Positions 1 to 32,302 of a DNA stretch of 32,302 bases are shown here, in pieces. This stretch comes from a virus. Under the pieces are notes generated by a model. It was given only the letters and a program-made list of their open reading frames with translations. It had not been told where the DNA came from and ran no database searches. Within the stretch, counting starts at the first letter, position 1. Every line of letters begins with the position of its first letter. The position numbers and the translations under genes are program-made. Location of the stretch: IMG/VR virus record IMGVR_UViG_3300048587_000743, positions 1 to 32,302 of that record. The stretch is one strand, 5' to 3'.

Positions 1-1265
1 TGTGTAATACCATGCTGTTTGCAGTGAGCCGCCAGGGAACCGATCCAATTGAATCGCTCGCCATCGAGAACAAACTCAGGCTCGTGGAGTTCAAACTTGA
101 ATTCGCCCTCCAGGAGGAGCCAGCGGCATCGCCTTGTAAATTTTATCGTAGGTATCAGCTGGAGATCGTAGGCTCTGCCCCTACCTTCAAATTTCAACCA
201 GGGGAGGCCGCATTTCATGATTTTTCGGAGCGTATTTTCAGCAAGACCCGAGATGCCCATGATATCCGAAAATGACAGCCCCTTTTGAAGGCAGCCATCA
301 GCCTTGAGCAGGTGATCATAGAGCTTCGCCAGTTTCAGTTCTGTACGGGCGTCCGGATATAGAATTTTCCCTTTTTCAAAGAGGAATTCCTTGGTCGGCC
401 GCAGCGCTGGATGACGTCTCGTGTACTCAAAAAGATCCGTCAAAACCCGATCGCGTCTGGACTCCGCTCTCTTTCGAGTGTTCCGCCACGTATCTTCATC
501 CAGAAGGATTTCCTTGTTCTCCCAGTTTGCTGCCCAACGGTCGAGGCTCTTTGCCGAAGGATCGGCGCCCAAGCCATGCCAGTCAAGGATTACATTCAGA
601 CGCCTGAGCACGGTTTTGGCGAGAAACTCAGTCAAAGCCATCGATTTCAGACCAAGCTGGAACGGACTGATTTCGATGACCAGATGCAGCCCCTTGCCGC
701 CGGGTGATGGCAGAACCTTTGATAAGCGCTCGATCAGTCTCGGTTCATTCTCCACGAGAAACGGGCCAGCTTTTTGCCAATCAATGGCGCCTTCTGTCTT
801 GAATCTGTCTTCCGCGCGATCGGCATCAAGATCCAGGACCAGGAATCTAAGTGTCAGCGTATCGCCTGAACGATTTCTGATCGTCGTTCCAATATAGTCG
901 GCTCCGGTTCGTCCCTTACAGATCGCTTCCGAGCGGGCATCTTCAATTCGTGTGTGGCTTGCCGACAAAGGAAATTCTTCCAGGAATTCCCGGTAAGATT
1001 CTTCATCTTCCGCAAAAGCTGTACCTTTGAAAGAGGCCGGGTCCATGCCGCTCTTTGCCCAACTCATGAACAGTTGGAATTCGCTGGCTTCACTTCGGGA
1101 TATATGGTCGAGGGGAGTTTCAAAAATCTGCGTTTCACCGTCTATTTCAATGATATTGGCAAATCGATAGTGCGAAAGAAGCTTTCGCGCCCGGGGAACC
1201 TCGCTGGACCTGTTGATACGTCCAGTTCCTTTATAACGATCCACGATCTTCGCAGCAGCAGCCAT
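1..1265 (-). CDS. Plasmid-type replication protein with primase-polymerase (AEP) core, 3' end cut by window edge
   Basis: An open frame runs leftward from ATG 1265 off the left edge and gives 421 residues without a stop. AAAGGG lies 6 nt before the ATG. Three motifs in order match the archaeo-eukaryotic primase/prim-pol fold: DLD (D145, D147) after a hydrophobic strand, SPGGKGLH (S187-H194), and a hydrophobic strand ending in D228. These are the metal-binding and nucleotide-binding positions of that family, which serves as initiator or primase on many plasmids and phages. The part after about residue 270 is basic and could be a helix-turn-helix region. Beside parAB it is the best candidate for the replicon's initiator. 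The frame stays open for 45 codons upstream of the ATG to a TGA at 1401-1403, so the N-terminus is not certain. The fold is inferred from motifs only. Confidence 0.7.
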   Translation of the reverse strand, partial: MAAAAKIVDRYKGTGRINRSSEVPRARKLLSHYRFANIIEIDGETQIFETPLDHISRSEASEFQLFMSWAKSGMDPASFKGTAFAEDEESYREFLEEFPLSASHTRIEDARSEAICKGRTGADYIGTTIRNRSGDTLTLRFLVLDLDADRAEDRFKTEGAIDWQKAGPFLVENEPRLIERLSKVLPSPGGKGLHLVIEISPFQLGLKSMALTEFLAKTVLRRLNVILDWHGLGADPSAKSLDRWAANWENKEILLDEDTWRNTRKRAESRRDRVLTDLFEYTRRHPALRPTKEFLFEKGKILYPDARTELKLAKLYDHLLKADGCLQKGLSFSDIMGISGLAENTLRKIMKCGLPWLKFEGRGRAYDLQLIPTIKFTRRCRWLLLEGEFKFELHEPEFVLDGERFNWIGSLAAHCKQHGIT

Positions 1266-1527
1266 CCATGGCCCTTTCAAGCGCAAAGGTTCCCTCTGCC
1301 GTTCGCGGTGGCCAAAAATAGGCGCAAAAATGGCCGCGAATGGGTGATTTTGACAAAATTTATCGCCAGGGGTTGCGCTGGAGGATGGCGTGGGATATTT
1401 TCAGAGGTGCGAGCTTCTGAAAGTTATCTTGTCTTGGTTGGCCATCCTTGGCACTTCCCCGTCCGGGGTCTCGGTTTTTCTAAACCTCTTTCTGCGTCTC
1501 CTCTTCAAATCAATGTCAACTGTCGCT

Positions 1528-2568
1528 CTATGTCGCCACCTGTGCAAGGCGAATCCGACGCCTGCGCAGAGCATTTATCGCTTGGGGCCAGGCTTCAATG
1601 AAGCCGTGAAGGCAGAGAATATTGAGTGGTTCAAGCATTAGGCGACGCATCCACTCGACAAAGCTCCATGTATCGGCTCCTGAACTTTCCAGCAACAATG
1701 CTTTGTCCCGGGCCTGAGCCAGCTCCTTGCGGGTGGACACTAGTTCATCTTCCAAAGGTTTTGATTCAGACTGCATACGTGCAATGAGAGTGCGATACTC
1801 GACAGGATCGAGACGCGCAATAGCGTCGCGGGTCGGCTTCAATCGCTGCTCTATATCTGTGATACTTTCTTCTAGCTGTCGGACTCCAGCGGTTCCAGCA
1901 ATGGCCACATGTACAGCTTTCTTTTCTGCTGTTGTGATTGATGCATGCATGGTTGTGTAGCCGATGGCAATGATTGAAAGACCTAGGCATTTCTGAATCC
2001 AGGATCTAACCGTCCACCAATAGAATGGCAGCGCAAGCAGAATGGAACTCGAAATAACTATCAAGCTCGCCCAAAATTTGGCCTCGACTGAATTTCCTGC
2101 TGAAATTGATCCATAAGCAATAAGTGCAGCACTACACACAAGTGTTCCGAGTCCGCACAGAACCAGCTTCATCCACTTAGAACCCAGAGACTCATCAATG
2201 GATTGTTGACGGGAAAGCCGCTTGGCTTCTCTGCCCATATTTCCGAAGTTTTTTGGATTCAGTCTTGATCCAAGCCCAAAGGGCGAAATAGTTTCCCTTG
2301 CTCTGCCTTCTAAAAAGATGCTTTTTGATCCGTTCAAATCGAAATAATTATTCGTATCAAAGCAGTTCTCAGTCCTTGTTTGATGTGGGGGGGCGACGGT
2401 TTCGGAGGGATCGTTTCTTCTTTTTATTTTAGACTTCACATTCAAGCCAGCATCTTTCGATAGCTGAGCTGCTTCTCGAAGAGAGAAGCCTTTACTGATC
2501 CAAAACTCGGGCGAATCACCAGCGGATTTTGCTGTAACCGGCCTGTCTATTTGTTGGGCATTTTTCAT
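1528..2568 (-). CDS. Membrane protein with three transmembrane segments and a coiled coil, unknown function
   Basis: The gene encodes 346 residues from ATG 2568, which follows GGAGGA at 12 nt. A TTG at 2616 would add 16 residues but has no ribosome site. The N-terminal 130 residues are soluble and polar. Hydrophobic segments lie at about 135-153, 166-187 and 194-212. A charged heptad-like stretch at about 228-295 suggests a coiled coil, and the C-terminus is arginine-rich (RRRR). I do not recognise the family. It lies between the replication gene and parA, on the same strand as the replication gene and divergent from parA, so a role in replicon maintenance or in the host envelope is possible but unsupported. 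Confidence 0.75.
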   Translation of the reverse strand: MKNAQQIDRPVTAKSAGDSPEFWISKGFSLREAAQLSKDAGLNVKSKIKRRNDPSETVAPPHQTRTENCFDTNNYFDLNGSKSIFLEGRARETISPFGLGSRLNPKNFGNMGREAKRLSRQQSIDESLGSKWMKLVLCGLGTLVCSAALIAYGSISAGNSVEAKFWASLIVISSSILLALPFYWWTVRSWIQKCLGLSIIAIGYTTMHASITTAEKKAVHVAIAGTAGVRQLEESITDIEQRLKPTRDAIARLDPVEYRTLIARMQSESKPLEDELVSTRKELAQARDKALLLESSGADTWSFVEWMRRLMLEPLNILCLHGFIEAWPQAINALRRRRIRLAQVAT

Positions 2569-2726
2569 TCGGATGACGATTCCTCCATGAACCGTACATT
2601 TTGTCACTTCCAGCAATGGTACACGTCACATTATTTTCCGTCAAATATGATTTGAATTCTATAACTAAGTTTTAAAGAATGCGGTAATATTGGAAATCAT
2701 CACTCTGACAGGCAGGGTTAAATCGT

Positions 2727-3659
2727 ATGTCACATCCGAAAAAAAAGAATAAAACGCCAATTGTATTAGCTATTACCAATCAGAAGGGCGGAGTAGGAAA
2801 GACTGCAACAGCCGTGAATCTTGCAGCATGCTTTGCATACTTGGGAAAATCCACTCTTTTGGTCGACGCTGACTACCAAGGGAACGCAAGTAATCATCTC
2901 GGATTGAAGCTCGCCGCGAAGAGAGAAAACAAGACAATAGCTGACGGACTAATGCGAAATAAGCCCTTGGCTGAAGTGGCTATTCCCACCCAAATAGAAA
3001 ACTTGGAACTTGTTTCTGGCTGGCAAGATTTTTCGGCCTTTAATCACGAAAAGTTCAGCCCTTATAGACTGAAGCGATGGCTGCGAACCGAAGAATTAGA
3101 CCTTTATGATGTTGTCGTGATTGATACGCACCCGGACTTGAGTCATACATTTGCAAACGTGATGGCAGCTTCGGACTACTATATCATTCCGCTTTTTGCG
3201 GAACCCGATAGCTTTGACGGTCTGTCTATTATGTTCAAGGAGATTCGACAGATCCAAGAAGACTTCAATCCAACTCTGTTTTTACTGGGCACTGTGCTCA
3301 CGAAATACATAGGTAGAAACGCGACTCATCGAAAGTTTGAGAAGTTGATAGCTTCTTACGGTGCAGAGAACAACATGCCGATCCTTGGTCGAATACCAAA
3401 TACAGATGCAATGGCAAGCTCGTCTGATATGAGGACGCCGCTGATTTTTTACAAGAGTGCACAGAAGATTCCGGCAAGAGATTGTTATCTAGAATTGGCT
3501 AAAGACTTGATATCTCAACTTCGCGTGCGACGTGGTCGTGTTCCTAAAACCCCAACTATTACAGCCGAGCAGGCTAGTCAAATGCTTAGCGATCTGGATG
3601 TGGTGTTGAAAGAGAACAACGATGATTTCGCAACTGAAGATGTTTTAGAATTCGACTGA
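2727..3659 (+). CDS. parA: ParA partition ATPase
   Basis: This is a 310-residue ParA/MinD-family ATPase. The deviant Walker A motif KGGVGKT is at residues 20-26, the A' motif VDADYQGN is near 46-53, and a Walker B strand ends in VVVIDTHPD near 125-133. Such proteins bind DNA non-specifically with ATP and, with ParB bound to a centromere, move plasmid copies apart. The N-terminus is short and lacks the DNA-binding extension of type Ia plasmid ParA proteins such as P1. It is followed after 25 bp by parB on the same strand and is divergent from the membrane-protein gene. The ATG follows a weak AGGG site. Its composition is more AT-rich than the late genes. Confidence 0.95.
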   Translation: MSHPKKKNKTPIVLAITNQKGGVGKTATAVNLAACFAYLGKSTLLVDADYQGNASNHLGLKLAAKRENKTIADGLMRNKPLAEVAIPTQIENLELVSGWQDFSAFNHEKFSPYRLKRWLRTEELDLYDVVVIDTHPDLSHTFANVMAASDYYIIPLFAEPDSFDGLSIMFKEIRQIQEDFNPTLFLLGTVLTKYIGRNATHRKFEKLIASYGAENNMPILGRIPNTDAMASSSDMRTPLIFYKSAQKIPARDCYLELAKDLISQLRVRRGRVPKTPTITAEQASQMLSDLDVVLKENNDDFATEDVLEFD

Positions 3660-3684
3660 CCTTGCTTAGGGACGAGGAGAAATT

Positions 3685-4581
3685 ATGGCAGATAATGAAC
3701 GCGCTACTGATACGATGTCTGAGATTTCCAGTTCTGATGGACTTGCATTCCACAAGGATCAGTCTGCAGGTCAAGTGAACGGCATCCCTCTACAAATGAT
3801 TAAGATCATCACTGACACTAAGAGCGAAGGGCAGGTTATTAACGTCCCTTTGAAATACTTATCTGACGGTGCAAACGTTCGGAAGAAGATAGATGATGAC
3901 GATGAGTTCAAGGGCCTAGTTGCCTCAATAAAAGAACGCGGGCTGATTCAGTATCCGACCATCGCATATCAAAAAGGCAAGATTTGCGTGATCGCTGGAA
4001 ATAGGCGCGTTGCAGCCGTCCGATCACTCGGATGGGAAAAAGTGAAATGCGTGGTAAAAATTGTAGGGGATGAATCTGAAAGACTTCACATTCAACTTGC
4101 AGAGAACATAAATAGATCCAATCTGAAGCCAGTGGATTACGCCGAAGCTATCCTACAATTCAAAGAGGAGTCAGGACTTACTAACGAAAGAATCGGTGAA
4201 CTTTTTGGGAAAAGCAGAAAATATATAGAGCAGCTCGTCAAGATCGGTTCGTGGCCAGATTCCGTTAAGAATATTATAGAAAGCCACGCTTTAGACATCA
4301 CCCCACTAGTGAAGATAGCGTTCAAAAAGGAATCGAAAGACACCGACTATGTTCTACAAGAAGTAAAGAAGCTTGCGAGCTTGCCGTTGGATGATAGGCC
4401 CAAAAGTGAGAGTGACAAAGCACCCTCCCTTAGTCGCCAACTAGAGAGGCGACAGCTTAAAGTGAAAGAGTGGATATCCAGCAAAGGATATTCAGATTCA
4501 GAATTGAGCATTATTTTGTCGTTTCTGAGAGATATGAACATTCGAGGTTGGCCAGAGGCGATTCCTGGAAATGGTAAATGA
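3685..4581 (+). CDS. parB: ParB centromere-binding protein
   Basis: This is a 298-residue ParB/Spo0J-type protein. An N-terminal tail of about 50 residues is followed by the ParB/Srx domain: VPLKYLSDGANVRK near 54-67, box GNRRVAAVRSLGW at 105-117 (GNRR in place of the usual GERR) and AENINRSNL at 139-147. A helix-turn-helix lies at about 164-186. The C-terminus, about 250-298, would be the dimer region. It binds parS sites, loads onto DNA as a clamp and stimulates ParA. GAGGAG lies 7 nt before the ATG. It forms an operon with parA and faces the end of the late operon. A near-perfect palindrome overlaps its stop codon. Confidence 0.95.
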   Translation: MADNERATDTMSEISSSDGLAFHKDQSAGQVNGIPLQMIKIITDTKSEGQVINVPLKYLSDGANVRKKIDDDDEFKGLVASIKERGLIQYPTIAYQKGKICVIAGNRRVAAVRSLGWEKVKCVVKIVGDESERLHIQLAENINRSNLKPVDYAEAILQFKEESGLTNERIGELFGKSRKYIEQLVKIGSWPDSVKNIIESHALDITPLVKIAFKKESKDTDYVLQEVKKLASLPLDDRPKSESDKAPSLSRQLERRQLKVKEWISSKGYSDSELSIILSFLRDMNIRGWPEAIPGNGK

Positions 4582-4591
4582 TTTACCATTT
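4569..4591. repeat. Perfect palindrome at the parB stop codon, candidate parS or operator
   Basis: Two 11-bp arms, AAATGGTAAAT and ATTTACCATTT, are perfectly complementary around one central G. They overlap the parB stop TGA at 4579-4581. There is no T-run after it, so it is not a typical terminator. Plasmid centromeres often lie just downstream of parB, so this could be a ParB-binding site. That is inference from position. Confidence 0.5.
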
Positions 4592-4600
4592 GAAAAACTG

Positions 4601-4651
4601 GAGAGGATGGATTGTGATTCTGTCCTCTCTTCCGACAAATAAGTCTTTTTT
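4601..4651 (+). terminator. Possible terminator after parAB
   Basis: GAGAGGA at 4601-4607 can pair with TCCTCTC at 4623-4629 across a 15-nt loop. A run of six T follows only at 4646-4651, after a weak GAC/GTC stem. It is a loose fit to a Rho-independent terminator but sits where one is expected, between the convergent parAB and late operons. Confidence 0.3.
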
Positions 4652-4686
4652 ACGCACCCATTAAGGCTATCATTCTGCTGAGATTG

Positions 4687-5679
4687 CTAATTTTGGACTT
4701 CTTCCTGACCAATTGCTCCAGACTCCTTCTTCCCATCCACTGAACACTCGACAGTTGACTCAAAGCCCCCGGGAGCAAGGGCATGCTCGACTTTATCAAT
4801 CACCCATTCGCCGTCAATACCATTACCAAAGCCAATTACATTGATCCTTCTCTCAGCCGCCAGCTGTGTGTTTCCTGAAACAGTAAGGCTCAAGGTCTTT
4901 CCCCTGCGAACTACTTCCCGAAACTTCGCCTCAGCTGCCTTGCGTGCGCTGTCCTCCGATCCTTTGTTAAATTCCAGCTCCAGGACCACGCCTTCCTTCC
5001 CATACATGACATACTTCTTCTCTGCGGCTGCATTGTCGTACCAGAATGCGCGCACTCCCGTGTAGCGCTGCGTCTGCTCCCCGGAATATTCAAACCGTAT
5101 GGGGTTCTCAATCGTGATGGGCTGGTTCGCTCCATCCGGATCCCCGCCCTTGTCCCTTGGCGTGAGCATAAGATAACGGCCGCTGACCTTGACCGTATGA
5201 TCAAAGCGGCGTCCAAGACGCACCAGAAACGCAATATCGGATTCAGTCTGGTCCTCATGCTCAATTGGAATGGCCTTCAGCTCATCGAACACCATCGGCT
5301 TGAGGCCGTTCCGCCGCGCGATTTCCTCGGCTATGGCTCCGAGCGTGGTCCCATCCCAGGACTGCTCGCGCTGGCTTTTAAGCGCTGCGCTTGATTCCAT
5401 GGCCGCGGCTTCCATTTTCAGGGTCCGCCTGCCGTTCATGGAAATCCCGATGTGTTTGGTCGTGAACTTTCCGACCGTCGTAAGGACGTTTCCATAGCCA
5501 AGGGCCACGGTGAATTCAAGTCCATCCGAAGGCCATTCGATGCCATCATCCGCGAGCTCCAGGGTCATGCTGTCGGATTTCCAGCTCGCCTCGTCCCGCA
5601 CCGTGAGCTTTTCAAGACGCGAGCGGATTTTTTCTGTGAGATCGCCATTTTTAGTTTCGATACGAAAGTTTGGATTCAT
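4687..5679 (-). CDS. D: Tail protein D (P2 gpD family), baseplate hub
   Basis: This 330-residue protein matches the P2 late-control D / tail-hub family. The early part has the strand-rich segment with TVALGYGNVLTTVGKF, then a LysM-like helical patch (LGAIAEEIARRNGLKPMV), then the barrel part ending in GEWVIDKVEHALAPGGFESTVEC, a typical C-terminal signature. In P2-like phages gpD forms the central hub at the baseplate below the tube; its old name 'late control' came from a genetic effect. Its ATG overlaps the stop of gene X (ATGA). It is the last gene of the late operon. Confidence 0.9.
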   Translation of the reverse strand: MNPNFRIETKNGDLTEKIRSRLEKLTVRDEASWKSDSMTLELADDGIEWPSDGLEFTVALGYGNVLTTVGKFTTKHIGISMNGRRTLKMEAAAMESSAALKSQREQSWDGTTLGAIAEEIARRNGLKPMVFDELKAIPIEHEDQTESDIAFLVRLGRRFDHTVKVSGRYLMLTPRDKGGDPDGANQPITIENPIRFEYSGEQTQRYTGVRAFWYDNAAAEKKYVMYGKEGVVLELEFNKGSEDSARKAAEAKFREVVRRGKTLSLTVSGNTQLAAERRINVIGFGNGIDGEWVIDKVEHALAPGGFESTVECSVDGKKESGAIGQEEVQN

Positions 5680-5903
5680 TCAAATACCCGAATGCTGTTT
5701 GTTATGGATGTCGGTCTTTTTAACTCAGGAAGCGTGATCACGATTGGCTTTGACAGAGGCAGGACTCTTCCGAGATCATCGAAGTACAAAAGTAAGGCCC
5801 AGTTGGCCCGGAGAACGGCTTCGAGTGCTCCGGGCAGATCACCGTAGTAATTCCAGCAAATCTGATCCAGCTCATCGCCTTCCTTCAAAAGATATTCAGC
5901 CAT
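5676..5903 (-). CDS. X: Tail protein X (LysM-like)
   Basis: A short protein of 75 residues starts at ATG 5903, which overlaps the end of gene U. It has the tail-X pattern: a strand and helix with EGDELDQICWNYYGD, then an alanine- and leucine-rich helix, then LPLSKPIVITLPEL near the end. This family is a peptidoglycan-binding-like LysM fold found in P2-like and Mu-like tails. In P2 the X gene lies near the lysis genes; here it sits between U and D, as in many P2-like mosaic prophages. A start 16 codons upstream is possible but would lie deep inside U and lacks the family pattern. Confidence 0.85.
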   Translation of the reverse strand: MAEYLLKEGDELDQICWNYYGDLPGALEAVLRANWALLLYFDDLGRVLPLSKPIVITLPELKRPTSITNSIRVFE

Positions 5904-6330
5904 AGAACTCCAGCTCCAGCGTGAATTCGACCCGCAAGGGAACGCCTTCACCGATAAAAATCGAGCGTCCCTCCTTTATTTTCCGGACAATCCAAAGCCC
6001 AAGGTTCTCGCCGACTTTGGTGTCGGCATAAATAAGGCGCTGAGGTTTTCCACTGGAGGCCATATCCCGCAGAACTTTCAGCTGATCAAAGCTGCCGGTA
6101 AACGCAGGATGCGAGACGCCGGAAATCGTCATTTTGTCCTCATGCGGCCGTCCACTGAGGTCGCCGAGGTATTGAAAAACAGGCGATGCACCAAGAGGCT
6201 CCTGCCTCACCCAGCGGTATTCGGTTTCGCGTTCAACCTTATCCGGCGTAAGCGTTTGAAGCTCAAAACTGAAATCCCCGAGCTTTGCAAAAACCTGCTT
6301 TCTGAAAAAAGGAATGGGATCGAAGGCCAT
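5896..6330 (-). CDS. U: Tail protein U (P2 gpU family)
   Basis: This is a 144-residue protein of the P2 gpU tail family. Recognisable parts are the N-terminal PFFRKQVFAKLGDFSFELQT, a central GRPHEDKMTISGVSHPAFTG, and the end GEGVPLRVEFTLELEFYG. In P2-like phages gpU lies directly after the tape measure gene and is needed for tail completion or baseplate linkage. Its start touches the tape-measure stop by one base and its end overlaps gene X by 8 bp, so translation is probably coupled. Confidence 0.85.
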   Translation of the reverse strand: MAFDPIPFFRKQVFAKLGDFSFELQTLTPDKVERETEYRWVRQEPLGASPVFQYLGDLSGRPHEDKMTISGVSHPAFTGSFDQLKVLRDMASSGKPQRLIYADTKVGENLGLWIVRKIKEGRSIFIGEGVPLRVEFTLELEFYG

Positions 6331-9300
6331 CAGGAAAGCTCCACAGGGTCGAGGAACGAAAAAGATGGAGCGCTGCGGAAAGCCGCCTGAATCTCGCTTT
6401 TGATTTTGCTCGCCACCTCACGCGGAGCTGACGCTCCGGGGTCCACATGGATCGTGGCGTTGACCGTGATCACATTTCGCTGGGTATAGGAGCCGGATCC
6501 GCCGCCGACCCGCTCCAGCGCCGCCGGCACCTTCACAGTATCAGGCATGGAGAAAACCCCAGACAGATCCTTCTTTCCGGCATCCCAGGCATCTGAAATC
6601 CACTGGGGAAAAGCCGTTACTGCATCCACGGTGGAGTCGATCCAGGGGAACATGACCTTGATGTATGGCTTAATGGCTTCATAGGCATGCTTGAAAAATC
6701 CCGTGAACTTCTCCCAAACTCCCTCAAGCCAGCCCGAGCCGCTGATCTTCTCTTTAACCCAGTCCCAGGCGGCTCCTATGCCGTTGGCGATGGACGTCCA
6801 GGCTTTGAGCGCTGTCTCTCTGATACCGATCCACATTTTCTGAAGCTTCGGCCCGATGGTGCCCCAGTTTTTCCAGATGAGATATCCACCGGCCGCGATG
6901 GCGATCGCGGCCGCAGCGATGCCCCAGCCGACCGGCCCGAGGCCCATCATGGCTGCGCCCACCGCCCGCACGGCTCCGCTCAACAGCGGGCCGGTCTTAA
7001 GAAGACCACTCCATCCACGCAAGGTGCCACCTTTCAAAAGCCTTCCGCTCCAGCGCCCGAGGGATTTGCCCTTGCCCCAGCCCTTTTTCACGCCTGACTT
7101 TGACCACAAAAGCCCAAGGCCTTCAGTGAGATAATTCATCCCGATCCCGGCTCCGGTCCTGAGCCATCTCATCCCTGAGGCACCGGCCGTGCCAGGCCCA
7201 AACCACTTGCCGACAGTTTTCCCGGCGCGGACTAGATCGATGAGGCCAGAGAATGAGAACTTCAAAAGAGCCATGGCCCCGTTGAAAGCAAAGATGCTTC
7301 CCACACCGAGCATGATATTTTTTGCGAGTTCCTTGTTGGCCTTGATCCACTCGCCAAAGCCATTGAGAATAGGCTTTAACCAGACAATCATATCGCGCAG
7401 GATGGGAATGAAGGCCTCGCCAAAGCTGATCATGATATCGTTCATGGCGCTCCTGACTTCATCCAGCTGGGCTGCGGTTGATGTACTCAGCTCCTTTCTG
7501 GTCTTTTCCATGGTCTGCGACTCTTCGAGAGCCTTTAAGAGCTGATCAAAGTTTTTTCCGCTTCTTGCAAACTCCTTCATGAGATCGGCCACGCCCGTTC
7601 GCGTGCGGGAGAAGAAAATCTCGATATACTTGAGCTGCTCTTCCATCGGCAGCATTTGGATCTGCGTCCTGATTTCCTGGGTCAGTTCGTCGGCGGTTTT
7701 CGTTCCTCCAAGAGCCTTGATGCGGCTGATATTGAGCCGCTTTAAGGCGGCGTCCACGGCTTTGCCTTTGCCCGAAAATTCCTCGGCCTTCATGTCCTCG
7801 ATTTTCGGTCCCAGATTCAGCCTGCTGAATATTGTCTCCATCTGAGCATCCAGAGCGGAGCCCTTGAGTCCTTTGAGGGAGCCGGAAATCGCCGCCAGGA
7901 TCCCGCCACCACTCATGGCGCGATTGACCTTGATACCGATGCCCTCTGCAGTCGCGCGGAGGTCCTTGTCAGACATTTTAAGAAGGGATTTGCTCATGGC
8001 GTTATAGGCCGGCGCCAGCTCAAAGGTTCTTTGCATAAGCCTCAGCGAGCCATCCGCCTGGGATCTCAAAAGAATGGATGCACCTGGCGCGTGCTCCTCC
8101 CCGCCAAGCGCTTTCGAGACGGCCGCGCGCTTCGCGGAGCCAACGCCTTTCAGGCGGACATTCATCTCGCCGAGGATCTCCATCCAATCACGCAGGTTTC
8201 CATCCTTGTCCTTCATGCTGATGTGCATTTCCTCCAGGATCTTTCGCAGTTCCTTGGGAGGCTTGGCCATGCGAAGAAAGATGGCCCGCATGGTGGTGCC
8301 GGCCATGGATCCTTTGACCCCGCTGTTGTGAAGGACGGACGATGCAGCAAGTGTCTGCTCAAGACTCGACCCGACATCGACCGAGGACGCCGCCACGTAC
8401 TTCAGCATCTCCCCAAGGGATTCCAGACTGGAAGCGGATCCGAGATAGGCGGCCGTCAGTGAATCACCAACCCGCGCCATCTGGGAAACATCCAGATTAA
8501 AACCCTGCAGCACCTCGCTTGTAATCTCGGCCGTGCGGGCGAGGGAGGTCATCGAGCTTTCCGCCAGGGCCAGCATGCTCGGCATGACAGCGATAATGTC
8601 ACTCGTCCTGTAGCCGGCCGTGGCCAGCTCATTCTGTGCCTCGGCCGCTTCCTTTGCCGTGAAGATCGTGGAGGCACCAAGGTCACGGGCCTGCTTTTTA
8701 AGGCGCGAGAACTCCTCAGCGTTGGCACCCGTCATGGCCTTGACTCGGATCATGGCTTTTTCAAATGCCACGGCCTCACGAATAGGTGCTGTGAAGATAA
8801 AGCCACTGCCCAGGGTGAAATAAAAATGACTCATGGCCTGCGAGCGAAGATCATGCGCCCTCGCCTGCAGTCTATTGATTTCCTCCTGACGCTTTTCCAG
8901 AGCCTGGGTTTTCGCCAGCTGAATCGCGTGAAGCCTCTGAGCCTCGGTCAGATCATTGACTTCGTGCCCCTGCTTTTCAAGGGATTTGGTGTGTCTTTCA
9001 CTGGCTTCCGTGGCGGATTCGATTCGATTTTCCGTAGAAGCGATGGAAGAGGCCAGCTCCGTCTCTTTTCTTTCCAAAAGCTCCAGAGACTTTTTATTTT
9101 CCAGGGCCTCCTTCGTATGCGCTTTTTTGGCTTCGGTCGCCTCTTTTTCCGATTTTTTGGCAGCGTCCAGGGCCTCTGATGATGCGCGGATCTTTTCCTC
9201 AAGCTCATTCAGATGTCTATTCTGAGCCTCGCTCGCGGCACTCATCGCAACTTTTTGATCAATCAGCATCCTGTTCATGCGATCAAAACGCTGCGCCGCC

Positions 9301-9995
9301 ACCTCAGCCGCCCCTGCGGTATCCCTGGCTGTGACTTCATAAATGTGCATGGCATCAGCCAGCTCCCGGGCCTTGGCCCGCTGCTGCTCAAGCTCCCGGG
9401 TAAGCCGGGCAATCTCCGGTGCTGACGCTCCGGCTGCCGTGAGTGCAGAAAGATTGGCCTCCCTCGTGGAAACGCCCGAGAGAAGAGTGGCAAGATATTG
9501 CCGCTTTCCATCGAGGGTTCCCTGCGCACCAAGAGCCACTCGGGCTGCACTTTTCTTCGCATTCTCCAGATCCTTCAGTTCCGCACGCTGCCGCTGAAGG
9601 AGCGCAATCTGCTCCTGGCTTGGCTTTCTCAGGGCTTCAATGGCCGCGCGTTCCCGCTCCAGCTCCTGCCTGCTTGCCGCGTGAGCCGCCGTGGCCTCCA
9701 GAACTGAAGCCCTGGCTTTGTCAATCGTCTGATCGAGCGCGGCATGCGCCGAACGCTGACGGGCGAGTTCCTCTTTCACCTTTTCAAGCTCGGCCTTCTG
9801 AATGCCAAGCGTCTGACCAAGCTGCACGGCATCCTCACGGATCCTTTGAAGCCCTGAAAACTCCCGCGAAGTGCGCGAAAGGGCTTTGATGGATCCCCGA
9901 AGATCAGCCATCCTCTGATCGGCCGTCTTAAATGAACTTTTGAACGATCCGTCTAATGCTGCCCGGATCAGAACACTCACCTGGCGTTTCGACAT
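6330..9995 (-). CDS. T: Tail tape measure protein (gpT)
   Basis: At 1221 residues this is the largest gene in the window. Residues 1 to about 400 are almost entirely charged heptad-like helix, a long coiled coil. A TP901-type tape-measure core follows at about 410-640, with EAVAFEKAMIRVKAMTG and LAESSMTSLARTAEITSEVL. A glycine-, alanine- and tryptophan-rich hydrophobic part lies at about 930-1060, and the C-terminus is short and globular. The protein runs inside the tail tube, sets its length and takes part in DNA passage. At about 0.15 nm per residue it would predict a tail near 180 nm (inference). It starts inside the E' reading frame, overlapping it by 68 bp. Confidence 0.95.
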   Translation of the reverse strand: MSKRQVSVLIRAALDGSFKSSFKTADQRMADLRGSIKALSRTSREFSGLQRIREDAVQLGQTLGIQKAELEKVKEELARQRSAHAALDQTIDKARASVLEATAAHAASRQELERERAAIEALRKPSQEQIALLQRQRAELKDLENAKKSAARVALGAQGTLDGKRQYLATLLSGVSTREANLSALTAAGASAPEIARLTRELEQQRAKARELADAMHIYEVTARDTAGAAEVAAQRFDRMNRMLIDQKVAMSAASEAQNRHLNELEEKIRASSEALDAAKKSEKEATEAKKAHTKEALENKKSLELLERKETELASSIASTENRIESATEASERHTKSLEKQGHEVNDLTEAQRLHAIQLAKTQALEKRQEEINRLQARAHDLRSQAMSHFYFTLGSGFIFTAPIREAVAFEKAMIRVKAMTGANAEEFSRLKKQARDLGASTIFTAKEAAEAQNELATAGYRTSDIIAVMPSMLALAESSMTSLARTAEITSEVLQGFNLDVSQMARVGDSLTAAYLGSASSLESLGEMLKYVAASSVDVGSSLEQTLAASSVLHNSGVKGSMAGTTMRAIFLRMAKPPKELRKILEEMHISMKDKDGNLRDWMEILGEMNVRLKGVGSAKRAAVSKALGGEEHAPGASILLRSQADGSLRLMQRTFELAPAYNAMSKSLLKMSDKDLRATAEGIGIKVNRAMSGGGILAAISGSLKGLKGSALDAQMETIFSRLNLGPKIEDMKAEEFSGKGKAVDAALKRLNISRIKALGGTKTADELTQEIRTQIQMLPMEEQLKYIEIFFSRTRTGVADLMKEFARSGKNFDQLLKALEESQTMEKTRKELSTSTAAQLDEVRSAMNDIMISFGEAFIPILRDMIVWLKPILNGFGEWIKANKELAKNIMLGVGSIFAFNGAMALLKFSFSGLIDLVRAGKTVGKWFGPGTAGASGMRWLRTGAGIGMNYLTEGLGLLWSKSGVKKGWGKGKSLGRWSGRLLKGGTLRGWSGLLKTGPLLSGAVRAVGAAMMGLGPVGWGIAAAAIAIAAGGYLIWKNWGTIGPKLQKMWIGIRETALKAWTSIANGIGAAWDWVKEKISGSGWLEGVWEKFTGFFKHAYEAIKPYIKVMFPWIDSTVDAVTAFPQWISDAWDAGKKDLSGVFSMPDTVKVPAALERVGGGSGSYTQRNVITVNATIHVDPGASAPREVASKIKSEIQAAFRSAPSFSFLDPVELS

Positions 9996-10173
9996 TTATA
10001 AGGCTCTCCCGGCCGTCATCCTTTTTCTCATCTTTCGTTTCATCCAACGCTTCCAGCCATTCCCTGAACTCGGTCAGGGTCATGGCCATGGTTTCAGAGG
10101 CGCTCAGACCATAGCGTTCACGCAGCAGGGCCACGGCCCTCAGCATCAGGCGGAGTGCCTCCTCGGGCTCGAC
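9928..10173 (-). CDS. E': E' extension of the tail assembly chaperone, reached by -1 frameshift
   Basis: From the slippery site at 10173-10179 the -1 frame is open for 81 codons to 9928. It reads straight through the E stop, starting VEPEEALRLMLRAVALLRER and containing the helix MTLTEFREWLEAL. That last pattern is typical of GpE/E' proteins before tape measure genes. The fused product would have 128 residues of E plus 81, or 209 in all. An ATG at 10146 in the same frame, overlapping the E stop as TGATG, could also start a separate 72-residue protein. Such chaperones coat the tape measure while the tube assembles and are absent from the finished tail. Confidence 0.8.
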   Translation of the reverse strand, partial: VEPEEALRLMLRAVALLRERYGLSASETMAMTLTEFREWLEALDETKDEKKDDGRESLINVETPGECSDPGSIRRIVQKFI

Positions 10174-10556
10174 TTTTTTCCGGCCTCCACCCCAGCTTTT
10201 TCCGGCATGACATTCGTATTTTGGAGTTTTCTGATCACCCTGACGAGAGCGTCCTTATCGGAAATCGTGAGTTCATCGATCGCATCCGGCGGAAAGTCTT
10301 CGCAGTAGGCTTCAATCAGCAATCTTTCGCATAGGCGCTCCACCTCCTTAAAGCGAACCAGCGCCTCGCCTGGAAGTCCCAGGAAGTCATCCTCTGCAAA
10401 GTCTTCCGAGCTGAATTTTTCCTTTTTGAAGTCGGCCAGAACTTTTCCGATCCGTATCCCTACGATCTCGTGCCTCACTTTCGCCTCATCGGGAAGCATC
10501 AGGTAAGTGTAGGTCGATCCATTGAACTCGACGGGATGCCTAAGGGTATATTTCAC
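10146..10556 (-). CDS. E: Tail assembly chaperone E (gpE-like)
   Basis: This 136-residue protein starts at GTG 10556, with AAAGGA 6 nt upstream; upstream in-frame ATGs lie inside the tube gene and lack family sequence. It begins VKYTLRHPVEFNG, as usual for P2-like tail assembly chaperones, and has acidic helices through residue 110. The position between tube (FII) and tape measure (T) is diagnostic. Near its end the frame passes GGA AAA AAG, which makes a slippery heptamer feeding the E' frame. Confidence 0.85.
   Translation of the reverse strand: MKYTLRHPVEFNGSTYTYLMLPDEAKVRHEIVGIRIGKVLADFKKEKFSSEDFAEDDFLGLPGEALVRFKEVERLCERLLIEAYCEDFPPDAIDELTISDKDALVRVIRKLQNTNVMPEKAGVEAGKKSSPRRHSA
10173..10179 (-). 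promoter_or_regulatory. Programmed -1 frameshift site A AAA AAG
   Basis: Codons 126-128 of E are GGA AAA AAG, so the heptamer A AAA AAG is in the correct phase. This is the same heptamer used in E. coli dnaX. A GGAGG lies just upstream. Downstream, GGAG-GCA-CTCC can form about 10 nt away and AGGGCC-GT-GGCCCT about 32 nt away. The -1 frame is open through the E stop. A frameshift at this gene pair is well established for long-tailed phages. Confidence 0.8.
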
Positions 10557-10566
10557 GCGTTTTCCT

Positions 10567-11088
10567 TTATACGAGCTTGAGATTTTTGCGAAGGGATGCG
10601 AAGTGATCGAAGACACCGTGAACCAGAACACCGCCTTTGGCATCCACCTCAAAAGCCGGAATCCCATCCCGGATGACAAGGAGCGACATCAGATCCATTT
10701 GCAGCGTCTGCTGGCCGGCCTTGATGTCGGCTACCTTGGCCGTTCCGTTCTCGATCTTGCTGATCGATCCGCGCATCGTGTAGATGATCTGCGAAGTCTT
10801 TCCTTCGGCACTCTGAAGATGCCCATAGAGAATCGCCGTTACAAAACCGGCCAGCGGCGAACCTGCCGCCGCAAAGTTTCGGATCTCCTGCTCGCTCATC
10901 TTGAAGGTGGCGCTCATGCCCTGAAGGGCCACGGGCTGCTTGATAGGCATGGACATGCCCGCGTTGAAAATTTCCTCGGTCTTGTACTCGATTGTCGGCA
11001 AAATCACTTCCTCGACCTTGCCGGAATGATCGCCATCAGCAAGGAAGAGGTTGAAGTTCACGATACTGTAGGGAAGCTGAGCTGCCAT
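10567..11088 (-). CDS. FII: Tail tube protein FII
   Basis: This 173-residue protein starts at ATG 11088 behind AAAGGA. Features of the P2 FII tube family are the early PYSIVNFNLFLADGDHSG, the central MSMPIKQPVALQGMSATFKM, and YTMRGSISKIENGTAKV near the middle-end. The protein stacks in rings to form the inner tail tube inside the sheath. Upstream in-frame starts run into the end of the collagen-like gene and are rejected. In P2 it directly follows the sheath gene; here a collagen-like gene separates the two. Confidence 0.9.
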   Translation of the reverse strand: MAAQLPYSIVNFNLFLADGDHSGKVEEVILPTIEYKTEEIFNAGMSMPIKQPVALQGMSATFKMSEQEIRNFAAAGSPLAGFVTAILYGHLQSAEGKTSQIIYTMRGSISKIENGTAKVADIKAGQQTLQMDLMSLLVIRDGIPAFEVDAKGGVLVHGVFDHFASLRKNLKLV

Positions 11089-11098
11089 GGTTTTTCCT

Positions 11099-12400
11099 TT
11101 ATTTTGTGCAGCAGATTGCTGTGGCAATGACCTGCGAGCTGGCGGTGTTGCCTGATGCATCACACTGATAAAAAGGGGTGACGTTGGCGTTGCCTGCGAA
11201 CGGCGTGAATCCTTGAAGCGTGCCGTTGACTTTTTCGCATCCTCCGCCAGTAACCATCTCAGTTGCGGCGCAACGCGCGACTGCGCGGATTTCACCGAGC
11301 CCCGTGGTCTTTCCCGTGGCTATGCGGCAGCTGCCAACCGTTCCTGGGACTCCAGGATCGCCTTTTGCACCCTTCAGTCTTCCAAGATCAAAAAGATCTT
11401 CTGGACCACTGCCATCGTCACAGATGATGTAGGTGGAAGTCGAACCTTCCCAAAGCCTGCAGCTTTTGCCATCTGCACCTTTGGGGCCTTGAGCGCCGGT
11501 GAGGCCAGCGTCGCCTGTCAAACCTCTTGGTCCTGTCGCACCCGTGTCGCCTTTTGGGCCTTTCAGAGATGAGATTTCTATCCAGGTTCCACCGGCACAG
11601 TTGATGCGCTTTGATCTATCGTCATACCAGCAGCCTTCCCCTTGAGGACCTTGGGGACCTGTATCACCTTTAAAACCTTGCGGACCCATCGGCCCGGAAT
11701 CACCTTTATCGCCCTGAGGGCCTTGAGGTCCGGCCGCGCCTGTTTCACCTTTCACACCTTGCAGGCCCTGAAGGCCTTGAGGACCAGTGGGCCCCTGAGC
11801 ACCGGTATCGCCTTTAAGACCCTGAGTCCCCGCCGGTCCGGTATCACCCTTCGCGCCCTGAGGCCCCGCTGCACCCGTATCACCTTTGAGGCCCTGAGGA
11901 CCTTGAGGCCCCGTGGCCCCAGCATCACCTTTCAAACCCTGTGGACCCTGAGGGCCGACGGCACCCACATCACCTTTGAAACCTTGTGGACCCTGAGGGC
12001 CGACGGCACCCACATCACCTTTGGGACCTTGAGGACCTGCCGGGCCAACCAGGCCCGCAGGCGAACCGACCCATTTCCCGGCCCCATCAATAACTGCACT
12101 CTTGCCAACATGGAGGCTTCGCACGTTGACATCCACCGGCATATTCACGTTGCCCGTCGCCCCCGATACGATAACCGATGCAGGACAATCCACCCTGTTG
12201 TTGCAATCTCCAAAAGGGGCGTTCTTATGAACACGAAGGGTCAAGTCTGCCCCCCTGCTGTTGTTTCCGAGGTTGTCGATGAGATAGGTGTTCTCGAAAA
12301 CTGGCGTTGGGTTGTCAGAGAATTGCGGCGCGTCGGCCGCCACGGCACCAACCGTCAGGAATAGAAGAAAAGTCGGTAACAGAAGTTTAAGCGAATGCAT
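11099..12400 (-). CDS. Secreted collagen-like protein inserted between sheath and tube genes
   Basis: The protein has 433 residues. Residues 1-22 form a clear signal peptide: a short basic start, a leucine-rich core, then AVAADA. An N-terminal domain follows to about residue 115. Gly-X-Y triplets run from about 117 to 256, with shorter blocks at 281-311 and 344-356, built of [13 protein letters not shown] and similar units. Between blocks lie cysteine-containing segments (GCWYDD, SCRLWEG) and the last 75 residues hold seven cysteines. Collagen repeats are common in phage fibres, but a Sec signal is not, so it may be a surface protein made by the infected host. Its ATG overlaps the sheath stop as TGATG, with AAGGAT upstream, so it is co-translated with the tail genes. 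Confidence 0.85.
11941..12027. repeat. 45-bp tandem repeat within the collagen region
   Basis: Two adjacent copies with a 45-bp period begin GTGGACCCTGAGGGCC and differ only near the end of the second. They encode 15 residues (five Gly-X-Y triplets) each on the minus strand, suggesting that the collagen domain grew by slippage or recombination. Confidence 0.8.
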
Positions 12401-13146
12401 CAGGCGAGATCCTTATAGTAAGCGGTCGTGTTAAAGCCTTCAAAATAAAGCGTTTCAGCCACCGCAACGGGTGTGAAATCGTATTTCCAATAGTATTTTC
12501 CGCTGGCGATGGAATCAGGTGTATTACGATCCGGATCCCGCTCACACTTGCCGCCAATGATCGCCTCATCGACCAGCTTGAGATCCCGGAGGTAATCGTT
12601 CACCTTCTGCTCAACCGCATCGACCAACCTGATGGTAAGCCCCTTGGCCAGAGCCCAGCTGTTGGATGTGATTAGGGCTTCCTCAATCGAATCGGAGATC
12701 CGAACTTTTTGAATCTGATTCGTTTTGAGGTCATCAGGATTGCCGCTGCCACGCACGCCCCAAACCCGAAAACCGTTGTCGCGCACAATCGTCGCCACCT
12801 GCATGGCGTTGTATTGTTGGGCCGTGGTCTCGGGATCATCGACTTCAAAGGAGATGGGAACGCTTGTTCCGAGGATACCTTCAATGAGCTGATTCGAGGG
12901 CGACTCTCCGACCTTTATGCGGGCGAAAACTCCTGCGATGTAGGAGCTTGCCGGAACTTCGACGACATTTTCACCATCGACAATCTTCACGGTCGGCGAG
13001 ACGATATACAGACGAGCATTGCCATTGAGGTCCTGGAAAATTTTAAGCTCTGCCGCATCATTTGGGCCATCAATGACGGCAATGGCTTTGAGACGTTTAG
13101 CTACGGATGAGAGCTTCTGGGCAATAGGATTTGCAATTTTGGCCAT
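12400..13146 (-). CDS. Tail sheath protein FI, C-terminal half (separate gene)
   Basis: This 248-residue protein starts at ATG 13146, with AGAGGT 6 nt upstream and 4 bp after the stop of the N-terminal half. It aligns by eye with the second part of P2-like sheaths: helix [20 protein letters not shown], then [17 protein letters not shown], the highly conserved [20 protein letters not shown], then [29 protein letters not shown] and the end [17 protein letters not shown]. These belong to the domain that packs on the tube. It lacks the whole N-terminal third, which the preceding gene encodes. Nothing looks degraded, so it seems functional as a second subunit. Confidence 0.85.
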
Positions 13147-13150
13147 GACA

Positions 13151-13702
13151 TTACCTCTTTCTGTTCGTGGCAGTGGATTCCCGCTGCGGAGCAATAATGC
13201 GATTTACCGGATCAGAAGCGGGATCCGCTGGATCAGACTCCGGGGCTGGATCTGGCGTCGGATCTGGATTGGGGGCTGGAGTTGGAGCCCGAGGCGACTC
13301 GGAGTCATCCAGGTTTTTGTTGCCAAATCCTGGGGCAATCAGAATCTTGGGTTTAAAACCTGTGATGCTCTTGGCATTCAAAAAGGCCTCAATCGCCTTG
13401 ATAATATCAGCCTGCGAGTCCGACTCAGAACGCACGAGAACGACCCGCGCTGTCGTCTGCTCCTGAACACCAATTACCGACTCATAAAGAGTTCCCTTTC
13501 CCCCTGCGGCCCCTTCCGGATAAATGGCCGCGAGTGCAGCCTTTTTTCCCAGAAAAGCTGCGGGTTCGTTGACCTTGAGGACATTGCTCCCAGGTGCCGT
13601 CCCGACTATCCCGACAATGTTGACAGCCGGGGAGCGGAACGTCTCGACAGCGCCCGTATTTTGATTGACCACGATTCCATGTACGTAACCTGCATCAGAC
13701 AT
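13151..13702 (-). CDS. Tail sheath protein FI, N-terminal half with Pro/Asp-rich tail
   Basis: This 183-residue protein starts at ATG 13702 (TGAGGTC 5 nt upstream; 8-bp overlap with gene I). Residues 1-130 match the N-terminal part of a P2-like sheath: GYVHGIVVNQNTGAVET, the strand NIVGIVGTAPG, then ITGFKPKILIAPGFG. In intact sheaths that last strand leads directly into the helix found at the start of the next gene. Here residues 136-166 are instead low-complexity (TPAPNPDPTPDPAPESDPAD), followed by a short basic tail and TAA. The encoding DNA has repeated GATCCAG-like units, hinting at slippage. The C-terminal half is in the +1 frame and has its own ribosome site. Confidence 0.85.
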   Translation of the reverse strand: MSDAGYVHGIVVNQNTGAVETFRSPAVNIVGIVGTAPGSNVLKVNEPAAFLGKKAALAAIYPEGAAGGKGTLYESVIGVQEQTTARVVLVRSESDSQADIIKAIEAFLNAKSITGFKPKILIAPGFGNKNLDDSESPRAPTPAPNPDPTPDPAPESDPADPASDPVNRIIAPQRESTATNRKR

Positions 13703-14099
13703 AATTGACCTCAAATTCTCCGTTGAATATGCGAATAAGCTTTCCTCTCATTGGTACTGAAACATCCAGCGCAGCGCGGATTGCGCTCACTTCCTTTTCA
13801 CTCGGCACCCGACCTGGATCCACCTCGTATTCCTTCGGATTCAGGCGATAAAATTTTGCATCTGGAAAACCAACCCACCGAAGGGCGGTACGGATGGCAA
13901 AGAGCGTTCCGTGAAGACGCGCGAATTCTCGCACTTCGTCACGAACAACGCTGAGATCGAGGGCATGCGGGAGCAGCGGCTCCAGCCCGTATTCCCAGAG
14001 GATCATCTCTCTTGTGACGGGATCAGTTTGAATTCTGATATTTTCGATAGCGCTGCCATCAAACCTCGGATGCAGCTTTCTCAAAATTTTTTCAATCAT
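13695..14099 (-). CDS. I: Baseplate/tail protein I (P2 gpI family)
   Basis: This 134-residue protein lies directly after J, as in P2. Typical features are the early LRKLHPRFDGSAI with NIRIQTDP, then LLPHALDLSVVRDEVREFA, and LHGTLFAIRTALRWVGF, a signature of the family. P2 gpI is 176 residues, so this one is shorter at its C-terminus. It forms part of the baseplate wedge. Its start overlaps the J stop and its end overlaps the sheath start by 8 bp. Confidence 0.85.
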   Translation of the reverse strand: MIEKILRKLHPRFDGSAIENIRIQTDPVTREMILWEYGLEPLLPHALDLSVVRDEVREFARLHGTLFAIRTALRWVGFPDAKFYRLNPKEYEVDPGRVPSEKEVSAIRAALDVSVPMRGKLIRIFNGEFEVNYV

Positions 14100-14950
14100 G
14101 CCGCCACCTCCATCGTGAGATTGAGAGTGCCGATCACGGGATAGCGCTCGGGCTGGACGGGTATATTGCTCACTGGCGATCTTAAAACGACCGACCTTAC
14201 GCCTGTCTGATGCAGCTCCTTTGAAATCCAGCTGACGGCCGGAGCCCAGCCAAGCCGCTTTTCCGCTTCAAATCGTGCGCGGAATTGGTTTTCGATGATC
14301 GCCCTATAGTCCGCGCCAAAACCAGGCATGAGGGAAATCGTGCCGCTAATGTTGATGGGAACAGTGGTTGCATGCCTGAAGGAAACCACATCCAAAGCAG
14401 GTTTCACCCGCTCGTTTTTGAAGGCTTCGGTGAGATTTCCAAGGACAAGAGCCCTCAGATCCTGGGCGTCACTATTCACAATGATATGGATGAGCAGCTC
14501 GCCATTAACGTTCTGCACATGGCAATCCTGAACAGAGGCCGTCCTGGTTTCGCTGCCGATGCCGATTGTGGCTTCACCATGGAGAAACGTAAGAGCCTTA
14601 TACATGGCGACGGTTCCAGCGGATGACGCTTCATACTTTCGCCCACGCATGCGTTCACGATAGGCTTCAAAACTTTCGCCAGATCGAATCCTGCCATTGA
14701 AAATGAAATCAAGATCTCCCGAAAGCTTGATGAGCTGGGCATAGGCGGCCGCGTTGATCTTTTCTCTGATCATAAGCTCCGTAAGCGATATTTCCGCAAG
14801 GTGATGCCAGCTCGGATCTGCTGCTGTAGGCTCCGGAAAGTCGGCCGCAACTGACTGCCGGCAAAGCGCTGTGAAGCGGGCCATCTTTTCAGCAAAAATC
14901 GCTTTGTATTCAGGGCTGTCGATGACGTTTGGCAAATTCATATCAGACAT
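14096..14950 (-). CDS. J: Baseplate protein J
   Basis: This 284-residue protein is of the gpJ baseplate family. It begins with NLPNVIDSPEYKAIFAEKMA, has the conserved helix LIKLSGDLDFIFNGRIRSGES with Y-R-E-R downstream, then VQDCHVQNVNGELLIHIIV, and a C-terminal FRARFEAEKRLGWAPAVSWI. In P2 and related phages J forms the baseplate wedge together with I and W. It overlaps W upstream and I downstream by a few bases. Confidence 0.9.
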   Translation of the reverse strand: MSDMNLPNVIDSPEYKAIFAEKMARFTALCRQSVAADFPEPTAADPSWHHLAEISLTELMIREKINAAAYAQLIKLSGDLDFIFNGRIRSGESFEAYRERMRGRKYEASSAGTVAMYKALTFLHGEATIGIGSETRTASVQDCHVQNVNGELLIHIIVNSDAQDLRALVLGNLTEAFKNERVKPALDVVSFRHATTVPINISGTISLMPGFGADYRAIIENQFRARFEAEKRLGWAPAVSWISKELHQTGVRSVVLRSPVSNIPVQPERYPVIGTLNLTMEVAA

Positions 14951-15251
14951 CCACGTTTACTGTCTCATCACCCAGGCGCAGGTAAATCCGCATTTTTTCG
15001 CCACTTTCCTGCTCGATCACAGACTGAAGTTTCACTCCCGGTATGGTCTTCTCAACTGAATCCGCCAGTTCACTCGTCAGATCCAGAATCGATCCGGCGT
15101 TTATGGAGCGCCCGAGCTGGCGCCTGTAATCCGTCCCATACCAGCGGGTCATGGGCCTTGATCCCTTTCTCGTCCCAAGGCCCCGCCTTATCCCCTGGCG
15201 GATCCACTCGGGACCTTTGAGGAGCTTTCCCGTTCTTTCGTCCATGCCCAT
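14943..15251 (-). CDS. W: Baseplate wedge protein W (gp25-like)
   Basis: This is a 102-residue protein. Starts at GTG 15254 and ATG 15251 are both possible; ATG 15251 overlaps the previous stop as TGATG and is preferred. The central GSRPMTRWYGTDYRRQLGRS followed by helix ILDLTSELADSVEKTIPGV fits the P2 W / T4 gp25 family, which links baseplate wedges and nucleates the sheath. It sits between V and J as in P2, after one extra small gene. Confidence 0.8.
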   Translation of the reverse strand: MGMDERTGKLLKGPEWIRQGIRRGLGTRKGSRPMTRWYGTDYRRQLGRSINAGSILDLTSELADSVEKTIPGVKLQSVIEQESGEKMRIYLRLGDETVNVDV

Positions 15252-15442
15252 CACTGAATTTTTCCCTCTGCCAGAGGCCCACCATTTGGTGGTGCCACTC
15301 CGATGACAAGCGAATTGGCCGTGATGTGTGCAACCAGCACCTCTGCAACCTTGTCCCAGGCAAGGTCCCCATCACCATCCACGGACCTGGCTGCGGCCTT
15401 CATTTTCGATCCGAGTGCGCTTTCTTTTCCCTTGAGCGGCAT
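15251..15442 (-). CDS. Small protein between V and W, unknown
   Basis: This 63-residue protein starts at ATG 15442, with GGAGGA 7 nt upstream; an ATG seven codons earlier lies inside V. It starts MPLKGKESALGSKMKAAARS and has a helical middle with a polar C-terminus. I do not recognise it. The tight fit (1-bp gap after the V stop, overlap with W) and good ribosome site argue that it is real. P2 has no gene at this place. Confidence 0.65.
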   Translation of the reverse strand: MPLKGKESALGSKMKAAARSVDGDGDLAWDKVAEVLVAHITANSLVIGVAPPNGGPLAEGKIQ

Positions 15443-15443
15443 C

Positions 15444-16037
15444 CTATCCTCCAAATGAATCAATGATCTGAGCCTTGGCCGGTGCTTCGAGCGAGGCCGG
15501 GAGCAAAGGCTGCGGCCCCATCATGGTCGATGTTTTGGAGCCAAAAATAAGCTTCAAAACATCGGAAATCGTTTTGATGAGCCCAACGCGGGCCTTGTTG
15601 AATACCTCGAATTTATCCGTTTCAAACTCCACTGCTGTGGCCTTCACGATGAGCTTGAGGCCGGCAGGTCTTGAGATAAGAAGGCTGTTTGTGGCTCCGT
15701 CATAGGACAACTCCAGGCCATCATCAAAACTAGTCAGATGCTTTCCGCTCTCTCTGGATGGTCTCGGAAAATCCCTGGAGTTAAGGCCACGGAGCACATA
15801 TCCGGCCTTCAGCTCACCTCCAGGCGAAAGCACCAGAACCTGCTCACCTGCCTTTGGCGGCGTCCAGGACCTTGGATCTCCAGCCCACTTTTCAAAAAAG
15901 GAAAGCCATGCCGTTTCAAGAGTTGGCGCCAGCCTTACTCTGACAAGCTCGCGTTCAAGGTCGATCGCTGAAATCGCCCCAGGCCTCAGGATGTTGTCCA
16001 CCCGCCTTATGAGATCCTGCAGAGCAAGGTCATTCAT
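15444..16037 (-). CDS. V: Baseplate spike/assembly protein V
   Basis: This 197-residue protein matches the gpV/gp45 spike family. It starts with helix LALQDLIRRVDNILRPGAIS, then an OB-like part VRVRLAPTLETAWLSFF with SWTPPKAGEQVLVLSPGGEL, then a strand-rich segment, and a C-terminus ending KAQIIDSFGG. The trimer forms the membrane-piercing tip under the tube. The HxH iron site at the apex of the P2 spike is not seen, so the tip chemistry may differ. It overlaps the previous gene by 8 bp. Confidence 0.85.
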   Translation of the reverse strand: MNDLALQDLIRRVDNILRPGAISAIDLERELVRVRLAPTLETAWLSFFEKWAGDPRSWTPPKAGEQVLVLSPGGELKAGYVLRGLNSRDFPRPSRESGKHLTSFDDGLELSYDGATNSLLISRPAGLKLIVKATAVEFETDKFEVFNKARVGLIKTISDVLKLIFGSKTSTMMGPQPLLPASLEAPAKAQIIDSFGG

Positions 16038-16509
16038 TGGGCTGCTCCTCGCCGTTGATCACCGGACGAAGCCCGGGTCTGATTTCAGCCGGCGGTGCCG
16101 AGGCCCGCAGCTTTTGATATTCAATCCAGGCCGTCATGAATAAAAATGCCCGCGGCCGTGAGCCCTCGTGGGTCGATACAAATTCGACTTTCACAAAACG
16201 GACCTTCGTCACCTGATTCTTAAGCTCCTCGTTCAGCTCGATGGCATGCTCGATTCTTTGCCGCAGCTCAATCAGATCCGCTTCTGGGTCACCGCTTACG
16301 ACGTTAAACCCGGCTTCCAGCTGAAAACCCACCCGGCGTGTCTCCTGAGGGCCTTCGTCGCCCACGAGCCGGTCGCAGTCGAAGAAAGTATTGATGCAAG
16401 GGTAGTCATCATCGGTGGCCTGAATGCTGTTGGCTGAAAATAGCTTCCAGCCAGGCACGGCGAGCCTTACGGATTTTTCAATCTCTGAGCGGATCGTGAG
16501 AAGCTTCAA
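16030..16509 (-). CDS. Probable tail terminator/completion protein
   Basis: This 159-residue protein lies between the connector gene and V. It has a mix of helix and strand with RVGFQLEAGFNVVSGDPEAD, a long amphipathic helix (LIELRQRIEHAIELNEEL), and VEFVSTHEGSRPRAFLFMTA. Position and pattern fit proteins that cap the tail tube and join it to the head (lambda gpU, P2 gpR type), but the sequence match is weak. The assignment is mainly by gene order. It overlaps both neighbours by a few bases. Confidence 0.55.
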   Translation of the reverse strand: MKLLTIRSEIEKSVRLAVPGWKLFSANSIQATDDDYPCINTFFDCDRLVGDEGPQETRRVGFQLEAGFNVVSGDPEADLIELRQRIEHAIELNEELKNQVTKVRFVKVEFVSTHEGSRPRAFLFMTAWIEYQKLRASAPPAEIRPGLRPVINGEEQPNE

Positions 16510-16799
16510 TATGTCCTCACCAGCGGCTTTTCCTGAGCCAGGGCGAGGTCCACTTCAGAGGTCCCGTTTCCAGAGAGGAGGATGCCTTTGACCTCATAAA
16601 CCTTGCCGCTTTTGACCCTTGTCACTTCATCCATCTCACTCATCAGCGCAGCATCATCGTCCTCGACGATGAGATGAATCACCCGCGAACGCCCGCCCGG
16701 ACTGATATTTCTCTCTGATTTCACGTCAAACTCCGTGAAGCAGGCGGGAAAACTTCGGCCCTTGTGAGTGAAGGGCTCCGACAGCTCAGGAGGCAACAT
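16506..16799 (-). CDS. Probable head-tail connector (lambda FII-like)
   Basis: This 97-residue protein follows the capsid gene, where lambda-like phages carry the head-completion protein FII. It has several beta strands, including SRVIHLIVEDDDAALM, then GKVYEVKGILLSGNGTSEVD, in line with the small beta-barrel connectors that receive the tail. Lambda FII is 117 residues. I base this on size, strand pattern and place, not on an obvious signature. Its start overlaps the capsid gene by 14 bp. Confidence 0.55.
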   Translation of the reverse strand: MLPPELSEPFTHKGRSFPACFTEFDVKSERNISPGGRSRVIHLIVEDDDAALMSEMDEVTRVKSGKVYEVKGILLSGNGTSEVDLALAQEKPLVRTY

Positions 16800-17823
16800 T
16801 GATCAGCTCCGCGCAGTTGGGATCGAAGCTCCCGAGAATGGGTGCCGACTGAAGTTCAACGAAGCGGGTGCTTGGCGACTCCACTTCCCAGGACTTCATG
16901 AAAACCTGATTCGCAACGAGCCGTGCCTTGAGATCCCAGATGGCGCCAAACATTTGAACGCCGTGGATATCGCCCGTGGTCAGCAGCATCTGCTTGGGAC
17001 CAATGAAGGGATTGCCCTCGGGGTCCTTGGCTTCCAGTTTGAAAAAATCGACGCTACCGAAGTTTCCGACGTAGACGAGGTTTTCAAAGGACTGAAGACC
17101 CGGCGAAAGTCTGAGACGCACCTCGGCATCGCGCCGGAAGTCGGAGACAATTTCCTTCAGTTCAAGATTGCGAAGCAGCATCTCCTCGGCGTCGGAACCA
17201 ATCCAGGCGATATTGGGACTGGTGTTCCGGCGGTTCTTTGAGGCCATGTTCGAGCGGCGCTTATTCAAAAATTCGCGCATCTTGAACTCGGGGCTGGCCC
17301 AGGAGTTATCGCCGGAAAGGCTGATATTCAGGGAGCGGTCGCGTCCAAAGTTGAGCTGTTGATCGATGCCATCACCTTTGACTGTCAGTTTTCCTGTTTT
17401 CACCAGCTCAGCTGCCATCAGCTCCATGCGGTTGCGCCAGCGATCCTTGAGGCGCCTCAGATCCTGAGCCAGATAATATTCAAGACGCTGCATGGGCGAG
17501 TATTCGCCGCCAAACCTTTCACCCGGAATGCGGGAAAAACCAAGGTCGGGCGTGAGATCGATCTTCTCTTTGATATAAGCCGGTTTGAATTCGCTCGTCT
17601 CATAGCCTTCCCGACCAAAGGTCGGCGACTCGCGTCTCGGGCTTACAAAGGGCGAGGCGCCCTTGGTCTTTCCGGGAACGTCATCAAAGTAAACCTTCTC
17701 GCTGTTCGATTGAATCACGGGATACTTTGAAAAAAAGGTATCGAGGAAAAGTGCCGCTTCCGGGACAATCTGATCAAAAACGCCGGCAAGGTAGTACGTG
17801 CCGTAGATATCAAGGTTCGCCAT
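16786..17823 (-). CDS. Major capsid protein (lambda gpE family)
   Basis: This 345-residue protein is of the lambda E family (lambda E is 341). It begins with DIYGTYYLAGVFDQIVPEAA, has VYFDDVPGKTKGASPFVSPR, then the helix AAELVKTGKLTVKGDGIDQQ, and the C-terminal VFMKSWEVESPSTRFVELQS that is typical of the family. The protein has the HK97 fold and forms the icosahedral shell. Its ATG overlaps the stop of the decoration gene, so expression is coupled. Confidence 0.92.
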   Translation of the reverse strand: MANLDIYGTYYLAGVFDQIVPEAALFLDTFFSKYPVIQSNSEKVYFDDVPGKTKGASPFVSPRRESPTFGREGYETSEFKPAYIKEKIDLTPDLGFSRIPGERFGGEYSPMQRLEYYLAQDLRRLKDRWRNRMELMAAELVKTGKLTVKGDGIDQQLNFGRDRSLNISLSGDNSWASPEFKMREFLNKRRSNMASKNRRNTSPNIAWIGSDAEEMLLRNLELKEIVSDFRRDAEVRLRLSPGLQSFENLVYVGNFGSVDFFKLEAKDPEGNPFIGPKQMLLTTGDIHGVQMFGAIWDLKARLVANQVFMKSWEVESPSTRFVELQSAPILGSFDPNCAELINVAS

Positions 17824-18212
17824 TATTTTTCGCCCTTATTGATGAAGATGCCGCGAGCCGCCAGATCCTCGACGACCGTGGCCATGGTGTGGCCTTTTCC
17901 AACCGTGAGATCGAGCCAGAAGGCTGCGCACTGCCGGTAGATCTCGCCTTCCTTATCACCATCTGTCGCATCGATGTCCTGCTGGAGGATGCAGTAGGCT
18001 TTTTCGCTGCCGTCGGTGACCGGGGTGTCGTCTTCATTGAGGGCTGCGCAAAGGACAAACTTTCCGTTGTCTTTTCTGCCGAGAATGGCTCCCATCGGGA
18101 GCTTCTGGCCACTTTCGATGATCACCGAATCCCGCCGAATCTGTTCGTGACCGAGCCTTATGTCTTTGGGAACAAAGCTTGCGATCTTCCTGTAGCCTGG
18201 CTGATAGTTCAT
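17823..18212 (-). CDS. Head decoration protein (lambda gpD family)
   Basis: This 129-residue protein lies between protease and capsid, as lambda D does. Key parts are the central LPMGAILGRKDNGKFVLCAA, then SEKAYCILQQDIDAT and the end VVEDLAARGIFINKG, matching the decoration-protein family. It forms trimers that clamp the expanded shell. It is slightly longer than lambda D (110). The start ATG overlaps the protease stop. Confidence 0.88.
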   Translation of the reverse strand: MNYQPGYRKIASFVPKDIRLGHEQIRRDSVIIESGQKLPMGAILGRKDNGKFVLCAALNEDDTPVTDGSEKAYCILQQDIDATDGDKEGEIYRQCAAFWLDLTVGKGHTMATVVEDLAARGIFINKGEK

Positions 18213-19450
18213 TCGATCCCCCGTAGCTTGATGGAGCCGGTCTTTTTTAGCATGGAGAAGGTCGCCTTGAGCCTCTCATCAAGCGATTGACCACCTTCAG
18301 TTCGCGCATTTTCCTTTGGCAGCGTATCAAGCCCGGAGAGCTGGCTGTCCCCCTCTTCTCTTGAATTGATCTTCGCCTTGAGCGGATTTTTCTGGGCTTC
18401 CTTGATGATGGCTGCCATGGCCTCCGGAGCCTGCATGCCACTTTCCACAAGGCCCTTGCAAAATTCATCCGAAACCAGGCCTTTTGCGCTCTCACGGATT
18501 GAATCCACACGTTTTTGCTCGGCATCAAACTTTTCCAGCACCGACGCAGCGCCGAGATCCTTGAAATGCTGCGCGATATCGGGATGCTTTTCCGCGATGA
18601 ATGAAGCCGTGATGGCTTCCGTAGTTACAGCCACTTTTTGTTCTCCAAGTGTTGCTATGACGTTTTCCAGGGTTGAAATCCCATCGACAAGGCCCTGCTT
18701 TTTGGCCTTTTCACCGACGAAAACAGCTCCCTGCCCGTAGTTTTTCATGACGCTCTCGGAGCTTATGCCCCGGTTTCGCGCCACCTTTGCGATAAATATT
18801 CCGGCCAGAGCATCTGCTCTTTCCTGCAGAGCCTCTGCCCCTTCCGGTGTTCCAGGATCACGGTTTTTATTGGGGGATTGACTCGCCACGATGCGGATTT
18901 CCCCCTCCGTTTCACCGGAAAATGTGACGATTTGCGTGCCGATGCTCCCGACAATGGCGGAGTCCGATGCGTAAATCCGCTCGCACGCGCTCGCAATCCA
19001 ATAGGCGGCCGAGGCCCCGTAATCGGATATGTAGGCCACGATGGGCTTTTGCCCCCTGGCGCTGAAAATCGCGTCGGCCAGCTCCGAGCAGCCGCCGGCT
19101 TCACCACCAGGGCTGTCGATATCGAAGAGAATCGAGTGAACGGAGTCGTCTGAAAGGAGCGAATGAAAATCCCGCATAAGCGTCTCGTAGGAGGTCGCCC
19201 CGCAGTGATCTGTCATGAGGTTGGCCCGCATGAAAAGCGAGTCACGGACCGGGATGATGCCCACCCCGCCCCGATTGTGGGCTTTTTGCGCTTTTTTAAT
19301 GGGCTCGCCCGCATATTTTTCGAGAACTCTCTCTTTTTTGCGGTTTTGAACTACTGAGACGAGACTCCTTAAAGCCTCATCGGTCATGGCCCAGCTTGAT
19401 TTGGAAAGGTAACTTAGAACATAGGACACGTAATACCCCGCGCTATTCAC
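18209..19450 (-). CDS. Prohead S49 protease fused to scaffold
   Basis: This 413-residue protein has an S49/SppA-like protease domain at about residues 60-270: SILFDIDSPGGEAGG (107-121) and the nucleophile strand DYGASAAYWIASACERIYAS with Ser147. The C-terminal part from about 300 is helical, charged and low in aromatics, the usual scaffold segment of lambda C/Nu3-type proteins. It matures the procapsid and guides shell assembly. The start is GTG 19450; no ideal ribosome site is seen, and ATG 19387 is an alternative. An 86-bp gap to the portal stop holds the palindrome at 19493. Confidence 0.88.
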   Translation of the reverse strand: MNSAGYYVSYVLSYLSKSSWAMTDEALRSLVSVVQNRKKERVLEKYAGEPIKKAQKAHNRGGVGIIPVRDSLFMRANLMTDHCGATSYETLMRDFHSLLSDDSVHSILFDIDSPGGEAGGCSELADAIFSARGQKPIVAYISDYGASAAYWIASACERIYASDSAIVGSIGTQIVTFSGETEGEIRIVASQSPNKNRDPGTPEGAEALQERADALAGIFIAKVARNRGISSESVMKNYGQGAVFVGEKAKKQGLVDGISTLENVIATLGEQKVAVTTEAITASFIAEKHPDIAQHFKDLGAASVLEKFDAEQKRVDSIRESAKGLVSDEFCKGLVESGMQAPEAMAAIIKEAQKNPLKAKINSREEGDSQLSGLDTLPKENARTEGGQSLDERLKATFSMLKKTGSIKLRGIE

Positions 19451-19492
19451 GAGGTGAACATAACCCTTTCAGAAAGCGGGTGGGAAGAGACT

Positions 19493-19524
19493 CGGTGCTC
19501 ACAAATTAGTGAGCACCGGGAGTG
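19493..19524. promoter_or_regulatory. Repeated palindromic late element, copy B
   Basis: Arms CGGTGCTCAC and GTGAGCACCG are perfect and flank AAATTA, followed by GGGAGTG. A close copy lies at 23830. It sits 42 bp upstream of the protease/scaffold start in the only sizeable gap of the head operon, so it could be an activator or operator site. No T-run follows on the minus strand, so it is not a clear terminator. A TTGACA at 19525 with TAGATT 17 bp on gives a possible plus-strand promoter beside it. Confidence 0.6.
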
Positions 19525-19536
19525 TTGACATTCGTT

Positions 19537-21072
19537 TCAAGTCGGTTTAGATTGCGCGACTTTTTCGGGATTTGGTGCAAAGAATGCTTTTTCCTCTTCA
19601 AGCTCGCGCATGAGCTTGTCGAAGTCGCGGCCGCGTCCCTCCACTATTGAGCGGCGCGAGTCAAAGCCGTTTCTAACGTCCACCTCGTGTGCCTTGGCAT
19701 CCTTCAAGGGATCGATCGATTCCATCTCGCTCCCGCACCACTGCGTTCTCAGCCAGAGCTTTCTTTTCAATGGGCTCTCGAAGAAGCCGGGAGCATCCAG
19801 CATGCCCGCGCGTACTGCGTCAGCAATAACCCATTCCCACACGGGCTGACAAAACGCAGACACGAGCCAGGCCCTCCTCGCCTTGAATGCCTTCCAGGCT
19901 TCCAGAATTGCCCCTCTCGCCGCCGAATAGGACGACTGGAAGTGTTGGGTAAGGACTTCGTAGGGAAGCCCCAGGCCGATCCCTATCTGCTTGATCACAG
20001 CCTGGACAAAAGGATCATAGTTGGAGTTGGGGCGCCCGGGAGCGGCCGTGATGACTTTTTCATTCGGCAACAGCTCAACGATCGTTCCCTTGGTCGCTTC
20101 GATCGTGTTCGATCGCCGTTCGATTGGGGCGCCATTCCCCTGATCATCCCTGGCGAGGTGCGCCTGGGAGCGATTGCCAAAGGTGCCGCCGGTTTCCGTC
20201 GTGATAAACATAGAGTAGTAGGCATTGATGACCGCGGCCGCGATCTCAGCCTCGGAATAGCGGGATATCTGCTTGAATTTCTCGATAATAGGAGCCAGAA
20301 GCGGCTCGCCGCGACTCTGCCCAATGAGGCGCTGCTGAAAGACATGAAGAGCAAGCGGCTCGTCATCACCGTCAATGCGCGGAACACGCACCGTCTCGGT
20401 ACCCAGAAAAAAGTCCGTGCCAGTCTTGGTCACATGGTAGGCGACGGGAGCCCCATTCCGATACTCCACCCCCTCACGAATATCAGTGTCCGGATCCACG
20501 TTCCGTGAAGGATTCCGAAGTCTCGATCCATCAATCAGTTGAAGCGAGACAGGCAGGACTGCACCTCGCCGCTTTGAAATGCGCCTCACAGCAAGGCAAT
20601 CGCCGTCGAGAAAGGCTGCGCGGAGCACCTGGGCCTGCATAAGGGGAAAGCTGGCGATCCCATGAAAATCAGCCGAATCGCTCCCCATGTGCATATCGAA
20701 GATGGTTTCCGCCATCTGCTCAAACTTTCGGGCACGCTTTTCCGAGACTCCCAGGAGCTTATGGTCCACCCGCGATTGCGGTCGCAGGCCATCCGAGACG
20801 ACGTTGGTCACGTAGTTTTCGATCGCGCCGCGGGCGAGGCCTTCGTTTCGATCCAGATCGCGCGACTGATCCCGAAGCGTCCGCATGGCGCCCAGGAGAG
20901 CATCGTCCGTGCTGCCCGATGCCGGAAACCAGGCTGATGTTGCCGAATTTTCACGGGATGTGGAGCGGTAGGGGGCATCCGGACCGCGAAAGATGGGAAA
21001 GCTATCCCAAGCGTCAGATCTGGCGGCTTTCATTCTGGCCCTTGCCTGGGCCTTGTTAACGAGGGATCGCAT
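19537..21072 (-). CDS. Portal protein (lambda gpB family)
   Basis: This 511-residue protein starts at ATG 21072, with GGAGGA 7 nt upstream. It is of the lambda B portal family: DLDRNEGLARGAIENYVTNV near 80, the helix PLMQAQVLRAAFLDGDCLAV, VFQQRLIGQSRGEPLLAPII, and in the C-terminal part LPYEVLTQHFQSSYSAARGA with W-x-A-F-K, all typical. It forms the dodecameric ring through which DNA enters. It overlaps the gpW-like gene by 17 bp. An ATG five codons earlier would lie on top of the ribosome site. Confidence 0.92.
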   Translation of the reverse strand: MRSLVNKAQARARMKAARSDAWDSFPIFRGPDAPYRSTSRENSATSAWFPASGSTDDALLGAMRTLRDQSRDLDRNEGLARGAIENYVTNVVSDGLRPQSRVDHKLLGVSEKRARKFEQMAETIFDMHMGSDSADFHGIASFPLMQAQVLRAAFLDGDCLAVRRISKRRGAVLPVSLQLIDGSRLRNPSRNVDPDTDIREGVEYRNGAPVAYHVTKTGTDFFLGTETVRVPRIDGDDEPLALHVFQQRLIGQSRGEPLLAPIIEKFKQISRYSEAEIAAAVINAYYSMFITTETGGTFGNRSQAHLARDDQGNGAPIERRSNTIEATKGTIVELLPNEKVITAAPGRPNSNYDPFVQAVIKQIGIGLGLPYEVLTQHFQSSYSAARGAILEAWKAFKARRAWLVSAFCQPVWEWVIADAVRAGMLDAPGFFESPLKRKLWLRTQWCGSEMESIDPLKDAKAHEVDVRNGFDSRRSIVEGRGRDFDKLMRELEEEKAFFAPNPEKVAQSKPT

Positions 21073-21262
21073 GAATGACTCCTCCACCGTCTTGCCGTCT
21101 GATCGCCATTTTCAGCTTTGTCTCCCGTTCATAAAGATCCTTGAGCTTTGCCCGGACCACATTCCGGCGATTCTGATTCACCTCAATATCGATCTCCTGG
21201 CCACCTTCCTCGATCCTTGCAATCGCCTTCTGGACCGAGTCCAGCTGCTCCTCAAGTGTCAT
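21056..21262 (-). CDS. Head-tail joining protein (lambda gpW-like)
   Basis: This 68-residue protein has the same length as lambda gpW and the same place between large terminase and portal. It has an early helix LEEQLDSVQKAIARIEE, two short strands around EIDIEVNQNRRNVV, then a helix AKLKDLYERETKLKMAIRRQ, the helix-strand-strand-helix order of gpW. gpW is added after packaging and is needed for FII to bind. It overlaps terminase by 4 bp and portal by 17 bp. Confidence 0.85.
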   Translation of the reverse strand: MTLEEQLDSVQKAIARIEEGGQEIDIEVNQNRRNVVRAKLKDLYERETKLKMAIRRQDGGGVIHAIPR

Positions 21263-23139
21263 CCTTTGTTCCTTTCCTCGGCCAGCTTTTCAAGCTGCCC
21301 GCAGATTTCATCAATGTTCTGGCCCATGAATTCACGCGCGGCGTCCGCGTATCGCATGCAGTCGTGAGCATGGTCATCAATTCCAGGCGTTGTGTAGTAG
21401 GCGATCTGGTCCTTGCCATCACGCTTGACCCACTTGCTCTTTGGGGCGGTCAGCTCCTTATAGAAGCTGTCCTTGAGCCCGGGCCTGAAGTGCAGAAGGC
21501 CGGGGCCACCATAGGGCATCGTGATTCCGTTCCGCGCGGCCGTGCGCATCTCCTCCAGCTTTTTCTGGCAGCGGCGGAGACACGAGAAGAGGCGCCCGTG
21601 CGTGGCGAGTTTTCCGACCGGAAAAAGATGAATGTCAGCTTCCTTCTTATAGCTGCTCGATCCAATGATCGGTGCCGCGCGATCCTTTGCGCCTTTGATG
21701 GGGAGAATGAACTCATCCTCGCGGCCGCGGCAAAAGTCGTAAACCGCGCCCGTATTGTGTCCCCCCGTATCGATGCAGGTGGCTGCAATCCTGAGTTTGA
21801 GTCGGCCATTCTCCGAATGCCCGTGGATGAATTCCCTTTGGAGGATGCAGTAAAGCTCCAGCCAGGTGGCCTCCTGGTTACTGTCACCGTTGATTCTTTC
21901 GTGGTGGACAAGCCAGCGTTCGCCATCCCGGCCCCAGCCCATAATGACAAGGTCCACATGATCAGGGTGCGTATCAACGCCTGCCGTGAGATAGCCGATT
22001 CCCTTGGGAAGACGTCCATCCTCAGGCCAGTCTTGAGCTTCACAGTTTCTGAGATCGTTCGGATCGATCGGCTTCATGGCCGCATCCTCATAGGGAAGAC
22101 CAAGACAGTTATTCACGTACACTTTTTTTTCCTCTGGATTATCCGCCCCTTTGATGAGCTGCTCACGTGTGCTTTTCCAGGACCACATGCCGACCGGGGC
22201 ATAGAGCGCCGGCAGATGGTAGCCACGGGCATTGGCGATTCGTGGTGTCACGGTCGGACGCCATTCGCCGCCGGCGAGCATGGCCGTCTTGTCCTGCTCG
22301 TGATGTGCAAAGTGACACTTTTCACAGCGAAAGACAGGGTTTTCGAGTGAGAAGTCGATCCCCTCTTCGGTAATGAGCTGCATGTGACCGCATGAAAGGC
22401 AGGGAACAAAATACTTCCGCTGATCAGTGAGAAGATACTCAGCGTGAATCCGGCACTGACCGGCGATGGATGGAGTGGAGACGAAATAAAGCTTCTTGCG
22501 GCCCTCGTAAGCGGAGGTCCGGCCTATGGCGAGGCCTACCGGATCACCATTCTTCTGGGTGTTGGCAAGGTAGGCTGAAACTTCATCAAAGAGAACATAT
22601 TGAAATGAGTGGGAGCGCAAGGCCGAGGTGGACGTGGAGGTTCCGAGGAAAAGGCAGCCACCAGGGAAGGATTTTGTGAGAATGCTGTCCTTCTCCAGCT
22701 TCTCTGTCCTATTCTCGTCTTCGATTTTATCTCTGAGCGATTTGCAGGATGCGATGATGGGATTGATTCGATGCTGAGAAAATGTCTTTCGCAGCTCATC
22801 ATTCGGCTGAACTATGAGCATATAGGTAGGCGCCGCATCCATCACATGAAGCGTCCAGGCGAGGCCGGACAGGGTTCCGCCGGTTTGCCAGCCTTTCATA
22901 AGGACCAGCTTCTCAATTCCATTATCAGGCATCAGAGCATCAAGAATCTCATAGAGATATGGGGTCTTTGAAAAATCAACGAGGCCAGGGAAGGGATTCT
23001 TACCAGGAGCAAGATAAAGGTTGCGCTCTGCGTGTTCTCGAATACTCAGTTCTTCGCCGAGTCGAATTGCAGACACGATTCCGCCACGGATATCACCAAA
23101 AGGGCCGTAACTCAGATCCACCCCAGGACTAAACGCCAT
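21259..23139 (-). CDS. Terminase large subunit (GpA family)
   Basis: This 626-residue protein has the GpA architecture. The N-terminal ATPase has the Walker-A-like LMKGWQTGGTLSGLAW (GpA members often have QVGGT in place of GKT) and Walker B YVLFDEVSAY. A CxxC pair follows (CLSCGH and CEKCHF, about residues 245-275). The C-terminal nuclease has TAGVDTHPDHVDLVIMGW and CIDTGGHNTGAVYDFCR, acidic positions that bind metal. It cuts concatemers and drives DNA into the prohead. It overlaps the small subunit by 11 bp. GpA terminases usually cut at a cos site, so linear phage DNA with cohesive ends is expected (inference). Confidence 0.93.
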   Translation of the reverse strand: MAFSPGVDLSYGPFGDIRGGIVSAIRLGEELSIREHAERNLYLAPGKNPFPGLVDFSKTPYLYEILDALMPDNGIEKLVLMKGWQTGGTLSGLAWTLHVMDAAPTYMLIVQPNDELRKTFSQHRINPIIASCKSLRDKIEDENRTEKLEKDSILTKSFPGGCLFLGTSTSTSALRSHSFQYVLFDEVSAYLANTQKNGDPVGLAIGRTSAYEGRKKLYFVSTPSIAGQCRIHAEYLLTDQRKYFVPCLSCGHMQLITEEGIDFSLENPVFRCEKCHFAHHEQDKTAMLAGGEWRPTVTPRIANARGYHLPALYAPVGMWSWKSTREQLIKGADNPEEKKVYVNNCLGLPYEDAAMKPIDPNDLRNCEAQDWPEDGRLPKGIGYLTAGVDTHPDHVDLVIMGWGRDGERWLVHHERINGDSNQEATWLELYCILQREFIHGHSENGRLKLRIAATCIDTGGHNTGAVYDFCRGREDEFILPIKGAKDRAAPIIGSSSYKKEADIHLFPVGKLATHGRLFSCLRRCQKKLEEMRTAARNGITMPYGGPGLLHFRPGLKDSFYKELTAPKSKWVKRDGKDQIAYYTTPGIDDHAHDCMRYADAAREFMGQNIDEICGQLEKLAEERNKG

Positions 23140-23749
23140 TCATGCACTCATCATTCAAGCGCTTTTCCTCGTCCCGCTTACGCTCGTCGTCGATGATATC
23201 GGCGGCTTGATTTATGGCTTTACGGACTTCACGCTTGCTTGCCTGACGGATCTGAAGGACCGCATCGTCTATCAGTTTGTGCTTTGCCGGGGAAATATCA
23301 TCCCCGTCCTCCCGCAATATTCCGAGCATGATTGGACGCGAAAGTTCAGAGACCACCAGGGGAATATTCATCATGGTGTCACGGAAAGTGCGCAATGCCT
23401 CGGACATATGAAGTAAGGAGGTAGCCACAGGCACCAAATGATTGCATGCCTTCTCGAACTCCATCCGTTTCATAAGGGCGGCATAGTGCCGATCCATTTC
23501 AGCAGAGACATCGCGTGGCATCACCCCGGCTGTGCGGCTTTTCCTTTTGCGCTCCCGCGAATCCTTCATTTCCTCCTTGTGCATGATCCATTCATAGCAG
23601 CCCTGCGCCACAACAATCCGCACCTTTCCGTTCTCCCGGATTACTGAATTGGTGAGACGGGTTCCCCCTTGCACTGCTCGCACCACCGCAGCGTGATCCA
23701 CGCCGACGATCCGTGCAAATTCCCGAATTGTTACTGTTGGAAGATTCAT
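23129..23749 (-). CDS. Terminase small subunit (Nu1-like)
   Basis: This 206-residue protein is first in the late operon, just before the large terminase. It begins with a winged-helix pattern PTVTIREFARIVGVDHAAVV (residues 4-23), as in lambda Nu1 and its relatives, followed by a basic linker with KKR-type clusters near 68-75. A helical part at about 85-200 has GILREDGDDISPAKHKLIDD. It recognises the packaging site and holds the large subunit. GAGGAC lies before the ATG, and a palindrome at 23830 lies 80 bp upstream. Confidence 0.8.
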   Translation of the reverse strand: MNLPTVTIREFARIVGVDHAAVVRAVQGGTRLTNSVIRENGKVRIVVAQGCYEWIMHKEEMKDSRERKRKSRTAGVMPRDVSAEMDRHYAALMKRMEFEKACNHLVPVATSLLHMSEALRTFRDTMMNIPLVVSELSRPIMLGILREDGDDISPAKHKLIDDAVLQIRQASKREVRKAINQAADIIDDERKRDEEKRLNDECMNGV

Positions 23750-24381
23750 CCCATGTCCTCATAGAAGCCCAATTAGCTGGCCCCTTCAGGACTTTGATAC
23801 TTGAAGACGATCAGCACGTGAAGGATTCGGGTGCTCACAAATTTGTGAGCGCCAGGAGTGAAAAAAGCGATTGACAGAACGCTATTCAGAGGCAGCGGTG
23901 ATCTTCAAAAAAGTGCGAAATCACCAATGTCGTACTCATCAAACTCTTGCTGGGCTTAATTTTCTGAAAACGTGGTGACGTGGTGACGCAAATTTTTTTT
24001 CATCGGGAGCGAGAGGGGGAAGTTGATCGTCAACCATTCGGGGTACGGGTGCCAGAAGGACCCAAAACACCACAAGCCTTGCAGTGTAAGGCTTTACGCC
24101 GACAACCATTTCCAAAAACTTGAGACATAAGTCCTCCACAAAATAGAACCACGTGACTATTAATGGGCGAGCATTTGAAGCATGTAGATGCACTGAACTT
24201 TTTTGCATCAAGGGTTACAAGGCAAAGCCATTCACACCCACCAAAACAGACTTATCGACACACTCAGCCGGGCAAGCCTTCCACTTTCTCGGATATCTAA
24301 ACCGAGGAAACGCGATTCTATTACAGCAACAAATACTTGCGTTGGTAAGCGCATCTTGCGATCACTCGGCCATCAAATCTC
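23750..24381. other. Non-coding stretch before the late operon
   Basis: Apart from the palindrome at 23830-23860 I see no convincing gene. Short open frames exist on both strands (for example minus 23939-24211 and plus 24153-24410) but lack ribosome sites and family resemblance. A short direct repeat GTGGTGAC occurs twice near 23972-23988. The late promoter and possibly the packaging site should lie here, but I cannot point to either. Confidence 0.5.
23830..23860. promoter_or_regulatory. Repeated palindromic late element, copy A
   Basis: An 18-bp perfect palindrome, GCTCACAAATTTGTGAGC, occupies 23833-23850. It is extended by GG(T)...(G)CC and followed by AGGAGTG. It shares nearly every base with the element at 19493-19524. 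It lies 80 bp upstream of the first late gene, where a late-transcription activator would bind. P2 late promoters also use a dyad site, but its sequence differs. Confidence 0.6.
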
Positions 24382-24666
24382 TCAAAGGCCAAGCAAGTGC
24401 TCATCAGTGATTTCTGCTGTGAATTGCAGATGTGCAATTGGTTCCGGTTGCAGTTCAGGCGGTACATAATCCGAGTCAAATCCAGCGGCAATACATTGTT
24501 CGCGATAGAATTTAATCTCACTCTCTTTATCCTTATAAAGCCCGGCGTCCTTATGCACTTGGCGTAGATGTTCTATGCGCTTCAATGACGAATCCAGTGC
24601 GTCCAAGAGCCCCCTGGTGATCGGCTTGCCAGCAAAATCAACTTCAATATCGTTAGGCTTTGACAT
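24382..24666 (-). CDS. Hypothetical protein, last gene of accessory operon
   Basis: This 94-residue protein starts at ATG 24666 behind GAGGAG at 9 nt. It begins MSKPNDIEVDFAGKPITRGL, with a helical middle (LLDALDSSLKRIEHLRQVHK) and an acidic end. An ATG 22 codons upstream is less likely. I do not recognise it. It is the most distal of a run of minus-strand genes that starts at 27650. Confidence 0.7.
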   Translation of the reverse strand: MSKPNDIEVDFAGKPITRGLLDALDSSLKRIEHLRQVHKDAGLYKDKESEIKFYREQCIAAGFDSDYVPPELQPEPIAHLQFTAEITDEHLLGL

Positions 24667-24800
24667 CGTTCCGTTCTCCTCACTCAATTTACGAGACATA
24701 CCTTGTCCGACTGCGAAATCAGCCGCCGGCATACTTCCGTCTTACTCTTTCATTTTGATGCCGCCAGTCTTTGAATCCCAATCCCTATCCAGTTTCAAAT

Positions 24801-25259
24801 TCAATTCCCAGAGGCGTCGATCACCTTCGGCCTGCCCAGTCTCTCTCCAATCGGCCCGCTGGCCTCGTTATTCGACTTCAAACCGACCGAGCCTATGAAT
24901 CGATCGAAAGACTGCGCAACAAGCTCGTATTTCAATCGCTCAGCTATATCATCGGAACTCTGCCGAATCCAGGTCGCTATACCGCTTCGGGTTACTGCCA
25001 AGCAATCCACACCATCAAAATAAACTGGGTCGCCAATTTCGATTGGCTCGCCGAAGTTTCCACGGTACTCGTCAAAATTCTCTTCGGTGATCACCTCAAA
25101 TCTCTCGGCATCTGTGGCATCCTCCAGCTCCCGAAGAAAGGCTTCCTGTGCGTCCTCGCCCGCGACCGTCATCGAACCACCTAGGTTTTCCGAAATCCAC
25201 TGCCAAGCCTGCGGCCAAATCAAAGCCACGATCTCTTCACGCGTCCCCAACAAGCTCAT
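24801..25259 (-). CDS. Hypothetical acidic protein
   Basis: This 152-residue protein has a strong ribosome site (GAGGAGGA before ATG 25259). It is acidic through residue 80 (EDAQEAFLRELEDATDAERF) and has a strand-rich middle (DPVYFDGVDCLAVTRSGIAT). No family is recognised. It ends 134 bp before the next gene of the run. Acidic small proteins are frequent among phage early genes, some of them DNA mimics, but nothing specific supports that here. Confidence 0.7.
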   Translation of the reverse strand: MSLLGTREEIVALIWPQAWQWISENLGGSMTVAGEDAQEAFLRELEDATDAERFEVITEENFDEYRGNFGEPIEIGDPVYFDGVDCLAVTRSGIATWIRQSSDDIAERLKYELVAQSFDRFIGSVGLKSNNEASGPIGERLGRPKVIDASGN

Positions 25260-25271
25260 ATTGATTCCTCC

Positions 25272-26069
25272 TCAATCCCAGTCACGATAACGTTCTGATT
25301 TAAGCCGTTCGCTATCGCTCATCTTCAAGAGACCAAATTTCCGGTTCTCCAGCTCAATATACCGATCTTTGAGACTAGAAAGTTCCTGCTCGATAGGCTC
25401 CAGCTTGCGATCAAGATTCGCCAGTTCATCATCAATGGCGGCAAGTTCGGCCATCGCTTTGTCCTGGGCTGCTTCCTGCGACTGAGACTGAGACTTGAGT
25501 GCCTCTGAGCCAAGACGTTCGTACGCAATGCGACTCGTTTTGATACTCAGCTTAATCCTGAAATGCTTGCCACATTGATCGCATTTTCGCCAGAGATGAG
25601 CTATACCATGCATAACTGAATCAAGACTCGAAACAAAGCATCGGTAAGGGTTTTTGCAATGAGGGCAGGACGCCTCGTACATCCAAACTCCGCCGGATAG
25701 ATAACTTTTTACCTGGATCGGTTCTGATATACAATCGTGCCACCACGGCTTCTTTGTCTCCTTGGGGAGCTTAGAGCGCTTACCTTTGGGATTCGCCTCC
25801 ATGAAATCATTATAATCCTTGCTCGCCTCAATCTTGGTAATCTCTGAAAGCCGATAAGCATTGATAGGCCCAGCATCGACGAGTTTGCCGTTGAGAAAGC
25901 GAAAGATCCCCTGTTCGGTCCACCCCCGCTCTTTTAAAAGAGTTGTCTTTGACACAAAGGTTTCATGCCACTTCTTCCGCATCTCTTCGGCCTTCCTGCG
26001 ACCGAACTCACGCCGTTCCTGGTCGGAGTATAGACGATAGCGGCCTTCTTTACTGTTCCAGAATCCCAT
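25272..26069 (-). CDS. Zinc-ribbon protein with C-terminal coiled coil, unknown
   Basis: This 265-residue protein has three parts. Residues 40-90 contain LLKERGWTEQGIFRFLNGK, a helical motif resembling a short segment seen at the start of various uncharacterised bacterial proteins. Residues 130-170 hold two cysteine pairs, CPHC (135-138) and CDQC (163-166), with C144 between them, likely a zinc ribbon. Residues 190-255 are charged heptads (AELAAIDDELANLDRKLEPI). Zinc plus coiled coil suggests a nucleic-acid-binding oligomer, but the function is unknown. Confidence 0.7.
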   Translation of the reverse strand: MGFWNSKEGRYRLYSDQERREFGRRKAEEMRKKWHETFVSKTTLLKERGWTEQGIFRFLNGKLVDAGPINAYRLSEITKIEASKDYNDFMEANPKGKRSKLPKETKKPWWHDCISEPIQVKSYLSGGVWMYEASCPHCKNPYRCFVSSLDSVMHGIAHLWRKCDQCGKHFRIKLSIKTSRIAYERLGSEALKSQSQSQEAAQDKAMAELAAIDDELANLDRKLEPIEQELSSLKDRYIELENRKFGLLKMSDSERLKSERYRDWD

Positions 26070-26096
26070 TTCTACAAACCCTCAAATCAAAATGGT

Positions 26097-26336
26097 CTAT
26101 CTTGGCTCACCCCCAGTTACTCGATCACACCCGACATTCTGCAAAAGATAGCGAAGTCCGCTAACTGGCTTGTCGAAATTATCGAAGTCGCGCTTTGGAT
26201 CGATTCCAATGACAGACAACGACTCCCCACTTTTCATAGTCAGGATTGCAATCCTGGGCCGCAATTCGACTTTCTCTACGTCCTGGACGTCAATGGTTCT
26301 TGTATCGACCTCTGTCAAATAAGCGACAACCTTCAT
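26097..26336 (-). CDS. Small hypothetical protein
   Basis: This 79-residue protein starts at ATG 26336, with GGAGAGAAG shortly upstream. It has strands (VAYLTEVDTRTIDV, RIAILTMKSGESLSVIG) and a short C-terminal helix. The pattern looks like a compact beta-rich fold. It lies within the accessory run, 27 bp before the zinc-ribbon gene. No family is recognised. Confidence 0.65.
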   Translation of the reverse strand: MKVVAYLTEVDTRTIDVQDVEKVELRPRIAILTMKSGESLSVIGIDPKRDFDNFDKPVSGLRYLLQNVGCDRVTGGEPR

Positions 26337-26378
26337 CAGTTCTTCTCTCCATCCTCAATCCAATGATCTTCGGATATT

Positions 26379-26738
26379 CTAGCTACTGACCTTTTTCTTT
26401 TTGGGCTTGAACTCTCGTCTGCAGTTCCAGCGATCGAGGACCCACTTCAATGCCTCGCTACATTTCGGGTCCTTGACGCTCAATGAATAGACTCGACTGG
26501 CTTTGTCATGTATATCCTCGGCTCTGGCTTCGATAAAATTGCGATAGTGAGATCTCGCCCAACACTTTTTGCATTCAATATGAATTGAATCCTGCATCAT
26601 GTGATCTGAGTAGAAGATAAAAATCTTAGCAACACCAGCGCAAAATGGGCATCTCTCTAATTTATACTTCTTATTGGCTTCAGACTCCAGCTTTGAGGTT
26701 CTCGCAAGATGAATCTCATGTTCTTCGCTAGTAATCAT
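26379..26738 (-). CDS. Lar-like zinc protein (restriction alleviation family)
   Basis: This 119-residue protein has the pattern of Lar proteins: LERCPFC (C30, C33), then HIECKKCWARS (C56, C59), then a helix leading to the conserved WN at 104-105 (LDRWNCR). Lar of the Rac prophage changes the activity of type I restriction enzymes. The family is broad and often annotated only by this motif, so the activity is inferred. It overlaps the upstream gene by 4 bp. With ArdA and the methyltransferase it would form a third layer against host restriction. Confidence 0.7.
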   Translation of the reverse strand: MITSEEHEIHLARTSKLESEANKKYKLERCPFCAGVAKIFIFYSDHMMQDSIHIECKKCWARSHYRNFIEARAEDIHDKASRVYSLSVKDPKCSEALKWVLDRWNCRREFKPKKKKVSS

Positions 26739-27343
26739 TTCTCACCCCAAACCTTCGCTTTTGCTTTCTCCTGCTCATGGGTACGATAGAGTCTCTCGAA
26801 GCACCTCAGAGCCGCCAGCTGCCAGTACGTCTGCATCGTGAATTCGTCCAGGCATGGCGGCTCGTCAACCCAAAACTCTCGGGTCGATTCGAGCAGCTCG
26901 TGGTACTGATCTTCTGATAGTGTATCCGCGTCAGACACAAGAAGAGACCGACGAGCATCAGCCAAAAGACGCAATATGTCAGACCTTGGCTTCAGCCCAT
27001 ATTGTGGTCTGCTTTTCTCAGACTTTATCGAATCTTCCAACCAATGAACCGCCTCACGCCTGGATCGCTCCTTGACCTTGAACTGCTGAGGTACGGACTG
27101 CATGAGATAATGCGGCGAGTCGATACTTTCGAGAAGCCATTGGAGATTTCGGTGATAGAACATCAGACAGCCGACATCACCCGATAGAGTCACAACACCT
27201 GGAGCGTAGGAGACCTGGAACCAATAGAAAGACTCTTCTGGATGCCGGACCTTGAAATATCCAGTAAGCGCACCACGCTCGCTTTCAATAAGCTCGTGCT
27301 TTGATAGTCTTTCGTCCATGTGCGGATACGGAAACTCTGCCAC
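26735..27343 (-). CDS. Hypothetical protein of the accessory operon
   Basis: GTG 27343 is chosen because GGAGG lies 5 nt before it; a TTG at 27367 would overlap the upstream gene and lacks such a site. The 202-residue product has an aromatic, strand-like first part (ESFYWFQVSYAPGVVTLSGD, VGCLMFYHRNLQWLLESID) and a helical second part rich in charged residues. I do not recognise it. The end overlaps the Lar-like gene, so translation is coupled. Confidence 0.65.
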   Translation of the reverse strand: MAEFPYPHMDERLSKHELIESERGALTGYFKVRHPEESFYWFQVSYAPGVVTLSGDVGCLMFYHRNLQWLLESIDSPHYLMQSVPQQFKVKERSRREAVHWLEDSIKSEKSRPQYGLKPRSDILRLLADARRSLLVSDADTLSEDQYHELLESTREFWVDEPPCLDEFTMQTYWQLAALRCFERLYRTHEQEKAKAKVWGEK

Positions 27344-27356
27344 TTGAACCTCCGAT

Positions 27357-27650
27357 TCATTCTTCAAGATAAATCATCCCTGCATTCCACCAGCGCCCTA
27401 CGGTATTAAGTTCCTTGGTGGGATAGAAACTCTCATAGTTGCGCCCGACCTTTCGCCGTTCTGGCTCAATCAGGCGATTGAGAGCCTTGCTCACAGCCAC
27501 TTTGCTCAGGCCCGTTTTCTCGGCTATTTCCGTCAGCGACCAGCCGACCTGCTTGTATGGGTAGCCTTCAAGATCTCCAACCCATTCCCCATAGGGACGC
27601 CCCCCTTTGCCCTCTCGGGGCCGCTCCTTCGATAGTCTTCCAATCAACAT
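27357..27650 (-). CDS. Small winged-helix DNA-binding protein
   Basis: This 97-residue protein has a helix-turn-helix at about 38-62 (WSLTEIAEKTGLSKVAVSKA) followed by a wing-like segment with FYPTKEL. The first 30 residues are basic and glycine-rich. TGAGG lies 5 nt before ATG 27650. It is the first gene of the minus-strand accessory run and the closest regulator gene to the cluster of operator-like palindromes at 27781-29908, so it is a candidate for the protein that binds them. That link is inference. Confidence 0.75.
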   Translation of the reverse strand: MLIGRLSKERPREGKGGRPYGEWVGDLEGYPYKQVGWSLTEIAEKTGLSKVAVSKALNRLIEPERRKVGRNYESFYPTKELNTVGRWWNAGMIYLEE

Positions 27651-27682
27651 CTTGACCTCAACAATCCCTTAAGATAGGCTTT

Positions 27683-27729
27683 CCCCACATTTTGTTATGT
27701 GGGGGCCGCTCATGAAGCGGCCTTTTTTT
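27683..27729 (+). terminator. Pair of hairpins with a T-run
   Basis: CCCCACAT (27683-27690) pairs with ATGTGGGG (27697-27704). Directly after, GGCCGCT (27704-27710) pairs with AGCGGCC (27716-27722) and is followed by seven T. This is a strong Rho-independent terminator for plus-strand transcripts, though no plus-strand gene is seen to its left. On the minus strand the same hairpins would lie in the leader of the operon starting at 27650. Confidence 0.65.
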
Positions 27730-27772
27730 ATTTCTCACGCCTTGAAAATATCGTCACTTCAATCTTAATCAC

Positions 27773-27801
27773 TTTACAAAGTTAACGCGTTAACTTAGAA
27801 C
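27773..27801 (+). promoter_or_regulatory. Promoter-operator site 1
   Basis: TTTACA (27773-27778), a 17-bp spacer and TAGAAC (27796-27801). The spacer is filled by the palindrome GTTAACGCGTTAAC (27781-27794). It points rightward into candidate RNA L. The same layout recurs at four more places. Confidence 0.7.
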
Positions 27802-27807
27802 TGGTGA

Positions 27808-27889
27808 TGTGTTCAGGAAATACCTGAGCGATCATGTGAGTAGCAAGCCTCACGCGGACCCTAATGGGCGGGGGAATCCGTTCTTTTTT
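27808..27889 (+). ncRNA. Candidate small regulatory RNA L
   Basis: The expected start is about 7 nt after the -10 of site 1. Hairpin 1 is TCAGG-AAATA-CCTGA (27813-27827) and hairpin 2 is GTGAG-8 nt-CTCAC (27836-27853). A GC-rich segment CGGACCC...GGG...TCCG (27855-27880) is followed by TTCTTTTTT. Compared with copy R, hairpin 1 changes its closing pair from G-C to A-T on both sides, and the remaining differences lie outside stems. The total is about 80 nt. The opposite strand of this segment is an open frame without a start codon. Confidence 0.55.
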
Positions 27890-28032
27890 CCGCCGCGCGT
27901 TCAGACCTCCACGGTCCTCCCTGATTTTTGAGACTTCAGCCCGTGTGGCCTTTACTCAGAGCGTGTGATCCGCACCATTGCGACATATGCACCTAAGATT
28001 CCCGGCTTTTTCGCTTCCCTTCCTTGGATACA

Positions 28033-28061
28033 TTTCTAACTTAACGCGTTAACTTTGTAAA
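28033..28061 (-). promoter_or_regulatory. Promoter-operator site 2
   Basis: On the minus strand: TTTACA (28061-28056), 17 bp and TAGAAA (28038-28033), with the palindrome in the spacer (one outer base changed, CTTAACGCGTTAAC). It points leftward through the RNA L region toward the operon that begins at 27650, so it is the probable early promoter for that operon. Confidence 0.65.
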
Positions 28062-28077
28062 GGGGAATTGCTTCCCC
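28062..28077 (-). terminator. Hairpin after the anti-restriction cassette
   Basis: GGGGAA (28062-28067) pairs with TTCCCC (28072-28077) around a 4-nt loop. Reading leftward it is followed by TTTACA, a short T-run that is also the -35 of site 2. It lies 11 bp past the last cassette gene and probably ends that transcript. Confidence 0.5.
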
Positions 28078-28087
28078 TTCCCCTTTT

Positions 28088-28345
28088 TCAGTTGATGGTT
28101 TTATGTGCGTCTCGGATAACCTTCTCACGTAAGCGCGAGCGTAGATGGTCCCGCAAGTCAATCACATCCATAAAAGGCTCCTCGCAATCGTCAAGCCTGT
28201 CATCCGTTATGATGTCCTGGTGCTCTAAACAGATTGCGAGAACTTCACCCACAGAAAGCCTTGCCACAAATGAATTGCAGACCTCCCACCGTTTGGAAAC
28301 AGGTACGCGCTTGCAATAAGTGAGTAAACTTTCATAGGTCAACAT
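28088..28345 (-). CDS. Small hypothetical protein, last cassette gene
   Basis: This 85-residue protein starts at ATG 28345, with GGAGGA 5 nt upstream, rather than at an ATG 13 codons earlier. It begins MLTYESLLTYCKRVPVSKRW, and the rest is helical and charged with an acidic patch (DDRLDDCEEPFMDVIDLRDH). No family is recognised. It overlaps the preceding gene by 14 bp, so it belongs to the same operon as the ArdA-like gene. Confidence 0.7.
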   Translation of the reverse strand: MLTYESLLTYCKRVPVSKRWEVCNSFVARLSVGEVLAICLEHQDIITDDRLDDCEEPFMDVIDLRDHLRSRLREKVIRDAHKTIN

Positions 28346-28745
28346 GTGCTTCCTCCTGCTTCGCAACATATCCCTGGGATGCAATATTCTGCAGCCATGT
28401 TGTCAGGAAAGCATTCTGCTCTTTCTGCCTGCGTGGCCAGAAACTTTTGCGGTCTTCTGTGTATACCGGAATCGCGCGCATGCCAGCGTGCTGAATGGAA
28501 AGCGCTTCTATCGTCCCGTCTTTTACTTCCAGAATCATTTCCGGGTCTACCAGAAGATCCCCGTTGCAGCTGTACCAATGAGCCATTGCAACAAGTATTC
28601 TACCTTTGCCGCGTTCGATGACTTCGACACTCAAGGGCATATATCCTGAAGATTCCAGCCGCGTGTATGACTTGATCTGTTCATAATTCCGAATATCAAG
28701 AATATTGGCAAATCGTCTGAAATTTCTCTCATATACTGTCGTCAT
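28332..28745 (-). CDS. DUF6908-like protein of phages and plasmids
   Basis: This 137-residue protein starts at ATG 28745, with TGAGGTC 5 nt upstream. It has the order seen in a small family common on plasmids and phages: an N-terminal helix, then SSGYMPLSVEVI, then ILVAMAHWYSCNGDLLVDPE, and a C-terminal helix with LTTWLQNIASQGYV. The fold and function of that family are not known to me. It lies directly after the ArdA-like gene, a frequent association on mobile DNA. The family name is from memory of the pattern. Confidence 0.7.
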   Translation of the reverse strand: MTTVYERNFRRFANILDIRNYEQIKSYTRLESSGYMPLSVEVIERGKGRILVAMAHWYSCNGDLLVDPEMILEVKDGTIEALSIQHAGMRAIPVYTEDRKSFWPRRQKEQNAFLTTWLQNIASQGYVAKQEEAHVDL

Positions 28746-28753
28746 GATTGACC

Positions 28754-29245
28754 TCATGGGTAATAGAAAACACCATCATCTGTTTCAAGATATCCAAGAC
28801 TTTTCAGGTAGAATCCATAGGCGTCGGCATCAATGTAATCAGCCAAGTACGCGTTAAAATCTCCCATAACCCCGCTCGCAAGGTAAAGAATAGCCACCTC
28901 TGTGAGGCCCATTCCCTCGTAGTAGACCACGCTATCAAACAGTTCCAGAGCAGAGGATAGCGTGCATTTTTTGTGCTGTATCAGGTAGAAAAGTCTTGCT
29001 GTATCAAAGTCCGAGAATCCCTTCAGAATACGAGCCTGTTCATTCAGCTTGAAGATATCGCAATCCTCGTGGACCAGTCCCGTATCGTCATCCTCCCACA
29101 TGCTCAGGACAACTTCGCCAGTGCTTTTGGCTCGAATATCTTTCATTGCTCGGGCCAATTCTGTGCTTGTTGTGGGCAAAACAAGCCATCTATCGAGAGT
29201 AAAGCCAAGGTTTGCGGCTTCCCGGTTTGCTATACAGACCCGCAT
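28754..29245 (-). CDS. ardA: ArdA-like antirestriction protein
   Basis: This 163-residue protein has a strong ribosome site (GGAGGA before ATG 29245). ArdA-type features are an early WLVLPTTSTELARAMKDI, the acidic stretch SMWEDDDTGLVHEDCDIFKL, then a helical middle and the end YIDADAYGFYLKSLGYLETD, which resembles the common YxDYExxGR...GYF ending of the family. ArdA proteins are elongated acidic dimers that mimic B-form DNA and block type I restriction and modification enzymes. The N-terminal domain is shorter than usual, so this is a divergent member. It is second in a four-gene operon. Confidence 0.75.
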   Translation of the reverse strand: MRVCIANREAANLGFTLDRWLVLPTTSTELARAMKDIRAKSTGEVVLSMWEDDDTGLVHEDCDIFKLNEQARILKGFSDFDTARLFYLIQHKKCTLSSALELFDSVVYYEGMGLTEVAILYLASGVMGDFNAYLADYIDADAYGFYLKSLGYLETDDGVFYYP

Positions 29246-29256
29246 AATTCCTCCGT

Positions 29257-29502
29257 TTAGTGCAAAGCCACAGCGAAGAGATCGCCGTCCTGCTCAAGAC
29301 GCCATCTGACACCATTCTTGTCAATATACACTGCGTGCTGCATCACTTCGTCCCAGGCTTCCCAATAGTCGGGCGTTTCTGCATCTCGAAGCGCCAAGTA
29401 ATCATTCGTATCAAGGCCCCAGCTGGGCAGGTCGAAAATATCAAAGAATGTTGCTGGTAAGTTGGTACCCCAGAATCCATCAATCAAAAGTACGCGATCC
29501 AT
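29257..29502 (-). CDS. Small acidic protein, first cassette gene
   Basis: This 81-residue protein starts at ATG 29502, with GGAG 6 nt upstream. It is acidic and aromatic-rich, with DYWEAWDEVMQHAVYIDKNG and WRLEQDGDLFAVAL. Similar short proteins with a W-D-E-V core occur beside antirestriction genes on mobile elements, to my memory, but the function is unknown. Site 3 lies 52 bp upstream and is the likely promoter of the whole cassette. Confidence 0.75.
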   Translation of the reverse strand: MDRVLLIDGFWGTNLPATFFDIFDLPSWGLDTNDYLALRDAETPDYWEAWDEVMQHAVYIDKNGVRWRLEQDGDLFAVALH

Positions 29503-29553
29503 AAAAACTCCATTTTGTTAGTGGGTAGGGCTTACTTGCCCTTCATGAATATA

Positions 29554-29582
29554 CTTATAAGTTAACGCGTTAACTTTGTAAA
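29554..29582 (-). promoter_or_regulatory. Promoter-operator site 3, driving the anti-restriction cassette
   Basis: On the minus strand: TTTACA (29582-29577), 17 bp and TATAAG (29559-29554), the best -10 of the set. The spacer holds GTTAACGCGTTAAC (29561-29574). It points at the four-gene cassette starting at 29502. Confidence 0.75.
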
Positions 29583-29628
29583 ATGCTTTCCTACTTATTT
29601 TGTTGAGATAATATTAACTATTTTGATG

Positions 29629-29657
29629 TTTTCATAGTTAACGCGTTAGGTTAGAAT
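29629..29657 (+). promoter_or_regulatory. Promoter-operator site 4
   Basis: TTTTCA (29629-29634), 17 bp and TAGAAT (29652-29657), with a partly degenerate palindrome GTTAACGCGTTAGG in the spacer. It points rightward, divergent from site 3 and convergent with site 5. A strong ribosome site and a three-codon frame follow at 29674-29700. Confidence 0.6.
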
Positions 29658-29742
29658 GATATCAGAAACAAAGAGGAGGGAAACGATCATGAGCCACTAA
29701 ATTTCGCCGCTGAGACGGCATCAGCTATCTGAGTAAAGACCG

Positions 29743-29907
29743 ATGAAGGTTGAATGCTCAAAAATGCGGGAAAACCGTGGAAATCCGAGCGCCACAAAAG
29801 AAAAAGGTCGGATTCCCCCGCCCATCAGGGTCCGTGTGAGGCTTGCTACTCACATGCCCGCTCAGATATTTTCTGAACACATGTACATTTCTAAGTTAAC
29901 GCGTTAA
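29743..29907 (+). CDS. Possible small basic protein overlapping RNA R
   Basis: A 54-codon frame from ATG 29743 ends in TAA inside the site 5 palindrome. It encodes the basic stretch RIPPPIRVRVRLATHM. The left module keeps the same stretch in an open frame on the minus strand ending at 27782 but has no ATG, GTG or TTG at the matching place. No ribosome site precedes ATG 29743. The frame may therefore be a by-product of a conserved RNA on the other strand; both readings are kept. Confidence 0.3.
   Translation: MKVECSKMRENRGNPSATKEKGRIPPPIRVRVRLATHMPAQIFSEHMYISKLTR
29796..29881 (-). ncRNA. Candidate small regulatory RNA R
   Basis: This is the partner of RNA L, expected to start near 29881, 7 nt after the -10 of site 5. 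Hairpin 1 is TCAGA-AAATA-TCTGA (29876-29862) and hairpin 2 is GTGAG-8 nt-CTCAC (29853-29836). The GC-rich segment bounded by CGGA and TCCG (29834-29809) is followed by CTTTTTCTTTT. The loops of hairpins 1 and 2 are identical to those of copy L. Transcription from site 4 would produce its exact antisense. Confidence 0.55.
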
Positions 29908-29916
29908 CTTTGTAAA
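29888..29916 (-). promoter_or_regulatory. Promoter-operator site 5
   Basis: On the minus strand: TTTACA (29916-29911), 17 bp and TAGAAA (29893-29888), with a perfect GTTAACGCGTTAAC (29895-29908) in the spacer. It points leftward into RNA R. Confidence 0.7.
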
Positions 29917-30174
29917 GGTGAATATCCGTGATATGAGGAAAGCAGGGCAATACTGCAAGAGTCTGATCCTCCATAGTCCCCTGGAAGTTGTCAAAAGAAT
30001 TAGCGCCCTTACGACATACTTCGCAAAGCTTTCCTCGTTCTTTGCAAGAACCTCAAACAAACCATATTTACTGACGTCTAGACGATGGTTTTCGTTTTAC
30101 GTAAAAGCCAAAGGGCAATATAGTTGAAAGTCTGATAGCATCAACACATCCCATGTAGATTCCGGAGCCGAAAC
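29917..30174. other. Region between the right module and the response regulator gene
   Basis: No convincing gene is seen. A 69-codon frame at 29918-30127 (plus) begins with GTG but shows no family pattern. A 12-bp palindrome TTTTACGTAAAA lies at 30095-30106 and could be an operator for the downstream gene. Confidence 0.4.
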
Positions 30175-30594
30175 GTGTCTACGAGAACGATACTTATCAT
30201 CGATGATGATATTCAGGTTTTAGAAACAGTAGCAGATTTACTTGACGCAGTTGGCTTTAATGTAATCAAAGCCAACGACGCTGAGTCTGCCTTTGATATT
30301 CTTAAAGGATTCAAAGTCAGCGCAGTGCTCACAGACTTGATAATGCCAGGAATGAGCGGGATAGGCTTCGCCCAAAAATTGACTCAAAGCCAACCTGGTA
30401 TCGCGATTGTGATTTATACTGGAGCAGACATTGGAGATTTCGATTTATCAATCTCGAACATACACTCGGTTGTTACAAAACCCTCTTCACCACAAATATT
30501 GATTGATACTCTTTCAAAAGCAATTTCTGAAGCAAAGTTATCAAATCAGAAAAAAATTTTGGATTCTTCAAAGCAAAAATCAACCAAGAACTAG
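30175..30594 (+). CDS. Single-domain response regulator (REC)
   Basis: This 139-residue protein starts at GTG 30175, with GGAG 7 nt upstream. It is one receiver domain: acidic pair in TILIIDDDIQ (9-12), phospho-acceptor D54 in AVLTDLIMPGMSG, threonine T82 in VIYTGAD and lysine K102 in VVTKPSSP. These are the conserved positions, so phosphorylation by a host histidine kinase is plausible. A short basic tail (KKILDSSKQKSTKN) follows and there is no output domain. Such stand-alone receivers act by binding partners, as in chemotaxis or cell-cycle control. It is one of only three clear plus-strand genes in the window. Confidence 0.9.
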   Translation: MSTRTILIIDDDIQVLETVADLLDAVGFNVIKANDAESAFDILKGFKVSAVLTDLIMPGMSGIGFAQKLTQSQPGIAIVIYTGADIGDFDLSISNIHSVVTKPSSPQILIDTLSKAISEAKLSNQKKILDSSKQKSTKN

Positions 30595-30689
30595 TCGAGA
30601 CTCTTAGCTATCGCCAAAATTATCAGATATCTCAAATAGATAACATGCAACTTTTCGCCTCATTTTTTGCTCAAGACGAACTCCTTAGT

Positions 30690-31532
30690 TTAAGATTTTC
30701 GACCAAGATGAATGTAGGCTACATTGTAAACAGTGATATAATTCTTTCCTGTTTTTGACGATTTTCTGCACTTTCCGTATACCATCGCATAACGACCAAT
30801 CAATTTTTCACGCGATTTAATCTTGAAGGCTGCATGAAAGTCATCCAGGAAAGCATCATCTATAACTATGGACAGTTGATCTCTCCCAGTATTCAACCAC
30901 TTCTTCTTGATATCAGCGTACTGAATCACGCCCCAGTATAGAAAATATTCTCCGTCTGACTGTGCGTCTCTGAACTCTCTAAAAATTTCATTGAAATAGC
31001 GTGTCTTTCCATTGACAATAAAACTTCTATCTCGCTTAACCATTTCATCATCATCAATCACCCAAGAAAGCAGCTTCTTTAGGTTTAGAACTGGAGATTT
31101 CTCTTCCACAGGATTTTTATCGTGAGATTTGCGAACAATGATTTTGCCTTTACCTGACGCTGCAGCTTCCTGAACGATTTCTGAGGTATTTTTTGGCTTT
31201 TTTCGAGTCTCTAAGGGTGACCTAAAAACCAATTCAAGTTCTTGTTTCGATCGCATTACCCTTGATACAGATTTTTTCGTCTTCTCAATACTCTGAATCT
31301 TTGCTTCCCGCTCATCAGGACTGAGCCCACCACACAAAGCCTCTAAGTGTCTGGCCCCAAAGCAAGGGTCGTTTCCGTTCTTTGATCTCTTTCGGAAGTA
31401 GGCATCTCCATCGCACTCAAGGCATTGCAGATGCTGGCGTCTATAGCGCAGATCTGAAGGAGCAAGCCTCTCAAACTGAAATGCGTTGTATTTAATCTTC
31501 AGCTTTCCATCGTTGAATCGGGCTTCAAACAT
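30690..31532 (-). CDS. Protein with an N-terminal cysteine/histidine motif, unknown
   Basis: This 280-residue protein starts at ATG 31532 behind GAGGAA. Residues 35-70 hold LQCLECDGDAYFRKRS, then PCFGARHLEALCGG, a likely zinc-binding knuckle that resembles a motif at the start of some nuclease-like proteins (CoiA-like), though no nuclease domain is visible after it. Residues 80-150 are basic and probably disordered. The C-terminal half (150-280) is mixed helix and strand with YFLYWGVIQYADIKKKW. The function is unknown. The ribosome site can be paired in a hairpin (31536-31579). Confidence 0.65.
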   Translation of the reverse strand: MFEARFNDGKLKIKYNAFQFERLAPSDLRYRRQHLQCLECDGDAYFRKRSKNGNDPCFGARHLEALCGGLSPDEREAKIQSIEKTKKSVSRVMRSKQELELVFRSPLETRKKPKNTSEIVQEAAASGKGKIIVRKSHDKNPVEEKSPVLNLKKLLSWVIDDDEMVKRDRSFIVNGKTRYFNEIFREFRDAQSDGEYFLYWGVIQYADIKKKWLNTGRDQLSIVIDDAFLDDFHAAFKIKSREKLIGRYAMVYGKCRKSSKTGKNYITVYNVAYIHLGRKS

Positions 31533-31535
31533 TTG

Positions 31536-31579
31536 ATTCCTCGTAAATACCTGATTAAATGGAAGGTTCTACGAGGAAT
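31536..31579 (-). promoter_or_regulatory. Hairpin covering a ribosome-binding site
   Basis: Arms ATTCCTCGTA (31536-31545) and TACGAGGAAT (31570-31579) are perfect 10-bp inverted repeats with 24 nt between. In the minus-strand transcript the second-read arm contains GAGGAA, the ribosome site of the gene starting at 31532. Pairing would hide it. Alternatively the repeat is an operator. Confidence 0.5.
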
Positions 31580-31583
31580 ATAT

Positions 31584-32302
31584 TCAATTACTGCCAACTA
31601 GCAAGCTGTAGAATGCCGTCCTGACCTGCGCCGGTACCACCCCGTTGCCCAGGGCTTTAAAGCGGTCCATCCGGTGGGCACACCCATCAGCCACTCGACG
31701 AATTCCACATTCAGAAGCCCACCCACCGAATCGCTCAAAGGCAGGGAATTGCGATTTTTTCCCGCCTGCCCCGGCTTCCGGTAGTCCTTGGTCATCGGCG
31801 TTGGCCAGCAATTCTGCCTCGCCATTTGATGAAGAGACGGGCGTCGCTTCGCTGAGTCGCGGCAGGAACGATTGCTGCCGGAATGCTGAGCCATTGGGGT
31901 TGGCAGCAAGCAGGAACCACCTGTTCCGGATGTGCGGCGCACCGACCTCTTGAGCGGATAGCATACGCCATCGGCAATCATGCCCTCGGCTGGCAAGTTC
32001 CTGGAGAACGCGGTCCAGGCCTCGTGTTCTGATAGCCGGCACATTCTCAAAGAACAGGAAACTCGGCTCGATTTCATCGACGAGACGCATGATCTCGAAA
32101 AAAAGACCTGAGCGCTTTCCCGCCAGGCCTTTGCCAGTACCTGCGCAACTGATGTCCTGGCAAGGAAAGCCGCCGTATATGATGTCGATGGTTCCTCGCC
32201 AGGGCCGTCCATCCAATGTTGTGATGTCGTCCCAGATCGGTGCAAATGGGATGTCGCCATCAGCCATCCTTGAAAGAAGGATCGACTGAGGGTATCGCTC
32301 GA
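31584..32302 (-). CDS. DNA (cytosine-5)-methyltransferase, 5' end cut by window edge
   Basis: The frame is open from the right edge through ATG 32267 to a stop at 31584. Residues before that ATG (ERYPQSILLSRM) fit the family, so the start lies outside. Counting from that ATG, motif IV GGFPCQDIS has catalytic C36, motif VI is ENV (74-76), motif VIII is RNRW (114-117), and the end ALGNGVVPAQVRTA is motif IX-X. The target-recognition part is short, as in many phage enzymes. Motif I (the SAM loop) is off the window. No restriction endonuclease is seen beside it, so it may be an orphan enzyme protecting the element's DNA. Confidence 0.92.
   Translation of the reverse strand, partial: ERYPQSILLSRMADGDIPFAPIWDDITTLDGRPWRGTIDIIYGGFPCQDISCAGTGKGLAGKRSGLFFEIMRLVDEIEPSFLFFENVPAIRTRGLDRVLQELASRGHDCRWRMLSAQEVGAPHIRNRWFLLAANPNGSAFRQQSFLPRLSEATPVSSSNGEAELLANADDQGLPEAGAGGKKSQFPAFERFGGWASECGIRRVADGCAHRMDRFKALGNGVVPAQVRTAFYSLLVGSN

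Follow-up and report, generated by a model that had tools for sequence, protein, structure and literature searches.

The window, a 32,302-nt stretch of viral DNA analysed at its full length, carries phage genes (ParA/ParB; tail, capsid and terminase) together with a minus-strand operon for the antirestriction protein ArdA and, downstream of it, a small helix-turn-helix (HTH) gene:

27357..27650, minus strand: 97-aa HTH protein, candidate repressor of a shared operator (weak HTH/MarR matches below cut-offs)
28088..28384, minus strand: small ORF from the ORF list, last in the ArdA operon (no match in family searches)
28332..28757, minus strand: 141-aa DUF6908 protein of the ArdA operon (Pfam PF21849, E=1.6e-23)
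28754..29245, minus strand: ArdA antirestriction protein, 163 aa (Pfam PF07275, E=1.8e-7)
29257..29502, minus strand: 81-aa acidic protein with a net charge of -11 in its sequence, first gene of the ArdA operon

We found the same cassette in one further phage genotype, represented by two records that are 99.9% identical to each other, which supplies two more copies of the modules described below.

Paired modules and shared promoter-operators

The ArdA operon is enclosed by module A (27773-28061) and the inverted module B (29629-29916), each ~289 bp long, and the 117-nt arms 27772-27888 and 29801-29917 show 90% complementarity; the two inverted copies of the original prediction are thus borne out. 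That prediction also gave each copy an inward and an opposing promoter, and we indeed found two convergent promoter-like sites at the ends of each module, both containing the palindrome GTTAACGCGTTAAC. A fifth palindrome copy lies upstream of the ArdA operon (P3), and in all five sites (G)TTAACGCGTTA(AC) sits in the 17-nt spacer:

27773..27801, plus strand: P1, outer promoter-operator of module A, TTTACA-17-TAGAAC, palindrome GTTAACGCGTTAAC at 27781-27794; second phage 96.6% identical
28033..28061, minus strand: P2, inner opposing promoter-operator of module A, TTTACA-17-TAGAAA
29554..29582, minus strand: P3, promoter-operator of the ArdA operon, TTTACA-17-TATAAG
29629..29657, plus strand: P4, inner opposing promoter-operator of module B, TTTTCA-17-TAGAAT; second phage 96.6% identical
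29888..29916, minus strand: P5, outer promoter-operator of module B, TTTACA-17-TAGAAA; second phage 100% identical
27701..27731, plus strand: terminator-like hairpin with T-run just upstream of P1 (terminator scan)
28060..28079, plus strand: terminator-like hairpin after module A (terminator scan)

The promoter-operator word, allowing up to three mismatches, has 6 matches in the window vs 0.00 per shuffle, and the five operator-promoters are confined to the cassette in both the window and a 63-kb relative. Of these promoter-like sequences, a generic sigma-70 scan picks up P4 alone, and its matches overall show no enrichment (5 vs 5.1 in shuffles); it misses the others because the -10 hexamers TAGAAC, TAGAAA and TATAAG lack the final T. 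The rightward hairpin after module A would block read-through from RNA A, described below, into the antisense of the ArdA operon. A reading of the modules as MITEs, with the operators forming terminal inverted repeats, was rejected: no target-site duplication is visible, and promoter function accounts for the repeats.

RNA A and RNA B

Each outer site, P1 and P5, faces a segment of ~80 nt with two hairpins, a GC-rich 3' stem and a T-run at its end, as had been described from the sequence of the two copies:

27808..27890, plus strand: RNA A (putative start and end), hairpin 1 27810-27830, hairpin 2 27836-27853, GC-rich 3' stem 27855-27880, T-run 27884-27889
29797..29881, minus strand: RNA B (putative start and end), hairpin 1 29879-29859, hairpin 2 29853-29836, 3' stem 29834-29809, T-rich tail

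Both segments end in CGGACCC...GGGGGAATCCG followed by a T-run, and the generic terminator scan finds a terminator-like site in RNA A (27866-27883) and misses RNA B. The predicted compensatory change is present in hairpin 1, where G-C in one copy is A-T in the other on both sides of the stem (27817/27823 vs 29872/29866), but it amounts to one pair only. The remaining four differences between RNA A and RNA B lie in linkers or a loop of the three-stem structure, again as predicted. Every stem pair is preserved in the second-phage copies, leaving none broken in the four copies, which by itself does not reach significance (P = 0.08 by simulation), and the folding z-scores are modest, -1.6 to -2.0. 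Hairpin 2 can be extended by GGG/CCC pairing in RNA B and in both second-phage copies, whereas RNA A, with GATC, cannot be extended. U-G pairs are retained on the sense strand, where the opposite strand would carry A-C, and the 26-nt 3' part CGGACCCTRATGGGCGGGGGAATCCG has one variable base across the four copies. Judged by sequence, the fold is less well supported than the conservation of the RNA segment described below.

The RNA segments are probably non-coding. We found no ORF with a good Shine-Dalgarno sequence in the ~72-nt RNA core; a six-codon frame opening RNA A (ATG 27807) is too short, and the second phage lacks that ATG. A type I toxin-antitoxin pair was likewise rejected, the only ORF in the modules with a preceding Shine-Dalgarno sequence being the three-codon MSH*/MSY* frame discussed below.

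No Rfam family is matched by the RNA segments, including C4 and the STAXI motif known near antirestriction genes, which agrees with the earlier statement that no described RNA is known to have these sequences. The same prediction had pointed to the c4 RNAs of phages. The P1/P7 c4 RNA is 77 nt long and acts in trans on ant mRNA (PMC12197685), and the resemblance lies in the similar size (~77-80 nt), the two hairpins and a phage with partition genes. A c4-type immunity RNA, whose loops would pair with an antirepressor gene at its ribosome site, is nevertheless very unlikely here: C4 (RF01695) gives no cmscan match even at E<=5, a crude duplex scan of start regions gave no antirepressor target conserved in both phages, and, unlike c4, the segments have a putative promoter and terminator of their own and would be met by a full complement from the opposing promoter. 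The P22 sar RNA (68/69 nt) and the lambda OOP RNA (77 nt) (PMC12197685) are similar in being short terminated RNAs from a promoter opposing a phage regulatory transcript; they differ from the present case in its two inverted copies and in the single palindrome that its sense and opposing promoters share.

Conservation between phages

RNA A is 93.1% identical between the two phages, compared with ~63% for the adjacent noncoding DNA (Fisher p=5e-6) and ~61% for three neighbouring genes at their third codon positions (p=1e-8). As this is far above both flanks and third codon positions, selection appears to act on the segment itself. RNA B is 90.3% identical, with a less clear excess over its flanks (p=0.02).

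The conservation bears on two further explanations. In one, the two RNAs would be expressed with ArdA and act in trans on host or phage functions, as small RNAs or as a decoy for an RNA-binding protein of the host; the opposing promoters would merely limit their amount and the two copies raise the dose. The near-invariance of CGGACCCTRATGGGCGGGGGAATCCG goes beyond what a terminator needs, and the RNA core is better conserved than most of its antisense partner transcript, both of which favor such a role. Our duplex scan of RNAs against mRNA start regions, which is crude, uninformative and dominated by long loopy duplexes, gave no conserved target near start codons common to both phages, and we consider this explanation rather unlikely. 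In the other, the modules work as DNA, with operators ~258 bp apart serving repressor looping and the inverted repeats exchanging sequence or flipping the ArdA segment, the RNA being incidental. The operator spacings of 259 and 258 bp would suit this, and the two copies inside the second phage differ at only 2/73 positions, with two alignment columns phage-specific in both copies, as gene conversion would give. Against it stand the conserved core between the operators, ending in a stem and T-run, the retention of U-G pairs on one strand only and the equal orientation of the cassette in both phages; a DNA-level role alone seems improbable to us.

Further searches recovered few relatives. Plasmids and reference phages, searched at the DNA level for near and distant matches, gave nothing beyond three chance 26-nt matches; RNA and operator patterns in viral contigs returned the same two records only, to which ArdA and HTH queries added one 26-residue match; and the RNA pattern and a terminase query had no match in genome contigs. 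The terminase relatives G003-G006, several of which are fragments, have neither the operators nor the RNA. In a relative that is 85% identical over 12 kb (the record being a 24-kb fragment), another gene occupies the place of the cassette, and by sequence the modules are part of an accessory cassette.

This absence from a close relative disfavors core copy-number control. The original prediction had compared the modules with the ColE1 RNAI/RNAII circuit, and convergent promoters, complementary structured RNAs and ParA/ParB do recall plasmid copy control of the ColE1 or CopA type. Unlike ColE1, however, there is no link to replication and no rep gene after P2 or P4, and the 3' terminated sense RNA occurs in two inverted copies around anti-restriction genes; we regard copy control as highly improbable.

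Opposing transcripts and the candidate repressor

The inner promoters would give transcripts with the following features:

27901..27960, minus strand: conserved block of the putative P2 transcript, CTGAGTAAAGGCC...CTCAAAAAT..GGG..ACCGTGG; 81.7% identical between phages vs 60.6% in the next 70 nt
29728..29792, plus strand: conserved block of the putative P4 transcript, counterpart of 27901-27960 by sequence comparison
29674..29700, plus strand: Shine-Dalgarno AGGAGG (29674-29679) and ORF ATG AGC CAC TAA (29689-29700) at the head of the P4 transcript

From P2, transcription would traverse the antisense of RNA A and continue to the HTH gene, as the terminator scan lists no minus-strand terminator-like site between P2 and 27650. 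Near-perfect duplexes are predicted for RNAs A and B with both opposing transcripts, which follows from the sequence itself. The three-codon ORF after AGGAGG occurs in both phages (MSH*/MSY*) and resembles lambda bar-type minigenes, in which a strong ribosome site is likewise followed by a very short ORF, although its codons differ and it is found in module B only. The P4 transcript of the second phage would meet no sense gene nearby, which leaves module B unexplained by a repressor target in cis.

The HTH gene follows the ArdA operon and P2 and has the orientation of P2 and P3. Its product is 94% identical in amino acids between the phages, compared with 77-79% for the neighbours P98 and P210. 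It has no Pfam or NCBIfam family above cut-off and weak HTH matches only in PHROGs, PADLOC and PDB, and searches of these five sources did not place it in a known Aca family. An AlphaFold model from an alignment of two sequences (pLDDT 44) was too poor for a fold search.

Discussion

Modules, operators, conservation and gene order can be read directly from the DNA. The shared operator, its fifth copy at ardA, the HTH gene and the Shine-Dalgarno sequence with its three-codon ORF, none of which the original prediction mentioned, make an establishment regulon the better frame for the locus. The modules and ArdA genes look like a tuning circuit for a brief anti-defence burst, and we tentatively interpret the region as an accessory anti-defence 'establishment' cassette, similar to acr-aca operons, in which RNAs A and B would delay the build-up of the repressor. 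In such operons, with Aca HTH repressors or of the plasmid p576 type, a small co-directional HTH gene likewise comes after the anti-defence genes, a shared inverted-repeat operator (here in five copies) lies in strong promoters, and a transient burst is expected. The present locus differs in having five operators over two transcription directions, ArdA instead of an anti-CRISPR, two antisense small-RNA modules and an HTH protein not assigned to any Aca family. Transient repressor-controlled anti-defence genes have precedent (PMC8708921), and the Aca repressors give a further one (PMC9410906, PMC9410881).

The transcripts, the identity and binding of the repressor, the pairing, its effect and its target we infer as follows. 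A single repressor, most probably the 97-aa HTH protein, would bind the palindrome in the five promoters and keep them off in a carrier cell. Once the DNA enters a cell that lacks the repressor, all five would fire simultaneously. P3 would then express ArdA and its partners, P1 and P5 would give RNAs A and B, both short, structured and terminated, and P2 and P4 would give transcripts complementary to these. The transcript that reaches the repressor gene, from P2 or by read-through from P3, would have a leader to which RNA A is exactly and RNA B nearly antisense, and the pair would most likely lower or delay repressor synthesis through RNA-RNA pairing or colliding transcription. The delay would set the length of the burst, and RNA B may act likewise on the P4 transcript.

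The establishment interpretation draws on the five cassette-only operators, the Pfam match of ArdA, the downstream HTH gene, the conservation of RNA A and the stems kept in 4/4 copies. Against it, only two phage genotypes carry the cassette, the complementary stretch is located at least ~160 nt before the HTH start codon and off the ribosome site of that gene, family matches of the HTH protein stay below threshold and its structure model is not usable, RNA B reaches p=0.02 only, and the promoter -10 boxes are imperfect. The inverted repeats beside ardA also recall Frpo-like promoters, which work on single-stranded DNA in the leading region of a plasmid; anti-restriction genes are known to be driven by such promoters (PMC8708921). 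The tail, capsid and terminase genes, however, imply double-stranded DNA entry, and P3 is an ordinary duplex promoter-operator; we give this explanation scarcely any credence.

A more specific form of the establishment interpretation, in which the two inverted, co-evolving antisense RNAs are a timer on the cassette's own repressor and start together with the anti-restriction genes from one operator set, restraining the repressor transcript until the burst is over, we consider unlikely as it stands. Phages and plasmids need their anti-defence genes on immediately after entry and off soon afterwards, and the known switches for such genes work through a protein repressor or through promoters on single-stranded DNA. 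If a conserved pair of RNAs shares its operators with the anti-restriction genes, an RNA timer would join these. If true, the timer would be an RNA layer atop an Aca-like circuit, with the three-codon ORF as a possible further control, and it would be compact enough for reconstruction and direct testing in a reporter strain.

Modules and promoter-operators around the ArdA operon

The virus record is 32,302 bases long. Its genes are those of a contractile-tail phage (GpA-type terminase, lambda-type portal, S49 peptidase, capsid E, sheath, tube, GpU, GPD and tape measure) that, given its ParA and ParB, is probably a phage-plasmid. A 433-aa protein with collagen-like repeats (PF01391, E=1.6e-28) is encoded at 11099-12400, between the tail sheath and tube genes. 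Near the right end, a minus-strand operon contains ArdA, assigned by PF07275 (E=1.8e-7), and further left the same strand encodes proteins of 97 aa (HTH) and 210 aa.

Features of the window
2727-4581: ParA and ParB
27357-27650, minus strand: HTH protein
27773-28061: module A, bordered by sites P1 (outer) and P2 (inner)
27808-27890, plus strand: RNA A (predicted ends)
Minus strand, between the modules: ArdA operon, with an 81-aa acidic protein, ArdA, DUF6908 and a small ORF
29629-29916, inverted: module B, bordered by sites P4 (inner) and P5 (outer)
29797-29881, minus strand: RNA B (predicted ends)

As originally noted, both modules are present in inverted orientation, their 117-nt arms being 90% complementary. 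Each is bordered by two convergent TTTACA-17-TAGAAN sites with GTTAACGCGTTAAC in the spacer (one change in P2, two in P4), and the operators lie 259 and 258 bp apart. The fifth copy, P3, lies upstream of the ArdA operon and has the best -10 of the five (TATAAG). The word is restricted to these sites, with no other occurrence in the window or a 63-kb relative, and the operator sequence was not found in the literature searched. A generic promoter scan of the window did not flag most of the five sites because their final -10 base is not T; they are predicted to act as promoters from their -35, spacing, repeated placement and conservation.

Relatives of the cassette

Searching the viral collection with DNA patterns for the RNA and the operator brought up just two other records. 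These are 99.9% identical to each other and were therefore counted as one further phage, so that the RNA pair and cassette are known from two phage genotypes. The second phage keeps 26784-29923 in the same order at 87% identity, and homology stops directly after P5. In a third phage, whose structural genes match at 85% identity over 12 kb, a 1056-aa gene takes the cassette's place, which indicates that the cassette is accessory; that gene (723-3893 of the third phage's record) lies beside the same DNA methylase, and the place is an accessory-gene hotspot. Within the cassette, the 81-aa, ArdA and DUF6908 genes (28420-29500) are 93-98% identical between the two phages, whereas genes to the left are 74-88% identical, a contrast pointing to a mosaic history. 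The segment 29924-31601, holding a response regulator (30175-30594) and a 280-aa ORF, is missing at that place in the second phage; a related response regulator lies among the head genes of the 63-kb relative (2044-2346).

Conservation and fold of the RNAs

Compared base by base between the two phages, RNA A (27809-27880) is 93.1% identical, against 43% directly before it, 70% directly after, 61% at 27961-28030 and 57-72% at third codon positions of three neighbouring genes (Fisher tests, P = 5e-6 against flanks and 1e-8 against third codon positions). RNA B is 90% identical, and its contrast with its own flanks is smaller (P = 0.02) because the module B side is less diverged overall. With P1, P4 and P5 97-100% identical, this excess over the surroundings indicates that both the RNA core and the operators are under sequence-specific constraint. 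Ahead of the HTH gene, the untranslated 27651-27772 shows 86-98% conservation and contains two hairpins side by side; it may hold a separate leader or leftward promoter.

Among four distinct RNA copies, 9 of 73 columns vary. Four lie in hairpin 1, comprising one exchange of G-C for A-T that changes both sides, as first noted, and two adjacent pairs swapping U-G/U-A for U-A/U-G; the other five fall in linkers or loops. No stem pair is broken in any copy, and no ORF in the core has a good ribosome site. The intact pairing is suggestive only: when the same changes are placed at random, every pair survives in 8% of trials, and in 2% if at least four variable columns are required to lie in stems. 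The copies fold with moderately low energies (z -1.6 to -2.0), and an extended hairpin 2 is possible as an alternative fold in three copies, not in the window's RNA A. The U-G pairs would be A-C on the other strand and so speak for the one transcribed from P1/P5.

The segments match no catalogued RNA family, in line with the first remark that no RNA with these sequences is known to be described. Tested against C4 and STAXI, the RNAs belong to neither, and their location does not suit ColE1-type control, the accessory nature of the cassette counting against a basic replication role.

Opposing transcripts and a possible role

Ahead of the RNA complement, the predicted P2 and P4 transcripts have a conserved block in common (27901-27960 and 29728-29792). 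The P4 transcript begins with a strong Shine-Dalgarno AGGAGG and a three-codon ORF (29674-29700, plus strand), ATG AGC CAC TAA (MSH*) in the window and ATG AGC TAC TAA (MSY*) in the relative; the sole SD-preceded ORF in either module, it recalls the lambda bar minigenes. Rightward terminator-like sites lie ahead of P1, at the RNA A end and past module A. The minus strand showed no terminator-like site from P2 to the HTH gene, so the P2 transcript, and P3 by read-through, are predicted to reach that gene. RNA A is antisense to the leader of this transcript, and RNA B, which differs from RNA A by six mismatches in 73 nt, could also pair with this leader.

Anti-defence genes are often kept off by a small repressor and expressed in a burst upon entry into a repressor-free cell, a control paralleled with phage anti-CRISPR operons (PMC8708921). 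The gene order and shared operator fit this scheme, with the HTH protein, whose family matches are sub-threshold and whose structure model is poor, as the putative repressor of the operator. We infer that RNAs A and B would lower or delay repressor production by pairing or colliding with the P2/P3 transcript. Against this count the distance of the pairing site from the HTH ribosome site and the lack of a conserved gene for module B to regulate in cis: P4 faces the response-regulator gene in the window, and as this is missing at that place in the relative, no gene downstream of P4 is conserved in both. The near-invariant 26-nt 3' part speaks for the main rival, in which the RNAs act in trans in the host. 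The pair would work like the cis-antisense phage RNAs sar and OOP (PMC12197685), here in an Aca-like establishment cassette, and is the element added to the known anti-defence scheme.
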